From assembly GCF_900142205.1 (NCBI RefSeq), contig NZ_FRAA01000001.1:836803-900802 (forward strand): DNA of 64,000 nucleotides, written 5' to 3'. The notes beneath the pieces are model-generated. The model saw only the letters and a program-made list of their open reading frames with translations. It did no database searches and had not been told where the DNA came from. Origin of the DNA: Reichenbachiella agariperforans (GTDB taxonomy: Bacteria; Bacteroidota; Bacteroidia; Cytophagales; Cyclobacteriaceae). A program made the position numbers and the translations under genes. Shown one piece after another: positions 1 through 64,000 of the stretch (its first letter is position 1; each line of letters begins with the position of its first letter).

Positions 1-1249
1 CGACACCAGACCTATACTCTGGCAGATACTTGACCATTTGGATAGAGTCACTTTCAATATCTACGGATCGAGACAGCCACATCATTCTATCAAGCAAATC
101 ACCCGATAGCGCATCCGAAGACAAGGATAAACCCCGATACTTCATCGGAACTATTCGGTATGCTGCACTAGACTCGGGCTGGTCATAGCCATATACTTTC
201 TTTACTGATACGGACAGCGTACTGCCTACTGGATAGTCTAATACTCTAGTCACCTTCTCTTTTTTTGACATCTGTGGGAGTACTACTTGACTAATCGCTT
301 CTCGCTTTCCATTCCAGAAAACGCGCGTATTCTGAACAGCACCGCCCACCAAGAGTTTGACAGTCAGCTTGCCTGCTGGCAAGTCTGCTGATACCAAGAG
401 GGTATTAGTATTGAGCGTGGTTGGCATACCCTGTATCTTTCCAGTCTGATCCCAAATCTCCAAGTACCCCAACTGGTTGCTCAAATCTGAGGTACTGGTC
501 ACCTGTACTTGATAATCCCCAGTCAAAGGATCTCTTTCAACACTCAAGCCTGTACACGAATTACATGGCTTAGGTAAATCAATGAACCGAAAAGCGGATT
601 CTGTTTCTATAGCCAGTTGGTAGTCAACTACAGACGTGGCGTCAAGCGTCACTTCTGCAAAACCATAAGCATCCCACTCCACATCAACAACCTTCTCTCC
701 CCCCTTAGCAAGGATACGTGCTTTGGGCTGCTGGGCTCTACCATATTGATCTTTGATATGAAGCAGCACATTTGCTTCTTTCCCCTGAGGCCAAAATCCT
801 CCTTCAACCTCAAAATTCACATCATAGATTACTTCTTCTTCATAGACTCCATTTTGATAGGTCTTGTATGGATTCACAATCGTCACGGACTGACTGTAGT
901 AGGAATTAAAATTCCGCATCCATCGCGTATAAGCGACCAATTGATAGCGACCCGTCACTAAATCCGTAGAGAGGAAAATTTTACCAGCTCCTCTTCCTTG
1001 CTTCTGGGCTATTTTCGTCTGATGTACGGGATTTCCTTCCTCATCCAATAACTCCACATACAGCAATGAACTCAACCCGGACAACTGTCCTGTCACTTGG
1101 CTCGTAGTGTACGATGAAAAGTATAGTGCCTCACCTACGATTAGATCCGTGGCATTGAGATGAAGATAAACCTGCTCTTCTATATTTTGCTGAGCATATC
1201 CTGTCAGGCTAATGCATAATAGCAAAAGGTATGTTAAAATTCTCTTCAT
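1..1249 (-). CDS. exported protein with MG2-like beta-sandwich domains (C-terminus outside window)
   Basis: Reading from an ATG at 1249 the minus strand stays open for 416 codons to the window edge, so only the N-terminal part is here. It begins with a clear signal peptide (Lys-Arg, a Leu-rich core, then YAQ) followed by segments such as YLHLNATDLIVGEALYF and GRYQLVAYTRWM. These resemble the macroglobulin MG2-type domains of large Bacteroidota envelope proteins, which often end in a TonB plug-like region. That C-terminal part cannot be seen. The ATG overlaps the stop of the upstream DUF4249 gene (ATGA), so the two are translationally coupled in one operon with the TonB receptor. Being a real gene is near certain; the domain assignment is moderate and no substrate can be named. 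Confidence 0.75.
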   Translation of the reverse strand, partial: MKRILTYLLLLCISLTGYAQQNIEEQVYLHLNATDLIVGEALYFSSYTTSQVTGQLSGLSSLLYVELLDEEGNPVHQTKIAQKQGRGAGKIFLSTDLVTGRYQLVAYTRWMRNFNSYYSQSVTIVNPYKTYQNGVYEEEVIYDVNFEVEGGFWPQGKEANVLLHIKDQYGRAQQPKARILAKGGEKVVDVEWDAYGFAEVTLDATSVVDYQLAIETESAFRFIDLPKPCNSCTGLSVERDPLTGDYQVQVTSTSDLSNQLGYLEIWDQTGKIQGMPTTLNTNTLLVSADLPAGKLTVKLLVGGAVQNTRVFWNGKREAISQVVLPQMSKKEKVTRVLDYPVGSTLSVSVKKVYGYDQPESSAAYRIVPMKYRGLSLSSDALSGDLLDRMMWLSRSVDIESDSIQMVKYLPEYRSGV

Positions 1250-2418
1250 TGATCCCAAAAATCTGGTTTATCCAAAGTCCCGTGTTTACGGCAATCACTA
1301 CAAGTACTCGTTATAATAATAGCAGTGTCTGGCGATGGAAAAGTCAACTGATACACCTCATAAGAAAAACCCAGTCCAGAGTATTTTGGAAGTTCTTCCA
1401 CAGCTACCGAATCAGCTACCCGATCATAGATACAATTGTATGGCTGAATCGGCGAAAAACCCTGATCTCTAAATGACCCTGCTCGAAATACTCGGGAATC
1501 GGTACTCACACCGGCTACTTCGAAATAGCCTAAAATTGGGTAAGACGCATCACTCACATGACTCATATTGCCTAACACTGTACCTTTTTGTTTGTCAAAA
1601 AAGCTACCTGCCGATTCATTGTTTTCCTTCAAATTCTTATAGTACTGATAGGCTCCTGGAGTGATAGAAAACTGATCCACAATGAGCGAGAAAGTATAAC
1701 GTAGTTGAGCCTCATTATCCTCGATGTAAACGATAGGGAATTCTGACAATCTATTTTCCACTTGCCCACTGGTCGTCTCAGCTATCAGCTCATTTGACTC
1801 CAAAAACCTATAACATGTACCAATATATGTTTCACGAAGTTCCAATACTTCCTCTGCCGCTAACCATTCATAACTTGAAGGATAGGGCACCTTGACCTCA
1901 TAGTCCTCTCTATACTCATACCGATAGCTAGAGAATTCCTCTGAATTGTTATGATTATCCACCATAAATTGAACTCCTTTTAATTGACTCTCGTCTACTT
2001 GCGAATTCTGTTCTAGATACCTACCATAAATACTATCGATAGGCACTGGGCTAGGCAAAAACTCTTCACTTGACACAAAGCGATTGCCATCATTCAACTC
2101 TACATGCAAGATATAGCTATGTCCAGGCACTCCTGCATATTCCAAATCTGACTCGTACACTCCAGCCTCTACTTCTGTATATGCGTACTGCATCCCTCCG
2201 ACTTCTTCCACTGATACCGTGGCACCTGACACGTTCGTTGCCTGCTCACCATCTAGCGCATACGATATACTCAATCTCACCGTATGATGCTCGGAAACAT
2301 TCGTAAGTACAGCATCTACTACCATCACTTCATCTGTCTCTCTCACTTCGAAATCATAAGGTTCGACGCAGGCATCAAAACCGAGCAGAAATAGCGCGAT
2401 ATACAATAGTCTCTTCAT
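1246..2418 (-). CDS. DUF4249 family probable lipoprotein
   Basis: A 390-residue protein with a hydrophobic leader ending in Cys (FDAC, an imperfect lipobox) and then the CVEPYDFEV start typical of DUF4249 proteins. The early 'VVDAVLTN...HTVRLS' stretch and the beta-sandwich pattern after it fit that family, whose members sit beside TonB-dependent receptors in Bacteroidota. The biochemical role of the family is unknown; an outer-membrane accessory or surface-binding role is inferred from context. It starts 4 bases after the TonB receptor stop and overlaps the next gene by four bases. DUF4249 membership is fairly sure, function is not. Confidence 0.8.
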   Translation of the reverse strand: MKRLLYIALFLLGFDACVEPYDFEVRETDEVMVVDAVLTNVSEHHTVRLSISYALDGEQATNVSGATVSVEEVGGMQYAYTEVEAGVYESDLEYAGVPGHSYILHVELNDGNRFVSSEEFLPSPVPIDSIYGRYLEQNSQVDESQLKGVQFMVDNHNNSEEFSSYRYEYREDYEVKVPYPSSYEWLAAEEVLELRETYIGTCYRFLESNELIAETTSGQVENRLSEFPIVYIEDNEAQLRYTFSLIVDQFSITPGAYQYYKNLKENNESAGSFFDKQKGTVLGNMSHVSDASYPILGYFEVAGVSTDSRVFRAGSFRDQGFSPIQPYNCIYDRVADSVAVEELPKYSGLGFSYEVYQLTFPSPDTAIIITSTCSDCRKHGTLDKPDFWDQ

Positions 2419-2422
2419 GATC

Positions 2423-5170
2423 TTAGAAAGTAAAATTATAAGTAATCGTAGGAATCGGAGATGGAAAAACCGTCATCTTATAGCCCTTGACCTCTCCATC
2501 TTCTACTCTAAAGAAAGTAGAATAAACATTGTCACGACCTAGGAGGTTGTACACCGAAAATGACCAATAGGAATGTGCCAGTTTCTTAATCTTATGATTG
2601 CCTTCTATGTTAATTCCCAGATCCACACGGAAGTAGTCTGGTATTCTGTACGAGTTTCGATCAGAATACAAGAGGTTTTCAGAACCTTGAAAGGTGTATT
2701 TCCCTGTAGGGTAAGTCGTCGGTACTCCCGTCGCGTAGACGAAGTTGACCGTCATCGTCAGTCTACGGGTAAATTTATAATTCGTCACAGAGTTAAGATA
2801 ATGCGGTTTGTCATACCCTGTCGGAAAGAACTCTCCACCATTGATAATCTCATCTGGAAAATCCCCATCAAGCTGGATCAACGATCGCGAATAGGTGTAA
2901 TTAATCCAGCCCGTCAGCCAACCCGAGCTCTTTTTGAGTGACAACTCTATACCATAAGACTTACCCGTGCCTTGCAATAGGTCTGTCTCTATATGTTTAT
3001 TGAACTGTAAATCCGCTCCTACTTTAAAATCCAATAGGTTCTGAATATGCTTATAATATACCTCTGCAGACATCTCTAGCGCATGTTTTCCATAGATATT
3101 GCGATAGTAACCTAGAGAAACCTGATCTGATATCTGTGGTTTGATATAAGGACCTGACAACCGCCACATATCAGTCGGAGCAATAGACGAAGAGTTGAGC
3201 AACAGATGGATATTCTGGCGGGTACGGTTATAACTCGCCTTGACTGAACTCGTCTCTGTCAATGAATACCTAGACGATAATCTATACTCCGGTCCTATAT
3301 AGGTCTTCACGATTTCATTCTTTCCATACGTATCAGTACCAATGACATAATTCTGATCGATGGGTTGATTCGGCGCATACTCATTCACCTCTCCAGGGCC
3401 TAATACAGCGAACATTGACAACCGAACCCCTCCCTCTACAGACAGCTTATCTGTGGGGCTATAAAGTGCAGAGGCATAAGGAGCCAGTTCTACACCTTGC
3501 TCATCAGGAACTCGATCTTTGTCTACTAGCGACTCGCTACCAGTGGGAGATTTGATACCTGGTGTCACAGAAGTATGCTTGACCTGCATCCCGAATTTAT
3601 AATTCAATTTTTCGTTGACATAGTAGTCAAACTTAGCTGACAAGTGGTTTTCCTTTACCCCATAATCAATACGAAACGCCTGCGTCGGCAATACATCGTA
3701 CCCAATATCGTAATCATACTGCGACATCCCTGCCTGAAAATCCGCCTGCAACTTATCATTAAATACATGACGCCAGTTGGCAGTCAACAGCTTGTTAGAA
3801 TAGGAAAAATCCGTGTAGGACAAAAGCGTATCTGAGGACAGCTGAAATCTATCCTTGCTATAATATCCACTAACTGAGACCGAGTTTTTATCATTGATCT
3901 CATAATCCAGTTTTCCTACCAGATCATAGAAAGACACATCATTATTCTTCAGTGGGGAGTTCTTGATTTTGTTGAGTACATAGTCCGAATAGGTTGCTCG
4001 CCCTCCTACCATGAAGGTCGGGCCATTTTTGAAGGTTGGACCTTCTACCATGAGTTTAGAAGTCACAGGTCCTATTCCACCCGAACCAGAGTATTTTTCC
4101 TTGTTCGGCTCTTTTGATTTGATATCAAATACGGAAGAAAGTCTACCTCCATACTCCGCAGGAATTGCACTCTTGTACAAATTCATCCCTGAGAGGGCAT
4201 CTGCATTGAAGACCGAGAAGAACCCAAAAAAGTGATTGGTATTATATACAGGCGTACCATCGAACAAGAACAAGTTCTGATCTGCTTTACCTCCCCGTAT
4301 ATTTATACCCGCCGAGCCTTCACCCAAAAACTGCACACCAGCTGTCGTAGTAGCGACTCTAACCAAATCCTTCTCTCCTAGCAGCGCAGGTACGATTTTC
4401 ATATTCTCTGGACTGATTTTAGTCAATCCCATCTGAGGACTCTTCGTATTGGCCTCCCGTTCGGCACTGACCACCACCGAGTTAAGTGCAATCACATCTA
4501 CGGCCATATCCACATCCAGTCGTCCATCCGAATACATCATTAAACGTCTATGCGTATTTTTCATATTCACAGACTGAATAAGCAAAGTACGTTTACCATT
4601 CGGTACATTGAGTGAATAAAAGCCTTCCGCGTCTGTAGTCGTCCCAATGAATGGACTCTCTATATAGACATAAGCATCCTGTACCGGTGTACCATTACCA
4701 GACTCTCTCACATACCCTGCCAGCGTACTACGTTTACCTTTTTCGTACAATTTTCTATTCCCTACGTCTAATAGAGTCTCCTCTAGACTCAAGTCCTGAC
4801 CAGACTGCTCGCGACTAAACACAACGTCCTCATCCTCTGGCACTACTTCTTGTTTGGAATTGATAGACTGTACAAAAACAGGTTCTGTGACAATCTCTTG
4901 ATTGTTGAGCAACACGATCTGGTTGCCCATGATATAAAAAGTAAGAACAGTATTAACCAACACTTGATCCAACTGTGGAACAATTGGCTGACTGTAATCT
5001 ACCTTAGAACTCACATAGATACCGTTCAGCCACTCGCTACGATAGGAAAATTCATAATCAGTGTGCGACTCTATCTCGGCTAATACCATATCCAGTCTTA
5101 CAGAGTCCGGAGTCTGTGCTGCACCTAACTGTGCAACTGCCAGAAAGAGGATTAATATCAAGTATCTCAT
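2423..5170 (-). CDS. TonB-dependent outer-membrane receptor with STN and carboxypeptidase-like N-terminal domains
   Basis: 915 residues. A signal peptide (to about residue 19, GAAQ) is followed by an STN/secretin-like domain (about 25-90), a low-complexity linker, a carboxypeptidase-regulatory beta-sandwich (about 150-235, GYVRESGNGTPVQDAYVYI), a plug domain (about 240-350, with NIRGGKADQNLFLFDGTPVY) and a long beta-barrel ending in an aromatic residue (YNFTF). It should import or bind an unknown ligand at the outer membrane using TonB energy. An N-terminal STN domain often signals to an anti-sigma factor, but no FecR or ECF sigma gene is in view. It sits in an operon with an exported protein upstream (four-base overlap) and DUF4249 and MG2-like proteins downstream. 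No SusD partner is present, so this is not a classical polysaccharide-utilisation pair. Confidence 0.9.
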   Translation of the reverse strand: MRYLILILFLAVAQLGAAQTPDSVRLDMVLAEIESHTDYEFSYRSEWLNGIYVSSKVDYSQPIVPQLDQVLVNTVLTFYIMGNQIVLLNNQEIVTEPVFVQSINSKQEVVPEDEDVVFSREQSGQDLSLEETLLDVGNRKLYEKGKRSTLAGYVRESGNGTPVQDAYVYIESPFIGTTTDAEGFYSLNVPNGKRTLLIQSVNMKNTHRRLMMYSDGRLDVDMAVDVIALNSVVVSAEREANTKSPQMGLTKISPENMKIVPALLGEKDLVRVATTTAGVQFLGEGSAGINIRGGKADQNLFLFDGTPVYNTNHFFGFFSVFNADALSGMNLYKSAIPAEYGGRLSSVFDIKSKEPNKEKYSGSGGIGPVTSKLMVEGPTFKNGPTFMVGGRATYSDYVLNKIKNSPLKNNDVSFYDLVGKLDYEINDKNSVSVSGYYSKDRFQLSSDTLLSYTDFSYSNKLLTANWRHVFNDKLQADFQAGMSQYDYDIGYDVLPTQAFRIDYGVKENHLSAKFDYYVNEKLNYKFGMQVKHTSVTPGIKSPTGSESLVDKDRVPDEQGVELAPYASALYSPTDKLSVEGGVRLSMFAVLGPGEVNEYAPNQPIDQNYVIGTDTYGKNEIVKTYIGPEYRLSSRYSLTETSSVKASYNRTRQNIHLLLNSSSIAPTDMWRLSGPYIKPQISDQVSLGYYRNIYGKHALEMSAEVYYKHIQNLLDFKVGADLQFNKHIETDLLQGTGKSYGIELSLKKSSGWLTGWINYTYSRSLIQLDGDFPDEIINGGEFFPTGYDKPHYLNSVTNYKFTRRLTMTVNFVYATGVPTTYPTGKYTFQGSENLLYSDRNSYRIPDYFRVDLGINIEGNHKIKKLAHSYWSFSVYNLLGRDNVYSTFFRVEDGEVKGYKMTVFPSPIPTITYNFTF

Positions 5171-5898
5171 AAGGCAGGCATGAATTTTTCACAAAATTGA
5201 AGTACATACACAAATCCCGATTCGTTATGACGGTTTAGGTTCGTTATACCTTGACTTCTGATATAAGATTTGATTTCTTTTTTATGGTCTGGAAACAATT
5301 CGTAAAAGGTCTTTCTTCCTCTGTATTTATGATAAACACTACCCAGTTGCAAGTACAGCACATCCTGAGTTTCATACTCTATTCCTTGAGACGCAACTCG
5401 TTTAATTTTTATTCGCTTTACCAAAGCACGGGCTTGCCCCCCTTCATAAAGCAATTCATAAAAACCACCCGGAAGAATCTCATTAGCATCTAGCCGAATA
5501 AATTCTGCTCCGTGAATACTAAAAGAACCGATAGCTTGCTGATTAGGCTTGAGAGGTTGATAACTAGATCGATAAATCCCACTATTCTCGACGATAAGAA
5601 TATCCTCGTAGGTATTGTACAACATACGGATATCTTGAAAGAACTCATCTGATATATGCACGCTCCCCTCCTCCCAGACAGGGCTCAAAAAGAACTGGTG
5701 CTCTTTAATGCTTTGAGGTTGAATATGATAATAAGCACCAACTGCAATGGGTGTATTTTTGAGCGCTATAGTTTCTTGATACCAAGCTTCTAAATCTCCA
5801 CCTAGGTCTAAAATAGACACATCTACTTGCGCATGCAAGCCATTAGATAGAAGCATCTCCAACGAGAGAAAGACACCATACAATATTCTTTTAAACAT
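5167..5898 (-). CDS. exported protein of unknown function
   Basis: 243 residues with a signal peptide ending near HAQ. No family was recognised. The mature part is mixed alpha/beta with many aromatic residues and a conserved-looking C-terminus (KTFYELFPDHKKEIKSYI) resembling a feature of small Bacteroidota periplasmic proteins that sense or assist neighbouring receptors. It is the first gene of a four-gene operon; its stop overlaps the start of the TonB receptor (ATGA), so it is probably a partner of that receptor. The 200 bases upstream hold no other gene. Confidence 0.65.
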   Translation of the reverse strand: MFKRILYGVFLSLEMLLSNGLHAQVDVSILDLGGDLEAWYQETIALKNTPIAVGAYYHIQPQSIKEHQFFLSPVWEEGSVHISDEFFQDIRMLYNTYEDILIVENSGIYRSSYQPLKPNQQAIGSFSIHGAEFIRLDANEILPGGFYELLYEGGQARALVKRIKIKRVASQGIEYETQDVLYLQLGSVYHKYRGRKTFYELFPDHKKEIKSYIRSQGITNLNRHNESGFVYVLQFCEKFMPAL

Positions 5899-6100
5899 GC
5901 TGTGTTTTATTCAAAATTGAAATCAAATTTCAATGAATAGAGGGATACGTAAGTTATGAAATATATGATATGGGTCAAGTAGATTTCTAATTTTAACAAC
6001 ATAAAATTAGAAGATCTCACTACGAATGAGCGAATCATTGAAAATCAATCTAACAAAAAGGTTTTTTGCTAAGAATTAACACTCTCCCTACATGAGTTGT

Positions 6101-6694
6101 TTAGTGCATCCGATCAGATCGCACCTCCAGTTTTTGAATAATTTCGGCTTCTTTCTCCAGAATCTCAGCCCATCGTGTCATCGTATATTCCTCACCTTTA
6201 TATTTTTTGGCTAGATCCAAAAAGGTATGATAATGACCTGCCTCGGATATCATCAGTTCATAGTAGAACTTGGATAGGTCTTCATCTCCTATATTCTTCC
6301 ACAACAGCTTGAACCGCTCACAGCTACGAGCTTCGATCAGGGCGTTGAGCAGGAGCTTTTCTACCAGCTGTTCGTCTCTGCTACCTCCGCTTTTCGAAAT
6401 CTTGCTAATGGCTGCCACATACTCGTCGTTTCTTTTCCGTCCCAACGTGATCCCTCGGGCTTTCATTTTTTCTAGCACACGCTCGAAATGCCCCCACTCC
6501 TCAGCAACCAAATCCGTCATCACTTCCACCAGCTCTGTACGCTCAGGATAGGTCACGATCAATGATATGCCAGACGAAGCAGCCTTTTGCTCGCAGTAGG
6601 CATGATCAATCAATATCTCAGCAAGATCCATTTCGGATACGTTGGCCCATCGTGGGTCAGTTGGTAGGTTGAGTCCTAAAGTTGTCTTGTCCAT
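6101..6694 (-). CDS. miaE: MiaE-like tRNA-(2-methylthio-N6-isopentenyl/hydroxy)adenosine hydroxylase, copy 1
   Basis: 197 residues, the usual size for MiaE, a ferritin-like diiron monooxygenase that hydroxylates the isopentenyl group at tRNA position 37. Diiron ligands are visible in the expected order: the DHAYCEQKAA helix (Glu), EEWGHFERV (E..H), EARSCERF (Glu) and EAGHYHTF (E..H). A second MiaE-like gene lies at 44594-45178, so the window holds two paralogues; this copy keeps all ligand motifs. It stands alone on the minus strand, 38 bases downstream of a heptanucleotide repeat that separates it from the porin gene. Confidence 0.87.
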   Translation of the reverse strand: MDKTTLGLNLPTDPRWANVSEMDLAEILIDHAYCEQKAASSGISLIVTYPERTELVEVMTDLVAEEWGHFERVLEKMKARGITLGRKRNDEYVAAISKISKSGGSRDEQLVEKLLLNALIEARSCERFKLLWKNIGDEDLSKFYYELMISEAGHYHTFLDLAKKYKGEEYTMTRWAEILEKEAEIIQKLEVRSDRMH

Positions 6695-6731
6695 ACAGAT
6701 AGTGGGATATAGGGTTGCTCTCTAAGTGAAG

Positions 6732-6776
6732 GTGTATTGTGTATTGTGTATTGTGTATTGTGTATTGTGTATTGTG
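6732..6776. repeat. heptanucleotide tandem repeat (CACAATA on the minus strand, about 6.4 copies)
   Basis: Six perfect head-to-tail copies of GTGTATT (plus strand) and a three-base partial copy fill 45 bases. They begin directly after the stop codon of the porin gene and end 38 bases before the ATG of the miaE-like gene, so they occupy the 5' leader or promoter zone of that gene. Perfect short repeats like this change copy number by strand slippage. Confidence 0.95.
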
Positions 6777-8612
6777 TTAATCAAAAAACATCCAGCGTAC
6801 GCCTAAATCTATGGCTCTACGCTGACCGGGGTAATATGGAGAAGTGAAATACCCCGAATCTCTGGCTTGATTCAAATAGATCCAGTTGAAGAAGAAAGTT
6901 AGGTCATTGGCCTTCATCACAAAAAATAAATCCGCTGTAAAGTATGACGGCATCTCAAAATCGTCTTGCAAAAAAAACTGCTGGGTGATCGGGTCATAAG
7001 CCTTCGCAAAATAGGCCGACTGCCATCTTAGATCAAACCCTATTTCAAACTGCATGAAGTCATTGAAGACAATATTCTCATAATACACTTTCCCAAAATA
7101 GTTCCAATCGGGCATCCGCATCGCATTCGCTCCGTCGCCCGATACATTATTCCAGACCAGACGGTTGTCTAGATGAATATGCTTCCACAGCGTAAGGTTT
7201 GCCTTGGCGGTATACTTATTGATAAATATAGGGCTACTGGACTGATTGGGCATCTTGTCATAATCAAAATACACATACTCATCCACCGTGCTGATATCAA
7301 CCGACGGCTCCAGGTACAAAAACGGCAGTGCGTAGAACAGTGATCCCTGAATACTATTCGCTAACGTAGAATTAAAACTGTTACTCCATTCGTAGTGATT
7401 ACCAAAATACCGCTCCGTCATGAATGCTGGTTCATACAAACTACTCGTATAACTGGCGCGCAAGAAATTGTTCTCGAAGAAGCCTTTGAAATAATAGTTC
7501 CCTTCATCCATTGCCTCTATCTCACCTCCTACCAAGTATTTATCCGTGAGATGAATTTTCATATCCCCACCTAGATAGTTTTCATACTCTCCCGTAAAGG
7601 GCTCGATATAGCGATACTTGAAACTCATATCTCGACGCTTGACATAGGCAGAATAAAATATCCGGTCAGCTACTCTTCCTTTGATTCCCGCTTCGATCTT
7701 GGTCTCTATCATATTAGAAGCATCCTCAGTAGAGTCTGTCCGAATCAGAATTTGATCATAGTATCCGTCAGTAATAGATTGGGTCAGTGGAGTGTCTGTG
7801 TATTGATTATTGGTATTGGTTCGCTCTATAGTATTGTACAGCTCAAAAAATGGCTTGAGAGAATACTGATGGTACAAAAACAAACGTCCACGTTTATCAA
7901 AGCTTTGTGAGTTCTGTAGGTAGATATTGGCATCCTGATACTCATAGTACTCCTTCACAGGCGTATCCTCAGTAATCCCTCCTGTCTCTAGGATCACCTG
8001 ATCGTTGGTATAGGCATGAAACATAGCGTGATACTTTCTATTCTTGCTGCGGTAGAAAGCATAAAAATCTGCGGCGGTTGATTTGACTTGGTTTTCACGA
8101 ATGGACGAAGTGCCTATTTGCTTCTCCGAAGACACATGGTAGATATCGAACCCTACATTCCACTGAGGGTTAATATTTCTAGAAAAACTAAAATCCACCA
8201 TAGAGCGCCCCTTACCCCCTATGGCAACATGAAGGTTGATAAACGGAGACTTACTATCATAGTATTTGAAATCCTCCACCTTCTTAACGTAGGGCTCAAA
8301 GGCAGAAAATCCAGTTGTACTCCCGATCGTAGTAGGGATCTGATAGTAGACTGGCTTTAGTGCCGTACCATTGTTGCCTAGGGACTGATAGTCTATAGCC
8401 GAAGTACGGTGCAGCTCGAAGTTTTCCATATTATGAATCGAACTATCCATGATATGGTAAAGTGTATCACTGTGTTTGAGATCACCGATCGTGATATATC
8501 GTGTAGAAGTCGGCCCATACACCAGCTTGGTCGAGTCATCGATGATTTGAGCCATCGTACCCCACGAGATGATGCTTAACAATAAGAATAATGAGATTTT
8601 CTTGGCTGCCAC
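6777..8612 (-). CDS. putative outer-membrane porin (Porin_10-like)
   Basis: 611 residues with a signal peptide (cleavage near WGTMAQ) and a long run of alternating aromatic/polar strands typical of an outer-membrane beta-barrel, ending in a terminal aromatic strand (GVRWMFFD). The order of motifs, such as KSPFINLHVAIGGKGRSM followed by FSRNINPQWNVGFDIY, matches the Bacteroidota 'putative porin' family (Porin_10). Substrate is unknown. It follows a membrane-anchored gene by 15 bases, so the two are probably co-transcribed. The heptamer repeat begins at its stop codon. Confidence 0.8.
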   Translation of the reverse strand: MAAKKISLFLLLSIISWGTMAQIIDDSTKLVYGPTSTRYITIGDLKHSDTLYHIMDSSIHNMENFELHRTSAIDYQSLGNNGTALKPVYYQIPTTIGSTTGFSAFEPYVKKVEDFKYYDSKSPFINLHVAIGGKGRSMVDFSFSRNINPQWNVGFDIYHVSSEKQIGTSSIRENQVKSTAADFYAFYRSKNRKYHAMFHAYTNDQVILETGGITEDTPVKEYYEYQDANIYLQNSQSFDKRGRLFLYHQYSLKPFFELYNTIERTNTNNQYTDTPLTQSITDGYYDQILIRTDSTEDASNMIETKIEAGIKGRVADRIFYSAYVKRRDMSFKYRYIEPFTGEYENYLGGDMKIHLTDKYLVGGEIEAMDEGNYYFKGFFENNFLRASYTSSLYEPAFMTERYFGNHYEWSNSFNSTLANSIQGSLFYALPFLYLEPSVDISTVDEYVYFDYDKMPNQSSSPIFINKYTAKANLTLWKHIHLDNRLVWNNVSGDGANAMRMPDWNYFGKVYYENIVFNDFMQFEIGFDLRWQSAYFAKAYDPITQQFFLQDDFEMPSYFTADLFFVMKANDLTFFFNWIYLNQARDSGYFTSPYYPGQRRAIDLGVRWMFFD

Positions 8613-8627
8613 TCCGTAGTTTCTGTT

Positions 8628-9410
8628 CTAAAAAAGCAAATTTATAAACAAGGATTCAAAGGTATCACGATCCGCTACAAATTCTGATCCATCGGTTGAA
8701 TAATATACATTTTTAACTTCCTCGTCATTCATACTATCTAATTCCAAAAACGCAACCACGACCTCAGAATGACAAAAAACCAAGGTTTTATCTCGCCAAA
8801 ATTTAAAATCTGGGACAGAGCCAGAAAAAGTAAACAACACCACATCTATAGCTTTCAAACCTTTCAGTGCTTCAAATCTCCCTCCTACAGGCCAATAACT
8901 TTCCTCCCAATAAGGCTGCACTACATCCATCGTCAAAATAGCCAAATGATGTCTCACCTCATTGTAGAGTTTCTGTTTTGGGATCACAAAACAATCCTCC
9001 TCGGGGAACATCGCTACAGACTCTGACATGGCTATCACTGGATTATTGGTATAAGCATAAGCAGCGCCCAAATTAGTTGGAGTAGTGATCTGATCAAAAT
9101 ACTCCGCATCTGCCATAGGTTCTATAGACAATGCTCGATACTTAGCGGCACGTTTATCCACCAGCAGAGCGCCCTGGTGATCATACCGCCTCAGCATAAT
9201 CTGTACAAAGGACCAGACAGGCACTGATCGATGATCCTCACTACTCAGTACCGCTATCGTCGGCAACTCGAACTCCACAGACTTCCATACACCCGTTTCA
9301 AACTGTCGCTTACGCCAAAACGCAAAAAAAGCAGTCATCCCCACCAGCGGGGCTAAAAGTATCTTGGAGATTGAGATCATGACTGCAAAAGTATTCATAA
9401 AGGTGATCAA
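8628..9410 (-). CDS. membrane-anchored protein of unknown function
   Basis: 260 residues; no family recognised. The first 35 residues form one hydrophobic segment (FAVMISISKILLAPLVGM) followed by a basic FWRKRQ stretch, so a single N-terminal membrane anchor with a soluble cytoplasmic-side domain is likely. The remainder is alpha/beta with VVLFTFSGSVPDFKFW and a strongly acidic C-terminal part. A second in-frame ATG at 9398 is an equally good start. It lies 15 bases upstream of the porin gene and only 44 bases from the divergent nif3-like gene, so promoters for both directions must be compact. Confidence 0.6.
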   Translation of the reverse strand: MITFMNTFAVMISISKILLAPLVGMTAFFAFWRKRQFETGVWKSVEFELPTIAVLSSEDHRSVPVWSFVQIMLRRYDHQGALLVDKRAAKYRALSIEPMADAEYFDQITTPTNLGAAYAYTNNPVIAMSESVAMFPEEDCFVIPKQKLYNEVRHHLAILTMDVVQPYWEESYWPVGGRFEALKGLKAIDVVLFTFSGSVPDFKFWRDKTLVFCHSEVVVAFLELDSMNDEEVKNVYYSTDGSEFVADRDTFESLFINLLF

Positions 9411-9454
9411 AAAACCCTAGATTTGAACGCTATGTTTCAATACAACAGACCACA

Positions 9455-10549
9455 ATGAAAATCAGTCAAGTAATCGATACCCTCAACCAATGGGCGCCTC
9501 CCGCCTACCAAGAATCCTATGACAACTCACGGCTAATCGTGGGAGACCCAAACACAGAACTCACCGGCGTACTCATCTCCCTAGACTGCATCGAAACTGT
9601 AGTCGAAGAAGCGATACGCAAAGGGTGCAACCTGATCGTATCGCATCACCCGATCGTATTCAAAGGACTCAAAAGCTTTACTGGCAAAGACTACGTCGAG
9701 CGCACCGTCATCAAAGCCATCAAACACGACATAGCTCTATTTAGTATACACACCAACCTCGACAACATCCCCTCAGGTGTCAACCGAAAAATAGCAGACA
9801 CCATCGGTCTAACCGATTGCAAAATATTAGCTCCTAAAAACCAGACACTGATCAAGCTAACGACCTATATTCCTAGTGACGATACGGATGCTGTACTAGA
9901 AGCGGTCCACGCCGCAGGTGCTGGACAGATTGGCAACTACGAACATTGTAGTTTTTCGGTAGAGGGCACAGGGAGCTACCGTGCTACCGAAGGGGCTACA
10001 CCACATCTCGGAACAGTCGGAGAAAAACATCAGGAAAAGGAAAACCGCGTGGAAGTCATCCTTCCTAGTCATCGACAAAATAAGGTGATTCAAGCCTTGA
10101 AAAAAGCTCATCCCTATGAAGAAGTAGCCTACGATCTCATTACATTGGAGAACACCAACCATGAAGTGGGCGCCGGAATGATCGGCTACCTAGTCAAACC
10201 TATGCCAACATTGGACTTTCTTCAACACCTAAAAGACCAGTTCAACCTATCGGTGATCAAACACACCACCATCCACACCGATACCATACAAAAAGTTGCG
10301 CTCTGTGGTGGCGCAGGTAGCTTCCTCCTCAATACTGCCAAAGCGAGTGGCTCAGATATATTTATCACTGGGGATTTTAAGTATCACGAATTTTTCGATG
10401 CAGAGAATTCAATCATCATTGCAGACATCGGACACTATGAAAGTGAAGTGTTTACAAAAGAATTAATATATGATCATTTAACCGAAAAAATACCTAATAT
10501 TGCAGTCAATTTCTCCGAGGAGAATACAAATCCGGTTAATTACTTTTAG
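9455..10549 (+). CDS. Nif3-like dinuclear metal centre protein
   Basis: 364 residues, the length of the long Nif3/YbgI/YqfO form with an inserted domain. The N-terminus (ISQVIDTLNQWAPPAYQESYDN) is diagnostic, and metal-binding residues are visible in NLIVSHHPIVFKG (His-His), SIHTNLDN (His...Asp) and in the C-terminal DIGHYESE and DIFITGDFKYHEF motifs. The inserted domain (about 130-235, with ILPSHRQNKVIQALKKAHPYEEVAYDL) is the cut-A1-like module of this subfamily. The family binds two metals; its cellular reaction is not settled and older 'GTP cyclohydrolase I type 2' names are unreliable. It is followed 7 bases later by the zinc-ribbon gene, a pairing widely conserved in Bacteroidota. Confidence 0.92.
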   Translation: MKISQVIDTLNQWAPPAYQESYDNSRLIVGDPNTELTGVLISLDCIETVVEEAIRKGCNLIVSHHPIVFKGLKSFTGKDYVERTVIKAIKHDIALFSIHTNLDNIPSGVNRKIADTIGLTDCKILAPKNQTLIKLTTYIPSDDTDAVLEAVHAAGAGQIGNYEHCSFSVEGTGSYRATEGATPHLGTVGEKHQEKENRVEVILPSHRQNKVIQALKKAHPYEEVAYDLITLENTNHEVGAGMIGYLVKPMPTLDFLQHLKDQFNLSVIKHTTIHTDTIQKVALCGGAGSFLLNTAKASGSDIFITGDFKYHEFFDAENSIIIADIGHYESEVFTKELIYDHLTEKIPNIAVNFSEENTNPVNYF

Positions 10550-10556
10550 AAAATTC

Positions 10557-11342
10557 ATGGAAAGTACTGTAGCGCAAAAGCTTGAAGCTCTCACTAAATT
10601 ACAATCAATAGATTCAGAACTAGACGAAATCATCAAAGTCCGTGGGGCATTGCCAGAAGAGGTAATGGATCTGGAAGATGAAGTCGCTGGGTACGAAACC
10701 AGAGTGGGCAACCACAACAGTGCTATTGAGGAACTAGAGTTGTCTATTACTAACAACAAAACTGCCATCAAGGATTCAGAAAAACTGATCCAAAAATACG
10801 AGGAGCAGCAGATGAATGTTAGAAACAATAGAGAATACGACGCAATCACCAAAGAGGTAGAATTGCAACAGTTGGAGATTCAAATTCTCGAAAAAAGAAT
10901 CAAAGAGGCTCACGCCAAAATGGATGCTAAAAACGAGGAAATCATTGATACCAAAAACATTCTAGAAGAAAGAAAGAAGGATCTCGACAACAAAAAAGGA
11001 GAACTCGACAACATCACCTCTGAAAGTGAAGAAGAGGAAAAGAAACTTCTAAAAGGACGAGAAAAAGCATCTGACAAAATCGATGAGCGTCTATTGACTT
11101 CATACAACAAGATCAGAAAAAACGTTAGAAATGGCCTAGCTGTAGTACCTGTCAAAAGAGGTGCCTGTGGCGGATGTTTCAACGTAGTGCCTCCGCAAAA
11201 GCAAGCTGAGATCAGAGAGAAAAAGAAACTGATCGTATGTGAGCACTGTGGTAGAGTATTGGCAGATGTAGAAGAGGTAGAAGAAGTAGAAGAGAAAAAG
11301 CCAACCAGAACAAGAAGAACTGCAGCTAAGAAAAAAGCTTAA
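10557..11342 (+). CDS. coiled-coil protein with C-terminal C4-type zinc ribbon (DUF/zf-RING_7)
   Basis: The frame is open from 10500, but the ATG at 10557 (MESTVAQKLEAL) is chosen because it lies after the nif3-like stop and starts the conserved region; about 261 residues. Residues 1-190 are a long heptad-rich coiled coil; then comes a CGGC...CEHCG zinc ribbon (four cysteines), then an acidic and Lys/Arg tail. This is the family annotated as 'C4-type zinc ribbon domain protein', probably nucleic-acid associated; function is not established. It forms an operon with the nif3-like gene and is followed by an intrinsic terminator at 11377-11402. Confidence 0.88.
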   Translation: MESTVAQKLEALTKLQSIDSELDEIIKVRGALPEEVMDLEDEVAGYETRVGNHNSAIEELELSITNNKTAIKDSEKLIQKYEEQQMNVRNNREYDAITKEVELQQLEIQILEKRIKEAHAKMDAKNEEIIDTKNILEERKKDLDNKKGELDNITSESEEEEKKLLKGREKASDKIDERLLTSYNKIRKNVRNGLAVVPVKRGACGGCFNVVPPQKQAEIREKKKLIVCEHCGRVLADVEEVEEVEEKKPTRTRRTAAKKKA

Positions 11343-11343
11343 C

Positions 11344-12867
11344 TTGAGCTATACTGTTGGAAATATCAAAAAATATAAGGTGAGTCGTACTCACCTTTTT
11401 TTGTTTTTACTCAGCCTTACTTTCTTATCTCTCGACTCCCACGCTCAAAAATCTATAGACAGCTACCCACGTGTCTACTCAGCCTATCAGGATATACTCA
11501 AACTAAAAATAGAATCGGGCCGAAAGAAACTAAAACAAATCATCCCCAGCCACGAAGAACTAGGACACTACCACTACACGAAAAGTTTGGCAGATGCCTT
11601 AGAGATACTCATCACCGAAGACCCAGACCTATACAATCGGTACGATGATAGCGAAGAAGATCACTTAGACGGATTAAAAGCCCTAGACGGTGACGATCCT
11701 TACAAACGCTTCTACTCCGCTGAGATCAAAGTACACTGGGCACTCGTCAAGACGATGTTTCAGGAAGAAATGCGTGCAGGGTGGGCACTCCGTAGCGCTT
11801 ACCTAGAGATCAATGACAACATCGAACAATTCCCCGATTTTGTACACAACAACAAAACACTCGGCACACTGCACGTACTCTTCGCTGTAGTCCCAGAGAG
11901 CTACCACTGGATACTTCGCTACTTCGGCCTACGTGCCAATGTCATCGAAGGCTGGGAAGAACTAAGTAACATCACCTTTCAAAACCCTTACTGGCTAGAA
12001 ACTAGCTTATCCAAGTGCCTTATTGCAATCAATATCATCAACAAGGAAAAGGTGACAATGGATCTGATAGATGAGATCCGCAGACACAACAAGGACAACC
12101 TAGCCGTCAGCTATCTATACAATGTAGCGCTCGTCAAATATGCTAAAAGCGAAGAAGCTCTCCCAGCACTGACTAAGCTAACCTTCGTAGGAGACAGCTA
12201 CTACCCCATCACCAACATCTACTACAAGCTCGGCGAGATCTATCTACAAAAACAGCAATACGCCCTAGCTAGACTCAACTACGCACGCTTCCTCAATATG
12301 CACAAAGGAGAAAACTACATCAAAGACACTTGGTTCAAAATCTTCCTGACCTACTGGCTAGAGGGGCAAAAGAAAAATGCAGAACTACACTGGGACAAAG
12401 CCAAAAAAGCGGGAAGGTCTCTCGTCGCTGCAGACAAAAATGCAACAGACTACCTCTCCAATGACCGCTACCCAAACCCTGAACTATATAAGGCACGACT
12501 GGCCATCGATGGCGGATACTTTAGTATGGCACAGCGTACACTCGATCGGATTAAACAAGAAAGTATCAAAAATAAGAAGGACGAAGTAGAGTACTTCTAC
12601 AGGTATGGCAGACTGTATGACAAACAGGGTGATTCAGAAGGAGCTTTGTTCAACTACCTCAATGTCATCAAAAAATCAGGAAATGAGAACTGGTATTTTG
12701 CACCCTCAGCCTGCCTACAAACTGGATACATCTATGAAGCACGAGCGGATTACGAAAAAGCAAAATACTATTTCAAGAAAGCCCAATCCTACAACAAGCA
12801 CAAGTACAAGGACGGGATCGACTACCAAGCAAAGGCAGCTTTACTATTGATTCAAGACAAAAAGTAG
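11344..12867 (+). CDS. exported tetratricopeptide-repeat protein
   Basis: No ATG precedes the signal peptide. The frame opens with TTG at 11344, and a GTG at 11380 gives a more compact start (VSRTHLFLFLLSLTFLSLDSHAQ-type leader), so the true start is uncertain. The mature protein (about 480 residues) is alpha-helical with TPR-like units at the C-terminal half, e.g. YYKLGEIYLQKQQYALARLNYARFL and YRYGRLYDKQGDSEGALFNY. A periplasmic or surface scaffold role is likely. The first codons coincide with the terminator hairpin of the upstream gene, which may keep expression low or conditional. A second, bidirectional terminator follows at 13004-13040. Confidence 0.8.
   Translation: MSYTVGNIKKYKVSRTHLFLFLLSLTFLSLDSHAQKSIDSYPRVYSAYQDILKLKIESGRKKLKQIIPSHEELGHYHYTKSLADALEILITEDPDLYNRYDDSEEDHLDGLKALDGDDPYKRFYSAEIKVHWALVKTMFQEEMRAGWALRSAYLEINDNIEQFPDFVHNNKTLGTLHVLFAVVPESYHWILRYFGLRANVIEGWEELSNITFQNPYWLETSLSKCLIAINIINKEKVTMDLIDEIRRHNKDNLAVSYLYNVALVKYAKSEEALPALTKLTFVGDSYYPITNIYYKLGEIYLQKQQYALARLNYARFLNMHKGENYIKDTWFKIFLTYWLEGQKKNAELHWDKAKKAGRSLVAADKNATDYLSNDRYPNPELYKARLAIDGGYFSMAQRTLDRIKQESIKNKKDEVEYFYRYGRLYDKQGDSEGALFNYLNVIKKSGNENWYFAPSACLQTGYIYEARADYEKAKYYFKKAQSYNKHKYKDGIDYQAKAALLLIQDKK
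11377..11402 (+). terminator. intrinsic terminator after the zinc-ribbon gene, inside the start of the TPR gene
   Basis: AAGGTGAGT and ACTCACCTT form a perfect 9-bp stem with a CGT loop, followed by a T tract. It lies 35 bases after the zinc-ribbon stop, and overlaps the signal-peptide codons of the following open frame, so it could also act as an attenuating hairpin on that gene. Confidence 0.75.
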
Positions 12868-13003
12868 CAGTTCAAAAGACTAGGAACCACACAGTCGTAA
12901 AAAACCACACATATCAGGATAGTTAACTACGATGATGCCATGGCGTCATTCGTGTTCAACTAAAGATAACGGCTGCACAGTTATCATTCAGAATCAGGGC
13001 GTA

Positions 13004-13040
13004 AAAAAAGCCTTGACAGTTAACTATCAAGGCTTTTAGT
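13004..13040. terminator. bidirectional intrinsic terminator between convergent genes
   Basis: AAAAGCCTTGA and TCAAGGCTTTT flank a ten-base loop, with A and T tracts outside. It serves the TPR gene (plus) and the Lys/Ala-rich protein gene (minus). Confidence 0.85.
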
Positions 13041-13058
13041 AGTAAGCTTAATGCTTGC

Positions 13059-13436
13059 TTATTTTTCTTCTGACTTGTCTTCAGTCTTTTTTGCTGCTGT
13101 TTTTTTAGCCGCTGGCTTTTTCTTAGCTACTGGCTTCTTTTCTTCAGTCTCCTCTGCTTTTTCAGTAGTTTTCTTAGCGGCAGGTTTCTTAGCTGCTGCT
13201 TTCTTAGGCTTTTCTTCTACAGTTGTTGTTTCAGCAGTTTCTGCCTTCACCTCTTCTACTTTCTCAGCTTTTTTAGCTTTCGGTTTAGATGCAGATTTAG
13301 CAAAATCCTCTTTGATTGCATCCACATCCACAGCCTTAATCACTGGTTTGCTATTCAATCTCTGGATGTTAGCTACTTTCTGTTTTGCAACAACCTTATT
13401 TCTTCTTCCTTTTCTTTTTAGTCTAGTTACAGCCAT
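13059..13436 (-). CDS. small basic protein with Lys/Ala-rich histone-H1-like tail
   Basis: 125 residues. The first 45 (MAVTRLKRKGRRNKVVAKQK...) are strongly basic and look conserved; residues 50-125 are low-complexity repeats of Lys, Ala, Glu and Pro (AAKKPAAKK, KPAAKKTAAKK) as in bacterial H1-like proteins. It is likely to bind DNA or RNA, perhaps ribosome or nucleoid associated; this is inference from composition. It is monocistronic, with its terminator 20 bases downstream. Confidence 0.75.
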   Translation of the reverse strand: MAVTRLKRKGRRNKVVAKQKVANIQRLNSKPVIKAVDVDAIKEDFAKSASKPKAKKAEKVEEVKAETAETTTVEEKPKKAAAKKPAAKKTTEKAEETEEKKPVAKKKPAAKKTAAKKTEDKSEEK

Positions 13437-14245
13437 TTTTCGCTATCAATAATTTTTTGGAGGTGCAAATGTATACTATACAAACTCCTAATCAAAGAAA
13501 TAACCAGAAACATCCACCTGTATTTGGACTTTTTTACCCCTCTTTAAATAGCGTCCCAACGTATCTTAGGGTTGAACAACAAAACAGCACACTTCCATGC
13601 CGAATTTTAAATCTATTCTCACAGATTATTTCCAAGATTGATCGGTCAACATTTAAAAACACTAGATCAATCTACAGCTCAAGGAAAACAATATCAAAAA
13701 GGTGTAATTTTTGACATACTCTACGAGAATACCGATCTAACTAAACTCCCACAGCTCAAAGAAGCAATTAATAGTTAATTGCGCTGTTGCACAAATATCA
13801 AAAACATCAAACTAAGCATCAAAAGCTAGCCAAGGCTGGTTTCAAAAACTCAAAATAGCATAGCATTTTCAATTGACCTAAGAATTTAAAAAATTGGATG
13901 ATCATCTTTCTCGAACTAGTGCATAAGAAAAATCACATAGACGTTGGTCAAAATTTACTCGCGAAACAGATACTATTTTTAAAATTTGATTGCATAACTG
14001 TATCAGATGAATAGACTTATCATATTCTACATGCATCTAACTTCCAGACATTGTTACACTCAAAAAAAGACCAGCATTACGCTGGCCTTCGTCGCAGATA
14101 GCAGCATCCGCTTGAATGAAACACAAATTTGACTACTCTTCGTGTGTCATTCCTTCATTATTGCTGATTGATCGTATCGATCTTGTGTATTAAGAACTAG
14201 CACTCCCCGATCCACCGATCGAGAAGTGCACAAACTGACCAAGTA
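13437..14245. other. intergenic stretch of about 800 bases with a possible eroded gene
   Basis: AT-rich and without a convincing gene. An ATG at 13597 opens 13 codons (MPNFKSILTDYFQD) before a TGA. A frame two bases away (13638-13778, from TTG to TAA) continues with protein-like content ending DLTKLPQLKEAINS, which could be the broken remains of a short gene. The rest holds only an intrinsic terminator for the downstream gene on the minus strand. Confidence that the eroded frame was once a gene is low. Confidence 0.3.
14062..14087 (-). terminator. intrinsic terminator downstream of the coiled-coil protein gene
   Basis: Read on the minus strand, GGCCAGC and GCTGGTC pair around a short loop and are followed by seven T. 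It lies 160 bases beyond the stop of the gene at 14246-15148. Confidence 0.7.
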
Positions 14246-15148
14246 TTAGCTATTGACAGCTACTACCAAGAACTTAGAGATCTTCCAGAACTCTTGATAA
14301 TCCAAGATTCTGATGTACTTCACATGGTCACCTTCTTTGACCAGCTCATAAGAGCTGGCAGGGTGCTCCGAGATGAGTTCTGCTTCGTCAGCGTCTATGG
14401 CGAGACTCTTGACGGTACGAATATCTATCTCCTCAAATTTTTCCTGAGGCATATCTTGTCTCAGTGCGGTGGTTTTGCCCAAGCCAAGGAATCCCCCTTC
14501 TTTGGTCACGAGACCTTCTTCTTCTAGGATTTTTTTGGTCCCTATCGCCAAGTAGGCCGTGTTCAGTCTATCCTCCTGCTGGTTGATAGCACTCATCTGA
14601 TCTTGGATCGTAGAGTCTTGGTTGACTACTTTGGTCTCTAGGCTCGCCAAGTCGGTAGAGAGCTCTATGATTTTGACATCCTTCTCTTTCAGGTTGTCTC
14701 TGAGAGCGATCAACGACTCTTGCCTTTCTTTCAAATCAGCAGACAGTTGTCCTACTTTGTTTTGAAAAGACTTGAGGTTAAAATTCGCTTTGTCCAATCT
14801 ATCTGCAAGACTCGCCACCTTATCGTTGGTCTCGAGTATCAGGCTATCGATGAGACTCATGTCTCTCATCATCTGCATCTGGTCTTGCTTGGTCACTTCA
14901 CCTACAGCAGTCTGTGTGATGAGGTTTTCTCTGTCCTTGATCGTCTCGATCTTAGACTCTACGTTGTACATGATGTCTATGATCTCGTTGTATGCAGAAT
15001 CTCTGCTCTGCAGTTTCTCTTCCAGTCTTATAGACTTCTCAGACAAACGACCTTTCTCCTCTTCCATCGTGAAGAACAACGCCGCAAGCCCCACCGTCAC
15101 GACGAGCGCACTGACGAATAATGTGATTTTAATGGTTCTATCTTTCAT
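14246..15148 (-). CDS. membrane-anchored coiled-coil protein
   Basis: 300 residues. One N-terminal membrane segment (ITLFVSALVVTVGLAALFF, residues 8-26) is followed by a long heptad-rich coiled coil to about residue 205, with conserved-looking GTKKILEEEGLVTKEGG and a C-terminal beta-rich domain ending ILDYQEFWKISKFLVVAVN. Proteins of this build are common hypothetical envelope proteins in Bacteroidota; no function is known to me. It sits alone on the minus strand between an outer-membrane barrel gene and a terminator. Confidence 0.8.
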   Translation of the reverse strand: MKDRTIKITLFVSALVVTVGLAALFFTMEEEKGRLSEKSIRLEEKLQSRDSAYNEIIDIMYNVESKIETIKDRENLITQTAVGEVTKQDQMQMMRDMSLIDSLILETNDKVASLADRLDKANFNLKSFQNKVGQLSADLKERQESLIALRDNLKEKDVKIIELSTDLASLETKVVNQDSTIQDQMSAINQQEDRLNTAYLAIGTKKILEEEGLVTKEGGFLGLGKTTALRQDMPQEKFEEIDIRTVKSLAIDADEAELISEHPASSYELVKEGDHVKYIRILDYQEFWKISKFLVVAVNS

Positions 15149-15191
15149 GATTATTAAATTTTAGGTTCTTATTTTCTATTTATGGTTAACA

Positions 15192-15208
15192 AATTCCACT
15201 TTGGAATT
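15192..15208. promoter_or_regulatory. short inverted repeat upstream of the coiled-coil gene
   Basis: AATTCCA and TGGAATT flank CTT. It lies 44 bases before the ATG of the gene at 14246-15148 and 77 bases after the stop of the barrel gene; it may be an operator or a weak terminator. Confidence 0.35.
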
Positions 15209-15284
15209 TTGATTGATTTAGTGTTTCTCATTTGATAACAAATCCTCACAGGGGTGTAAAACCCAACAGGCTATCACGCTGCGA

Positions 15285-15782
15285 TTAAAAAGCCACCTTG
15301 ATCCCCAGTCCAGGATCCAATGCCATAAAAGCATCTCCATCCGTGGCTACTTCGACGAAGGGTTTGAAATCCAAACTAACTGCGATGGGGACGTTTTGAA
15401 TTTTGTATTCTATCCCAAATATCCCATCCACCCCGAGACCAAACTCGGAGGATTCGCGGCGATAGATACCCTCATTGTCCACCACGTCTGACTGAGTGGC
15501 TATATGTCCCCCCACACCATAGTACCAATTGAGTCCGCGGACGTCAAAGGCTGAGGCATAGCGCTCGTAGAGTACAGTCGCCGAAAATGCATTCGGATAA
15601 AACCCGATGATCCCTTCTATCGCCGTAGATCGTTTCGTAAAATGTTTGATCGTCAGCCCAGAAGTCCCAATGCCACGCACCCCGACGGCAGTCTGGTAGT
15701 CGTAGCGTGAACGCATGTTCTGAGCGTACAGTGTGCCTGTCATCATAAGCAAGCCAGTCAAGGTCATTATCAGATATTTCAT
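15285..15782 (-). CDS. outer-membrane beta-barrel protein of unknown function
   Basis: The frame opens at 15821, but the ATG at 15782 (MKYLIMTLTGLLMM) starts a proper signal peptide ending LYAQ and is preferred; 165 residues. The mature part has alternating strands with Gly and aromatic residues (GLNWYYGVGGHIA, EGIIGFYPNAFSATVLYERY) and ends in the Phe-terminated strand expected of an eight-stranded barrel. It is related in style to OmpW/outer-membrane beta-brl families. It lies just downstream of the NtrC-type regulator gene, with a weak hairpin between, so it may be a target of that regulator. Confidence 0.75.
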   Translation of the reverse strand: MKYLIMTLTGLLMMTGTLYAQNMRSRYDYQTAVGVRGIGTSGLTIKHFTKRSTAIEGIIGFYPNAFSATVLYERYASAFDVRGLNWYYGVGGHIATQSDVVDNEGIYRRESSEFGLGVDGIFGIEYKIQNVPIAVSLDFKPFVEVATDGDAFMALDPGLGIKVAF

Positions 15783-15913
15783 GATTTCAAATCTGTTTGC
15801 CTCTAGTCTTCCAAGAGACATACCAAATCAAAATAGCGCTGATTACCAGATAGTTACACGACTATAGGATTGTAATTTTTCTCAATATGAGAAATTAGCT
15901 TTGGAAGTGGGAA

Positions 15914-17257
15914 TTAGTTTTCCTTGAGCAGACGGTATATGGTGGACTGTCCTATGTCCAGTTTGTCCGCTACGAGTTTGATATTGTCGTCGTTCTGTTT
16001 GAGGTAGAGTCGGATGATTTTGAGCTGGTACTCCTTCATCGTCAGGTCTTCTGAGAGTACGTCCGTGACCACATCGCGTTGTGCAAAAGTAATGTCATCG
16101 GGTACGATCTCCGAGCCATCCGCCATCACCATCGCCAATTCTACGATGGCTTTGAGCTCACGTATGTTGCCGGGATAGGAATAATTGAGCAGTTTCTGCT
16201 GCGCCTCTTTAGTAAAACTCTTATTGGCTTGCTTGTTCTCTTTGGCAAAAGACTCAGCAAAATGCTTGGCAAGGATCAATACATCCTTCTCACGCTCTCT
16301 AAGAGGAGGCAACTCGATAGGAAGACCAAAAAGTCGATAGTAAAGATCTTCTCTGAAATTGCCATTCTTCACCTCCTCCTGCAAATTTCGGTGTGTGGCG
16401 ACTAGGACACGGCTATTGACTTTCACGGTTTGCGTCCCACCTACTCGAGTGATTTCTTTCTCCTGAAGGGCACGGAGTAGTTTGGCCTGTAGCGAAATAT
16501 CCATCTCTCCGATCTCATCCAAAAAAATCGTCCCACCATGCGCCTGTTCGAACTTGCCTATGCGCTGACCCATTGCGCCTGTGAAGGCTCCTTTTTCATG
16601 ACCGAATAGTTCACTCTCCACGAGATCTTTAGGGATCGCACTCATGTTGACAGGCACAAATGGTTTTTTGCTGAGCGGACTGTTGTAATGAATCGCTTTG
16701 GCCACTACTTCCTTGCCCGTCCCAGTCTCTCCAGAGATCATGACAGTCAGGTTGGTCGATACAGCCTTTTCGATGAGCTTAAAGACGCGCTTGACCCCCT
16801 TGCTCTGCCCGATAATACTAGACTGAAAATCATACTTGCGCTCTACCTCTTCTTGCAAGGTCTCAACACGCTGCACGAGTTCTCTGTTCTTGCCTAGCTG
16901 GTTCATCACATGGATCAACCGATCCCTGATGTCTTCGCTCTTGGTCAGGTAGTCGTAGGCCCCACGTTTGAGTAGGCTCACAGCAGTTTCAATATCCTGC
17001 TGCTCTGAGATAATGACAATCTCTATGTTGGGATCAAAAGCCTTGATCTTGTCGAATAACTCCGTACCCGAGTAATCTGGCAAGCGGAAATCGAGGGTAA
17101 TCAAATCAGGTTTCTGTTTGAGCTGATCGAGCAGCGACTTGCCATCTGTAAAGGGCGTCACCTCATGATCAGGGTTGAGACTCAGGGTGTGCACTAATAA
17201 TTTGCTATACCACACATCATCCTCTACTACAAATACCTTCATGGGCTTATCTCTCAT
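15914..17257 (-). CDS. sigma-54-dependent response regulator (NtrC family)
   Basis: 447 residues. Receiver domain 6-120 with phosphoacceptor Asp56 (DLITLDFRLP); AAA+ domain with Walker A GETGTGKE (176-183), the sigma-54 contact loop GAFTGA (223-228) and Walker B GGTIFLDEIGE (241-251); C-terminal Fis-type helix-turn-helix (KLVADKLDIGQSTIYRLLKEN). All catalytic motifs are intact, so it should activate RpoN promoters when phosphorylated. Its ATG overlaps the stop of the hybrid kinase gene by four bases, so the pair is co-translated. No clear -24/-12 promoter was found in the neighbouring spacers by eye. Confidence 0.95.
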   Translation of the reverse strand: MRDKPMKVFVVEDDVWYSKLLVHTLSLNPDHEVTPFTDGKSLLDQLKQKPDLITLDFRLPDYSGTELFDKIKAFDPNIEIVIISEQQDIETAVSLLKRGAYDYLTKSEDIRDRLIHVMNQLGKNRELVQRVETLQEEVERKYDFQSSIIGQSKGVKRVFKLIEKAVSTNLTVMISGETGTGKEVVAKAIHYNSPLSKKPFVPVNMSAIPKDLVESELFGHEKGAFTGAMGQRIGKFEQAHGGTIFLDEIGEMDISLQAKLLRALQEKEITRVGGTQTVKVNSRVLVATHRNLQEEVKNGNFREDLYYRLFGLPIELPPLREREKDVLILAKHFAESFAKENKQANKSFTKEAQQKLLNYSYPGNIRELKAIVELAMVMADGSEIVPDDITFAQRDVVTDVLSEDLTMKEYQLKIIRLYLKQNDDNIKLVADKLDIGQSTIYRLLKEN

Positions 17258-19701
17258 TGCGCTTGTTGTGTTTGGTGTAAATATAGGCGAAGCGACGCAA
17301 TCACTGAAAACGTAGATTGACGGATTTCTTTATAATCTTCTGCCGAGATAGCGACTCCCTGACGTGCAGTGAGCTCGGTCTCTTTCATCAATGTAACCAA
17401 CTGTGTCAACCGAAAGTGACGTGCCGGAGCGATGATCTTGTGCAGCACATCAGCAGCTTCTTCCCAGTTTTCCCGCTGCAGGGCTTGATCGAGTAGATCA
17501 AGATTGGTTTCGGTACTCTGGATGAAAGTCTCTACCATATCCATGACAAAAGCCTCATCTCCCATTCGGCTCAGCCCCTCCAACGAAAACATGGGGTGGT
17601 CGTCAGGTGTACGATCTTCTTTGCTCTCAATATTGGTTTGATCCAGTTCTCCTGCCATCGTAGCTAGCAAATCCTCGGGAGTAAATGGTTTTCTCAGCAC
17701 ATGGTCTATACCTGCGTCTTTCGCTTTTAGGATATCCTGATCCGATATGGTGGCGGTAAGTCCGATGATAGGTATGGTTGCATTCTCGATAGACGAAGCG
17801 CGCAACTTAACGGCTAACTCTGGGCCATTCATTTTTGGCATCCGAAAATCAAGTAGCAGCATATCATAGCGTTCTTTGGTCAAATAGTTATAGGCTATTT
17901 GACCATCCTCCGCTTCTTGGTATGTGATCCCGTGCTCATCTAGTATAGTGGTCAAAAGCCTACGGTTAAACAACTCATCATCGGCGATCAACACATGCGT
18001 TCCTGACCAGTCACGAAACGCTACGGTATCTGTTGTACCTGATGCTTCGACGGGAAGATCTATAGGTTGGTATGGTATCTGGATATTGAAAACCGTACCC
18101 TTTCCCACTTTGCTCTCTAGGGATATCATCCCCTGCTGCATATCTATCAACTTCTTGGTAATAGATAGACCTAAACCTGTCCCTTTTTGGTTATCTCCCT
18201 GGCTGACTTGCTCGAACTCTTCGAATATCTGTTGCTGTCTATCCGTGGGTATGCCAATACCCGTATCAGTCACAGACAGTTGTAACACCACCGCTGACTC
18301 TTTTTCAACAGTAGTCGCCTCTACCAGTACACTCCCCTGCTCTGTAAATTTGATACTGTTGTAAATCAGATTTAGCAAAATCTGCTTCAAGCGAAACGGA
18401 TCACCTGTCAATCCGCTGGGCATTTCTCCTATTTTGAGTTCCAAAACCAACCCTTTTTCATGGGCTTTTTGTTCGAGGAGCTGTACTGCGTCTTGTATTA
18501 CCTCAATAGGCTTAAAAGCAACCTCCTCCAGCTTGATTTTACCTGACTGGAGTTTGGTAAAGTCCAGTACGTCATTGACGATATGAAGCAGATGTTTAGA
18601 AGATTTATCAATGATGGCTACCTGATCTTTTTGCTTGTGGCTTAGCTTAGACTTTAATAGTAAGTTCGAAAAACCCGCGATAGCATTCATGGGTGTCCGT
18701 ATCTCATGGCTCATATTGGCCAAGAATTGCTCTTTGTCCTGCGCAGTCTGCAGCGCACTCTCTCTGGCAGCACTCAGTGCATCCTGATAGCTGCGCGTCC
18801 TCAGCACATAGATGATAAGTACTGTCAGGGTAATCAATAGCACCACTGCCGCCATGACGGTAAATATCGTCACGTAGCGATTGGTAAATTCCGCTCTATC
18901 CTTAGCATACGTAGCACGGGTCTTGATCTGCTCCACTTGCCATGACTCCATCTCAGCGATGAGCAACACGATCTGTCTATCGATATCGAGATGATCTTGG
19001 TAGAGTGTATATTCTCTTATCTTCTGATTGTAGGCGCGTTTCTGTGCTGACCGTGAAATTGAATCCAACTGAGAGTTTACCTCTGTCCAGACTTCTTCGG
19101 CACGATTATCAACAGTCCTGACCGTATCGACCGCCACAGTATCTTCTTGATTTCGTTTGCCCAGTAGCTTCTGAAAAAAGCCCATCTTCTTGGTCTGAAC
19201 GACTACATTGACCTGAGCGGGTTCAGCAGGCTCTACTTTCTTTTTCTCACCAATCTTATGGATATGCTGAATCGTCTCCTCTACTGTTTCCATACCCAGT
19301 TCTGTCGCCTGATTAAGCAAGGTGACTTTATTAAGTATGAGTTTTTCGAGTGAATCGATATAATCATCAAACGCCGCATGTTCGTTTCTGATTTTGATCT
19401 CTCCAAGGAGTGCAATCGCATGCGCTGTACTTTCTTCAAACTCTAGCATATAGGTAGAGTCCTCGTAGAAAACATACCCTTCAATGGCATTCTCCATCCG
19501 CTCCAGTTCATTGGATACTTGCCCCAGTGTGATCAAATCTACGTTAGGCTCGACCTCCCTCTCAAGAGTGATGATGATATTATTGAGATTGAGATAGGCA
19601 AAATAGCCGACCACCGCAGCCCCTAAAGTCAGGAAAAGCAGTGAGGCACTTAGGAAATATGGGAACAGGGTTTTCTTCAATTCACAAATATAGAGAAGCA
19701 A
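17254..19701 (-). CDS. hybrid sensor histidine kinase with receiver and HPt domains
   Basis: 815 residues. Two membrane segments (about 12-36 and 279-300) enclose a 240-residue periplasmic sensor region with helical, CHASE3/four-helix-like character and a Pro/Glu/Val-rich insert near 157-200. Then HisKA with His332 (SHEIRTP), HATPase with N-box Asn448, GIGIP and GTGLGL motifs, a receiver with Asp618 (LLLDFRMP), and an HPt with His754 (VLHKIIAPA). This gives a full His-Asp-His relay that probably ends on Asp56 of the adjacent NtrC-type regulator. The signal sensed is unknown. Confidence 0.92.
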   Translation of the reverse strand: MLLYICELKKTLFPYFLSASLLFLTLGAAVVGYFAYLNLNNIIITLEREVEPNVDLITLGQVSNELERMENAIEGYVFYEDSTYMLEFEESTAHAIALLGEIKIRNEHAAFDDYIDSLEKLILNKVTLLNQATELGMETVEETIQHIHKIGEKKKVEPAEPAQVNVVVQTKKMGFFQKLLGKRNQEDTVAVDTVRTVDNRAEEVWTEVNSQLDSISRSAQKRAYNQKIREYTLYQDHLDIDRQIVLLIAEMESWQVEQIKTRATYAKDRAEFTNRYVTIFTVMAAVVLLITLTVLIIYVLRTRSYQDALSAARESALQTAQDKEQFLANMSHEIRTPMNAIAGFSNLLLKSKLSHKQKDQVAIIDKSSKHLLHIVNDVLDFTKLQSGKIKLEEVAFKPIEVIQDAVQLLEQKAHEKGLVLELKIGEMPSGLTGDPFRLKQILLNLIYNSIKFTEQGSVLVEATTVEKESAVVLQLSVTDTGIGIPTDRQQQIFEEFEQVSQGDNQKGTGLGLSITKKLIDMQQGMISLESKVGKGTVFNIQIPYQPIDLPVEASGTTDTVAFRDWSGTHVLIADDELFNRRLLTTILDEHGITYQEAEDGQIAYNYLTKERYDMLLLDFRMPKMNGPELAVKLRASSIENATIPIIGLTATISDQDILKAKDAGIDHVLRKPFTPEDLLATMAGELDQTNIESKEDRTPDDHPMFSLEGLSRMGDEAFVMDMVETFIQSTETNLDLLDQALQRENWEEAADVLHKIIAPARHFRLTQLVTLMKETELTARQGVAISAEDYKEIRQSTFSVIASLRLYLHQTQQAQ

Positions 19702-20044
19702 TATAGCAGATGACTAAAAATCACAAAACAGCAGTCACTTTTGTTCAAATACTTTACGGAGTTTCCCCTTATATGTTGATGTCGTCCGAGTTTGACAATT
19801 CTAAATTGAGCAGTCTTCCGAAAAAATCTCTCTCCACGCATGAAGTAGTAATGATGTAGCAAAAACAGCCAACGCTATGAAATAGTGTTGTTTCTCACTC
19901 TCATCATTCATTCACAAATCACTAAGCATCAAAGGAATGATGAATTTTTGTAGTGGTGATTTCTTTTGAATAGTACTCGGATAAATAAACATTGGTTATG
20001 GGTTTACAGCATGAGCCCATAACTAATTACTAAAACATCAAATT
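19702..20044. other. divergent intergenic region with a stem-loop before the glucanase gene
   Basis: 343 bases between the divergent kinase and GH16 genes. The only structure seen is GTTATGGG (19995-20002) with CCCATAAC (20016-20023) around a 13-base spacer, 22 bases before the GH16 ATG. It could be an operator or a 5' UTR hairpin. No gene is present. Confidence 0.5.
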
Positions 20045-23000
20045 ATGAAAGACAGTACTAAGACTAAAGTCAAACACTATCTCACCTACCTGTGCCTACT
20101 GGTGAGTTTTACTACCGTGAAGGCACAGAACCTACTCTGGTCGGACGAGTTCGACGGGACGACGCTAGACCAAAACATCTGGAGCTACGCCATCGGTGAT
20201 GGATCAGCGGAAGGCATCCCCGGATGGGGCAACCAAGAGCTACAGACCTACACCGATCAAAACACCAGTGTATCCAACGGAATCCTCTCGATTACTGCGA
20301 GACGCGAAAACGTCAACGGCAAAGAATTCACGTCCGCACGACTACTCACCAAAGACAAGCTAAGCGTCAAATACGGAATGATCGAAGCAAGTATCAAACT
20401 GCCCGACATGAACAATGGGCTATGGCCTGCCTTTTGGATGCTCGGAGATGCCAATCGCTGGCCCTTCACGGGAGAGATTGACATCATGGAAGCGGGCTTC
20501 AATGCGCTCTCTACAGACTGCAATGATGTAGCAAAAGCCAACGTGTTCTGGAGAGCAGAAGACGCTGGAGTGACAGGAAACCTTCAATACGGCAATGAAG
20601 AGGCATTCAAATATGACGCGAGCATCGAAGCGGGCAAGCAGCTAAACGACGATTTTTTCGTCTACCGAGCGCATTGGACACCTGACTCTCTCACTACACT
20701 CATCCTCCAAACGGATGCTCAAGGTGAACCGATAGAGTCTACAGCCAAAGTCATATTCAGTATCCCCAATACACCTACCTTTCAAAACGAGTTCTTCTCG
20801 GGAGACAACTTCTACATACTCCTCAATCTAGCCGTCGGCGGATGGCTACCTTTTGACCCCAGCAACGGAGAAAACACTGCCGCCAATGTCAGCGCCCTCC
20901 CCAACCCTGGCTCAGAGTCCAGCATGCAAATCGACTATGTCCGCGTCTATGACATTTCTGGACAGGGTCAGGTTACGCTAGGCAACGTAGAGGCTGACCT
21001 ACTCCCTGCTCAGGGCTTTGGCATTTATGACGAGACGCACAGTACACCTCGCTCGCTTGGTTTCGGGGTAGACTCGGAAATATTCACTTGGGAAGCCGAA
21101 GTAGCGCCATCGCTCACTATCCAGACGGTCGCCAGTATCTACGGAGATTCTGCTTATAGTATCACCTTCCCTGCCAATCAGTGGGCAGGACTGGGATTCA
21201 ACAGCTCCGATGTGCTCAACTTCACCAACTATAGCAACGGCTCGCTGCGATTCAAATTCAAAACTTCGTCACAAGAGCCCTTTCGCATCTCTGCGGAAAG
21301 CGCCAATGGAAGTGCAGGCATTGACTTTCTCAGTGGGGAAGAAAAATATGGATTGGTCCGTGATGGCCAGTGGCACGATGTAGAGATTCCACTTTCACTG
21401 CTGATCACCAACTTCCAACAAGTCTACATGCCGCTGATCATTGGCAATGTGGAGTTCAACGAGCCGAGTACGAACCTCACGATAGAGATCGACGAGATCC
21501 ACTACTCCTCTGAACCCTCCACCCAAGTCACCAAAGTCGTACCTGCCTTAGGAGACTATGGTTTGTTTACCGAATCAGCCGTAGCGGACGAGCTCGACCT
21601 AGGTACCGAAGGTGAGCTGTTCGTGTGGGGCGAAACACTCATCGCAGGGACTCCTCAGACATTCGATGGGCAAGCAGCGCTCAGCTACACACACAACAAC
21701 AAGGGCTGGTTTGGCTTTGCATTTACCGCCAACGAACTGCACGACTTGTCGGCATTTCAGGGAGGCTACTTACACCTCGCCATGAAATCCTCTGCCACCG
21801 AAACGCTGGAAATGAGAATCAATGTCGGACTACAGGAAGACGTGATCTATTTCGAAGCGGGCAGTGATCCCTATGGATTTGCCAGAGATGGGCAATGGCA
21901 CGAAATAGAGATTCCATTGGCGGATTTCGAAAGTGTCAACTTCGCCAATGTCCTACAACTACTCAGTATCAGTGGCGCGGGCAACATCAGCGATATTGCC
22001 ATTGCAGATGTGTACTACAAATATGATGGATCGAACACCGCTCCTACCGCTGTAATATCCACAAATCAAACCTCAGGCAATGCCCCATTGGCTGTACAGT
22101 TCAGCGGAGCAGGATCGACTGATACCGATGGAGACCCATTGAGCTACTCTTGGGATTTTGGAGATGGACATGGCGCAACAACAGCTTCTACTTCTCACTC
22201 CTATACAGCTACCGGCAGCTATACCGCCAGCCTGACAGTCTCAGACGGCAGCTTGACCCATACCGCATCGGTAGAAATCACCGTCACAGAAGCCTCTGTC
22301 TGCGCTGGCAGTACGCCTCTGCCTGCGCTGATACAAGCAGAGGACTACAACTCAACCAGTGGTACAGACACAGAGGCTACATCTGACACCGACGGTGGAC
22401 TCAATGTCGGATGGATAGACCAAGGGGATTGGATGGACTATATCCTAGATGTCCCGAATGCGGGTAATTACACTATCGACCTACGTATCGCTGGTGATGG
22501 TACAGCGGCTAAATCTATCGACCTACTGATCGATGGCAACAGTACTGCGACTGTCAACTTTAATGGTACAGGTGGATGGCAAAACTGGACCACTGTGAAC
22601 AGTACGATCACGCTCAATGCAGGATGTCAGACACTCAGACTCTCCGCAGCGACTGGCGGATTTAACATCAACTGGATCGACATACAGTCGGATGTTTTCA
22701 CGCCTGTAGTGACCAGCCTCTCCGTGTCTCCATCCAGTGCCAACCTAGTCCTAGGACAAACACAGGTCTACACAGCACAAGCTTTTGATCAAAACGGTGA
22801 TGCCATGTCTGCCAACATCAATTGGTCCGCAAACGGTGGTACTATCGATCAAAATGGCACCTACACCGCGACAGCCGAGGGCAACTTCACCATTAGTGCA
22901 CAGGCAGGGTCGATCACAACCACTGCTCCTGTACTGGTCACACCAAGCAGTACAGGCCTAGCAATACCGGGCAGTATCGAAGCTGAAGACTACAGCGATG

Positions 23001-24178
23001 CTTCAGGTATTCAAACCGAGACAACCACTGACGCAGGAGGCGGCATCAACGTCGGCTATATCGATGCAGGAGACTGGCTAGACTATGAAGTCAACGTGAC
23101 TGCATCAGGCAACTACACCGTAGCATTTAGAGTGGCAGCAGCTGGCGCTGGGCAAAAAACCTTTGACATACAATCCAATAGTTCTACTCTGACCAACGTC
23201 ACCTTCACCGCCACAGGAGGCTGGCAAGCATGGACGACCGTGACTTCATCAGTCAGTCTTTCGGCAGGCAGTCAAACACTGCGCTTAGCAGCGACTTCAA
23301 GTGGTTTCAACATCAACAGAATGGATTTTAGCCTGGACGAAGCTCCTGTACTGACCACTATCACGGTCTTACCAAACAATGCGACAATAGACGAAGGACA
23401 GACACAGCAGTACAGTGCACAAGGATATGACCAAAATGGTGACCCTATCGCTGCTAGCTATACATGGTCTGCCTCAGGTGGTAGCATCAACAGTAGTGGG
23501 CTGTATACGGCCAGCAGCGCGGGCAACTATGTCATCACAGCCACCAGTGGCAGCATCAGCGCCAACACCAACCTCACGGTCAATAGTACAGCCACTGGGT
23601 GTACAGGAGGACCTAGCAATGGGGATTATACCTATAGTATCACAGGTGGCAATACACCCGCTTTAACTTTTGAACCTGGGTATGCGGGAGTCGGTGCCTC
23701 ACTGGCGATCCTCTACTACGGCACAAACCCAACGGGTCCCTACCCTGGCTATGGCGTATCTCCCAATACGCCACTGACGCTATCCAATGTGAGCGAAGAG
23801 CAAACGGTCTACTTCTACTACACATACAGTGTACCCGAAGGGGGCGAAAGGAACACAGCCGCCAACCCACACAGTTTCGTAGTAGGCAGTAGCTGCTCTG
23901 GTGCCAGAACGATTAACTCCCCTGCTATAACTCAGGAAAAACAGGCGTTCACACTATACCCTAATCCTACCACCCATCACCTACAAGTGAACCAATCAGG
24001 TATGGACATAGAGTGGATGGAAATCTTGGACTTGACAGGCAAGAGCTACCAGCAGCTACAGTGGACCCCTGCCAGCAATGGGATCACTCTTGACCTGAGC
24101 CATCTGCCCAATGGAGTCTACATGCTAAGACTGCATACGGCACAAAAGAGCTATACACAACGCTTTATCAAACAGTAA
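20045..24178 (+). CDS. secreted multidomain GH16 endo-beta-1,3-glucanase (laminarinase-like) with T9SS sorting domain
   Basis: 1377 residues: signal peptide to about 27 (VKAQ); GH16 catalytic domain 30-305 with the EIDIME active site (nucleophile Glu144, acid/base Glu149); two related galactose-binding-like beta-sandwiches (about 315-480 and 485-660, both with GQWHxxEIPL); a PKD domain (about 665-750); CBM6 (about 755-885); a bacterial Ig-like domain; a second CBM6 (about 975-1095); a second Ig-like domain; a Cys-flanked region near 1180-1285 that may bind glucan (CBM56-like, tentative); and a type A T9SS sorting domain from FTLYPNPTTHHL to the end. The family cleaves mixed or beta-1,3 glucans such as laminarin. 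Expected to be exported and attached to the cell surface or released. Monocistronic, with a strong terminator downstream. Confidence 0.92.
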   Translation: MKDSTKTKVKHYLTYLCLLVSFTTVKAQNLLWSDEFDGTTLDQNIWSYAIGDGSAEGIPGWGNQELQTYTDQNTSVSNGILSITARRENVNGKEFTSARLLTKDKLSVKYGMIEASIKLPDMNNGLWPAFWMLGDANRWPFTGEIDIMEAGFNALSTDCNDVAKANVFWRAEDAGVTGNLQYGNEEAFKYDASIEAGKQLNDDFFVYRAHWTPDSLTTLILQTDAQGEPIESTAKVIFSIPNTPTFQNEFFSGDNFYILLNLAVGGWLPFDPSNGENTAANVSALPNPGSESSMQIDYVRVYDISGQGQVTLGNVEADLLPAQGFGIYDETHSTPRSLGFGVDSEIFTWEAEVAPSLTIQTVASIYGDSAYSITFPANQWAGLGFNSSDVLNFTNYSNGSLRFKFKTSSQEPFRISAESANGSAGIDFLSGEEKYGLVRDGQWHDVEIPLSLLITNFQQVYMPLIIGNVEFNEPSTNLTIEIDEIHYSSEPSTQVTKVVPALGDYGLFTESAVADELDLGTEGELFVWGETLIAGTPQTFDGQAALSYTHNNKGWFGFAFTANELHDLSAFQGGYLHLAMKSSATETLEMRINVGLQEDVIYFEAGSDPYGFARDGQWHEIEIPLADFESVNFANVLQLLSISGAGNISDIAIADVYYKYDGSNTAPTAVISTNQTSGNAPLAVQFSGAGSTDTDGDPLSYSWDFGDGHGATTASTSHSYTATGSYTASLTVSDGSLTHTASVEITVTEASVCAGSTPLPALIQAEDYNSTSGTDTEATSDTDGGLNVGWIDQGDWMDYILDVPNAGNYTIDLRIAGDGTAAKSIDLLIDGNSTATVNFNGTGGWQNWTTVNSTITLNAGCQTLRLSAATGGFNINWIDIQSDVFTPVVTSLSVSPSSANLVLGQTQVYTAQAFDQNGDAMSANINWSANGGTIDQNGTYTATAEGNFTISAQAGSITTTAPVLVTPSSTGLAIPGSIEAEDYSDASGIQTETTTDAGGGINVGYIDAGDWLDYEVNVTASGNYTVAFRVAAAGAGQKTFDIQSNSSTLTNVTFTATGGWQAWTTVTSSVSLSAGSQTLRLAATSSGFNINRMDFSLDEAPVLTTITVLPNNATIDEGQTQQYSAQGYDQNGDPIAASYTWSASGGSINSSGLYTASSAGNYVITATSGSISANTNLTVNSTATGCTGGPSNGDYTYSITGGNTPALTFEPGYAGVGASLAILYYGTNPTGPYPGYGVSPNTPLTLSNVSEEQTVYFYYTYSVPEGGERNTAANPHSFVVGSSCSGARTINSPAITQEKQAFTLYPNPTTHHLQVNQSGMDIEWMEILDLTGKSYQQLQWTPASNGITLDLSHLPNGVYMLRLHTAQKSYTQRFIKQ

Positions 24179-24221
24179 CAGCCCAAAAACTAGATTTGTA
24201 CATTTAGTTTCGGACACAAAC

Positions 24222-24256
24222 AAAAAGCCACTGATGAGATTCATCAGTGGCTTTTG
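24222..24256. terminator. bidirectional terminator
   Basis: AAAAGCCACTGATGA and TCATCAGTGGCTTTT form a near-perfect long stem with a tiny loop, flanked by A and T tracts. It ends the GH16 gene (plus) and the convergent gene at 24289-24765 (minus). Confidence 0.9.
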
Positions 24257-24288
24257 CTTTCTAAAACTATATGACTAATTACTATTTC

Positions 24289-24765
24289 TTAAGGCTGTTT
24301 TTGCGCCATCATTTCTCCATACATGCTCGTTTTTAAGCTTTCGGAGATGACTTGAAATTCACTATCCAAATCAGGGATGATCTTCTTTTTGGCTTTCAGC
24401 TTTTTATCTTCTAGGACATATACTTTACCCTTGGTTCTATAAGTCAAATCTTTGACGGTTTCTCTATACATCCCATCAAGGCACTCAATCACCAGAGTAT
24501 AACTCACCGCATTGGGCATCCCATCTAGTTCATGCTCTTGTGTCGCCTTGATTCGGATTTTATTCTCCGCTTCTAGACTATAAATTTTATGTTCAGATCC
24601 AGAAAATCTATTGTCTACAAAGGCCTGTGCTTTTCTATACAACTCTACTTTATCGCCTTCTACTCTGACGATCTTTTGATGAATGTACTTGCCGCTCTCC
24701 AAGGTTAGTTGTGCTGTCGCTTGAAAACTAGCCATCACAACAAGAATGAATATGATTCTTTTCAT
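24289..24765 (-). CDS. small exported protein of unknown function
   Basis: 158 residues with signal peptide (cleavage after ATAQ). The mature protein is rich in Lys/Glu and beta-strand-like (KIYSLEAENKIRIKATQEHELDGMP) and ends in a charged helix; no family was recognised. Monocistronic between two terminators (24222-24256 and 24901-24938). Probably periplasmic. Confidence 0.65.
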   Translation of the reverse strand: MKRIIFILVVMASFQATAQLTLESGKYIHQKIVRVEGDKVELYRKAQAFVDNRFSGSEHKIYSLEAENKIRIKATQEHELDGMPNAVSYTLVIECLDGMYRETVKDLTYRTKGKVYVLEDKKLKAKKKIIPDLDSEFQVISESLKTSMYGEMMAQKQP

Positions 24766-24900
24766 AACTAATTTCTTTTGTTACAAAACTAGATCAAGTC
24801 GCAATTCTTAACTACCTGATAAATACCTATTTATACTTTTACGGTTTTTGCTTAAAATGTAGTACAATACACCTACAACACTACCAGTCAGCTTATTATA

Positions 24901-24938
24901 AAAAAATCCCCTAACGCCAGAGGAGCTAGGGGATTTTT
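24901..24938 (-). terminator. terminator of the xylose operon
   Basis: AAAAATCCCCTA and TAGGGGATTTTT pair around a 13-base loop, 23 bases beyond the stop of the sugar porter gene on the minus strand. Confidence 0.85.
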
Positions 24939-24960
24939 AAAATCTTATAAGAGAGGTACT

Positions 24961-26382
24961 TTAGCCCTCCATCTCTTCTAGTTCCTTTCCTTTGGTCTCT
25001 TTCACGTACTTGATCACAAAGAAGATCGATATGATCGCTCCGAGCGTGTACAAGCTATACGCAAAGGCCAAACCGGCTGATCCCAAAATCATCGGGAATG
25101 TCAGTGTCACTAGGAAGTTAGACACCCACTGCGCGATACCTGCAATCGCCAGACCCAATCCACGGATTTGGTTCGGAAACATCTCACCAAGCATCACCCA
25201 CATCACAGGTCCCCACGAGAAGTTGAAAAAGATCACGTAGAGATTGGCAGCTATCAGTGCCAATACACCCATCGAATCGCTGAGTGCTAGCGTTTCATTG
25301 CCTGTCACTGGGTCTGCTACCAATGATCCTGATGCAAATGCCACCACGACCAAAATAAGCGTGATACTCATCCCTATCGATCCGATGACCAAAATAGGTT
25401 TTCTACCCATCTTGTCTACCAGCAACAAGGAAGCTACTACCGCACCGATACTGAGTGCGCCAGATACCACGTTGATCAATAGCGCATCATTCTCTCCAAA
25501 ACCAACCGCCTGCCATAGGATAGATCCGTAGTAGAATACCACGTTGATCCCGACGAACTGCTGAAAACTGGCGAGCCCTATCCCTATCCATACGATAGGC
25601 TTGATTCTACCCAATGTCTTGTCGTACAAATCAGACAAACGCGGCTTGTGATGATCTTTGGCTAAAGAAGATTCGATTTCATCCACTTTGGGCTGTCCCA
25701 TACCTGCACCATAGAGCGTATCCATGACCTTGAGCGCTTTCTCATTCTTTTGCTTAGCCACGAGATATCGTGGACTCTCTGGGATGAAAAACAAGGAAAT
25801 CAAAAAGATCGCTGCTGGGAACAATTCCATCCAGAACATCCATCTCCATGTTTCAAAATCCATCCAAAGGATATTGATGGCCGAACCAGAAATATCTGCC
25901 AAAATATAGTTGCTAAGGAAAGACAAAAATAGCCCCGTTATAATCGCCACTTGCTGCACCGTCGCCAAAGCCCCTCTGAAGCGTGCCGGTGCAATCTCCG
26001 CAATGTAAGCAGGTGCCATCACAGACGCCGCCCCGACTGCTAGTCCACCGATGATTCTGTAAACGATAAATTCTGGAGAAACCGTCGCAATCCCCGATCC
26101 CCATGCAGAGATGATAAAAAATACAGCCGCCACGATAAGCATCGTACGTCGACCATAGGCATCTGCCAGCTTACCTGCAAAGAAGGCTCCTACTGCACAG
26201 CCCAACAGCATAGAAGCTACATTGAATCCACTGCCAACATCCTCCGCTTCAAACGCAACCTCCAGCCCATGCACGGTACCGTTAATCACTCCGCTATCAA
26301 ACCCAAAGAGGAATCCCCCCAAAGTCGCTACTAGCGTAATCCCTATCACATAGAGATTGTTTACTTTTTCTTCTGTTTTCAA
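24961..26382 (-). CDS. sugar porter (MFS), probable D-xylose:H+ symporter
   Basis: About 473 residues with 12 membrane segments. Sugar-porter signatures are present: GGFLFGFDSGVINGT, the DAYGRR loop between TM2 and TM3, PESPRYLV after TM6, the QQFVGINVVFYYG motif in TM7, DKMGRKP and the final EVKETKGK-type tail (VKETKGKELEE). The open frame reaches a GTG at 26439 but that lies on the T tract of a terminator. A TTG at 26382, just before the conserved start KVNNLYVIG, is preferred. Third gene after xylB and xylA, which points to xylose as substrate. An intrinsic terminator separates it from xylA, so its expression probably depends on read-through or a weak internal promoter. Confidence 0.88.
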   Translation of the reverse strand: MKTEEKVNNLYVIGITLVATLGGFLFGFDSGVINGTVHGLEVAFEAEDVGSGFNVASMLLGCAVGAFFAGKLADAYGRRTMLIVAAVFFIISAWGSGIATVSPEFIVYRIIGGLAVGAASVMAPAYIAEIAPARFRGALATVQQVAIITGLFLSFLSNYILADISGSAINILWMDFETWRWMFWMELFPAAIFLISLFFIPESPRYLVAKQKNEKALKVMDTLYGAGMGQPKVDEIESSLAKDHHKPRLSDLYDKTLGRIKPIVWIGIGLASFQQFVGINVVFYYGSILWQAVGFGENDALLINVVSGALSIGAVVASLLLVDKMGRKPILVIGSIGMSITLILVVVAFASGSLVADPVTGNETLALSDSMGVLALIAANLYVIFFNFSWGPVMWVMLGEMFPNQIRGLGLAIAGIAQWVSNFLVTLTFPMILGSAGLAFAYSLYTLGAIISIFFVIKYVKETKGKELEEMEG

Positions 26383-26437
26383 AATTGTTATAGTTTTAGT
26401 CTTTAGTAATTGTTGCTGCAATGCTACAAAATGAAGC

Positions 26438-26473
26438 ACAAAAAAGGGGTAGACTTATGTTAAATCTACCCCT
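26438..26473 (-). terminator. intercistronic terminator between xylA and the sugar porter gene
   Basis: On the minus strand AGGGGTAGA and TCTACCCCT form a perfect 9-bp stem followed by seven T. It starts 17 bases after the xylA stop and runs into the upstream edge of the transporter gene, so it would lower transporter mRNA relative to xylA/xylB. Confidence 0.85.
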
Positions 26474-26489
26474 GTTATTTCTATCAATA

Positions 26490-27833
26490 TTATCTTATAT
26501 ACTGATTGATGATGTTTTCGAAGAGCTCCTGCTGACCACTTCTTAACTTAGGCTCGCCTCCTTCGTGTGCGATCTTGGCCAACGTCTCGAAATCCATCTT
26601 ACCTGACTCGAACTCCTTGCCCTGGATCGTGTTGAATGAGCTGTATCTCGCTTTTCTCAAGTTAGAGTACTGTGAGTTGGTCAAGATATCGTCTGCGATC
26701 ATCAGTGCTCTTGCGAAGATGTCCATACCACCGATGTGCGCATAAAAGATATCCTCTAGATCAGTAGAGTTTCTACGCGTCTTCGCGTCGAAGTTCACCC
26801 CTCCACCTTGTAGGCCACCGTTCTCTAAGATCACGAGCATTGCCTCAGTCACTTCGGTGATGTCGTTCGGGAACTGATCCGTATCCCATCCATTTTGGTA
26901 ATCTCCTCTGTTCGCATCAATACTACCGAGCATCCCTGCATCTGCAGCAGTCTGTAGTTCGTGCGTGAACGTGTGCTGCGCCAAAGTCGCGTGATTCACC
27001 TCGATATTGATTTTGAAATCATTTTCTAATCCGTGCTCCTTCAAGAAACCAATCACTGTCGCCGAATCAAAATCATACTGATGCTTAGATGGCTCAGCGG
27101 GCTTAGGCTCGATGAAGAAATTCCCTTTGAAGCCTTGCTTGCGTGCATAGTCTCTCGCCATGGTCAAGAACCTACCCATGTGCTCTTGCTCCTTCTTCAT
27201 GTTCGTATTGAGCAAAGACATATAGCCTTCTCTACCTCCCCAGAACACGTAGTTTTCACCACCCAGTTTGATCGTCGCATCGATGGCATTTTTAACCTGT
27301 GCACCAGCGTACGCTACGATATCAAAATCAGGATTCGTAGAGGCTCCGTTCATGTAACGTGGGTTTGAGAATGCGTTCGCAGTACCCCAAAGCAACTTAA
27401 CCCCTGACTCAGCTTGCTTCAACTTGGCGTAATCTGTGATCGCATCTAGACGCTCACCCGACTCCTTCAAAGAGGCTCCCTCGTCTACCAAATCCACATC
27501 GTGAAAACAGTAGTATGGTGCTCCGATCTTCGTAAAGAATTCGAAAGCAGCATCCATTTTGTCTTTTGCTCTCTCTACTGCATCCGCTTTCGCATCCCAA
27601 GGAAATACTTTCGTACCCGGGCCAAATGGATCTCCACCCGTCCCACAGAACGTGTGCCAGTATGCGATCGCAAACCTGAAGTGCTCCTTCATGGTTTTGC
27701 CTGCTACGACTTTGTTTTCGTCATAGTATTTGAATGCCATCGGGTTGTCAGAATCCCTGCCTTCATATTTTATTTTGCCTATTCCGCTGAAGAACTCTTT
27801 GTCTCCAGTCACGATTTTTGCGTCATCTGCCAT
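26490..27833 (-). CDS. xylA: xylose isomerase
   Basis: 447 residues, class II size. It converts D-xylose to D-xylulose. Signature elements are present: [23 protein letters not shown] (His and Asp near the active site), the metal-ligand segment [18 protein letters not shown], and [18 protein letters not shown] followed by GSIDANRGD (metal-binding Asp/His). The gene follows xylB by 16 bases in the same direction and shares its operon. Confidence 0.96.
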
Positions 27834-27849
27834 GTCTGTATCTGTTTTT

Positions 27850-29334
27850 CTATTTTAGTAAATTCTGTAATTCTTCTTTCCAAATCTTGTACCCTGCCTT
27901 ATATGGTGCAGGATCTTGTGCCGCTTTGTAGGTTTTGATCGTATCCATTTTGGCGAATGCCACCTCGACATTCTCATACACACCCGCCGCTACTCCTGAT
28001 GCCTTGGCAGCACCCACAGCACCTGTCGCCTCCAGCATCTGTATCTCACAGTCTAGGACACTCGCGATCGTCGTAGAGAAGATTTCGGACTGAAACAAGT
28101 TGTCATTGCCGACCTTCATCACACGCACATCCATGCCCATGTCCTGCATCACTTCCATCCCGTAGATGAACGAATAAGCAATCCCCTCCAAGGCCGCTCT
28201 GAAAAAGTGTGCCTGTCCGTGACGGTTGAACTGTAGGTTGGATATATGTGCACCCGGATTTTGATTTTCCAAGACACGCTCTGCGCCATTGCCGAAAGGA
28301 ATGATACGCAAGCCGTCCGAATTGATCGCGATCTCAGAAGCCATCTCTTCCATCTGTGGATACGAGATGCCGTTGGTAGCAATCATCTGCTTCACATAGC
28401 TGTATTGTATCCCTGCCCCGTTGATACACAGCAAGACGCCCACGCGTGGGTTGTCTTGGGTGTGATTCACGTGCGCAAATGAATTAACTCTCGTCTGTGG
28501 ATCGATGGCTGGCTTGTCTACCACACCGTACACCACACCAGACGTACCCCCTGTCGCAGCTACCTCTCCGGGGTTGAATACATTGAGGGACAAAGCATTG
28601 TTGGGCTGATCGCCTGCTCTGTACCCGACAGGTATGCCAGCCGTCAATCCTAAGAATGCCGCCGCTGCCTCCGTGAGCTGCCCTTGATCGCCTATAGAAG
28701 GTACGATCTCTGGGATCACACTGGCGTCTATGCCGTAGTGATCCAATAGGAAGCTTGCTATTTTTTCTTCTTTGAAGTCCCAAAGCATCCCCTCCGACAA
28801 GCCCGAAACCGTAGTGGTCGCCTGGCCCGTCATCTTGAGTGCGATGAAGTCTCCTGGGAGCATCATCTTGTGCACTTTGGCAAATATCTCTGGTTCGTTG
28901 TCCTTGACCCATTTGAGTTTGGACGCGGTGAAGTTGCCCGGTGAGTTGAGCAATCGCTCTAGACACTTGCTCTCTCCGATCTCTTGGTAGGCTTGATTGC
29001 CTATCGCTACCGCACGGCTGTCACACCAGATGATGGAGGGTCGCAGTGGTGCATCGTCTTCGTCCACGAGCACGAGCCCATGCATCTGATAGGAGATGCC
29101 TATTCCTTTGATTTGAGTAGTATCGATCGCATTAGAAGCAAGAAGCTTCTGCGTCACTTTCTGGATGTTGTTCCACCAGACGAGGGGCTCTTGCTCTGCC
29201 CAGCCCGCCTCGTGCGAAATGATATCCATCTCCACCTCTGGATACTGCGTCAACGCTACCGTCTTGCCACTATCCACTTCTACCAAGGCGGCCTTTACCG
29301 AAGAACTACCCAAGTCATATCCTAATAAATACAT
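27850..29334 (-). CDS. xylB: xylulokinase
   Basis: 494 residues of the FGGY kinase family. N-terminal phosphate-1 loop [14 protein letters not shown], a substrate motif [21 protein letters not shown], and the C-terminal FGGY-like ATP-site region ([22 protein letters not shown]). It phosphorylates D-xylulose to enter the pentose phosphate pathway. First gene of the operon xylB-xylA-transporter. No regulator gene lies next to it; the 530 bases upstream hold a large terminator hairpin on the plus strand and a short repeat but no obvious operator. Confidence 0.95.
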
Positions 29335-29548
29335 CGCGTCTATTTAGTCTTTGTCATTGAAAAAGTCGAGCTGTGCTCATACACTGGCCCAACTAGACAA
29401 CAAAGAAAGACTTGTTTGTATCGGAATGATAAAAAACAGCTACTTCAACAACTCTTCAATTCACTTCAATACTACGTCAGGCAGAGAATAAGATGGAGAT
29501 AAAAAGTATGGCTTTGTGCGCATCAATCATATCACACTGTGGAGCGTG

Positions 29549-29578
29549 TTTAGGCTTTTTTGATGCAATGCGTGACTA
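29549..29578 (+). repeat. dispersed direct repeat, copy 1
   Basis: A sequence beginning TTTAGGCTTTTTTGATGC and ending GCGTGACTA matches 31873-31902 at about 25 of 30 positions in the same orientation. The two copies flank the SEC-C gene, 2.3 kb apart. Confidence 0.6.
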
Positions 29579-29732
29579 TTGCAGAGAATATACAATACTC
29601 ACCGAGTAAAACCTACTCAACAGGCAACATGCTCTTTTTCATAGGAGGAGGAGTAAAATATCTAAACTACTTAAGTGTTTTCAACGACCCGATATGCTGT
29701 GGGGCGTATGTTATGTAGTTTGTTTCTGTACG

Positions 29733-29770
29733 AATATGAGTCGAATCTGGGATTCGACTCATATTTTTTG
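29733..29770 (+). terminator. strong orphan terminator hairpin
   Basis: A perfect 14-bp stem (29733-29746 with 29752-29765, core GAGTCGAAT/ATTCGACTC) has a five-base loop and T tract on the plus strand. No plus-strand gene precedes it; the nearest genes run away on the minus strand. An unseen small RNA or antisense transcript to the xylB leader could end here. Confidence 0.75.
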
Positions 29771-29864
29771 ATTTACAATGAGGCGCACCACAGAATCGGC
29801 GGGACTTCCAAAAGCTGTGCAGCCTCTTTAGCTCTGAACCGCCCTGCAGTCATATCGATTGTTA

Positions 29865-31487
29865 TCACTCTTTTAAAATGTCTTCACAGCATTTTTTAAA
29901 CTTCTTCCCGCTTCCGCAAAAGCAGAAATCATTTCTACCTATCCCATCAACATAGTTACCAAGTTTCGGTTCGTAATATTCTACTAATGACATGTAGTAA
30001 TCACGATCAAAATGCTGTGCAAATTCTCCGTCTATCATTACTTTATCAGACCCGCTTAGTTTATTTAAACCATTTTTAAGAAAGAATGATAGATAGGAAA
30101 GTTCTCCATCTGCAAGGACGTACTTTGAGTTGTAAGTTCTGCTTGATATGTATTCACAAAATATGTCTGGAGTTCTTAAATATTTAGTAAATATTTCAAG
30201 TTGAAAAATTGAAATTGCTATGGGCGTTATTTCTTCTTTTTCATAGAAAATGTTGGAGTGAATGCTTATTGAGGCATAGTTGTCCAAGACAACACAAACC
30301 GTTAATATCTTATCATAATTCTCTGGCTGTAGAACAGCTTGATTTGAGTCATCAACTAAAATACACTGATTACTCAGTATAGGTTCATAAGCCTTCATGG
30401 ACTGCTGATAAGCGTCTGAAACAGATTTTTTGAAATCAGTTTTAACTGATTCCACATTTCCCTGTTTTGACGACTGTGTTAGCTTTTTGGACTTAATTTG
30501 AAAGACTATTAGCGTAGTATTGTGAACAACGCATACATCTAAATCAGTAATTGTTTTTGTTTTATTCTTTTTGACCAACACGTTGCTAAAGACATTACTA
30601 CCTCCAAAAACGTTGGTTAACAGTTGATGTACTATGTTTTCAGCAGCTTTTCCTCTATTCTTTGTTGCTATTTTTTTGTCATATTCTTTATCCCGCTTCA
30701 TCCAATAGAATGGACTTTCATAAATAGCTTCAGATAATAGGTAAGGAATCGGAATTACGTAACGATCACCAAAGTCTATGACGGGTTTTTGATTGAAAAA
30801 ATTGATGTCGCCAATATTTTTAAAGTCCTTGTTCTCCTCCGATTTCATATCCCATGAAAAGGTGTCCAATACAATCTGAAATTGTGGAAATCTATCGAAC
30901 ACGTAGTTCTTCTTGTGAATTATGAAGGGCTCATCTACACCTTTATAATCCTTATTGTATTTAAAATTTAGACAAGATTTAATGTAAACATACAGATGCA
31001 GAAGTGTTTCCACATCAAAGCTGAAATGCTCTTTTATCCATTTTCTGTCTTCAGCGTACTTTAAGGTTGAGAATAAGGCATACTGATAATCATAGACTCC
31101 TCCACTAGAATAAAAAATAGTCTCTTGAAGTGAAGCTGAACTTGTCATCCGATTCTCTAGTTCTTCAATAAAGTTTTCGCTTTTCGGATCAATCGCAGGA
31201 AATTCTTCAAATAGCGCCCAATGGAGCTTATTCATAAGGTTCTCTAACTCCGTAGCTGCCTCGGTTACATTAAGAGCTTCGGTATTTGAGTTGCTGATAT
31301 TTTTCACCCAATAACCGAATAGGTGCCCAAGTTCATTTGTATCTAGTAGTTCTCTTGGGTTTCTTGTGTCAAGCTCATCAACGTAACAGTTTAGATTCCT
31401 GTCTACTAAAAGCATTAACACATCAAAATAATTGGAATAGCGAGAAAAGGTCTCAATTTGAGTTAGGATAGATTCTTTTTTATTCAA
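29865..31487 (-). CDS. PD-(D/E)XK-like nuclease-domain protein with C-terminal SEC-C motif
   Basis: 540 residues, clearly more AT-rich than its neighbours. The C-terminus is a SEC-C zinc motif: C522-x-C524-GSG...C533-C534. The central part (about 275-345) has the pattern of a NERD/PD-(D/E)XK nuclease: GKAAEN helix (Glu283), TDLDVCV (Asp315/Asp317), a short strand, then Q330-I-K332. The N-terminal 270 residues are helical and unrecognised. SEC-C tails occur on SecA and on many accessory and defence-type proteins. The gene is isolated, flanked by repeats on both sides, which suggests horizontal transfer. A nuclease role is inference; no partner gene is visible. Confidence 0.7.
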   Translation of the reverse strand: MNKKESILTQIETFSRYSNYFDVLMLLVDRNLNCYVDELDTRNPRELLDTNELGHLFGYWVKNISNSNTEALNVTEAATELENLMNKLHWALFEEFPAIDPKSENFIEELENRMTSSASLQETIFYSSGGVYDYQYALFSTLKYAEDRKWIKEHFSFDVETLLHLYVYIKSCLNFKYNKDYKGVDEPFIIHKKNYVFDRFPQFQIVLDTFSWDMKSEENKDFKNIGDINFFNQKPVIDFGDRYVIPIPYLLSEAIYESPFYWMKRDKEYDKKIATKNRGKAAENIVHQLLTNVFGGSNVFSNVLVKKNKTKTITDLDVCVVHNTTLIVFQIKSKKLTQSSKQGNVESVKTDFKKSVSDAYQQSMKAYEPILSNQCILVDDSNQAVLQPENYDKILTVCVVLDNYASISIHSNIFYEKEEITPIAISIFQLEIFTKYLRTPDIFCEYISSRTYNSKYVLADGELSYLSFFLKNGLNKLSGSDKVMIDGEFAQHFDRDYYMSLVEYYEPKLGNYVDGIGRNDFCFCGSGKKFKKCCEDILKE

Positions 31488-31739
31488 TACTGAAAGGTCT
31501 GGGTGATAACAACCGAGTAAAGTTCACTCCGCAGTTTATACTTGTTATGATTGATTTCCTCAAGAATACCTCTTTCCTGTCATTGCGACAAACATCTATT
31601 TGCCAAATAATAGCCACCCCGTGAATAATACCCAGAACTAGGTATAGCCAATGGACCCACAGGTAGGCATGAGGTCATTGCCAAAGCAATATGATTCATA
31701 CTTCCACTTTTAGCTGTCTTTAGTTCAGGCTCGAAGTAA

Positions 31740-31850
31740 GCTTACATGAAGGTTCATGTAAGGCAAGGTCAACCCCATGCTTGCGCAAGGTGAGGACTCT
31801 GCTTGCACAAGCTGAAGCCGGTGCTTGCGCAAGGCAAGAACTCATGTTGC
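31740..31850. repeat. cluster of short palindromic tandem repeats, about 22-base unit
   Basis: A unit starting TGCTTGCGCAAGG recurs three times at 22-23-base spacing, with a degenerate first unit built on TTACATGAA/TTCATGTAA. Each unit core (TTGCGCAA or close) is itself palindromic. Four to five units in all. Confidence 0.65.
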
Positions 31851-31872
31851 ACTGGCACCACCAAAGGATACA

Positions 31873-31902
31873 TTTAGCCCTTTTCGATGCAGTGCGTGAC
31901 CA
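31873..31902 (+). repeat. dispersed direct repeat, copy 2
   Basis: Matches 29549-29578 (TTTAGCCCTTTTCGATGC... GCGTGACCA) at about 25 of 30 bases. Together they bracket the SEC-C gene. Confidence 0.6.
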
Positions 31903-31938
31903 CTCTCCTCTATCAACAAAACCTATATTAAGACCTAT

Positions 31939-32295
31939 GATCACCATCCCTTAACCTACCAAAGAAAAGAAAACACCATTGGGCATTATTCATTTTAGCT
32001 TTGAGGGAGGGAAAATCAGATCAGAAACAAAAGCTGTTTGAGCCCTGGCACAAAAGACAATCATCATGCAGCAGACAGCAGGGCGAGTTTCTTTTGTTTC
32101 CTGATTTGCGCTTTCGAAATGCGTTAAGAAATGAATGCAGCCCTTGATTTCTTTGCTTACTTTCTTCATCAAGGAAGAAAGTAAGGCCAAGCCGGCGAGG
32201 CGAATGTCAGCACACCACCTAAGCATAATGCATTACCTATGCAACGGGCAAGATACCCTTCCTGCGATCTAGGATCATTATACCTTAACCTACCA
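31939..32295. repeat. possible small non-coding repeat element bounded by 23-base direct repeats
   Basis: GATCACCATCCCTTAACCTACCA-type sequence (quoted in two parts: GATCA then CTTAACCTACCA) is at 31939-31961 and again, with four mismatches, at 32273-32295. Between them is no convincing gene, but a perfect inverted repeat TTACTTTCTT/AAGAAAGTAA (32157-32166 and 32175-32184). A weaker third copy of the end motif is at 32990-33010, downstream of the CAP gene. The layout suggests a short mobile or repetitive element. The whole span 31488-32366 (879 bases) holds no other feature than these repeats. Confidence 0.5.
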
Positions 32296-32366
32296 CCAGA
32301 TAGTCTGAGCGTTTTTCAAACAAAGCTATTTTGTTTTTCTATCTTCGCTCGTCAAAAATCACTCCT

Positions 32367-32894
32367 ATGATTCAAATCAAGCTTACAGCACGTACATTTT
32401 TCGTTTTACTCATCTTATCTCCCATACTTTTTTTCTCCTGTGGTAGCGATGATGGTGATGATTCGATGACACCAGACACAGCCATCGAGGTTAACTTAGA
32501 TATCAATCTAATACTGCGTTTGGTCAACGAATACCGTAGCGCAGGTGCGACCTGTGGCACGAGTGAGAAAGACGCTGTCTCCGCACTAGCTTGGAGTGAT
32601 GAACTCGCAAATGCCGCACTAGACCATGCCAATGACATGCAGCAAAATGATTACTTTAGCCATACTTCACAAGACGGACGCACATTTCCCCAGAGGGCTA
32701 CATCAGCTGGCTTTGAAGGCAGTCCTGTAGGTGAGAATATCGCGAATGGTTATCGATCAGAAGATACCGTGATGCAAGGATGGATGGACAGTACTGGTCA
32801 TTGCGAAAACATCATGGGAGACCGTGCGACACACATCGGTATTGCCAAATCTACCGAAGGGTTTTACTGGGTAATGGTGTTAGGCAGAGAGTAA
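32367..32894 (+). CDS. CAP-domain (SCP/PR-1-like) lipoprotein
   Basis: The frame is open from 32331 but the ATG at 32367 (MIQIKLTARTFFVLL) begins a lipoprotein signal peptide with lipobox LFFSC; 175 residues. The CAP domain follows: LVNEYRSAGATC, LAWSDELANAALDHANDMQQNDYFSHTSQDG, and VGENIANGY...MQGWMDSTGHCENIMG, with His and Glu residues of the CAP cavity (H in NDYFSH, E in GENIA, H in TGHCENI). Two cysteines may form a disulfide. Outer-membrane or surface location is likely; the activity of bacterial CAP proteins is mostly unknown. Stands alone. Confidence 0.9.
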   Translation: MIQIKLTARTFFVLLILSPILFFSCGSDDGDDSMTPDTAIEVNLDINLILRLVNEYRSAGATCGTSEKDAVSALAWSDELANAALDHANDMQQNDYFSHTSQDGRTFPQRATSAGFEGSPVGENIANGYRSEDTVMQGWMDSTGHCENIMGDRATHIGIAKSTEGFYWVMVLGRE

Positions 32895-33046
32895 ATTGAT
32901 CAAGAGAATTTTTAAACCCCAATCCCAACTGAGTGCAATTTGTAAACATCTCTTCCTATCATACACCAACTTTTCCTCCTAGGACGTAGATCGCTTAACC
33001 TACAGCCAGAGAAGGTTTTTAGCCACCATACCATTACCTATAGCCA

Positions 33047-33529
33047 TTACAACCCCTCTTCTTTTTCTATTCTATGGTACACATTGGGATTGTGTTTCTC
33101 CATGTAAAATTCAGGATTAGGTAACTCCGTAAAGCCAAACTTTTTATAAAGCCACTCAGCCGTATTGGTCAATAAAATCCACCGTCTGAGTCCCTGAAGA
33201 TTTGGGTGTCCCATAACTGCCTCTATCAACCATTTACTTAACCCATTCCCTCTGTACTCTTTGAGGACATAAACATCGCCTAAATAAGCAATGGTAGAAT
33301 AATCTGAAATTATTCGGGCATAGCCTATTTGTTTATTTTGATGGTAAAGTCCAAAATTCAAAGAGTTTTCAATAGATATCTGTAAAGTATTTAGAGGGAT
33401 CCCATTGCTCCAGTCCGTTTCATTTGCAAGGAATCGGTGAATACTAGAAATGTCCAGTTTATCCTTATCAGTTGAAATAGTGTATTCGTTTTTATGTGTT
33501 TCTATAATTTCCAATTCTGTTTTTTTCAT
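33047..33529 (-). CDS. GNAT family N-acetyltransferase
   Basis: The frame opens at 33589, but ATG 33529 (MKKTELEIIE) is the better start; about 160 residues. The GNAT acetyl-CoA loop is present as DVYVLKEYRGNGLSKWLIEAV (Q/RxxGxG/A form, RGNGLS) and the C-terminal NTAEWLYKKFGFTEL motif is typical of the subfamily next to arginine or small-molecule acetylation. The substrate is unknown. Monocistronic on the minus strand. Confidence 0.88.
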   Translation of the reverse strand: MKKTELEIIETHKNEYTISTDKDKLDISSIHRFLANETDWSNGIPLNTLQISIENSLNFGLYHQNKQIGYARIISDYSTIAYLGDVYVLKEYRGNGLSKWLIEAVMGHPNLQGLRRWILLTNTAEWLYKKFGFTELPNPEFYMEKHNPNVYHRIEKEEGL

Positions 33530-33672
33530 TACTCCCAATGTCCCACTTACCTCTAAGCGCAACTTAGCATATAAATACAAAACACCCACCTCTACCTGCT
33601 CTACTAACAGTAGTACATTACTGTGAAACCTATCAACTATTTCAGGACGACTCAGTGACGATTATCTAAACC

Positions 33673-33715
33673 AAAAAAAGTAGTCCAATTGGACGAACCA
33701 TTTGAACTACTTTTT
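33673..33715 (-). terminator. terminator downstream of the AttH/CrtC-like gene
   Basis: AAAAAGTAGT and ACTACTTTTT pair, with CAA/TTG extending the stem inward. It lies 65 bases after the stop of the gene at 33781-35430 on the minus strand. Confidence 0.7.
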
Positions 33716-33780
33716 ATTTCAACCCCAGCATTGCCCTTCCGCGCTACAACTGAGGAGGACACTCTATACTTCTACTAATC

Positions 33781-35430
33781 CTATACTGATGGGGTACATG
33801 AAAAAGCATAAGTCGCCTGACCATCTTCAATGATCGAGCATGCCAATCCTAGCGCACCTCCCGTACCTAACATCAGTATGTATCCAGTACCTTCGGGAGA
33901 CTTAAACTGCAGTACATACATCGCAGGATTATAGGTATACTTCTGTACTTTGCTCAACTTGCCTGAAGAAAACGCATAAAAAACCTCACCTAAAGAGTTG
34001 ACAGATAATACCAAATCCCCATCATTAGGTCCTCCGGACAAATAATAATCACCGGCAAAATTCTGCAACGATACAGGGTTAAAGGCATTCGACCCTATGA
34101 CATTAGTACCAGCTAGTTTCCCTGAAACACTCGTCAAAACCCCATTGTCAAAACCACGATCAAACTTAAGTGTATCCCCATTCGGAAAAGTCAAAGTACT
34201 GAATTCAAAAGAATACGTAGGACCAAAATCATCCGTCACTGATTTTTCCCCATCCATAGAATACGAAATAGTCACTCCAGTCTCATCTCCAGATAAACCC
34301 GCGGTTTGGTTAGTATCTATAGTCAAGAATGCGCCCTCCTCGGCTCCTTCCAAAATATAGTATCCCGTATAGCTAGACAGATCAGGGTTAGCTACTCCCA
34401 ACGACTTAGAATTTACATTCTTTTTAATATTTTGCTCAATCCAAGCCGCACCTTGAACTGCCGTGCCATTATAAGTCCCCGAACAACTAGCAACTCCTTC
34501 ATATATAGGTGCCGACAAAGCGTTGGTAAATACTTGGTCATCCATGAGCGTCACTATATTCAGTGTTGTGTGGATATCGAATTCTTTATTTTCAATAGCC
34601 AGACTGAATTCCATAAAATAGTCAAACCCATCCAACGATTTCGAATGAAGAGGTGTCACCTTAGTCGGTACATATACACTAGTACCATCCTCTAACAATA
34701 CAGTTGCATGACTATCGATCGCTTGCCCCGCGATTAACGGCCCCTCTACTAGAGCATAATTGGACAACTGAATACCATTCTCCAACTGTACATCCTGCAA
34801 GATCCATTTGGTACTGGCAGGGAAAGCACCATATTCATGATCCATCCAGGTCGTCCCCTCGACTTCTACTATTTCGTCTCCTATGATTATCGTTCCACTA
34901 GCGACTAGATTAGTCAGCGAATAGTAATAGTTATTCTTCTTTAAAGGAGGTAGCTTCTCATTTTTGTACACCTCCTTTATACCTGTCCCCCAGACGAGCA
35001 ATGGAGGCCCTACCTGATTGACCTGTATATCTATGGTACATGCCGTACCATCTTTCGTTTGGAAAGTCGCCCGAACATTCATATTCGTGGGATCATTTTG
35101 TGGAGCATTCATCGAAATAGTCGCCTCATCTATAGCCAAGTTGACACTCCATGGTTTAGACAAATCAGACTCTGCCCAATCCGTAGGACATGATGCATTA
35201 AATTCATAGCATTCATAATGTTTTTTGGCGTTTATATCTGCAACAGAGATTTGAATCAGACCATAAGTTTCCATTCTAGTGGCATTCACCTCAAAGCCAA
35301 ATTTTCGCTTGCCGAACTTATCCTGCAAAGTACCAATATGCCACCACCATTCAGTAGAAGCTTCTACATGAGCATATTGATCCTTAGGAAGTTGAATGGC
35401 TGGCACTTGAATTTTTTGTTTTGTTTTCAT
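33781..35430 (-). CDS. AttH/CrtC-like lipocalin-fold protein with C-terminal repeats
   Basis: 549 residues without a signal peptide. Residues 1-330 match the AttH/CrtC hydroxyneurosporene-synthase-like double lipocalin fold: ASTEWWWHIGTLQ at the N-terminus and VEGTTWMDHEYGAFP in the middle are hallmark motifs (Trp and His of the ligand pocket). The last 190 residues contain two similar beta-rich units (SSYTGYYILEGAEEGAFLTI and NFAGDYYLSGGPNDGDLVLS) of unknown type. The family includes carotenoid hydratases and lipid-binding proteins; no carotenoid genes are near, so the substrate is not assigned. Confidence 0.78.
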   Translation of the reverse strand: MKTKQKIQVPAIQLPKDQYAHVEASTEWWWHIGTLQDKFGKRKFGFEVNATRMETYGLIQISVADINAKKHYECYEFNASCPTDWAESDLSKPWSVNLAIDEATISMNAPQNDPTNMNVRATFQTKDGTACTIDIQVNQVGPPLLVWGTGIKEVYKNEKLPPLKKNNYYYSLTNLVASGTIIIGDEIVEVEGTTWMDHEYGAFPASTKWILQDVQLENGIQLSNYALVEGPLIAGQAIDSHATVLLEDGTSVYVPTKVTPLHSKSLDGFDYFMEFSLAIENKEFDIHTTLNIVTLMDDQVFTNALSAPIYEGVASCSGTYNGTAVQGAAWIEQNIKKNVNSKSLGVANPDLSSYTGYYILEGAEEGAFLTIDTNQTAGLSGDETGVTISYSMDGEKSVTDDFGPTYSFEFSTLTFPNGDTLKFDRGFDNGVLTSVSGKLAGTNVIGSNAFNPVSLQNFAGDYYLSGGPNDGDLVLSVNSLGEVFYAFSSGKLSKVQKYTYNPAMYVLQFKSPEGTGYILMLGTGGALGLACSIIEDGQATYAFSCTPSV

Positions 35431-36045
35431 CTTGTGTATACTTTTTAATCCTCTCCTACTCTATTTTGGATTTTCAGACCTCTCCTCTTAGACTACAATG
35501 ACCGGCACTACTCCATCGAGCAATATGCTTTCGGTCACAATTCAAAAGTGCCTGTTATCTTTGAAGCCTTGATACCTCCAAATAATGATTTACCTCAATA
35601 CCTCCTTTTGCTAAAATAGGTAACACATATACCGTATCGGTCTGACAAAAACTATGATTAAAAACTCCTATAGCGTACTTTTCATACACTGACGATTCTT
35701 ATACTTTTTAAAATCTCTACATAGAATCTTATAGATATGTCTGCCAAATCACCATAGCGTATAAAACGCTACTACCAAAAAGTAGTGTATTAACCTTCCA
35801 TCGGTGAGTAATAAATAACTAAAAAAACAACACCTTTTTATTTCGCAATCGTAATAAGAATCGTGTGTAGCGTAGCGTACCTGATGACCCCAAAACATCC
35901 ATAAGCCCAGTAGACGTCTACTCCACACATCAAAACAACCCTATCAAAACCTAAACGAAACATGTATCATTTCGAAAAGTGAGTCATGCAGCTGTAACAA
36001 CTCGTACTGCTGGTTGATTCCTTTTTGAGTTAACAACAATATGTT
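35431..36045. other. intergenic region with no recognisable feature
   Basis: 615 AT-rich bases between divergent genes. I saw no coding stretch, no strong hairpin and no repeat shared with the rest of the window. It must hold promoters in both directions. Confidence 0.5.
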
Positions 36046-36765
36046 ATGAAAATTAATTTAAAAAACTACTTAGAAGAGCGTGATCGTATGCAGGCTTTTC
36101 AATCCGTAGAGGGGCCAACTCTCACGATCTCTAGAAACTTTGGTTGTGATGAAGAGGCTGTCATCCAGTCACTCATCACCAAGCTGAACCAGCTCCAAGG
36201 TGAGGGACTCAAACCCCATCCCTGGCAGTACATCGACAAAGAAATTCTAGAAGAATCTGCCCATGAACTAGGCATCAAAGCCATAGATGTAGATCACCGA
36301 GTACGCTTGCATCATTCTGCCATTGTCAATGAATTGCTTTCTGGTTTCACTCATCACTATCGATTGCCAGATCAAGTGATCATCAATAAGGTCAAAGAGA
36401 TCATCACGACCTATGCCCAAAAAGGCAACGTTATCATCGTAGGACGCGGAGGGATAGGTGTGACTCGCTCTATAAAAAACAGTCTACATATCAAGTTGAC
36501 TGCTCCGCTAGCGCATCGCGTAGCGATCGTTTCGAAAGCGAAAAGAATCAGCGCTACCGAAGCAAAAGAACTCATCCAGCGCATGGACAATGACAGAAAA
36601 GCTTGGGCGGAGCATTTGGTAGAGCACGAGATAGACAACAGTATCTTTGATTTGACCTTCAATATGGAAACAGCCACTGTAGACGAAATCACAGATCTGA
36701 TCATCTCTCTTCTACAAAAAAGGGGCTTGGTCTCTCCGCATTCATCGATTGCAAAAGCGGTGTAA
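36046..36765 (+). CDS. cytidylate-kinase-like family protein
   Basis: 239 residues of the cytidylate-kinase-like family: TLTISRNFGCDEEAV replaces a canonical P-loop, WQYIDKEILEESA and NVIIVGRGGIGVTRS follow, then the LID-like RVAIVSKAKRISATEAKELIQRMDNDRKAW. Canonical CMP kinase has GxxGxGK, which is absent here, so a true nucleotide kinase activity is unproven. Cytosolic, single gene, with a bidirectional terminator at 36785-36825. Confidence 0.85.
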   Translation: MKINLKNYLEERDRMQAFQSVEGPTLTISRNFGCDEEAVIQSLITKLNQLQGEGLKPHPWQYIDKEILEESAHELGIKAIDVDHRVRLHHSAIVNELLSGFTHHYRLPDQVIINKVKEIITTYAQKGNVIIVGRGGIGVTRSIKNSLHIKLTAPLAHRVAIVSKAKRISATEAKELIQRMDNDRKAWAEHLVEHEIDNSIFDLTFNMETATVDEITDLIISLLQKRGLVSPHSSIAKAV

Positions 36766-36784
36766 GAAATGTAACACAAAACGC

Positions 36785-36825
36785 AAAGAGGTTTTTAAGT
36801 CCATGGACTTGAAACCTCTTTTTTG
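36785..36825. terminator. bidirectional terminator between convergent genes
   Basis: AAAGAGGTTT pairs with AAACCTCTTT, and the inside AAGTCCATGGACTT extends the stem almost to the centre. A and T tracts flank it. Confidence 0.85.
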
Positions 36826-36835
36826 TACACGACGA

Positions 36836-37387
36836 TCAGTCCCAGCTTGCTTTGAGATCAAAAACCTGATCCCCTTTGGCCATCGAGCTTAGAATTTCGA
36901 CTTTCATATTGACACAGCCACAGATCTCACCTGCCCGCTCGATCCATCCTGCGATACGGTGCTCTATCAACTCACTATTGACGGGTAGCTGGGTACATCT
37001 CACCAAGATGCCGTTGTTCGAACTCTCTTTGATTTCCAGTTGGCTAGGGTTGTAAAAAGTCGTTAGTATTCTGGGGGCACGCTTGAGAATAAAACTCGGT
37101 GTACTCACCATCACGAAGACTTTGTATATCCCTGTCAAGCCTGTCTCAGCACTGTATCGACCTACCTCCCACGAACCTCTCAAAGGATCTGAATATGCCA
37201 AGTTACACAACGCTTCGAGTGGTTTGAGTAGTGCGTCTTCGATGTTGTACCATGACGAATTGGATACGTTACCCAGAAGCTCAGATGTTTGTTGAGGCAA
37301 CTTAGACACCCATTGCTTATATTTCCCTTCATGCTTGCTAGATACAAAATCATCGATCCCTCTCAGCATTATTCCTCTTACCTCCAT
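36836..37387 (-). CDS. conserved-looking soluble protein of unknown function
   Basis: The frame opens at 37507 but the residues before ATG 37387 (MEVRGIMLRGIDDFV) are AT-rich and unlikely; 183 residues from there. The pattern of one helical half (residues 1-60) and an alpha/beta half (YKVFVMVSTPSFILKRAPRILTTFYNPSQLEI, then HRIAGWIERAGEICGC) recalls heme-NO-binding-associated or V4R-like sensory proteins, but I cannot assign it. The Cys pair near the C-terminus (CGCVN) is noteworthy. Cytosolic, monocistronic. Confidence 0.6.
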   Translation of the reverse strand: MEVRGIMLRGIDDFVSSKHEGKYKQWVSKLPQQTSELLGNVSNSSWYNIEDALLKPLEALCNLAYSDPLRGSWEVGRYSAETGLTGIYKVFVMVSTPSFILKRAPRILTTFYNPSQLEIKESSNNGILVRCTQLPVNSELIEHRIAGWIERAGEICGCVNMKVEILSSMAKGDQVFDLKASWD

Positions 37388-37582
37388 GTACTTTGTATAA
37401 TTCCGTATTCGTCGCAATTTGTACAAAGATGATTTCAAATAAAAATTGGAGTAAAAAGAAGTTTCAGACGATGAGATATAGAAAAAGAGAATTGAATAAA
37501 TAACCAACTACTAATCAACAAGTTAATACTAAAAAGTACAGCCCGATCGATTAAGTTATCTATTTGGCGTTCAGCTCCAAAT

Positions 37583-37626
37583 CAAAAAAAGAAAGCCCTG
37601 ACTTCCAAATCGGAAAACCAGGGCTT
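37583..37626 (-). terminator. terminator of the aromatic amino acid operon
   Basis: AAGCCCTG (37593-37600) pairs with CAGGGCTT (37619-37626); an inner TTCC/GGAA extends it, and seven T follow on the minus strand. It is 27 bases beyond the stop of the DAHP synthase gene. Confidence 0.88.
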
Positions 37627-37652
37627 GATATTTCACCAAAGGAATCTATCCC

Positions 37653-38765
37653 TTATGCGTTCTCTGCTTTTGTTTCACCAGAATTCATGATCGCTGTCTG
37701 TCTCTTGATAGAGTTGTTGTGGATCATTTCGTAGAGATCATGTACGAACTGCTCTTGGAGCAACAAGTCCTTCCCTTTTTTCACTCTATTCTCCATGATT
37801 TCCTCATATCTACCGACCTGTAAGATCGTGATATTGTGCTCCTTCTTGTGCATCGCGATCTCTTCAGCCACTTGCATTCTTTGTGCCAATACTTCCAACA
37901 GTTCATTGTCTATCTTGTCGATCTTCTCTCTAAGATTTTTCAATCTCAATTCGAAATCCACATCTTCAGAATTCGCTTCTCTGATGATCAATCTATCCAA
38001 GATACCTGCCAATGTCTTTGGTGTGATCTGCTGTTTAGCATCACTGAGTGCATTGTCTGGATCGATATGCGTCTCTATCATTACACCGTCCATTTGCATA
38101 TCAAATGCCTTCTGTGACACTGGTTCGATCAACGCTCTGTTACCTGCGATGTGACTAGGATCACAAATAATAGGTAGATTAGGAATGATTCTCTTCAACT
38201 CGATCGGAATCTCCCATGTCGGGTCATTTCTATACTGCGAACCACTCTTTGCAGAGAATCCTCTATGAATACCTCCTAATTTGGTAATACCCGCTTGGTT
38301 AATACGCTCCAACGCACCGATCCACAATTGCAAATCTGGATTGATTGGATTCTTAACCAATACAGGCACATCATGACCTTTCAGTGCGTCTGCTACTTCC
38401 TGAACAGAAAACGGGTTCACCGTTGTTCTTGCTCCTACCCATAGGATGTCTACGTTGAATTTCAACGCCAACTCTACGTGTTCAGCATTCGCTACTTCTA
38501 CTGCGGTCAAAAGACCCGTTTCAGCTTTTGCTTTCTCTAGCCATTTCAAGCCCACTACACCGATACCTTCAAATGCTCCTGGTCTTGTTCTTGGTTTCCA
38601 AATACCCGCTCTCAATACCTGAATATTGGTATTTGCTTTGATCTGACGAGCAGTTTCTAAAACCTGCTCTTCGCTCTCTGCGCTACATGGTCCACCGATA
38701 ATCAAAGGGGCGTTCAACCCTTCAATCCAGTTTTCCAAAGGCGACAATGTCAAATTAACTTTCAT
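37653..38765 (-). CDS. bifunctional 3-deoxy-7-phosphoheptulonate synthase / chorismate mutase
   Basis: 370 residues. Residues 1-265 are a KDO8P-synthase-like (type I beta) DAHP synthase: APLIIGGPCSAESEEQV, VLRAGIWKPRTRPGAFEG, LWVGARTTVNPFSVQEVA, KLGGIHRGFS and IICDPSHIAGNR. Residues 275-360 are an AroQ chorismate mutase (LREKIDKIDNELLEVLAQRM...VHDLYEMIHNNSIKRQ). It catalyses the first step of the shikimate pathway and the chorismate to prephenate step; a fused mutase domain often confers feedback control by prephenate. Last gene of the operon pheA-aminotransferase-tyrA-aroA/Q. Confidence 0.95.
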   Translation of the reverse strand: MKVNLTLSPLENWIEGLNAPLIIGGPCSAESEEQVLETARQIKANTNIQVLRAGIWKPRTRPGAFEGIGVVGLKWLEKAKAETGLLTAVEVANAEHVELALKFNVDILWVGARTTVNPFSVQEVADALKGHDVPVLVKNPINPDLQLWIGALERINQAGITKLGGIHRGFSAKSGSQYRNDPTWEIPIELKRIIPNLPIICDPSHIAGNRALIEPVSQKAFDMQMDGVMIETHIDPDNALSDAKQQITPKTLAGILDRLIIREANSEDVDFELRLKNLREKIDKIDNELLEVLAQRMQVAEEIAMHKKEHNITILQVGRYEEIMENRVKKGKDLLLQEQFVHDLYEMIHNNSIKRQTAIMNSGETKAENA

Positions 38766-38790
38766 GTCTTTAAATAATAATAATAATGAG

Positions 38791-39684
38791 TTATACTACT
38801 TCTTCTTTAATGGGGCTGTCAGTCCTCTTCTTGCTATCAATACCCTTCAAAACCCTACGGATTTCATTGGCATTATCCATGCAAGAGATCATGGCATCCT
38901 CTTCTCCTTCATCCAACAGCGTCTTAAACGCCGCTAAATTATCAATATATGCACCCAACGCCTTGCTGATGTGCTTTTTATTCTGTTTAAATATAGGCGC
39001 CCACATCTGCGGCGAACTCTTGGCCAACCTCACCGTAGAGGCAAATCCACTCCCCGCGAGGTTAAATATATTCGCCTCATTCTTCTCAATCTCCAAGACC
39101 GTCTGCCCAAGGATAAAAGAGCTAATGTGCGATATGTGTGACACATACGCAATGTGCAAATCATGCGACTGACTATCCATCTCGATGATATGCATCCCAA
39201 GATTCAGCAAACATGACTTGGCCAGCTCATAACATGACCTTTGAGACTTCTCTGCATCACAGATAATCCCCGTTTTACCATCGAAGAGTGACGAAAACGC
39301 CGCTTCTGGCCCAGAATTCTCAGTCCCTGCAATAGGGTGTGCCGCTACAAAACTCTTTCTATTCTCATGTCCTTCTACCACCTGACATATTTGTTCTTTG
39401 GTAGACCCGAGATCCATCACTGTCGTCCCCTCATCAATCGCATCGAGCATAGCTGGTAGCAGTTTGGTCATCCCATCTACAGGGATTGCCAAAATAACAA
39501 GATCGGCACGTTGGATCGCTTGCTGGTAGACGACTGTCTCATCTACTAGACCCAACTCCACCGCTTTCGCACAGTTGCTATCGCTGAGATCCACCCCCAG
39601 CACTAAGTCTGCAAAACCTACTTCTTTAAGTCGCTTACCCACCGATCCTCCGATCAGTCCTAAACCTATTATTGATACGATCAT
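38791..39684 (-). CDS. tyrA: prephenate dehydrogenase
   Basis: The frame runs from 39741, but ATG 39684 (MIVSIIGLGLIGGSVG) overlaps the aminotransferase stop (ATGA) and begins the NAD-binding GxGxxGG motif, so it is the start; 297 residues. Further motifs: GVDLSDSNCAKA, LAIPVDG, MDLGSTKEQI, FVAAHPIAGTENSGPEAA (active-site His) and DSQSHDLHIAYVSHISHI. It oxidatively decarboxylates prephenate to 4-hydroxyphenylpyruvate for tyrosine. No C-terminal ACT domain is seen. Confidence 0.93.
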   Translation of the reverse strand: MIVSIIGLGLIGGSVGKRLKEVGFADLVLGVDLSDSNCAKAVELGLVDETVVYQQAIQRADLVILAIPVDGMTKLLPAMLDAIDEGTTVMDLGSTKEQICQVVEGHENRKSFVAAHPIAGTENSGPEAAFSSLFDGKTGIICDAEKSQRSCYELAKSCLLNLGMHIIEMDSQSHDLHIAYVSHISHISSFILGQTVLEIEKNEANIFNLAGSGFASTVRLAKSSPQMWAPIFKQNKKHISKALGAYIDNLAAFKTLLDEGEEDAMISCMDNANEIRRVLKGIDSKKRTDSPIKEEVV

Positions 39685-40838
39685 GCTTTTACCGTTTCTA
39701 ATCTCCCCAATACTGTACGCAATACATCCTGCGTAGAGCAAAGAGATATTCTTATATATCCTTCGCCATTCGAACCAAAAATTGTTCCCGGCGTGATGAA
39801 CACATACTTGTTTTGCAGTATCTCATCGACAAACTCCTCGCTCTGTCTCCCCTCAGGAATCCTAGCCCATAGAAACATACCCGACTGCTGTTCGTCATGC
39901 TGACATTCTAATATATCAAGCAACTGCTCTGCCAACAGACGCCTCTGCTGATACTCTTTATTGATGGATTCAAACCACTCTTTTGGAAGGCTCAGTGCTT
40001 TAACCGCTGCATCCTGTACAGGTCTAAACATCCCAGAGTCCACGTTGGATTTTACTCTCAAAATCGCATCGATGTACTCCTGTCGTCCACTGACCATCCC
40101 TACTCTCCAGCCTGCCATATTAAAAGCCTTACTCATAGAGTTTAGTTCCAAGCAATTCTCCTTGCTCCCCGGGATAGACAACAAACTCAATGGGTTGTCA
40201 TTGAGGATAAAACTATATGGATTGTCATTGATGACCAATATTTCATTTTGATTGGCAAACTCTGCCAAGCCTGCCAAAATTTCTTTGTTCGCCTTTTTCC
40301 CTGTAGGCATATTGGGATAGTTCACCCACATCATCTTGGCTGCCTTGATCACTGCTGCATCGATCTGATCAAACTGTGGTACCCATCCATTTTCTTCTTT
40401 CAGGTCGTAGAACACTACTTTAGCCCCCATCATTTCTGCTGCTGTTTTATAGGCAGGATACCCTGGATTAGGAATCAAAACCGTATCCCCAGCATTCAAG
40501 AAGGCCATAGAGATGTACATCACTCCTTCTTTGGAACCCAACAAGGGTAAAATCTCCGAAACGGGGTTCAACTCCACGTCATAATGACTTTGGTAGAAGG
40601 CAGCTATCGCCTCTCTCAACTCGGGAATCGAGCGATAAGACTGATAGGCGTGATTCGTCGCATCACTGGCACTCCTCACCAACTCCTCAGCTACCTCTGG
40701 CGCTGGGGGCAAGTCAGGACTACCGATCCCCAAATTGATCACGTCCTTTCCGTCCGCGACCATGGCCCTGATTTCATCCAATTTCTTAGAGAAATAGTAC
40801 TCCTTTACATCCGCTATTCTATCTGCTACCTTTATCAT
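39681..40838 (-). CDS. class I/II aminotransferase, probable aromatic aminotransferase
   Basis: 385 residues, PLP fold type I. The substrate-binding LGIGSPDLPP, the NYPNMPTGKKA motif, NDNPYSFI and the PLP lysine in SMSKAFNMAGWRVGM (Lys237) are all in place. Close to the LL-diaminopimelate/alanine aminotransferase branch, but its position between pheA and tyrA suggests it transaminates phenylpyruvate and 4-hydroxyphenylpyruvate (or prephenate). Its start overlaps the end of pheA by 20 bases and its stop overlaps tyrA by four, indicating tight translational coupling. Confidence 0.92.
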   Translation of the reverse strand: MIKVADRIADVKEYYFSKKLDEIRAMVADGKDVINLGIGSPDLPPAPEVAEELVRSASDATNHAYQSYRSIPELREAIAAFYQSHYDVELNPVSEILPLLGSKEGVMYISMAFLNAGDTVLIPNPGYPAYKTAAEMMGAKVVFYDLKEENGWVPQFDQIDAAVIKAAKMMWVNYPNMPTGKKANKEILAGLAEFANQNEILVINDNPYSFILNDNPLSLLSIPGSKENCLELNSMSKAFNMAGWRVGMVSGRQEYIDAILRVKSNVDSGMFRPVQDAAVKALSLPKEWFESINKEYQQRRLLAEQLLDILECQHDEQQSGMFLWARIPEGRQSEEFVDEILQNKYVFITPGTIFGSNGEGYIRISLCSTQDVLRTVLGRLETVKA

Positions 40839-41664
40839 ATTCAGGCATTACTCCTTTTTTGTATTCACCATGTATTTTAATCAATTCCGCACTTTTCTCA
40901 ATGGCTTTGAGGGCAGATTGATAGTCTTTGTAATCCTCCCACACCACATCCACATTGAATGCGTATCGGTATGGCTGGCCTAAAACAGGCATAGACTGAA
41001 TCTTCGTCATATTGATCTTGTGCTCTTTGAACGCCACCAGCACATCAGACAACCGACCCGGGTCGTGCTTGGTCATGATCCTCAAAGAAGCCTTCTCTGG
41101 TTCAGCCGTATGACCATTCATACGACTCTTCATGATCAAAAATCTTGTGTAATTAAGCTTATTCGTCTCTATATTCTCATGGAGTACTTCCATACCGAAT
41201 AACTCAGCGGCCTTTTTACTGGCTATCGCTGCAGCATTCGTCAGCTGAGACTCTTTGATCAACCGCACACTATCGGCGGTATCTTCATATTCTGTCAATT
41301 TGATCTGAGGATGCAAAGCCAAAAAATCCGCACACTGCAATAGCGCCATAGGATGAGAGAACACCTGATTGAGTTCTTCCACTTTAGCTCCAGGATTCAC
41401 GATGAGGTTCATTTCTATCCTGATGTAAACCTCTCCTACTACCTCTAGATCGTACTCATTGATCAATGCATAGTTGGGCAAAATGCTCCCAGCGATCGTA
41501 TTCTCTATAGCCATCACGCCATAATCCAACTCTTTGGCCTGTATCGATTTGGCCAGCGACCTGAAGTCGTTGAATGGACGCAGTTCCAAATCTTCTCTTG
41601 CGAAATATTTGGCCGCTGCCTGATCATGAAACGATCCTAATACACCCTGAATTCCAACCTCCAT
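40819..41664 (-). CDS. pheA: prephenate dehydratase
   Basis: 281 residues. Catalytic domain with GVLGSFHDQAAAKYF, YGVMAIENTIAGSI and NYTRFLIM (TRF motif with the essential Thr); C-terminal ACT domain (SLRIMTKHDPGRLSDVLVAF...). The classical Phe-binding ESRP motif reads IQSMP here and GALV reads GRLS, a variant form, so allosteric inhibition by Phe cannot be assumed. It makes phenylpyruvate from prephenate. First structural gene of the operon, directly downstream of the leader peptide and attenuator at 41682-41812. Confidence 0.94.
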   Translation of the reverse strand: MEVGIQGVLGSFHDQAAAKYFAREDLELRPFNDFRSLAKSIQAKELDYGVMAIENTIAGSILPNYALINEYDLEVVGEVYIRIEMNLIVNPGAKVEELNQVFSHPMALLQCADFLALHPQIKLTEYEDTADSVRLIKESQLTNAAAIASKKAAELFGMEVLHENIETNKLNYTRFLIMKSRMNGHTAEPEKASLRIMTKHDPGRLSDVLVAFKEHKINMTKIQSMPVLGQPYRYAFNVDVVWEDYKDYQSALKAIEKSAELIKIHGEYKKGVMPEYDKGSR

Positions 41665-41681
41665 TTAATCATGTTTATATC

Positions 41682-41713
41682 AAAAAAAAACCCCGAACAC
41701 ATCCGAGGTTTTT
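41682..41713 (-). terminator. attenuator: intrinsic terminator in the leader of the aromatic operon
   Basis: On the minus strand AAAAACCTCGGA pairs with TTCGGGGTTTTT (12 bp with two G-T wobbles) around a TGTG loop, followed by a run of T reaching nine in total. It stands 24 bases after the leader-peptide stop and 17 bases before the pheA ATG, so it can only act on the downstream operon. The 5' arm base run ACCTC (41705-41709) can alternatively pair with GGGGT in leader codons 21-22 (41748-41752), giving a candidate antiterminator. Confidence 0.85.
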
Positions 41714-41737
41714 ATATTTCTTGTTTACACAAAAGAA

Positions 41738-41812
41738 CTATTCTTTCACCCCTGATGCTTTTGCATAGTAATAAAAATAAAAGTAGTTCCAATATGCTCT
41801 TGAGTTCTTCAT
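41738..41812 (-). CDS. leader peptide rich in Tyr, Phe and Trp (attenuation peptide)
   Basis: A 24-codon frame, ATG at 41812 to TAG at 41738. Residues 7-16 read YWNYFYFYYY, nine aromatic residues of ten, which chance hardly gives; the remainder is ordinary. Codons used are TAT/TAC, TTT and TGG. It precedes the terminator hairpin and pheA, with the order promoter, peptide, hairpin, structural genes exactly as in pheL or trpL systems. Low charged Tyr-tRNA or Phe-tRNA would stall the ribosome on this run and free leader codons 19-22 for antiterminator pairing. Not found by standard gene size cut-offs. Confidence 0.85.
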   Translation of the reverse strand: MKNSRAYWNYFYFYYYAKASGVKE

Positions 41813-41829
41813 AGTCTTTATTGATGCCC

Positions 41830-41860
41830 CAAATTTGAAAATTCATTAGATAACATCAAA
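41830..41860 (-). promoter_or_regulatory. probable promoter of the aromatic operon
   Basis: On the minus strand TTTG (41857-41860) is followed after 19 bases by CAAATTTG (41830-41837), one mismatch from the Bacteroidota -7 consensus TAnnTTTG. This would start transcription about 10-12 bases before the leader-peptide ATG. Confidence 0.55.
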
Positions 41861-41996
41861 GAAAACCCATGAAAATATTTACACATTTTCAAAATTCCAA
41901 TTAATGACTATGAATAATTGCAATAATTTCAACTTTTATCATGGCAATCCTTTTCTTTGCAACCTTTTACAGTGAAAAGACATTTAAGTAGTACGA

Positions 41997-42590
41997 GTGA
42001 ATAGATATATCTTATTGATCATTATGGTTTGGGTAAGCATCAGCAGTCATGATGCTACAGCGCAGGGAATCATCCAGCGTGATGGTTTAGCCAATATGGA
42101 CAAGGGTGCTGAGGCGATGTACGATGGCAACTACCAAACTGCCGACCTCCTGTTTCGCGAAGCGTTAAATCAACTAGGCAAGCTACCTAGCGAAATGGCT
42201 TACTACTTTGGCCGCAACTCCTACCACCTCAAAAAGTACAAACAAGCCATCAACTGGCTCACCAAATACGTCCAACTCAAAGGAACTTCTGGCCAATACT
42301 ACGACCAAGCCGTGCTCTATCTAGACAGAGCCAACAATGCCTACCGACTCATCAAAGAACAACAAGTCCAAGAAACCGAAAATCAATTGACTACTGACGG
42401 GTACTATGACTGCCCCTCAGACTACGTCATGTGTCCAATTTGTCATGGCAGTGGTGTGCTTATCAAACCTGGTAATTTCGGTTCGGTCTACCAGACATGC
42501 CCCTACTCTGGACTCACTGGCAAACTCACCTGCGAACAATACAACCAATACCTCATGGGCGAACTAGGCATGGAAATGCGGGACGAGTAA
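41997..42590 (+). CDS. exported TPR-like protein with a Cys-rich C-terminal motif
   Basis: 197 residues from a GTG start (no ATG is available before the signal peptide, which ends at ATAQ). Residues 35-115 form two or three TPR-like helices (YDGNYQTADLLFREALNQLG, YYFGRNSYHLKKYKQAINWL). The C-terminal part has CPSDYVMCPICHGSGVL and, after a gap, CPYSG...LTCE, a DnaJ-like zinc-binding arrangement. Probably a periplasmic or membrane-side scaffold. Lies next to the divergent aromatic operon promoter region, and converges with the GT2 gene. Confidence 0.72.
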   Translation: MNRYILLIIMVWVSISSHDATAQGIIQRDGLANMDKGAEAMYDGNYQTADLLFREALNQLGKLPSEMAYYFGRNSYHLKKYKQAINWLTKYVQLKGTSGQYYDQAVLYLDRANNAYRLIKEQQVQETENQLTTDGYYDCPSDYVMCPICHGSGVLIKPGNFGSVYQTCPYSGLTGKLTCEQYNQYLMGELGMEMRDE

Positions 42591-42593
42591 AAG

Positions 42594-43835
42594 CTAAGGC
42601 TGTTTTCGATCAAAGGCTCTAATTACTCCCAGTTTATCCCTCAAGGCATTCTGCGAGCTATCCAAATCCAACACATCAAATAACCATTCTACAGCGTCGC
42701 TAATCAGTGTATTAGGATAAAACTGATCTCTTGCGTGATGAACATACTTTAGCATTTTGAACCCATCAAACCATTGGTAAAAACGTCGTTCGAAGAGTGC
42801 ATGATTCGTGGCATGTACTTTTATCTCCTTCATCTTATCCATAAACTCGACTTTGTACACGAACGAACGAATAGAATTTGGCAATGAATCGTAAAAACTA
42901 CCCCACTCCGACTCAGTCATCTCATAGCAAGACGACACTTGCTCCAAAAATTGCTTGAGATCTAAAAATGTCTGAGGAGCATAGGTCATATAGTGCTCCA
43001 AACGATCTTCCATCCAATCACCTATCGCTTTGCCTGTCCCAAAAGGTACACGGTCTGACACCCGAGCAGAAGGGTAAATCGTCGTGGTATTCAAGTTATA
43101 AAAACCACCTAAAGGAATAATTTTATGAAGAAAATAGAAATCTTCACCCGCTTTGCGACGGTTCATCCCACCCTGCTTCATGTAAACAGATGATCGGGCA
43201 GCCATGCTAGAACCTATCGTCTGAAAGGCATATGGAAACCCTGCAAATCGCAAAGCATCTATATAGTAACGTAAATGCAGTTCGTAATTGATAATTCCTT
43301 CATACTGCATTTGATCTAGGTCACCAGACATCGGGTGTTCATAGTGGATAGAGCAACCGTTGACTTTGGGGTCAGAAAACAAGTGAAGCACTTCCTCCAA
43401 TAGATTAGGTTCACAAACGCTATCCGCATCAAAACACAGAATCACGCCATCCTTATCTATCATATCAAATGCCCGTGCCGCTTCGTCCATACCGATTTTA
43501 CGAGCCAGTCCGACACCAGCATGTTTAGCAGGCAGCTCATTATTGATTATAAAGTGGTAATTGTGTTTTCGGTTAACAGACCATTGACAGGCTTCATTAT
43601 AACTCTTGTGGTTCAGTTCTTTCACCTGATCGCTAGCCTTGGCAGATGCGTTGACCATGACGATAACAGACACTGCCGCACTGCATGCACAGTCCTCCAA
43701 GGCCGCTAACGATCTTATCAAATCAGGTTCGTTGTGTGCAGGTAGCACGACTATAATTTCGGGATTCTCTGCATGCCAGTCCACGTCAAGGCAGCGTTCG
43801 GGATACGCATAGCGCGTAAGGTAAATATGACTCAA
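42594..43835 (-). CDS. family 2 glycosyltransferase
   Basis: 413 residues. GT-A motifs in order: PEIIVVLPAHNEPDLI at residue 27, VNASAKAS, DGVILCFDADSVCEPNLL (the DxD-like DADS), and a GMNRRKAGEDFYFLHKI segment that fits the acceptor ED. No membrane segments are seen, so it is soluble or peripheral. Donor and acceptor are unknown. Starts 10 bases after the pdxH stop and so is probably co-transcribed with it. Confidence 0.85.
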   Translation of the reverse strand: MSHIYLTRYAYPERCLDVDWHAENPEIIVVLPAHNEPDLIRSLAALEDCACSAAVSVIVMVNASAKASDQVKELNHKSYNEACQWSVNRKHNYHFIINNELPAKHAGVGLARKIGMDEAARAFDMIDKDGVILCFDADSVCEPNLLEEVLHLFSDPKVNGCSIHYEHPMSGDLDQMQYEGIINYELHLRYYIDALRFAGFPYAFQTIGSSMAARSSVYMKQGGMNRRKAGEDFYFLHKIIPLGGFYNLNTTTIYPSARVSDRVPFGTGKAIGDWMEDRLEHYMTYAPQTFLDLKQFLEQVSSCYEMTESEWGSFYDSLPNSIRSFVYKVEFMDKMKEIKVHATNHALFERRFYQWFDGFKMLKYVHHARDQFYPNTLISDAVEWLFDVLDLDSSQNALRDKLGVIRAFDRKQP

Positions 43836-43845
43836 GACAGCTGGT

Positions 43846-44490
43846 TTAAGGTGCGAGACGCTTGGTCACCCATTGCCCGTCGACGAGCGAATACACGATA
43901 CGGTCGTGCAGCCTGCTGGGTCTTCCTTGCCAAAACTCCACTTCAGTAGGTATCAATATATAACCACCCCAGAAATCAGGTCTTTTTAGTTCTTCAGTCT
44001 CGAACCTTTGTTTCACATTCTCTACACGCTTCTTTAAGAATGCCCGATCTGGAATCTCTTGGCTTTGTGGAGAAGCCCACGCACCTAACTGACTCCCTTC
44101 TGGCCGTTCGAAATAGTAGGCATCAGACACCTCAGCAGACACCTTCTCGACCCTGCCTTTAAGACGGATTTGGCGTTCTCTGGTACGCCAGTAAAAAGTC
44201 ATCGATGCAAATGGATGTTTAGCCAGCTGCTGGGCTTTCTTGCTCTCGTAGTTTGTGTAAAACGTAAAACCATCCTCCGCAAAAAACTTCAGCAAAACCA
44301 CCCGCCCTTCAGGGCAATTGTCCTCAGCCAGAGTGGACAGCACACATGCGTTTACCTCACTCCCTTCACTTTTCATGGCATCCTTGAACCAAAGTTCAAA
44401 TTGATCAATGGGACTGTCCAAAACGCTGGTTTTAGAAAGCTCTTCCACCCCATAATCTTTTCGTATTCCTTGTATATTTCCTTCTCCCAT
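43846..44490 (-). CDS. pdxH: pyridoxine/pyridoxamine 5'-phosphate oxidase
   Basis: 214 residues, usual size. FMN- and substrate-binding motifs: GRVVLLKFFAEDGFTFYTNYESKKAQQL, FYWRTRERQIRLKGRVEKVS, SQLGAWASPQSQEI and the C-terminal EFWQGRPSRLHDRIVY (Trp, Arg, Arg signature). It makes pyridoxal 5'-phosphate, the cofactor needed by the aminotransferase of this window. Divergent from miaE copy 2; the 100-base spacer carries TTTTG and CATATTTG 21 bases apart as a possible promoter. Confidence 0.95.
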   Translation of the reverse strand: MGEGNIQGIRKDYGVEELSKTSVLDSPIDQFELWFKDAMKSEGSEVNACVLSTLAEDNCPEGRVVLLKFFAEDGFTFYTNYESKKAQQLAKHPFASMTFYWRTRERQIRLKGRVEKVSAEVSDAYYFERPEGSQLGAWASPQSQEIPDRAFLKKRVENVKQRFETEELKRPDFWGGYILIPTEVEFWQGRPSRLHDRIVYSLVDGQWVTKRLAP

Positions 44491-44593
44491 CTTTCTATTT
44501 CAATGTTGTGCAAATATGAATTAAATCATTAACTATGTGCAAAATTGGAGGCAATAGTTCGTCCTCCTAGCGTCACTCCAAACGAATAATCAC

Positions 44594-45178
44594 ATGCAAT
44601 TACGCCTACCTCTAGTCTACGACAGTTCACCTGAATGGGTCAAAATAGTGCTAGATAATTTCGATGAATTCCTGCAAGACCATGCTGACTGTGAACGAAA
44701 GGCTTCCGCAATGGCAATGAGTTTTGTAGCAAAATTTCCAGATCGGCTAGAGATCATCCCAGAGCTAATCGATACAGCAGTAGAGGAGCTCGAGCATTTT
44801 AGGTCAGTCTATGAAATCATGGAAAAGCGAGGCATCCAGCTACGCCACGAAATCCGCGAAGACCTCTACATGAAAAAGCTGATCAAAAACTGCCGAAGCG
44901 GTAGAGAAGAACGCTTTCTGGATAGACTGTTATTAGCCTCTGTCGTAGAAAACCGAGGGGCTGAACGCTTTAAGCTGGTCTATGAACACCTAGAGCCAGG
45001 GGAACTCAAAAAATTCTACCAGGATCTCTGGGCCTCCGAGGCAAAACATGGTGAGGTATTCGTCAAATTGGCTCTCAACTATTTCAAAGAAGACGAAGTG
45101 TTTGATCGTCTGACAGAAATTAATGAAATTGAAGGGAAGATTATGGCAGACATGCCCTTGACACCCGCACTGCATTAG
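44594..45178 (+). CDS. MiaE-like tRNA hydroxylase, copy 2
   Basis: 194 residues, homologous to the protein at 6101-6694 in the same order of motifs: DHADCERKASAMA (Glu), EELEHFRSVYEIMEKRGI (E..H), ENRGAERFKLV (Glu), EAKHGEVFVKLA (E..H). All diiron ligands are kept. The two copies differ through most of their length, so this is an old duplication or separate acquisition and may serve a different tRNA substrate or modified base. First gene of a run miaE2-yqgE-DUF349. Confidence 0.85.
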   Translation: MQLRLPLVYDSSPEWVKIVLDNFDEFLQDHADCERKASAMAMSFVAKFPDRLEIIPELIDTAVEELEHFRSVYEIMEKRGIQLRHEIREDLYMKKLIKNCRSGREERFLDRLLLASVVENRGAERFKLVYEHLEPGELKKFYQDLWASEAKHGEVFVKLALNYFKEDEVFDRLTEINEIEGKIMADMPLTPALH

Positions 45179-45181
45179 CCT

Positions 45182-45760
45182 ATGGATTATTTTCACTCAA
45201 AAAGAACCTTCCAGCCAGAAAAAGGAGATTTACTGATCTCAGAACCTTACTTGCCCGACCCGAATTTTGAACGAACTGTGATTCTGATTTGCTCTCATGG
45301 TACAGAGGGAAGTTTTGGTTTTGTACTCAACAAGGAAGCCAACCTGAGATTTGATGAAGCCATCCTTGAAGCGCAGGGTTTTGAAGAAAAACTCTACGTC
45401 GGCGGCCCTGTGCAGCAAGACACGCTTCATTTCATCCACAGATCTACAGATGAAACCCTTGGTGGACAAGATATTGGCGGGGGGCTATATTGGAGTGGTG
45501 ACTATGATCGACTAATGGAAATGATCAAGGTGGGCATCATAGACCCTACCGATTTCAGATTCTTTGTAGGTTACTCAGGCTGGGACGCTGGCCAATTAGA
45601 AGAAGAACTAGAAGCAAAATCGTGGATCGTGCACAAAGGAGCCAATGCCAAACAGATTTTAGACACAGACACCAAAGAACTTTGGAAAGTATCGATGAGC
45701 GAACTCGGAGGAAAATTCAAAATGTTCGCAAACTACCCTACTGACCCAAAAATGAACTAA
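45182..45760 (+). CDS. YqgE/AlgH family protein
   Basis: 192 residues. The N-terminus KGDLLISEPYLPDPNFERTVILICSH and GSFGFVLNKEANL are the conserved YqgE/AlgH core, with LYVGGPVQQDTLHFIHRS and FFVGYSGWDAGQLEEEL. The family has a solved fold but no agreed biochemical role. It starts four bases after the MiaE stop, so co-translation is likely. Confidence 0.93.
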   Translation: MDYFHSKRTFQPEKGDLLISEPYLPDPNFERTVILICSHGTEGSFGFVLNKEANLRFDEAILEAQGFEEKLYVGGPVQQDTLHFIHRSTDETLGGQDIGGGLYWSGDYDRLMEMIKVGIIDPTDFRFFVGYSGWDAGQLEEELEAKSWIVHKGANAKQILDTDTKELWKVSMSELGGKFKMFANYPTDPKMN

Positions 45761-45801
45761 TATTGATTTTTGCTAAATTGCAATAAGAGAAACCGATAGT
45801 T

Positions 45802-47853
45802 ATGACTGATAAAAAAGACCTAGCTGCGCAAGATGCTGAGAAAGCATTGAAGCCAGATGCCGTTCAGCCCGAGGCTGAATCCAAACAAACCGATGACAAA
45901 ACACAACTATCTAGTGACGAAGTAGATGTGCCACCAGTAGAGGACTCTACTGCGACTACAGAGCTGCCCACAAGTGAAGCTGAAGCTGAATCTACTCCCT
46001 CAACTGCACATACTGAGTCTACAGAGGAGTCTAACCCCGCTACTCTGTCAAACGAGGAAGCTAAGATCGAGGACAATGATGATTCGGATGATGATCACAA
46101 AGATCATGACGAACTCAATGAAGACCAGCATGACGATGAGGTAGATTACTCCTCCATGTCCAAAGAAGAATTACTGGATCAGATCGCTGAAATATCCAAA
46201 TCTGACGAGGGGTTCAAAAAGGGAAAGAAAATACAAGCCATTCGTGCCTCCTACGATGTAATTTTTGACAAAGAGAAAGAAGCCGCACTATCTCGTTTCA
46301 TCCAAGACGGAGGCGAAGAAGATGATTTCGATTACAAACTTGATGAAACAAGCGAAAATTTCGAAGCATACCATAAAATACTCAGAGAAAAGCGTTACAA
46401 AAACGCCAAAGAACTCGAAAAACAAAAAGAGAACAACCTCAAACTTAAAAACGATCTATTAGAGCGTCTGAGACTATTCATAGACGATGACGAGAACACC
46501 GCCAGCATCAACGAGCTACGAAAACTCCAAGATGAATGGAAATCCATAGGCCCAGTTCATCCTCAGCACAACAAAACACTGTGGGCGAATTACAACGCAC
46601 TTTTGGACCTCTTCTACGATCATCGCAGCATCTACTTCGAACTAAAAGAACTCGACAAGAAGAAAAATCTGGGAATGAAATTAGAGTTATGCGATCAAGC
46701 AGAAGCATTAGCTCAAAATGAAAACCTCAATGAAGCGATCAAACGTCTCAACGAACTGCATGAGGAGTACAAACATATCGGCCCCATCCCAAAAGAGGTA
46801 CAAGAAGAAACTTGGCAAAGATTCAAGTCCGCTTCGGATGAAATCTATCAGAAAAGAAAAGAATACTACGGTCATCTGAAAGAAGAGTTCAAAGAAAACT
46901 TCAGCAAAAAATCAACGCTCGCAGATCAAATCCAAGAGTACGCAGAATTTAGTGCTGAAAAAATCGGTGAGTGGAATGCTAAAACCAAAGAGCTACTAGC
47001 ACTCCAAAAAGAGTGGGATGCCACTGGTAGCATGCCCAAAGAGCAGGCCAAGCAAATCAATAAAAAATTCTGGGGAGCCTTTAAGGCTTTCTTCCGCAAC
47101 AAGTCCGCATTTTTCAAGACTTTGGATTCTCAGCGAGGAGAAAACCTAGAGATCAAGCAAAAACTAGTCGACCAAGCGGTAGAACTAGCCAGCAAAGATG
47201 ATGACTGGGAAAATACGGCTAACAAACTAAAGGATTTACAAAAGGAATGGAAAGACATCGGTCCAGTTCCTGAAAAGCAAAGAGAGTCTATATACAAGTC
47301 TTTCAAGAAAGCCTGTGACACCTTCTTTAACAAACGCAGAGATCACAACAAAATCAAAGAATCATCCTATGATGATAATTTGGTCAAAAAGGAAGCTATC
47401 ATCAAACAGCTAGAAGAACTCGCACATGTCGATGATCTAGATCCAGAAAAAGTCTACGAACTACAAGACGAATACAATGCACTAGGTTTCGTCCCTAAGA
47501 AGGCCATCAAGAGTATTCAGAACAAGTACCAAACGGCGCTAAAAGCAGTAGTCAACAATGCTAAAAATTTCGAAGAAGACGAGCTAGACGAACTAAAGTC
47601 ACTCATCAGCATTCACAAAATCAAAGCTGGCCCTCACGGGGATCAAAAACTGCAGCGAAAAGAGTACTCGTTGAAGAGAAAAATCCAGAATCTAGAGAGC
47701 GATGTATCGACTTGGAAAAATAATTTGGGATTCTTCGCCAACTCTAAAAATGCGGAAAAGATGCTCAAAGAATTCGAACAAAAGATCCAAGATGCTGAAA
47801 ATCAATTGATAGAATTAAAGGAAGAATTAAAGCTAATCACCTACGCAGGATAG
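45802..47853 (+). CDS. DUF349 repeat protein
   Basis: 683 residues. A 110-residue acidic, low-complexity N-terminus (Glu, Asp, Ser, Thr) is followed by five or six helical DUF349 repeats, each with an LxELxxEWKxIGPxP-type core (LQDEWKSIGPVHPQHN, LHEEYKHIGPIPKEV, LQKEWDATGSMPKEQ, LQKEWKDIGPVPEKQ) and a coiled coil near the end. Widely conserved in Bacteroidota; function unknown. Third gene of the miaE2-yqgE run, 41 bases after yqgE. Confidence 0.9.
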   Translation: MTDKKDLAAQDAEKALKPDAVQPEAESKQTDDKTQLSSDEVDVPPVEDSTATTELPTSEAEAESTPSTAHTESTEESNPATLSNEEAKIEDNDDSDDDHKDHDELNEDQHDDEVDYSSMSKEELLDQIAEISKSDEGFKKGKKIQAIRASYDVIFDKEKEAALSRFIQDGGEEDDFDYKLDETSENFEAYHKILREKRYKNAKELEKQKENNLKLKNDLLERLRLFIDDDENTASINELRKLQDEWKSIGPVHPQHNKTLWANYNALLDLFYDHRSIYFELKELDKKKNLGMKLELCDQAEALAQNENLNEAIKRLNELHEEYKHIGPIPKEVQEETWQRFKSASDEIYQKRKEYYGHLKEEFKENFSKKSTLADQIQEYAEFSAEKIGEWNAKTKELLALQKEWDATGSMPKEQAKQINKKFWGAFKAFFRNKSAFFKTLDSQRGENLEIKQKLVDQAVELASKDDDWENTANKLKDLQKEWKDIGPVPEKQRESIYKSFKKACDTFFNKRRDHNKIKESSYDDNLVKKEAIIKQLEELAHVDDLDPEKVYELQDEYNALGFVPKKAIKSIQNKYQTALKAVVNNAKNFEEDELDELKSLISIHKIKAGPHGDQKLQRKEYSLKRKIQNLESDVSTWKNNLGFFANSKNAEKMLKEFEQKIQDAENQLIELKEELKLITYAG

Positions 47854-47901
47854 GCTATCAATACGGTTTATAAAAGTCTCTGAAAATTTTATCAGAGATA
47901 C

Positions 47902-47931
47902 TTGCATGAGAAAAATTCTACGTTAATTTTG
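47902..47931 (+). promoter_or_regulatory. promoter of tRNA-Thr
   Basis: TTG (47902-47904) and TAATTTTG (47924-47931) are 19 bases apart and match the Bacteroidota sigma factor consensus TTG-N19-TAnnTTTG exactly. The tRNA begins 67 bases later. Confidence 0.75.
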
Positions 47932-47997
47932 CACTCGCAATTGACCAAAAGAGGTCAAGAAAATAGAATCACGGTTCTTTTTTTACGCAAGTTTATT

Positions 47998-48070
47998 GCC
48001 TCCTTAGCTCAGTTGGTAGAGCACCTCACTTGTAATGAGGCGGTCGTTGGTTCGAGTCCGACAGGGGGCT
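47998..48070 (+). tRNA. tRNA-Thr (anticodon TGT)
   Basis: All arms fold: acceptor GCCTCCT/AGGGGGC, D arm GCTC-loop-GAGC, anticodon stem CCTCA/TGAGG with loop CTTGTAA (anticodon TGT), T arm GTTGG-TTCGAGT-CCGAC. 73 bases with discriminator T and no encoded CCA. Confidence 0.97.
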
Positions 48071-48080
48071 CTCGAAATTT

Positions 48081-48124
48081 AAAAGCCTTTGTAAATAATG
48101 AATTTACAAAGGCTTTTTCTTTTT
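48081..48124. terminator. bidirectional terminator after tRNA-Thr
   Basis: A perfect 16-bp stem (48081-48096 with 48102-48117, core GCCTTTGTAAAT) has an AATGA loop and T tract on the plus strand. It also ends the minus-strand sensor gene that stops at 48129. Confidence 0.9.
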
Positions 48125-48128
48125 AAGT

Positions 48129-49004
48129 TTAACGCAAAATCACATTAACCTCTTTAACTAAATCATCTAAACTATTAGCAAGTGCTTTGAGCTGCTCCAG
48201 GTCATTGGTTAAATCCGTACTAGTCCCCATTTCCTTTTCCAAAATCGCAATTAGCCCTAAGATATTAGACAAGGGAGCTCTCAATATATGTGCATTGTCA
48301 TAGGCATAGTCATATAGTGTTTGATTCTTCTTTTTGAGTTCAAGCGTCTTGGCTTCTATGATACTTTCTAGATTATTCTTGGTGGTTTCTATATGCTTTC
48401 GTTGTTCAAGCAACATTTTCCGCTTATCATTCAGTTCTTGGGTCAACCTATCGATTTGCCCATTATATTGATAGTAGGTTATGCGTTCCTGTTCCATATC
48501 TTTCTTGACATACACAATACAAATTGCTACAAAAACAACATTGATCAAGAAATCCATATACATGGAAATGCTAGTCAATTCTGCTTCCTCAATCGGCTTA
48601 TTATAATAGGTACTCAAAACCAGAGTGAGCAGGCATAATATCACCGCAGCAGGGATTTTGTACACCCTTGGCAAAACAGCTATCAACATGACTAATATTG
48701 TGAAATATGCTGTACTAAAAGCCCCATACACGCCCCCTTGCGTCCCCCAAAACAGGACGTATATCGCAACCAAGAATCCACAGTAAACAAATACTGCATA
48801 CGCCATCAGTCTCTTTCTCGTTTGCATCCAAATACAAAACAGCGTAACCCCAAGCAACACTATATTGAGAGATAAGCTTAACATATCAAAACTCAAAAAT
48901 GTAACCCTAAGAATGTTAATCAAAAAACATAAAACTGATATCTTCAAGAGCCTTGAAAAAAACAAATAAGCACTAGGTGTCTGATATCGATCTTGAATGT
49001 TCAT
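48129..49004 (-). CDS. membrane sensor with HisKA-like H-box but no kinase ATPase domain
   Basis: 291 residues. Six or so membrane segments fill residues 20-165, a coiled coil runs 170-230, and the last 60 residues hold a dimerisation-phosphoacceptor helix with His239 in NAHILRAPLSNILGLIAIL. There is no N, G1 or G2 ATPase box before the stop at residue 291, so it cannot autophosphorylate by itself. It may act as a phosphotransfer or dimerisation partner, or be a truncated kinase. The stop codon sits 5 bases from a terminator, so truncation by a recent frameshift is not supported. Follows its paralogue at 49012-49884 by 8 bases. Confidence 0.75.
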   Translation of the reverse strand: MNIQDRYQTPSAYLFFSRLLKISVLCFLINILRVTFLSFDMLSLSLNIVLLGVTLFCIWMQTRKRLMAYAVFVYCGFLVAIYVLFWGTQGGVYGAFSTAYFTILVMLIAVLPRVYKIPAAVILCLLTLVLSTYYNKPIEEAELTSISMYMDFLINVVFVAICIVYVKKDMEQERITYYQYNGQIDRLTQELNDKRKMLLEQRKHIETTKNNLESIIEAKTLELKKKNQTLYDYAYDNAHILRAPLSNILGLIAILEKEMGTSTDLTNDLEQLKALANSLDDLVKEVNVILR

Positions 49005-49011
49005 CGTTTCC

Positions 49012-49884
49012 CTATTCTTTCTTGTCTTTCTTGCCCTGAATACGAAGTAAAGATTTCACCAGACTTGTACCTGATTTCTTAAGTAGTTTACCATACTCTC
49101 CTTCAAAATTCGACCGCATAATTTGATTGTTCATTTCATCAACAGACGGGGAAATTTGCATGCTGGTCAACTCAAGGTATTGTTCTATTGCGCTATTTTG
49201 CCTGTTCAATTGCTCCTTCCTATTTTGCACATTTTGAGTTAGTGACTGATTCAGTGCCAACAATTCCTTTTCTTGTTCTATGAGTTTCACGTTCTCTTTT
49301 CTGATCTCAGCCATCTTCTTATGCAATACATTTTTAATTTCCCACTGATCCTTTCGCTCGGCATTGTGCTGAAATGAAAAATAAACCATACCAATTGTAA
49401 CTAGAACTACAAGAATCTGATACTTGAATATAGAGTTCCCTTGATCTCCTACGATTATTGAAATAAAATCTTGCTGAAACTCCCACAAGTATATCGCGAC
49501 CAACAGGCACACTAGGGTAAAAACGACTATATAAACATGATGACGTCCTGATGTTATAATAGCTCCTACAATAACAGATGCTACCATCCCCGTCTCTACC
49601 ACTCCCGTCACCCCACCATTCACCAACCAAAGGTATGAGTTGGCCAATGAAAAAACCACACCAAAAAACATAGCGACCCCTTTTCGATAACCAATAACCC
49701 ATACATAAATCAAAGTCCCTAGGTATACCGTAAATAATACGGACTGACCCACAAGGTTTCCCGTATCAATCACTCCCATAGACAACTGGTACATCGAATA
49801 CATGGATCGAAGCAATGCAATCATACATACCCCTATGAGTAGTTTTCTCTCAAAGACATATTTGTTTAGTTGGTCATTACTCAT
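49012..49884 (-). CDS. membrane sensor-like protein with coiled coil, paralogue of the downstream gene
   Basis: 290 residues with the same build: about six membrane segments (residues 15-165), then a coiled coil (QWEIKNVLHKKMAEIRKENVKLIEQEKELLAL) and a basic tail. The H-box of the neighbour is not recognisable; YLELTSMQISPSVDEMNNQIMRS takes its place. Two adjacent, co-oriented proteins of similar size suggest they form a complex. Function unknown. Confidence 0.7.
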   Translation of the reverse strand: MSNDQLNKYVFERKLLIGVCMIALLRSMYSMYQLSMGVIDTGNLVGQSVLFTVYLGTLIYVWVIGYRKGVAMFFGVVFSLANSYLWLVNGGVTGVVETGMVASVIVGAIITSGRHHVYIVVFTLVCLLVAIYLWEFQQDFISIIVGDQGNSIFKYQILVVLVTIGMVYFSFQHNAERKDQWEIKNVLHKKMAEIRKENVKLIEQEKELLALNQSLTQNVQNRKEQLNRQNSAIEQYLELTSMQISPSVDEMNNQIMRSNFEGEYGKLLKKSGTSLVKSLLRIQGKKDKKE

Positions 49885-50034
49885 CTAGTAGGTTGTGGTT
49901 TCAGTTACTTTTTCTGGGTAACAGTATCAATATAATCATGGTGAGTTGCTATTCCTAAAGCAAAAACACTTTTAGCAAGAATCTAATCACTATATATCTA
50001 CCTCTTTACTAGAAAAGTTAGTAACTGACACGAA

Positions 50035-51033
50035 CTATTCCAAACGAGATAAGAACGCCATCGTATCCACACCATCTGCATAATCCTCCAGACTCGGCAA
50101 TTGTGCCTGACCGAATGGAATATACTCTTGCCCTACGACGCATTGTATTTTTGATTCGTGTGCTTGGAGATAGCGTTCCAACTCTGCATGACTCTCATAG
50201 TACTGATAATAGAGTACAGATATAGGAGACACGAGTTCTTCACTCTCTCGTACTAGCAAAAACTCATTGTCTAGGTGTGGCTCTCGGTTGACCAGATAGA
50301 TGGATTTGTTGTAGTCATAGTTGTTTCGGTACTTGTGATGATCTCCCACTGCCGCATAACCAGCAAATGCATCTAATAGCTGGGGCAGTTCATAGCCTTT
50401 TGGAACAAGTATTTTAGAGACATTTCTACAGCCCAGACCATAGTAGCGAAACACGTCTTCACCCAATGCCTCTAGTTCTGTCTGAGTTTCCTTACCTGTG
50501 ATGACTGCCAGCGAAGTGCGGTTTGCGCGAATGACATTAGGTTTGTCTTTAAAATAATGCTTGAAATACCGCGCCGTATTGTCACTACCTGTAGCGATGT
50601 ACGCCTCCGCATCGTTGAGGCGTTCCACGACAGAAATATACGCATCGACTCGTGGGTCCAGTTTGACCAACTCCGCAATGATATAAGTCACCAAAAAAGT
50701 ATCCTGAGAACTAGGTTTGATAAGCAAATGGTGTCCAGCGATCAAAACCGATAGCATATCATGAAAGCCCACCAAAGGGATATTACCAGCAGCGATCACC
50801 CCTACCCTTTTGGCTCTGGTATGTGACAAGTCATAGGATGAGACCCACTTTTCTAAAGAAGATTGCTCTAAGAAAGACTGAATACCTTGCAAGGCAAAAT
50901 CAACACTCTCCTCTGTAAACCAACTGTTTTGGTTGCGAGCCGATAGCGCTAGCTCTGTCCGCTGTTCCTTGCTCAGTTTTGACAGTATCTTCCCTAAACC
51001 CACAAATAATTTTACTCTCTCCTCTAAAAACAT
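50035..51033 (-). CDS. LuxC-like acyl-CoA reductase
   Basis: 332 residues, a short LuxC-family member (NADPH-dependent acyl-CoA reductase fold, aldehyde-dehydrogenase-like). Motifs: RVGVIAAGNIPLVGFHDMLSVLIAGH, LLIKPSSQDTFL, YIATGSDNTARYF and the catalytic-cysteine region YYGLGCRNVSKILVP. Bacteroidota often carry this gene beside a dicluster ferredoxin, as here (divergent). It should reduce fatty acyl-CoA to aldehyde; the physiological purpose is unknown. Confidence 0.88.
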   Translation of the reverse strand: MFLEERVKLFVGLGKILSKLSKEQRTELALSARNQNSWFTEESVDFALQGIQSFLEQSSLEKWVSSYDLSHTRAKRVGVIAAGNIPLVGFHDMLSVLIAGHHLLIKPSSQDTFLVTYIIAELVKLDPRVDAYISVVERLNDAEAYIATGSDNTARYFKHYFKDKPNVIRANRTSLAVITGKETQTELEALGEDVFRYYGLGCRNVSKILVPKGYELPQLLDAFAGYAAVGDHHKYRNNYDYNKSIYLVNREPHLDNEFLLVRESEELVSPISVLYYQYYESHAELERYLQAHESKIQCVVGQEYIPFGQAQLPSLEDYADGVDTMAFLSRLE

Positions 51034-51074
51034 ATTTTATAAAATCCGTATACCTAAACTAATGCCAGAAACAC

Positions 51075-51104
51075 TTTGGCAGGCAAAATTAATCTTTATT
51101 TTTG
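51075..51104 (+). promoter_or_regulatory. promoter of the ferredoxin gene
   Basis: TTTG (51075-51078) and TATTTTTG (51097-51104) are 18 bases apart, fitting the Bacteroidota consensus. The ferredoxin ATG is 37 bases further on. Confidence 0.7.
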
Positions 51105-51140
51105 CACACTTAATTTTTAGGATAATTAAAGTAAACTAAA

Positions 51141-51488
51141 ATGGCAATTATTATTACCGATGAATGCATCAACTGCGGAGCTTGCGAGCCAGAATGCCCC
51201 AATACTGCTATCTATGAAGGTGGTGTAGAATGGGACTGGGCTGGAGGAACGAGCCTAACCGAAGTGGAGCTAGAAGACGGGACTCAGGTAGATGCCAAAG
51301 AAGCACAAGAGCCTGTGTCTGAAGATTTGTATTACATCGTCCCTGGGAAATGTACTGAGTGTAACGGATTTCACGAAGAACCCCAGTGTGCGGCTGTCTG
51401 TCCGGTAGATTGCTGTGTCGATGATCCAGATTACGAAGAAGAAGAAGAAGAGCTACTCGCTAAGAAAGCTTGGCTTCACAACGAATAA
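51141..51488 (+). CDS. 4Fe-4S dicluster ferredoxin
   Basis: 115 residues. First cluster [13 protein letters not shown] (CxxCxxCxxxCP), second [22 protein letters not shown] with an insertion between cysteines 2 and 3, as in the Chlorobium/Azotobacter FdxN-like and Bacteroidota ferredoxins. A 70-residue acidic linker separates the clusters. Electron carrier in the cytosol. Followed by a terminator; divergent from the LuxC-like gene, which may use it as an electron source (inference). Confidence 0.95.
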
Positions 51489-51509
51489 TAGCTATCGAAA
51501 GATACAATC

Positions 51510-51541
51510 AAAAAGCTACGCCAACCGCGTAGCTTTTTTTA
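51510..51541 (+). terminator. terminator of the ferredoxin gene
   Basis: AAAAGCTACGC and GCGTAGCTTTT flank CAACC, with an extended T tract. Confidence 0.92.
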
Positions 51542-52082
51542 TATCCAATGTTCTCTTAATAGCCCATCTCTATAGCTGAGATAGAAATTAGGGATCAGTC
51601 GGTATTTCTGGGGATAAAAATCAATATTCGACATTGAGCATTCGAGATTCATTACTCCAATCATTTAAATATTACCTCAAAGACGTATAATAGGTGATTG
51701 TTTTATAAAAAAAACAATCGCGAATTTCGATTAATGAATCTTGAATAACGAAGTATGATCTACTACCTCTCCCCCAGAAATACAGGGTGATCCGAAATTA
51801 GATATTCGACACTCCTACTACGCTATCATGATCTGTACATGGGGTACAGATTGCTCACACAAAAAACAACGTAGTAATATTCGCCCATCTTCTGACTTAA
51901 TCTAATAGCTAAGACAGGCTATGCGCTAAGTTGTATAGATTGCAGCATCATCTGATTTTGGCAGGAGTCTTCCAACGCTATGATTACAGATGTGCTGAAT
52001 ATGAACGAGACAATAGTACTAACATCGGCCTGACTTAAAGGGCTGATACATTAAAGTAATTCAAAGCATAAACCATGTTTGT
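51542..52082. other. intergenic region containing a fold-back (MITE-like) repeat
   Basis: 541 bases without a gene. The notable structure is an imperfect inverted repeat at about 51590-51800; the remainder is AT-rich and includes the unlocated promoter of the thioesterase gene. Confidence 0.5.
51590..51800. repeat. imperfect inverted repeat, possible MITE-like element
   Basis: GGATCA-x-TATTTCTGGGG on the left (51592-51615 area) recurs inverted on the right as CCCCAGAAATA-x-TGATCC (51772-51795 area). An inner pair, ATTCGAGATTCATTA and its complement-like GAATCTTGAATAA, sits inside. Both outer flanks also share ATATTCGACA. The total folds into a long, mismatched hairpin with about 70 bases of related sequence per arm. 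Confidence 0.55.
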
Positions 52083-52475
52083 ATGACCCTCGAAGAACAG
52101 ATCAAAGCTTCAGAAACGCACATATTCAAAGCCGTATTCCCTAACACGACCAACCACTACGACACACTATTCGGTGGTACTGCCATGAAACTCATGGATG
52201 AAGTCGCCTTCATCACCGCGACACGTTTTTCCAGACAACGAATGGTGACCGTCAGCAGTGACCGTATCGATTTTTCTCAACCCATACAGGTCGGTACTCT
52301 CATGGAGCTAGTAGGCAACGTCTCCCATGTTGGCAATACGAGCATGAAAGTCCGTGTCGATATATTCGTAGAGCAGATGTACAAAAACGAGCGAGAAAAA
52401 GCCATCAGTGGAGAATTCACTTTCGTCGCTATCGATGAGGATAAAAAGCCAGTTAGCATTCTGAAAAACGAATAA
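52083..52475 (+). CDS. acyl-CoA thioesterase (hot-dog fold, YciA-like)
   Basis: 130 residues with the hot-dog core: FPNTTNHYDTLFGGTAMKLMDEVAFITATRFS (Asp of the catalytic pair), VTVSSDRIDFSQPIQVGTLMELVGNVSHVGNTSMKVRVDI and the family-typical ISGEFTFVAIDEDKKP. Hydrolyses acyl-CoAs of broad chain length; the physiological substrate is unknown. Its last 222 bases are duplicated at 53532-53753 (as a non-functional fragment). The stop codon falls inside a 24-bp-arm hairpin. Confidence 0.92.
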   Translation: MTLEEQIKASETHIFKAVFPNTTNHYDTLFGGTAMKLMDEVAFITATRFSRQRMVTVSSDRIDFSQPIQVGTLMELVGNVSHVGNTSMKVRVDIFVEQMYKNEREKAISGEFTFVAIDEDKKPVSILKNE

Positions 52476-52514
52476 AGTCTGTGTCATAGTATGACACAGA
52501 CTTTATTCGTTTTT
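52464..52514. terminator. very long perfect hairpin between convergent genes
   Basis: Arms of 24 bases (52464-52487 and 52491-52514; core GAATAAAGTCTGTGTCAT) are perfectly complementary with an AGT loop. The hairpin contains the TAA of the thioesterase gene and reaches the stop of the opposite gene, acting as a bidirectional terminator. Confidence 0.85.
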
Positions 52515-52899
52515 AATTACTATGAAGCAATAGATTCAACTCCTTGTATGATTTCACCACTTTAGTCTCATAGGAATATGCCTGCAAGATCAACCGCGCA
52601 GCACCTCTTATCACTATATTATCGGATATGACCGTCACTCTTTCTATTTGAGACACATGTTTATTCATGCACTTGACCCATCTTTTTTGAGCATTTAACT
52701 CAAAACCAGACATCTCTGTACAGTCCCACACCAGTGTCATCTTATGGTCAACGTCTCTTTTTTCAAATTCACGCTCCCAAAATGAGCATGCTTTTTCACT
52801 GGCTTCCTCAGTAAACTTGTTTTTAAATTTAAACAACAAACAATTTTCCTGATATTCATGAAAAATCTTTGTTTCCATCTCTTCTGATTGGTACCTCAT
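52513..52899 (-). CDS. STAS-like small protein
   Basis: 128 residues (a second ATG at 52878, METKIFHEYQE, may be the real start, giving 121). The alternation of strands and helices (KMTLVWDCTEMSGFELNAQKRW, RVTVISDNIVIRGAARLIL) resembles the SpoIIAA/STAS-type or the SpoIIAA-like fold often found in Bacteroidota, without a clear phosphorylatable Ser. Cytosolic; a regulatory role is inferred only. No neighbours in the same operon. Confidence 0.6.
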   Translation of the reverse strand: MRYQSEEMETKIFHEYQENCLLFKFKNKFTEEASEKACSFWEREFEKRDVDHKMTLVWDCTEMSGFELNAQKRWVKCMNKHVSQIERVTVISDNIVIRGAARLILQAYSYETKVVKSYKELNLLLHSN

Positions 52900-53094
52900 C
52901 CCTTCTTTTAGTTATTCTATCTGCAAGAATACCGACTTCATTTGAGATGAATTCAAATTACTCGTTGAAACAACTATTATACCCGTTGAATAGATAACTT
53001 CTTTCGTTTACTGCAAAAGCACATCTCCAAATACACCTTTAACCTCGATTATGCATTAGAATAAAGATTTTGGTATGGAACTAAATTCACCAAA

Positions 53095-53529
53095 ATGGTT
53101 AACCTTCCGATTGAGTATTCAAGCAAGCCAGTCACTCCTTTCATAGACATGAGTTTGATGAAACGATTCATTGATCAAACAGGGATAAGAGAGAAGCTCG
53201 ACGAACTGGATGTACCTGCTCTGGGTTCTAATCGTGGTTATGACCCAAAGCATATTATTGAGCGTTTCTGGTTAAGTATTTGGGGTGGGGCGAGTCTATA
53301 TGTTTATTGTGATTGGCTTAGAAGCGATGAAGTACTACAATCCAATAAACGCGGGCGTAATTCCCACCACCCATTGATGGCTTTTGTAAGCCAGACTCGT
53401 AGGATGGCCAATATCTGACTCAGGCCGGGGAATACCGAAGAGATCATGTCTTATCTAGAAGAAGAGCAGCTTAATATCCTTGTCAAGAAAAAAGTAGATA
53501 TCCGGCCAAGTGCAGCAGGTAACAAATGA
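53095..53529 (+). pseudogene. IS1380-type transposase, truncated and interrupted
   Basis: Residues 1-107 (ending at 53418) carry the N-terminal pattern of IS1380-family transposases: GIREKLDELDVPALGSNRGYD, PKHIIERFWLSIWGGAS, then DEVLQSN. A TGA at 53416-53418 interrupts it; the same frame resumes with LRPGNTEEI, the conserved 'LRxGN' segment of the family, and stops at 53529. The catalytic core is missing, so this is an internally deleted remnant. A plausible left end of the element, CCTCGATTATGCATTAGAA, begins near 53044. Confidence 0.75.
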
Positions 53530-53531
53530 TC

Positions 53532-53753
53532 ACCGTCAGCAGTGACCGTATCGATTTTTCTCACCCCATATAGGTCGGTACTCTCATGGAGCTAGTAGGC
53601 AACGTCTCCCATGTTGGCAATACGAGTATGAAAGTCCGTGTCGATATATTCGTAGAGCAGATGTACAAAAACGAGCGAGAAAAAGCCATCAGTGGAGAAT
53701 TCACTTTCGTCGCTATCGATGAGGATAAAAAGCCAGTTAGCATTCTGAAAAAC
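53532..53753 (+). pseudogene. duplicated fragment of the thioesterase gene
   Basis: 222 bases identical to 52248-52469 at all but three positions (a-to-c, c-to-t, c-to-t), with no gaps. Two changes act on the reading frame: CAA to CAC and CAG to TAG, so the fragment is not translatable. Its left end joins the transposase remnant, and its right end joins the A tract of the HU gene terminator. Confidence 0.95.
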
Positions 53754-53788
53754 AAAAAAAAAACGGTCTCACTATCGCGAGACCGTTT
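53753..53788 (-). terminator. terminator of the HU-like gene
   Basis: AAACGGTCTC and GAGACCGTTT form a 10-bp stem with ACTATCGC loop. On the minus strand a T tract of about nine follows. It lies 60 bases beyond the HU stop. Confidence 0.85.
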
Positions 53789-53849
53789 CAGGGTGTAAGA
53801 TTGAACATTGTGTTTGTCTGTTAAATGAAAATCTATACTTCGTTACTAC

Positions 53850-54263
53850 TTATGCTGCTGTCGTAGTAGATGCATCCAAAACCGCAGTTCTTTCAAAATC
53901 TAGGTTTCTCATGAGTCTCTTCAACCTTGGACCCGGACGAAACCGTATTCTAGCGTTTTTGATATTACTGACTCTAAAATCCTCCTGTGACTCTACTCCA
54001 TCACTGTTCAAGGTCATAAAGAAGGTACCCAGGTTGCTAAGCCTGACCTGTCTACCATGGACGAGTTGCATCTCTATTACCTCTATTAAAGTGGCCAATG
54101 TACCTACCACCGAGCCATAATTGAGATTAGACACTTTGCTAATAATGCTGGCCAATTCTTCGAAATTGACATCATCGCCATTGATGATTCTTGCATAAAA
54201 CTTTTTGGGGAGCGTAAGATCCCTTGGATCAACGCGCTCAGTTACTTTATATGTTACTGACAT
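53850..54263 (-). CDS. HU-like DNA-binding protein
   Basis: 137 residues. The core is HU-like (FEELASIISKVSNLNYGSVVGTLATLIEVIEMQLVHGRQVRLSNLGTFFMTLNS), with the characteristic beta-arm region reading RIRFRPGPRLKRLMRNL (RPG in place of the usual NPxT). The extended N-terminus (MSVTYKVTERVDPRDLTLPKKFYARII) and C-terminus match the large Bacteroidota HU-family subgroup. Nucleoid protein that bends DNA. Monocistronic. Confidence 0.9.
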   Translation of the reverse strand: MSVTYKVTERVDPRDLTLPKKFYARIINGDDVNFEELASIISKVSNLNYGSVVGTLATLIEVIEMQLVHGRQVRLSNLGTFFMTLNSDGVESQEDFRVSNIKNARIRFRPGPRLKRLMRNLDFERTAVLDASTTTAA

Positions 54264-54750
54264 AATTGAAAATATTTAAAAGATTAAAAAATTATTTGAT
54301 TTGTAATCCTAACTGAGCGCTCTGTGGGACACACTTGACTATCAGCAAGTTTGATACCAAAAACTAGTTCCAAAACGCTAAAATTTGTTAAAAGAACACA
54401 GACCTTTACTTAGGCTTTCGCTCTCCCTAAAAGCGGCACAGGTAGACTAGCGTTACCTTCCTCATGTGCGAACGTTACCTCCAGTCGTAGGTAACGTTAT
54501 GGTCACTCCCTGTCAACGGTACAATTGCTCCCTAGCAACGGTACCCTCACCCAAGGGTACTAGAGGCTACCCCCCTACAATACCGTACTCCTGATCCTAA
54601 CCTAACAGTAGTTTTGCCTGATGGTAACGGTACGCCAGAGACAATGCAAAACTACCAGGATACGAGTGTCCTAACCTGTCTATCCCCTACCGATCGCCAT
54701 ACCAAGCCAACTAATCGTCCTGTGACCTATAGAGACCACAGCCCGATAGA
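54264..54750. other. intergenic region with a cluster of GTTACC/GGTAAC motifs
   Basis: 487 bases. Between 54450 and 54634 GTTACC, GGTAAC, AACGGTAC or GGGTAC occur at least eight times in both orientations, including an inverted repeat AACGTTACCT...AGGTAACGTT (54471-54480 and 54489-54498). No convincing gene is present. The HU promoter and the end of the type I operon must lie here. Confidence 0.55.
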
Positions 54751-57624
54751 CTACCCCACCATCCCATGGACAAAGACTTCTACAAACGCTTTCATTTTGA
54801 TAATGATGCGCTCACCTATGGCACGGGCTTGTAGTACGCTTGGACGATTGTCTAGGCACTTGAATACTTCGTCCCTGAGGGGCTCTTGCTCGCTGTAAAT
54901 GTAAGCATCGATTAATGCTTGAAATTGTCTCTTGTCCAGATCCTCTTCCTCACAAAGTTTCTCTAAGGCCAATACCTTTTGATCCGTCCAGAACTTCTCA
55001 AATTCATCTGGTATATTGTCTACATCCTTGATTTTCGGCAAGTTCTCTTCTACGAACTTCTCAATCAGTTCCCGCTTGCTTCGGAGAGTGATTTCTCCAG
55101 TGATCATGTCTATGATGGCCTTCTTTTGTTTAGCGGCTTCTTTTGTATCAGTTAGTTTCAATCCGGCTAACAACTTCAAGATATAAGCGACATTGATTTC
55201 ATCTCGATGGATTAACTCCAGTTCAAAATCAATGTCTTCTAGGATAGATGCCTTTTCCTTTTGATGGTCACTCTTCACCTTGTCGTAAAGATCTAGATAC
55301 TTACTCTTGTAATCCTCAAAGGTCTGCTCGTCGATGGGCAAGTCATCCCAACTAAAATCTGTGAATGCTCCCAATACATTCTTGGCTCTCATCAAAGCTC
55401 TGAAGGCTTGTACAAAAGCCATTTCTTCCTCTTCACTAGGCAAGTCATCTACACTCTCGACGGTGGGCACTATGGATATAAGTCTTTCATATGCTTCGTC
55501 AAACTTCTCAGCAATGACCCCATAATCCGGCAATAATATCTCCTCTCTAGCATCTTTGTTACTGAACAGCGCAATGGCATCATCAGTCGATTTCTTGAGG
55601 TTACGAAAGCTTAGAATATTACCCTGAGACTTCTGCTCATTTAGTATCCTGTTCGTTCGTGAGAAGGCCTGTATGAGACCGTGATGTTTGAGGTGCTTGT
55701 CTACATACAGCGTATTGACTTTCTTGGCATCAAAGCCAGTCAATAGCATGTTGACCACTAACACAATATCCAATCGATCCTTGTCTTGGAAGTTAATTTT
55801 CTCGCGTTCTTTTAGTCGCTTAGACAGATCCTTGAAATAGTTCTCAAACTGTTGGCTATCCTTGGTAGAAAAACTGGTATTGTACATCTGATTGTAATCG
55901 CCGATGTAAGACTCCAACTTGTCCCGAGTATGACTGGACTTATAAGCAACCTGTGGTTCTGCAGCCAGTAGGCTATCATCAGGTAAATACCCCATAGCTT
56001 CTGAATCTTCTTCATTGGCTCCATAGGTAAAGATGGTCGCGATGCGTAGGTCATGTTCTCCAGCGGTTTTCTTTTGCTGAAATATATCATAGTAAGCCAT
56101 CACACTATCTATACTACTGACAGCAAAAATGGCAGAGTAATCCTTTCGATGAGTCTTTAGGTCATGGTAGGCAATGATGTAATCCACTATCTTTTCTAGT
56201 CGCTTGGGGGATTCTAGCACTTCTTTTTTATCAATATCCTCGACTTCTATGTCGATGAAGGTATTGCCTTTTTGTTTGTACTTACCTACGTACTCTATGC
56301 CAAATTTCAAGACATTCTGATCACGGATGGCATCTGTGATGACATACCGATGGAGACATGAACCAAACAGGTCTTTGGTGGTACGTTTACCTAATTCATT
56401 CTTGGAGGCATTGTCTGCAAAAATGGGCGTCCCTGTAAACCCAAACAACTGGCTGTTTCTAAAAAACGTGGTGATCGTCTGATGTGTGTCACCAAACTGG
56501 CTCCTGTGACATTCGTCAAAAATGAACACCATGCGCTGGTCTCGTAGATGCGCCATCCCTGCTTCGTATCGTTTCTTAGCAACGGCGTTGTTTAGCTTTT
56601 GTATAGTGGTCAGGATGAGTTTTTTATCGTCCTTGAACTGCTTGACCAAAGAGCTGGTATTGTTGGTCACATCTACACTGTCCTTCTTAAAGCTATTGAA
56701 TTCCTTCATGGTCTGATAGTCCAGATCCTTTCTGTCTACGACAAAGACCACTTTATGTACATCAGGTAAATCCATGATGATTTGACTGGCCTTGAATGAA
56801 GTCAGGGTCTTTCCTGATCCAGTCGTATGCCAGATGTATCCATTGTCTTTGCCTGAATGCACTTGCCTGACTATTGCTTCCGCAGCATAAAACTGGTAGG
56901 GTCTCAATACCATCAGTATTTTGTGTGCTTCACTATGCACCACATATTGGGAGATCATGTGTCCCAAGTGGTCGGTATTCAAAAAATCAGTCGCAAAGGC
57001 ACTGAGTTCAGTGATCTTTTGGTTGTTCTCCTTGGCCCAAAATATGGTCTGCTTGAAGGTAAGGGTAGAGATCGGATTGTTAGCGTAGTACTTGGTATTG
57101 ACTCCATTGCTGATCACAAAGAGTTGCACATACTGGAACAGCCCATGGTTAGTCCAGAATGAATGTCTCTGATAGCGATTGATTTGATTGAATGCCTCTT
57201 TGAGTTCTAGTCCTCTTCGCTTGAGTTCGATCTGTACAAGCGGGAGACCATTGATTAGAATAGTGACATCATAGCGGTTCTTAAAACTGCCCTCTTGCGC
57301 GATTTGATTGGTAACTTGATACAGATTATTACTCCAGTACTCATTGTCAAAGAAGCGTACATAGACGCTCTCTCCATCGTCCTTGGTAAGCTGAAATCTA
57401 TCTCTTAGGGTCTTTGCTTTCTCGAAGATGTTGCCCTTGCCAAGGTGATTGAGGATGGCACCAAATTCCTTATCAGTAAAAGAGGTTTGATTAAACTTCT
57501 CTAGCTGACTTTTTAGATTAGCTAGGAGCATTTCCTCGTCTTGAATGATCACACGATCATAACCAAGATCAGTCAATTGCTTGACCAGGTTGTTTTCTAA
57601 TATGGCTTCAGGTTGGGCTGTCAT
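54751..57624 (-). CDS. hsdR: type I restriction enzyme, R subunit
   Basis: 957 residues from the ATG at 57624, which overlaps the abi stop (ATGA); a TTG at 57630 is open but disregarded. N-terminal nuclease: VTILINGLPLVQIELKRRG carries the D...ExK catalytic core. Then a helicase: HTTGSGKTLTSF (Walker A), FIFDECHRSQFGD (DECH box), FTGTPIFAD and the later motif VVNMLLTGFDAKKVNTLYVDKHLKHHGLIQAFSRTNR. It translocates and cuts unmodified DNA together with HsdM and HsdS encoded upstream in the operon but separated from them by three other genes. Confidence 0.95.
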   Translation of the reverse strand: MTAQPEAILENNLVKQLTDLGYDRVIIQDEEMLLANLKSQLEKFNQTSFTDKEFGAILNHLGKGNIFEKAKTLRDRFQLTKDDGESVYVRFFDNEYWSNNLYQVTNQIAQEGSFKNRYDVTILINGLPLVQIELKRRGLELKEAFNQINRYQRHSFWTNHGLFQYVQLFVISNGVNTKYYANNPISTLTFKQTIFWAKENNQKITELSAFATDFLNTDHLGHMISQYVVHSEAHKILMVLRPYQFYAAEAIVRQVHSGKDNGYIWHTTGSGKTLTSFKASQIIMDLPDVHKVVFVVDRKDLDYQTMKEFNSFKKDSVDVTNNTSSLVKQFKDDKKLILTTIQKLNNAVAKKRYEAGMAHLRDQRMVFIFDECHRSQFGDTHQTITTFFRNSQLFGFTGTPIFADNASKNELGKRTTKDLFGSCLHRYVITDAIRDQNVLKFGIEYVGKYKQKGNTFIDIEVEDIDKKEVLESPKRLEKIVDYIIAYHDLKTHRKDYSAIFAVSSIDSVMAYYDIFQQKKTAGEHDLRIATIFTYGANEEDSEAMGYLPDDSLLAAEPQVAYKSSHTRDKLESYIGDYNQMYNTSFSTKDSQQFENYFKDLSKRLKEREKINFQDKDRLDIVLVVNMLLTGFDAKKVNTLYVDKHLKHHGLIQAFSRTNRILNEQKSQGNILSFRNLKKSTDDAIALFSNKDAREEILLPDYGVIAEKFDEAYERLISIVPTVESVDDLPSEEEEMAFVQAFRALMRAKNVLGAFTDFSWDDLPIDEQTFEDYKSKYLDLYDKVKSDHQKEKASILEDIDFELELIHRDEINVAYILKLLAGLKLTDTKEAAKQKKAIIDMITGEITLRSKRELIEKFVEENLPKIKDVDNIPDEFEKFWTDQKVLALEKLCEEEDLDKRQFQALIDAYIYSEQEPLRDEVFKCLDNRPSVLQARAIGERIIIKMKAFVEVFVHGMVG

Positions 57625-58520
57625 TTCCAAAGAGTTGTTTTATCCCAGTCTTTTAAAAATCCCAGCTTATGAATTTGAATGGTGGGGTTTTCTTGGATCA
57701 ATTTAATAATCTTTGATTTCACTTGATGATTTGGAGTGACCTTATCACAAAGATAAATCATGGTTGATATGATGAGAAAAGGTCTTTTCGTTTGTAGTGG
57801 ATCAAGTGGCTTGTCAAACCAATTACCTTTGGGGTTACGAATGGATTCTACAGGTCTCTTGACCATGTTTCTACTCCAGAGTCTGGAATGATGCGCTATA
57901 ATATTACGAACGTATACGATTGCTTCCAGCCAACTGGAAAGCTCATTGTGAAGGTTTAAACCTAAGCCATTGGCGATTTTTGCTTTCTCTGGCAAGTGAT
58001 GACCCAATGACTTGTAGATTTTTGACAAGGTACCCAAGGATGCTATTTCAAGCAACTTCCATGATTCAGGATCGTCATTGGGAAAACGCCTCTTATGATC
58101 GACAATGAAAACCTCTTGACTATATCCAAATTCTTTCATCAAGCTCGTGAGGTTTTTGGCATGAATAATCGTATTGGGAAACAAGTTGGCGTCCTGATAC
58201 CATAGCGAACCATAAGACAGCGATAGATGATAAATCATCTGAGTACGAAGAGCAATTTCTATTCTTTCGATGGCATCAAATAATATTAATCTCAAATGCC
58301 GATCAAAATTATATCGATCGATCACGTCTTCGAAATAACTATTAGGATGAAATTTGTGTTTAGAGAAATCAAGCTGCATGTCCCACCAGTAGCCTTTGAG
58401 GCGATAGTAGCTGATATTTGCTAAGAAATGTGAGGCTGTGATCTCATTCCTAAAAAGCATCCCTCTGCTTTTGAGAAGTTGGATTTGGTTTGCTATGGTG
58501 TAGGGCTCTTTATGAGCCAT
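57621..58520 (-). CDS. Abi_2 (AbiD/AbiF-like) protein with HEPN RNase motif
   Basis: 299 residues, matching the Abi_2 family from start to end: YTIANQIQLLKSRGM, ISYYRLKGYWW, FEDVIDRYNFDRHLRLILFDAIERIEIALRTQMIYHLS, and YVRNIIAHHSRLWSRN. The last contains the HEPN Rx4-6H motif, Arg205-N-I-I-A-His210, suggesting metal-independent RNase activity. Known Abi_2 proteins abort phage infection. Four-base overlap with hsdR start; probably co-transcribed with hsdR. An 88-base repeat precedes it by 55 bases and may carry its own promoter (TATATTTG). Confidence 0.9.
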   Translation of the reverse strand: MAHKEPYTIANQIQLLKSRGMLFRNEITASHFLANISYYRLKGYWWDMQLDFSKHKFHPNSYFEDVIDRYNFDRHLRLILFDAIERIEIALRTQMIYHLSLSYGSLWYQDANLFPNTIIHAKNLTSLMKEFGYSQEVFIVDHKRRFPNDDPESWKLLEIASLGTLSKIYKSLGHHLPEKAKIANGLGLNLHNELSSWLEAIVYVRNIIAHHSRLWSRNMVKRPVESIRNPKGNWFDKPLDPLQTKRPFLIISTMIYLCDKVTPNHQVKSKIIKLIQENPTIQIHKLGFLKDWDKTTLWK

Positions 58521-58574
58521 AGCTAGATAAAAAAAATGACCCGCGAGCAGTTCTTATGGTATGCAACACGGGTT

Positions 58575-58662
58575 CTGTTGATGCAAATATATACGGCATA
58601 TATGTATTTTGTGTTGGAAAATGAAAAAATATAGTCTGCATGGCTTCAGGTTGGTGCGACAT
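58575..58662. repeat. 88-base direct repeat, copy 1, upstream of the first Abi gene
   Basis: Matches 59734-59821 with three mismatches. It contains TATATTTG on the minus strand (58584-58591), fitting the -7 consensus, and a palindromic ATATATGCCGTATAT-like core. It stands 55-60 bases before the abi ATG. Confidence 0.9.
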
Positions 58663-58665
58663 AGT

Positions 58666-59613
58666 CTAGTTCCAAAGAGGTTCATTTTGCCAATCTAACA
58701 TTTTTCCAGTTTTATCTGAAGGGATGCCTAAATACCGTATCGGCACACCTTGATATTTTTTAAAAAGTGCTACTAACTTGTTTTTAAAATGGTTGCTCGG
58801 GTTGGCATTTTTCATTAAATATTGAATGACACATAAAGCATAAAATGTTCTTGAATTATTATTGAATTGAGCATCTAACCAAGGCAACCTTGGCTTTTTC
58901 AAGATGTCCGGCTTAATGGCAAAGTTTCTATTCCACAACCTGGAATGATGTGCGCATATATTTCTCATATAGGTCAATGCGTGTAACCAAGAAGTAAATA
59001 CCTTATGAGGAAGCTTGAAAAAATCAGCAACGCCTTGTTTGTCACTATTGTTTTTTAATCCATCATACACTCTGGACAGTTCTCCGATAGTCAACAGTTC
59101 CAAACACATCCAAGCAGGAGGATTGGCTGGCGAGCTATAAGTATCCATGTAATGTTTGATAAACACTTCTGGATGTTTGGCCGATCGTGCTTTTGAGACG
59201 ATCTTTTGTAAGTCATTGAATGGATCGATAGTAAACTTATTTTTCACCTGAAAGGCAGGTTTGAATATGCGTTGATCATCTTGCCAATGTGCATTCTTAT
59301 ACTTCATAGAGAGGACAGAGATCAATTGTGTCCTTATAGCTATTTCTATCCTTTCGATACAATCAAACACCAACAAGCGAAGCTCTCTATCAAATGTATA
59401 AGTATCAAGTATGTTGTCAAACGTGGTGCCCGGATTGAATTGATCCTTGTCTTTTTGATAAGGGAGAAAAAATACACTTAATCGGTAATAACTTATTTGC
59501 TGAAAGTAGCTCGTCGCTTTATGATCATCGTCAACAATCAATCCACGGCTTTTGATAAGATTTAGCTGCTCCTCATAGGACAATGGAACCTTTGCGTATT
59601 TTTTCTTACCCAT
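58666..59613 (-). CDS. second Abi_2 protein with HEPN RNase motif
   Basis: ATG at 59613 (MGKKKYAKVPLSYEEQLNLI) is preferred to the frame opening at 59745, giving 315 residues. Same family order as the neighbour: LIKSRGLIVDDD, ISYYRLSVFFLPY, FDNILDTYTFDRELRLLVFDCIERIEIAIRTQLIS, and YMRNICAHHSRLWNRN, with HEPN motif Arg217-N-I-C-A-His222. The two Abi proteins share motifs but have diverged strongly, so this is an old duplication or parallel acquisition, unlike their near-identical upstream repeats. Confidence 0.9.
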   Translation of the reverse strand: MGKKKYAKVPLSYEEQLNLIKSRGLIVDDDHKATSYFQQISYYRLSVFFLPYQKDKDQFNPGTTFDNILDTYTFDRELRLLVFDCIERIEIAIRTQLISVLSMKYKNAHWQDDQRIFKPAFQVKNKFTIDPFNDLQKIVSKARSAKHPEVFIKHYMDTYSSPANPPAWMCLELLTIGELSRVYDGLKNNSDKQGVADFFKLPHKVFTSWLHALTYMRNICAHHSRLWNRNFAIKPDILKKPRLPWLDAQFNNNSRTFYALCVIQYLMKNANPSNHFKNKLVALFKKYQGVPIRYLGIPSDKTGKMLDWQNEPLWN

Positions 59614-59733
59614 CACACAAAGGCTTATAAACGAAAAAACCTCCCAAGTGTGCATCAGAGAGAGGCAAGGAAGGTATATTATCTTTAAAAGACACGCCCT
59701 GGGACGCTGATCTGACGGGTAGCGCGGCGTGTA

Positions 59734-59821
59734 CTGTTGAGGCAAATATATACGGCATATATGTATTTTGTGTTGGAAAATGAAAAAATATAGTTTGCAT
59801 GGCTTCTGGTTGGTGCGACAT
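59734..59821. repeat. 88-base direct repeat, copy 2, upstream of the second Abi gene
   Basis: Copy of 58575-58662 with three differences, TATATTTG at 59743-59750 (minus strand). It starts 120 bases before the ATG at 59613. The gap 59614-59918 otherwise holds nothing. Confidence 0.9.
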
Positions 59822-59918
59822 TTAACTTGACTTTAGTTCAAATCTCATATTCACAGCTTACTTTTTTATGCGAACATCTTTCTAGACAGTTTGAAGATAA
59901 GTGATGTTTTAAAGAGTT

Positions 59919-61115
59919 TTAAGAAATACTGATTTTTTCGATATCAGACAGTGGGACTTTGCATGCAAGGGCCAAGTTGCTCAGCTTAGTGACAACTTCC
60001 TCAATCATATTATTCCTCTCGGATTCGTCGAACAGTTTTACTTTCTCCTCTGTCTTTTCAAAGGATAGAATGTTCTGAGAGTATGGCCAATAAAAGGTCT
60101 CCTTAAATCCGCTTTGGAATATGTCTATTTTTGAGCACCTACTCTTTATCAAATCCCTATCCCAGAAATCTTTCTGAGCATGAATACCATAGATGGTAGG
60201 TTGAGTCCAGATTTTAGATTGTCCTTCCAGTTTTATCCGAATGCCTCCCCAATCTTTATATGATATGCTAAGTCCCTTCCAGTTTTGATCCAGTTGATCA
60301 TCTACAATAATTTCCCAACCCTCCTTCAACGTCTCACTCAAAAGTGATTTCACACCTAGTAGAAATGAATGGATGGCATCAATTTCTACATTAATCAAAC
60401 TAGACTCTATGGCTTTAGCAGACAAGTAGTCATTAGCAATCAATTCTTTAATTTCCTTTTCCATTTGACTATCGCTTAATTGGTTGGTGAGTTTCTTAAT
60501 CAATAATATGTATTGTTTGATGGATTCACGTAAGATGGGCTGATCTGCAGCTTCTTTCATGCACTTCTCTAGCCATCCAGTGATCGAATGGTGGTAAGAG
60601 ATACAATGATAGTCTTGCTCCTCTATCAATTCGCCTTTACTATCTTCAGAGGCTCCTTTGCCATCAAGCGTGAGATAATATACTTTGTTGGATTCCTTGT
60701 TGTGATTGACGTATCGGAGTATTTGAGCCTCTTGGTCTCCAGCGTATATCTTATTCTCTATGGAAATTGAATTTCCCTTTGAGTCGGATATGTAGATGTC
60801 TATTCTTCCACCTGATTGGTTTACTGTATTTCTAGCTCCTATATGTTTTTCTATAGTCAACTGGGCAGATTCCAACTGCAGGTCGCCCTGATAATCTATC
60901 TCCTCCAAGAATAGTGATAAGAAGGTGGTATTGAATAAATGACTTCCTTTAGGATTGAGTAATTCACCCAAAAAGGCTGAATGCGTTTCATTTTCTTTAG
61001 ACTCCATCTTGAGAATAGAGAAGACATTGAAATTTTCCCCACGGAGTGTTGCTAGCTCAGTTTGCCGTAACCTGATTCGTTTGGTACTTGCTAATAATGA
61101 TTTAATTCCTTCCAT
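59919..61115 (-). CDS. PD-(D/E)XK nuclease family protein (PDDEXK_4-like)
   Basis: 398 residues. N-terminal helices (NFNVFSILKMESKENETHSAFLGELLNPKG) match the PDDEXK_4 family, with the catalytic core GGRIDIYISDSKGNSISIENK: Asp106, Glu120 and Lys122 (D...ExK). Remaining C-terminal half is beta-rich and unrecognised. Follows hsdS by 5 bases, so is translated as part of the hsdM-hsdS transcript. Probably an extra defence nuclease or a regulator of the type I enzyme; role unproven. Confidence 0.85.
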   Translation of the reverse strand: MEGIKSLLASTKRIRLRQTELATLRGENFNVFSILKMESKENETHSAFLGELLNPKGSHLFNTTFLSLFLEEIDYQGDLQLESAQLTIEKHIGARNTVNQSGGRIDIYISDSKGNSISIENKIYAGDQEAQILRYVNHNKESNKVYYLTLDGKGASEDSKGELIEEQDYHCISYHHSITGWLEKCMKEAADQPILRESIKQYILLIKKLTNQLSDSQMEKEIKELIANDYLSAKAIESSLINVEIDAIHSFLLGVKSLLSETLKEGWEIIVDDQLDQNWKGLSISYKDWGGIRIKLEGQSKIWTQPTIYGIHAQKDFWDRDLIKSRCSKIDIFQSGFKETFYWPYSQNILSFEKTEEKVKLFDESERNNMIEEVVTKLSNLALACKVPLSDIEKISIS

Positions 61116-61120
61116 AGTTT

Positions 61121-62395
61121 CTACACAAACATCCCCTGCAGCAGCCCCTTCTTAAAGGTCTGCGTATGGGTGATTTGATGGTTTACGGTTTCTATCTTTT
61201 GGTCTAGGCTGCTGAGATAGGTGGCGATTTTTTGTTGTTCTTCAAGACAAGGAAAAGGAATCATAAATTCATTAATCTGTTTTGCACTAATATGTGGAAT
61301 TCCAGAACTTGTATTTACCACATCAACGTACTTATGAAATCTTGAAGAAAATATGTGCTGATAGATGTATTCTAAACTTGCCGTTTCCTTTGTCCTGATT
61401 CTAGCTACTCTTTGAATTAATATAGAGCCTTCATCTCTCTTACTTATTATGGCGCAATTCTTTCCAACTTTTGAGCCATCCATTCCCAAAACTAAGTCTC
61501 CAGTTTTTAGAACATATTTATCAAGTTTATCTATCGAACCAATAAAATACTTATCAATTTCAACACTGTGCCTGACAAAGCCCTCAGTAATATTTATGCC
61601 TCTTAAGATAGGAGTCCCAATCTTTTCGTCAACCATTTCAGGACCTTTGATTGCAATACCAGAAATTAATTCAATATGTTTCCCAATCCCAATTTCCTCC
61701 CAATCTGGGTAGTTGTTTCCATTGTAATCTTTGAATCGGATCTCCTGAGCAAAGAGCTTTTGCATGACGCCTTTTTTGTATTGCGCTAGGAGGGACTTCT
61801 TGCGAGTGAGCTGCTGAATCTTCTCATCTACAGCTGTTAGGAACGAAGCGATTTTTTGCTGTTCGGGGAGGGTCGTTGTCTTAATCAATACAGAGCTGAG
61901 AGAATCTTGACCAACATTATATCTGGTACTACCTCCACTCTTCGTTGTTATTTCCTTTCTAGCTGGAGAAGTTTTAAGGAGATAATTCATGAATAAAGGA
62001 TCGTAATCAAGTTTCCCTTTACCCCTTATTACAAATCCTCCAAAGACTGCACTTTGATTTTTATCGATATAAATATTCGCCTGCCCTACTTCTTCTCTTG
62101 TTTCAGAACTTCTTTGAAATAGAACATCACCATATCCAACTTCATTCTTTTTAAATTCCTTTTCAGACACTTCTACTGACCCTATTATGCTGTCATAGGT
62201 AATAGGCGTTTCATTAATTATATCAAGAACGTTTATGAATTTAACTCCACTTCCATACTTATCCTTGTCAGAGTTTAATCCGTTCTTAAATGTGAATAAT
62301 TCACCCAGAAGTAAATTATTCCACTCCCCCTCAAACTCCTTAAACCTAAGTTTAGGAATCAGACTCACCTCTTTTTTATTTGCTACTGCTTCCAT
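61121..62395 (-). CDS. hsdS: type I restriction-modification specificity subunit
   Basis: 424 residues with two target recognition domains (about 15-175 and 220-400) joined and followed by the conserved helices LPEQQKIASFLTAVDEKIQQL (central) and LEEQQKIATYLSSLDQKIETV (terminal). Two TRDs set the bipartite DNA target. One base after the hsdM stop, thus tightly coupled. TRD sequences could not be matched to a known target by eye. Confidence 0.95.
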   Translation of the reverse strand: MEAVANKKEVSLIPKLRFKEFEGEWNNLLLGELFTFKNGLNSDKDKYGSGVKFINVLDIINETPITYDSIIGSVEVSEKEFKKNEVGYGDVLFQRSSETREEVGQANIYIDKNQSAVFGGFVIRGKGKLDYDPLFMNYLLKTSPARKEITTKSGGSTRYNVGQDSLSSVLIKTTTLPEQQKIASFLTAVDEKIQQLTRKKSLLAQYKKGVMQKLFAQEIRFKDYNGNNYPDWEEIGIGKHIELISGIAIKGPEMVDEKIGTPILRGINITEGFVRHSVEIDKYFIGSIDKLDKYVLKTGDLVLGMDGSKVGKNCAIISKRDEGSILIQRVARIRTKETASLEYIYQHIFSSRFHKYVDVVNTSSGIPHISAKQINEFMIPFPCLEEQQKIATYLSSLDQKIETVNHQITHTQTFKKGLLQGMFV

Positions 62396-62396
62396 C

Positions 62397-63956
62397 TCAA
62401 AAAGGGGTTTCTATACCTAGTTGTTTACAATAGTCAGCGATGGTTCCATCGGTAGACAGCATGTCTTTTTCCAGTGATTTCAGCTCATTGGCGACAGCCG
62501 CCAAGTCAACAGGTTCTTCTTCCTCAAAGGTGTCCACATAGCGAGGGATGTTGAGGTTGTAGTCATTTTCTCGTACTTCGTCTATCAGTGCGATATGACT
62601 GTATTTGTCTTCTTCTTTTCTCTCACGGTAGGTCTCTACCAGTTTAGAGATATCCTCATCGCGGAGTACGTTCTGTGTTTTTATTTTTTCGAAATGCTGA
62701 CTGGCATCTATGAAGAGGATGTTGTCGCTGGCTGCACGTAGTTTCTTGAGTACGAGAATACAGGTAGGGATACTGGTGCCGTAGAAGATATTAGCGGGTA
62801 AGCCGATCACAGCATCCAGATAGTTTTTGTCCTCGATCAGGTACTGGCGAATGTGTCCCTCGGCTCCACCCCGGAAGAGCACACCATGAGGTAGTACACA
62901 AGCCATCGTGCCTTGCTCATCTAGCTGATGTACCATGTGCTGTACAAAGGCAAAATCTGCCTTGCTACTGGGTGCTAGCTTGCCATAAGCTGCAAATCGA
63001 TCATCACTCATAAACAGCGGACTGGCACTCCAGTCGGCAGAGAATGGAGGATTAGCCACTATCGCCTCGAATCTTTCATCTAGATGCTGAGGATGCTCTA
63101 GTGTGTCTTCATTCTTGACATCAAACTTGCGGTAGTGTACATCGTGCATGATCATGTTCATGCGACAAAGGTTATAGGTCGTAGGATTGCTCTCCTGTCC
63201 ATAGAACTTGCTCACCTCTTTGACTTCCTTCGCTACACGTAGTAGCAGCGATCCTGATCCACATGTGGGGTCATATACACTCTTGAGTTTGTCTTTGCCT
63301 GTAGATACGATCTTAGCGAGTACTTTACTGACTTCCTGAGGCGTATAGAATTCACCTGCTTTCTTACCTGCACCACTGGCAAATTTACCAATGAGGTATT
63401 CATACGCATCTCCCAGCACATCACTCTTAATGTCATCCAGTCGAAAGTCCACTTCATCCAGATGTGCCATCACTTTGACGATCAGGTCATTCTTTTGATT
63501 TTCTGTTTTGCCCAGTTTGCTACTGGTCAGGTCCAGGTCTTCGAATAGGTTGCTAAACTCCTCTTCGCTTGCTGCACCCATGGTGCTTTGTTGGATATGG
63601 ATGAGTGTAGCAGTCAAGTCATCTAAGATGAATTTGCTTTTACCTTCGGCATTACCTCTTTTAGCGAGTTCACTGAATAGCTCGGAGGGTTCTAGGAAGT
63701 ATCCTAGTGTCTCTACGGCTTCTACTCGTATAGCAGCCAAGTAGGTTTGACCCTCTGTAGTCTTCGCGTCTATGTCTTCGTATTTGATGCCGTCTGGTTC
63801 GAGAATCACATTGGCATAGCTATGCATCTTGGTGCTGAGGTACTTGAAAAATATAAAGCCCAGTATATAATCTCGAAAGTCATCTGCTCCCATCTTTCCT
63901 CGCAGGGTATCTGCAATCTTCCAAAGTTGTTGTTCGAGATGTTGTTTTTGTGTCAT
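62397..63956 (-). CDS. hsdM: type I restriction-modification DNA methyltransferase subunit
   Basis: 519 residues. HsdM N-terminal domain (LWKIADTLRGKMGADDFRDYILGFIFFKYLS), SAM-binding SVYDPTCGSGSLLLRVA, YGQESNPTTYNLCRMNM, and the N6-adenine catalytic NPPF motif in AIVANPPFSADW; GEFYTPQEVSKVLA is also typical. Methylates host target DNA and forms the M2S core with HsdS. The operon order is hsdM-hsdS-PDDEXK-abi2-abi1-hsdR, reading leftward. Only 44 bases of upstream sequence are visible. Confidence 0.96.
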   Translation of the reverse strand: MTQKQHLEQQLWKIADTLRGKMGADDFRDYILGFIFFKYLSTKMHSYANVILEPDGIKYEDIDAKTTEGQTYLAAIRVEAVETLGYFLEPSELFSELAKRGNAEGKSKFILDDLTATLIHIQQSTMGAASEEEFSNLFEDLDLTSSKLGKTENQKNDLIVKVMAHLDEVDFRLDDIKSDVLGDAYEYLIGKFASGAGKKAGEFYTPQEVSKVLAKIVSTGKDKLKSVYDPTCGSGSLLLRVAKEVKEVSKFYGQESNPTTYNLCRMNMIMHDVHYRKFDVKNEDTLEHPQHLDERFEAIVANPPFSADWSASPLFMSDDRFAAYGKLAPSSKADFAFVQHMVHQLDEQGTMACVLPHGVLFRGGAEGHIRQYLIEDKNYLDAVIGLPANIFYGTSIPTCILVLKKLRAASDNILFIDASQHFEKIKTQNVLRDEDISKLVETYRERKEEDKYSHIALIDEVRENDYNLNIPRYVDTFEEEEPVDLAAVANELKSLEKDMLSTDGTIADYCKQLGIETPF

Positions 63957-64000
63957 CTATGAATAGATCCTAAAGTATAATAGCTTGAAAATGAAAAAAG

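Follow-up and report, generated by a model that had tools for sequence, protein, structure and literature searches.

How is the expression of a pheA operon adjusted to the supply of aromatic amino acids in a member of the Bacteroidota? The question is raised by the minus strand of the window (the whole stretch of 64,000 nt of Reichenbachiella agariperforans DNA that was analysed), where a short open reading frame (ORF) dense in aromatic codons and an intrinsic terminator lie between a promoter-like pair of elements and pheA.

The leader and the operon downstream

The features that bear on the question are the following, with segments A to D denoting the strands of the proposed alternative pairings.

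41857 to 41860, minus strand: TTTG, the -33 element of a promoter-like pair, assigned from sequence
41830 to 41837, minus strand: CAAATTTG, the -7 element (spacing TTTG-N19-CAAATTTG)
41738 to 41812, minus strand: leader ORF MKNSRAYWNYFYFYYYAKASGVKE, 24 codons, stop codon TAG, read from the sequence and conserved in relatives
41784 to 41790, minus strand: segment A (GGAACTA), predicted to pair with segment C in the ribosome-free leader
41765 to 41794, minus strand: regulatory codons 7-16, YWNYFYFYYY (6 Tyr, 2 Phe, 1 Trp, 1 Asn)
41748 to 41758, minus strand: segment B (GCATCAGGGGT), putative 5' strand of the antiterminator, within leader codons 19-22
41734 to 41740, minus strand: segment C (TAGTTCT, starting at the stop codon), predicted partner of A
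41699 to 41709, minus strand: segment D (ACCTCGGATGT), 5' arm and loop of the terminator, with B or the terminator 3' arm as partner
41682 to 41713, minus strand: intrinsic terminator (12-bp stem 41713-41686, loop of 4, T tract to 41682)
40819 to 41664, minus strand: pheA, prephenate dehydratase (Pfam PDT domain over cut-off, ACT domain below cut-off)
39681 to 40838, minus strand: class I/II aminotransferase, overlapping the end of pheA
38791 to 39684, minus strand: tyrA, prephenate dehydrogenase (over the NCBIfam cut-off; ATG taken at 39684)
37653 to 38765, minus strand: DAHP synthase fused to chorismate mutase (both Pfam domains over cut-off)
37593 to 37626, minus strand: 14-bp terminator-like stem after the four-gene run

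The leader stop codon is separated from the terminator stem by 24 nt and the T tract from the pheA ATG (41664) by 17 nt. These spacings, the 24-codon ORF, its YWNYFYFYYY run and the 12-bp terminator had all been given in the first-pass annotation of this DNA and hold at every coordinate, as does the TTTG-N19 promoter proposed there (TTTG at 41860-41857, CAAATTTG at 41837-41830). By its consensus, we take this pair of elements to be a promoter of the Bacteroidota type. The -7 element reads CANNTTTG in seven of eight Reichenbachiella genomes and TANNTTTG elsewhere, and TTTG or TTG followed by TANNTTTG or CANNTTTG was found upstream of 43 of the 102 family leaders described below versus 87 of 5100 shuffles. 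The leader RNA of the window folds with a z score of -2.45 (3 of 200 shuffles were equally good), and the four genes downstream are joined by overlaps or a short gap.

Very probably, the leader acts as a ribosome-mediated attenuator of transcription and senses the levels of charged tRNA-Tyr and tRNA-Phe. The leader, its frame, the terminator and the B:D and A:C pairings are drawn from sequence comparison and the ribosome states from modelling, and we infer the start site, the response to starvation and the action of both Phe and Tyr. Transcription would begin just upstream of the leader ORF. With tRNA-Tyr or tRNA-Phe scarce in charged form, the first ribosome would stall in codons 7-16 and leave B (41758-41748) free to pair with D (41709-41699), so that the terminator would be blocked and RNA polymerase would enter the pheA-aminotransferase-tyrA-DAHP synthase/chorismate mutase run. 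With both charged tRNAs plentiful, the ribosome would reach the stop codon and cover B, and the terminator (41713-41686) would form. When no ribosome is present, A:C and local pairs would hold B, making termination the default in the window leader.

Conservation and alternative pairings

The search upstream of pheA homologues that had been proposed for this locus was made on regions drawn, by similarity to the PheA of the window, from relatives, public genome contigs and the phylum. The 180 loci were reduced to 175 by dropping two duplicates (L005 and L006, the same as L031 and L032) and three loci with less than 120 nt upstream (L009, L033 and L080), and a region passed when at least 6 of 10 residues in a short ORF were F, Y or W and a terminator followed within 110 nt. 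Aromatic leader and terminator proved to be conserved together, in 102 of the 175 regions (39 of 60 named loci and 63 of 115 unnamed loci) versus none of 1750 dinucleotide shuffles. Taken singly, an aromatic score of at least 7 was reached in 114 of 175 regions, 11 of 1750 shuffles and none of 175 opposite strands, and a terminator was present in 113 of 175 regions versus 34 of 1750 shuffles. All eight sampled Reichenbachiella genomes (the window included) have both elements, and other named carriers include Flavobacterium columnare, F. davisii, F. covae, Alistipes, other Rikenellaceae, Ekhidna and Crocinitomicaceae. Outside the class of the window, within the same phylum, 5 of 17 regions pass (L095, L099, L100, L125 and L147). 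The 102 leaders are not independent, falling by DNA similarity into 27 clusters of which the largest hold 30 and 21.

Amongst the 73 regions that fail, 18 score at least 6 for an aromatic ORF and miss the strict terminator or spacing, and 55 score 5 or less. At least ten failing loci, Algoriphagus among them, have pheA directly behind another open frame, and some of these frames end in ...SYPSFWKH and are presumably aroA-like. No aromatic leader was found near pheA in the DNA examined at loci of this arrangement (L040, L041, L044 and similar, from Algoriphagus and relatives), L041 having one weak aromatic ORF 1.6 kb upstream of pheA; nor was a leader found upstream of the longer, distant prephenate dehydratases of four genomes of the same family (L177-L180). 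Four loci (L038, L043, L045 and L081) have an aromatic leader and failed the strict terminator scan, with a weaker stem detected in another scan, and in the first three of these the gene order is pheA-tyrA-DAHP synthase-aminotransferase.

In the window, B and D pair at 10 of 11 positions (41758-41748 with 41709-41699; -13.2 kcal/mol), and this pairing and the terminator are mutually exclusive because D supplies the terminator with its 5' arm and loop. The pairing of GGGGT (41752-41748) with ACCTC (41709-41705) had been recognized from the start and stands as described, although the complementarity extends well beyond it. Tests based on swapping and permutation were used because the consensus fold of the genus gave little covariation (both partners had changed in 3 of 34 pairs; covariation term +0.83). 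For pairing with its terminator arm, the tail of the window leader outdoes all of its 100 shuffles. Across the family, the mean energy of tail:arm pairing is -15.3 kcal/mol for a leader's own tail and arm, -9.9 with arms swapped between species and -8.2 for shuffled tails, the own tail being better than shuffled at p<=0.05 in 82 of 102 leaders and not in the other 20. When each cluster is represented by a single sequence, the means become -16.5 (own) versus -9.9 (foreign), none of 20,000 permutations reaches the observed sum over the 27 clusters, and 18 of the 27 representatives lie within the best 5% of foreign tails, with 9 above 0.05. Segment B begins before the end of the leader stop codon in 98 of 102 leaders, at a median distance of 9 nt from the last aromatic codon. 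The terminator arms diverge widely in sequence between groups, so that the B:D match represents compensatory change, and it is the strongest evidence here for ribosome-mediated attenuation.

The A:C pairing is likewise stronger within than between species (-11.9 versus -9.1), with 26 of 102 leaders in the best 5%; on clusters, none of 20,000 permutations reached the observed value, but only 6 of 27 representatives were in the best 5%. This pairing is visible in the consensus fold of the genus and resembles the I:II hairpin of trp leaders as presented in PMC1183508. Family-wide, the region of the first aromatic codons pairs with bases at and after the stop codon (segment C), enclosing the antiterminator strand.

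The ribosome states were approximated with a fold model in which the ribosome covers 13 nt from the A-site codon onward, with no pseudoknots and no kinetics. For the window, the expected number of B:D pairs in this model is 0.04 with no ribosome, 9.7, 9.8 and 5.3 with a ribosome at the first, middle and last aromatic codon, respectively, and 0.0 with a ribosome at the stop codon. Across the family, at least three B:D pairs are predicted in 99, 102 and 101 of 102 leaders for the same three stalling positions and in 1 of 102 for a ribosome at the stop codon, where the modelled occlusion follows partly from the position of B itself. Folding with and without a ribosome, a check suggested along with the original proposal, hence favors it: in the model, the antiterminator is freed by stalling and hidden by a ribosome that finishes the leader nearly everywhere in the family. 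Default termination is predicted not to be general, because the model lets B:D form (at least three pairs) in 76 of 102 ribosome-free leaders and predicts ribosome-free termination in 26 of 102; in the window leader, A:C is predicted to hold B away from D when no ribosome is present.

The leader thus combines the clustered codons for product amino acids, the intrinsic terminator and the compensating, mutually exclusive antiterminator of leader-peptide attenuators, its antiterminator being free at the stall and covered at the stop in the thermodynamic model only. The leader is real and, on comparative evidence, probably works like the classical attenuators, of which it is a widespread member with mixed Phe and Tyr codons and with no Rfam entry found. 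The first-pass annotation had proposed ribosome-mediated attenuation of the Phe/Tyr operon, a proposal that the comparative tests of antiterminator and terminator support, and together with the gene identities these tests also speak for its further suggestion that prephenate dehydratase, aminotransferase, tyrA and DAHP synthase-chorismate mutase would be governed together.

Signals and competing explanations

Phe and Tyr are the likely signals. Both are present in all 102 leaders with at least two codons each (counted in the ORF as scored), and the codon totals are 472 for Phe and 395 for Tyr. The alternative that retains the most weight is that the attenuator answers in practice to Phe (or Tyr) alone, with the other codons as spectators, TTY and TAY being one base apart. 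The retention of at least two codons for each amino acid throughout the family and the composition of the window run (six Tyr, two Phe) argue against this, and tyrA follows pheA on the same strand in 30 of the 39 named leader loci (DAHP synthase in 36 of 39; both recounted by hand). However, pheA is the first gene, and no tyrA match was found in 6 of the 39 despite at least 2.6 kb of downstream DNA, 3 more having too little downstream DNA. A precedent for a single signal is AroR of Corynebacterium glutamicum, which contains Phe-Tyr-Phe and is reported to respond to Phe limitation and not to Tyr (PMC11802643). On balance, a single effective signal is unlikely, though far from negligible.

The first-pass annotation had instead envisaged a single switch responding to Phe, Tyr and Trp, a reading that is now improbable. 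The window leader has one TGG at codon 8, such a codon is present in 6 of 8 Reichenbachiella leaders, and the DAHP synthase encoded in the operon also feeds Trp synthesis; yet the Trp codon is missing in 2 of the 8, and in the family Trp occurs in 29 of 102 leaders, with one codon each. Moreover, the same genome has a separate leader, MKMINKNMTWWWCISNQK (with WWW), and an intrinsic terminator in front of a chorismate-binding gene presumed to be trpE (L201; G000:C20, upstream of 154839, minus strand). An equal third role for Trp is therefore dismissed as a general rule, and in the window leader a response to Trp would be at most an extra.

The leader at L201 has a weak antiterminator (-7.4 kcal/mol) and is a candidate Trp attenuator that is not matched by the Rfam family Bacteroid-trp. 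Another leader in this genome, MTTNRQHHHHTMKRSGEVI (with HHHH; inner ATG chosen), lies with a terminator before hisG (L204; G000:C11, upstream of 304001, plus strand), and its antiterminator falls in the last codons (-12.7 kcal/mol), making it a candidate His attenuator of the same layout as the pheA leader. Given the His and Trp leaders in the same genome, three parallel leaders look likely, through which control by His, Trp and Phe/Tyr is suggested to run. By eye, no clear leader was seen at the HMGL-like (leuA-type) genes L205-L207.

A terminator that is constitutive, or part of an uncharacterised ligand-binding RNA, with the aromatic ORF left unread, is a much less probable explanation. 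Such an RNA, if undescribed, would be absent from Rfam. Against this explanation, none of the Rfam families comes up to its threshold either in the leader or at the loci of 20 relatives. The frame, the ATG position and the codon class are kept while the RNA sequence diverges into 27 clusters, and this argues for translation. In the F/Y frame, 100 of 102 leaders have an ATG ahead of the aromatic run, and in 66 it lies at a distance of 5 or 6 codons from the first aromatic codon. An ATG-started ORF within 25 codons, closed ahead of the terminator, is found for this frame in 95 of 102 leaders, compared with 1 and 4 for the other two frames. Because the leaders were preselected for a start codon and a stop in the F/Y frame, only the preference for ATG and its position are independent evidence. 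Within Reichenbachiella, the run varies among Tyr, Phe, Trp, Asn and one Arg (L002), and ORF lengths differ by whole codons. A Leu-rich overlapping frame (41846-41712) was also considered as the leader and rejected on the rarity of ATG-started ORFs in the other frames of relatives.

The least tenable explanation, with next to no probability, is that A+T-rich DNA in front of an ordinary terminator happens to hold an aromatic run: six consecutive TWY codons are in themselves not unusual in the genome (21 places, with 26 overlapping matches compared with 35 for the reversed control pattern), but the conservation in relatives, against no passing shuffle, refutes it and the antiterminator complementarity also opposes it. 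At 17 of the remaining 20 places, no terminator-like stem lies within 250 nt. The three with such a stem were rejected as aromatic leaders, L186 lying between two genes on the opposite strand and L187 and L199 having, by eye, no aromatic-pathway gene beside them.

Relation to known leaders

In E. coli, pheL-pheA comprises a short ORF whose codons include those for the amino acid made, a terminator before pheA and an alternative antiterminator. The window leader shares these three elements with pheL-pheA of E. coli and other Gammaproteobacteria (Rfam RF01859, Phe_leader), and differs in mixing Tyr with Phe codons and in placing the antiterminator strand in the last codons of the leader itself. 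Phe_leader was the best-scoring weak match, at 26.3 bits versus a gathering cut-off of 55, and the window is therefore not a member of RF01859. No Rfam family reached gathering in the window leader or at the loci of the 20 carrier relatives, the only match of the window at gathering being a tRNA gene (47998-48070, plus strand). Additionally, no T-box or known amino-acid riboswitch was matched in the leader, nor was one among the 22 matches up to E 10, and RF01692 (Bacteroid-trp) was matched neither in the window nor in the genome among the 150 of 427 first-look candidates that were scored. Attenuator candidates in Bacteroidetes/Chlorobi are reportedly mentioned in the abstract of Vitreschak et al. 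2004.

Attenuation through a leader peptide is classical, and pheA is among the known cases (PMC1183508). Bacteroid-trp (RF01692), listed among the motifs in PMC2864571, is likewise a cis-regulatory RNA of Bacteroidetes and belongs, by its name, to the trp pathway. In F. psychrophilum, a transcriptome from 2021 gave 'strong clues' that leader-peptide attenuation operates in front of amino-acid operons, and a 5' element of pheA was found to be conserved in Flavobacteriaceae and to lack Rfam hits (PMC9723704). This element resembles the window leader in gene, phylum and structured 5' transcript; the main-text passages on it give no peptide, codons or mechanism and state its conservation for Flavobacteriaceae (PMC9723704). 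Some small ORFs in long 5' UTRs of B. thetaiotaomicron have been called reminiscent of attenuation leader peptides, although the example given precedes a hypothetical protein and the text consulted contains no phenylalanine case (PMC7366714). Outside the phylum, the AroR leader of aroF in C. glutamicum (Neshat et al. 2014, as described in PMC11802643) is a mixed Phe/Tyr leader before a DAHP synthase gene, differing, by description, in its phylum, in having only Phe-Tyr-Phe and in the reported lack of effect of Tyr. A mixed Phe/Tyr leader as such thus has a precedent, and the first-pass statement that attenuation by mixed aromatic codons was without known precedent in this phylum must be narrowed in view of the F. 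psychrophilum element with its 'strong clues' and the presence of Bacteroid-trp in Rfam; what stands is that no mixed Phe/Tyr leader in Bacteroidota was found described in the passages of open-access literature searched.

A broader reading, which we put forward tentatively and as somewhat short of probable, is that the leaders form a phylum-wide, uncatalogued group of Bacteroidota attenuators in which the supplies of Tyr and Phe would be integrated in one leader, perhaps the first with Tyr codons as true sensors, and in which the antiterminator strand would lie in the last codons of the leader, making the terminating ribosome the switch. If this is true, ribosome and RNA polymerase would be kinetically coupled in Bacteroidota, whose ribosomes are said not to use Shine-Dalgarno pairing, and the prediction that the leading ribosome tracks RNA polymerase closely in these bacteria is directly testable. 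The leader offers a precise, conserved and testable Bacteroidota attenuator, and the 102 examples could serve for building a family model. One further aromatic leader, MKTVRYYRYDFAFRFSG, was observed with a terminator before a Bacteroidota-like pheA (match at 3001) on a contig filed as Victivallales, another phylum (L085); it has a strong antiterminator (-23.2 kcal/mol) and reflects either transfer of the gene together with its attenuator or a misbinned contig.
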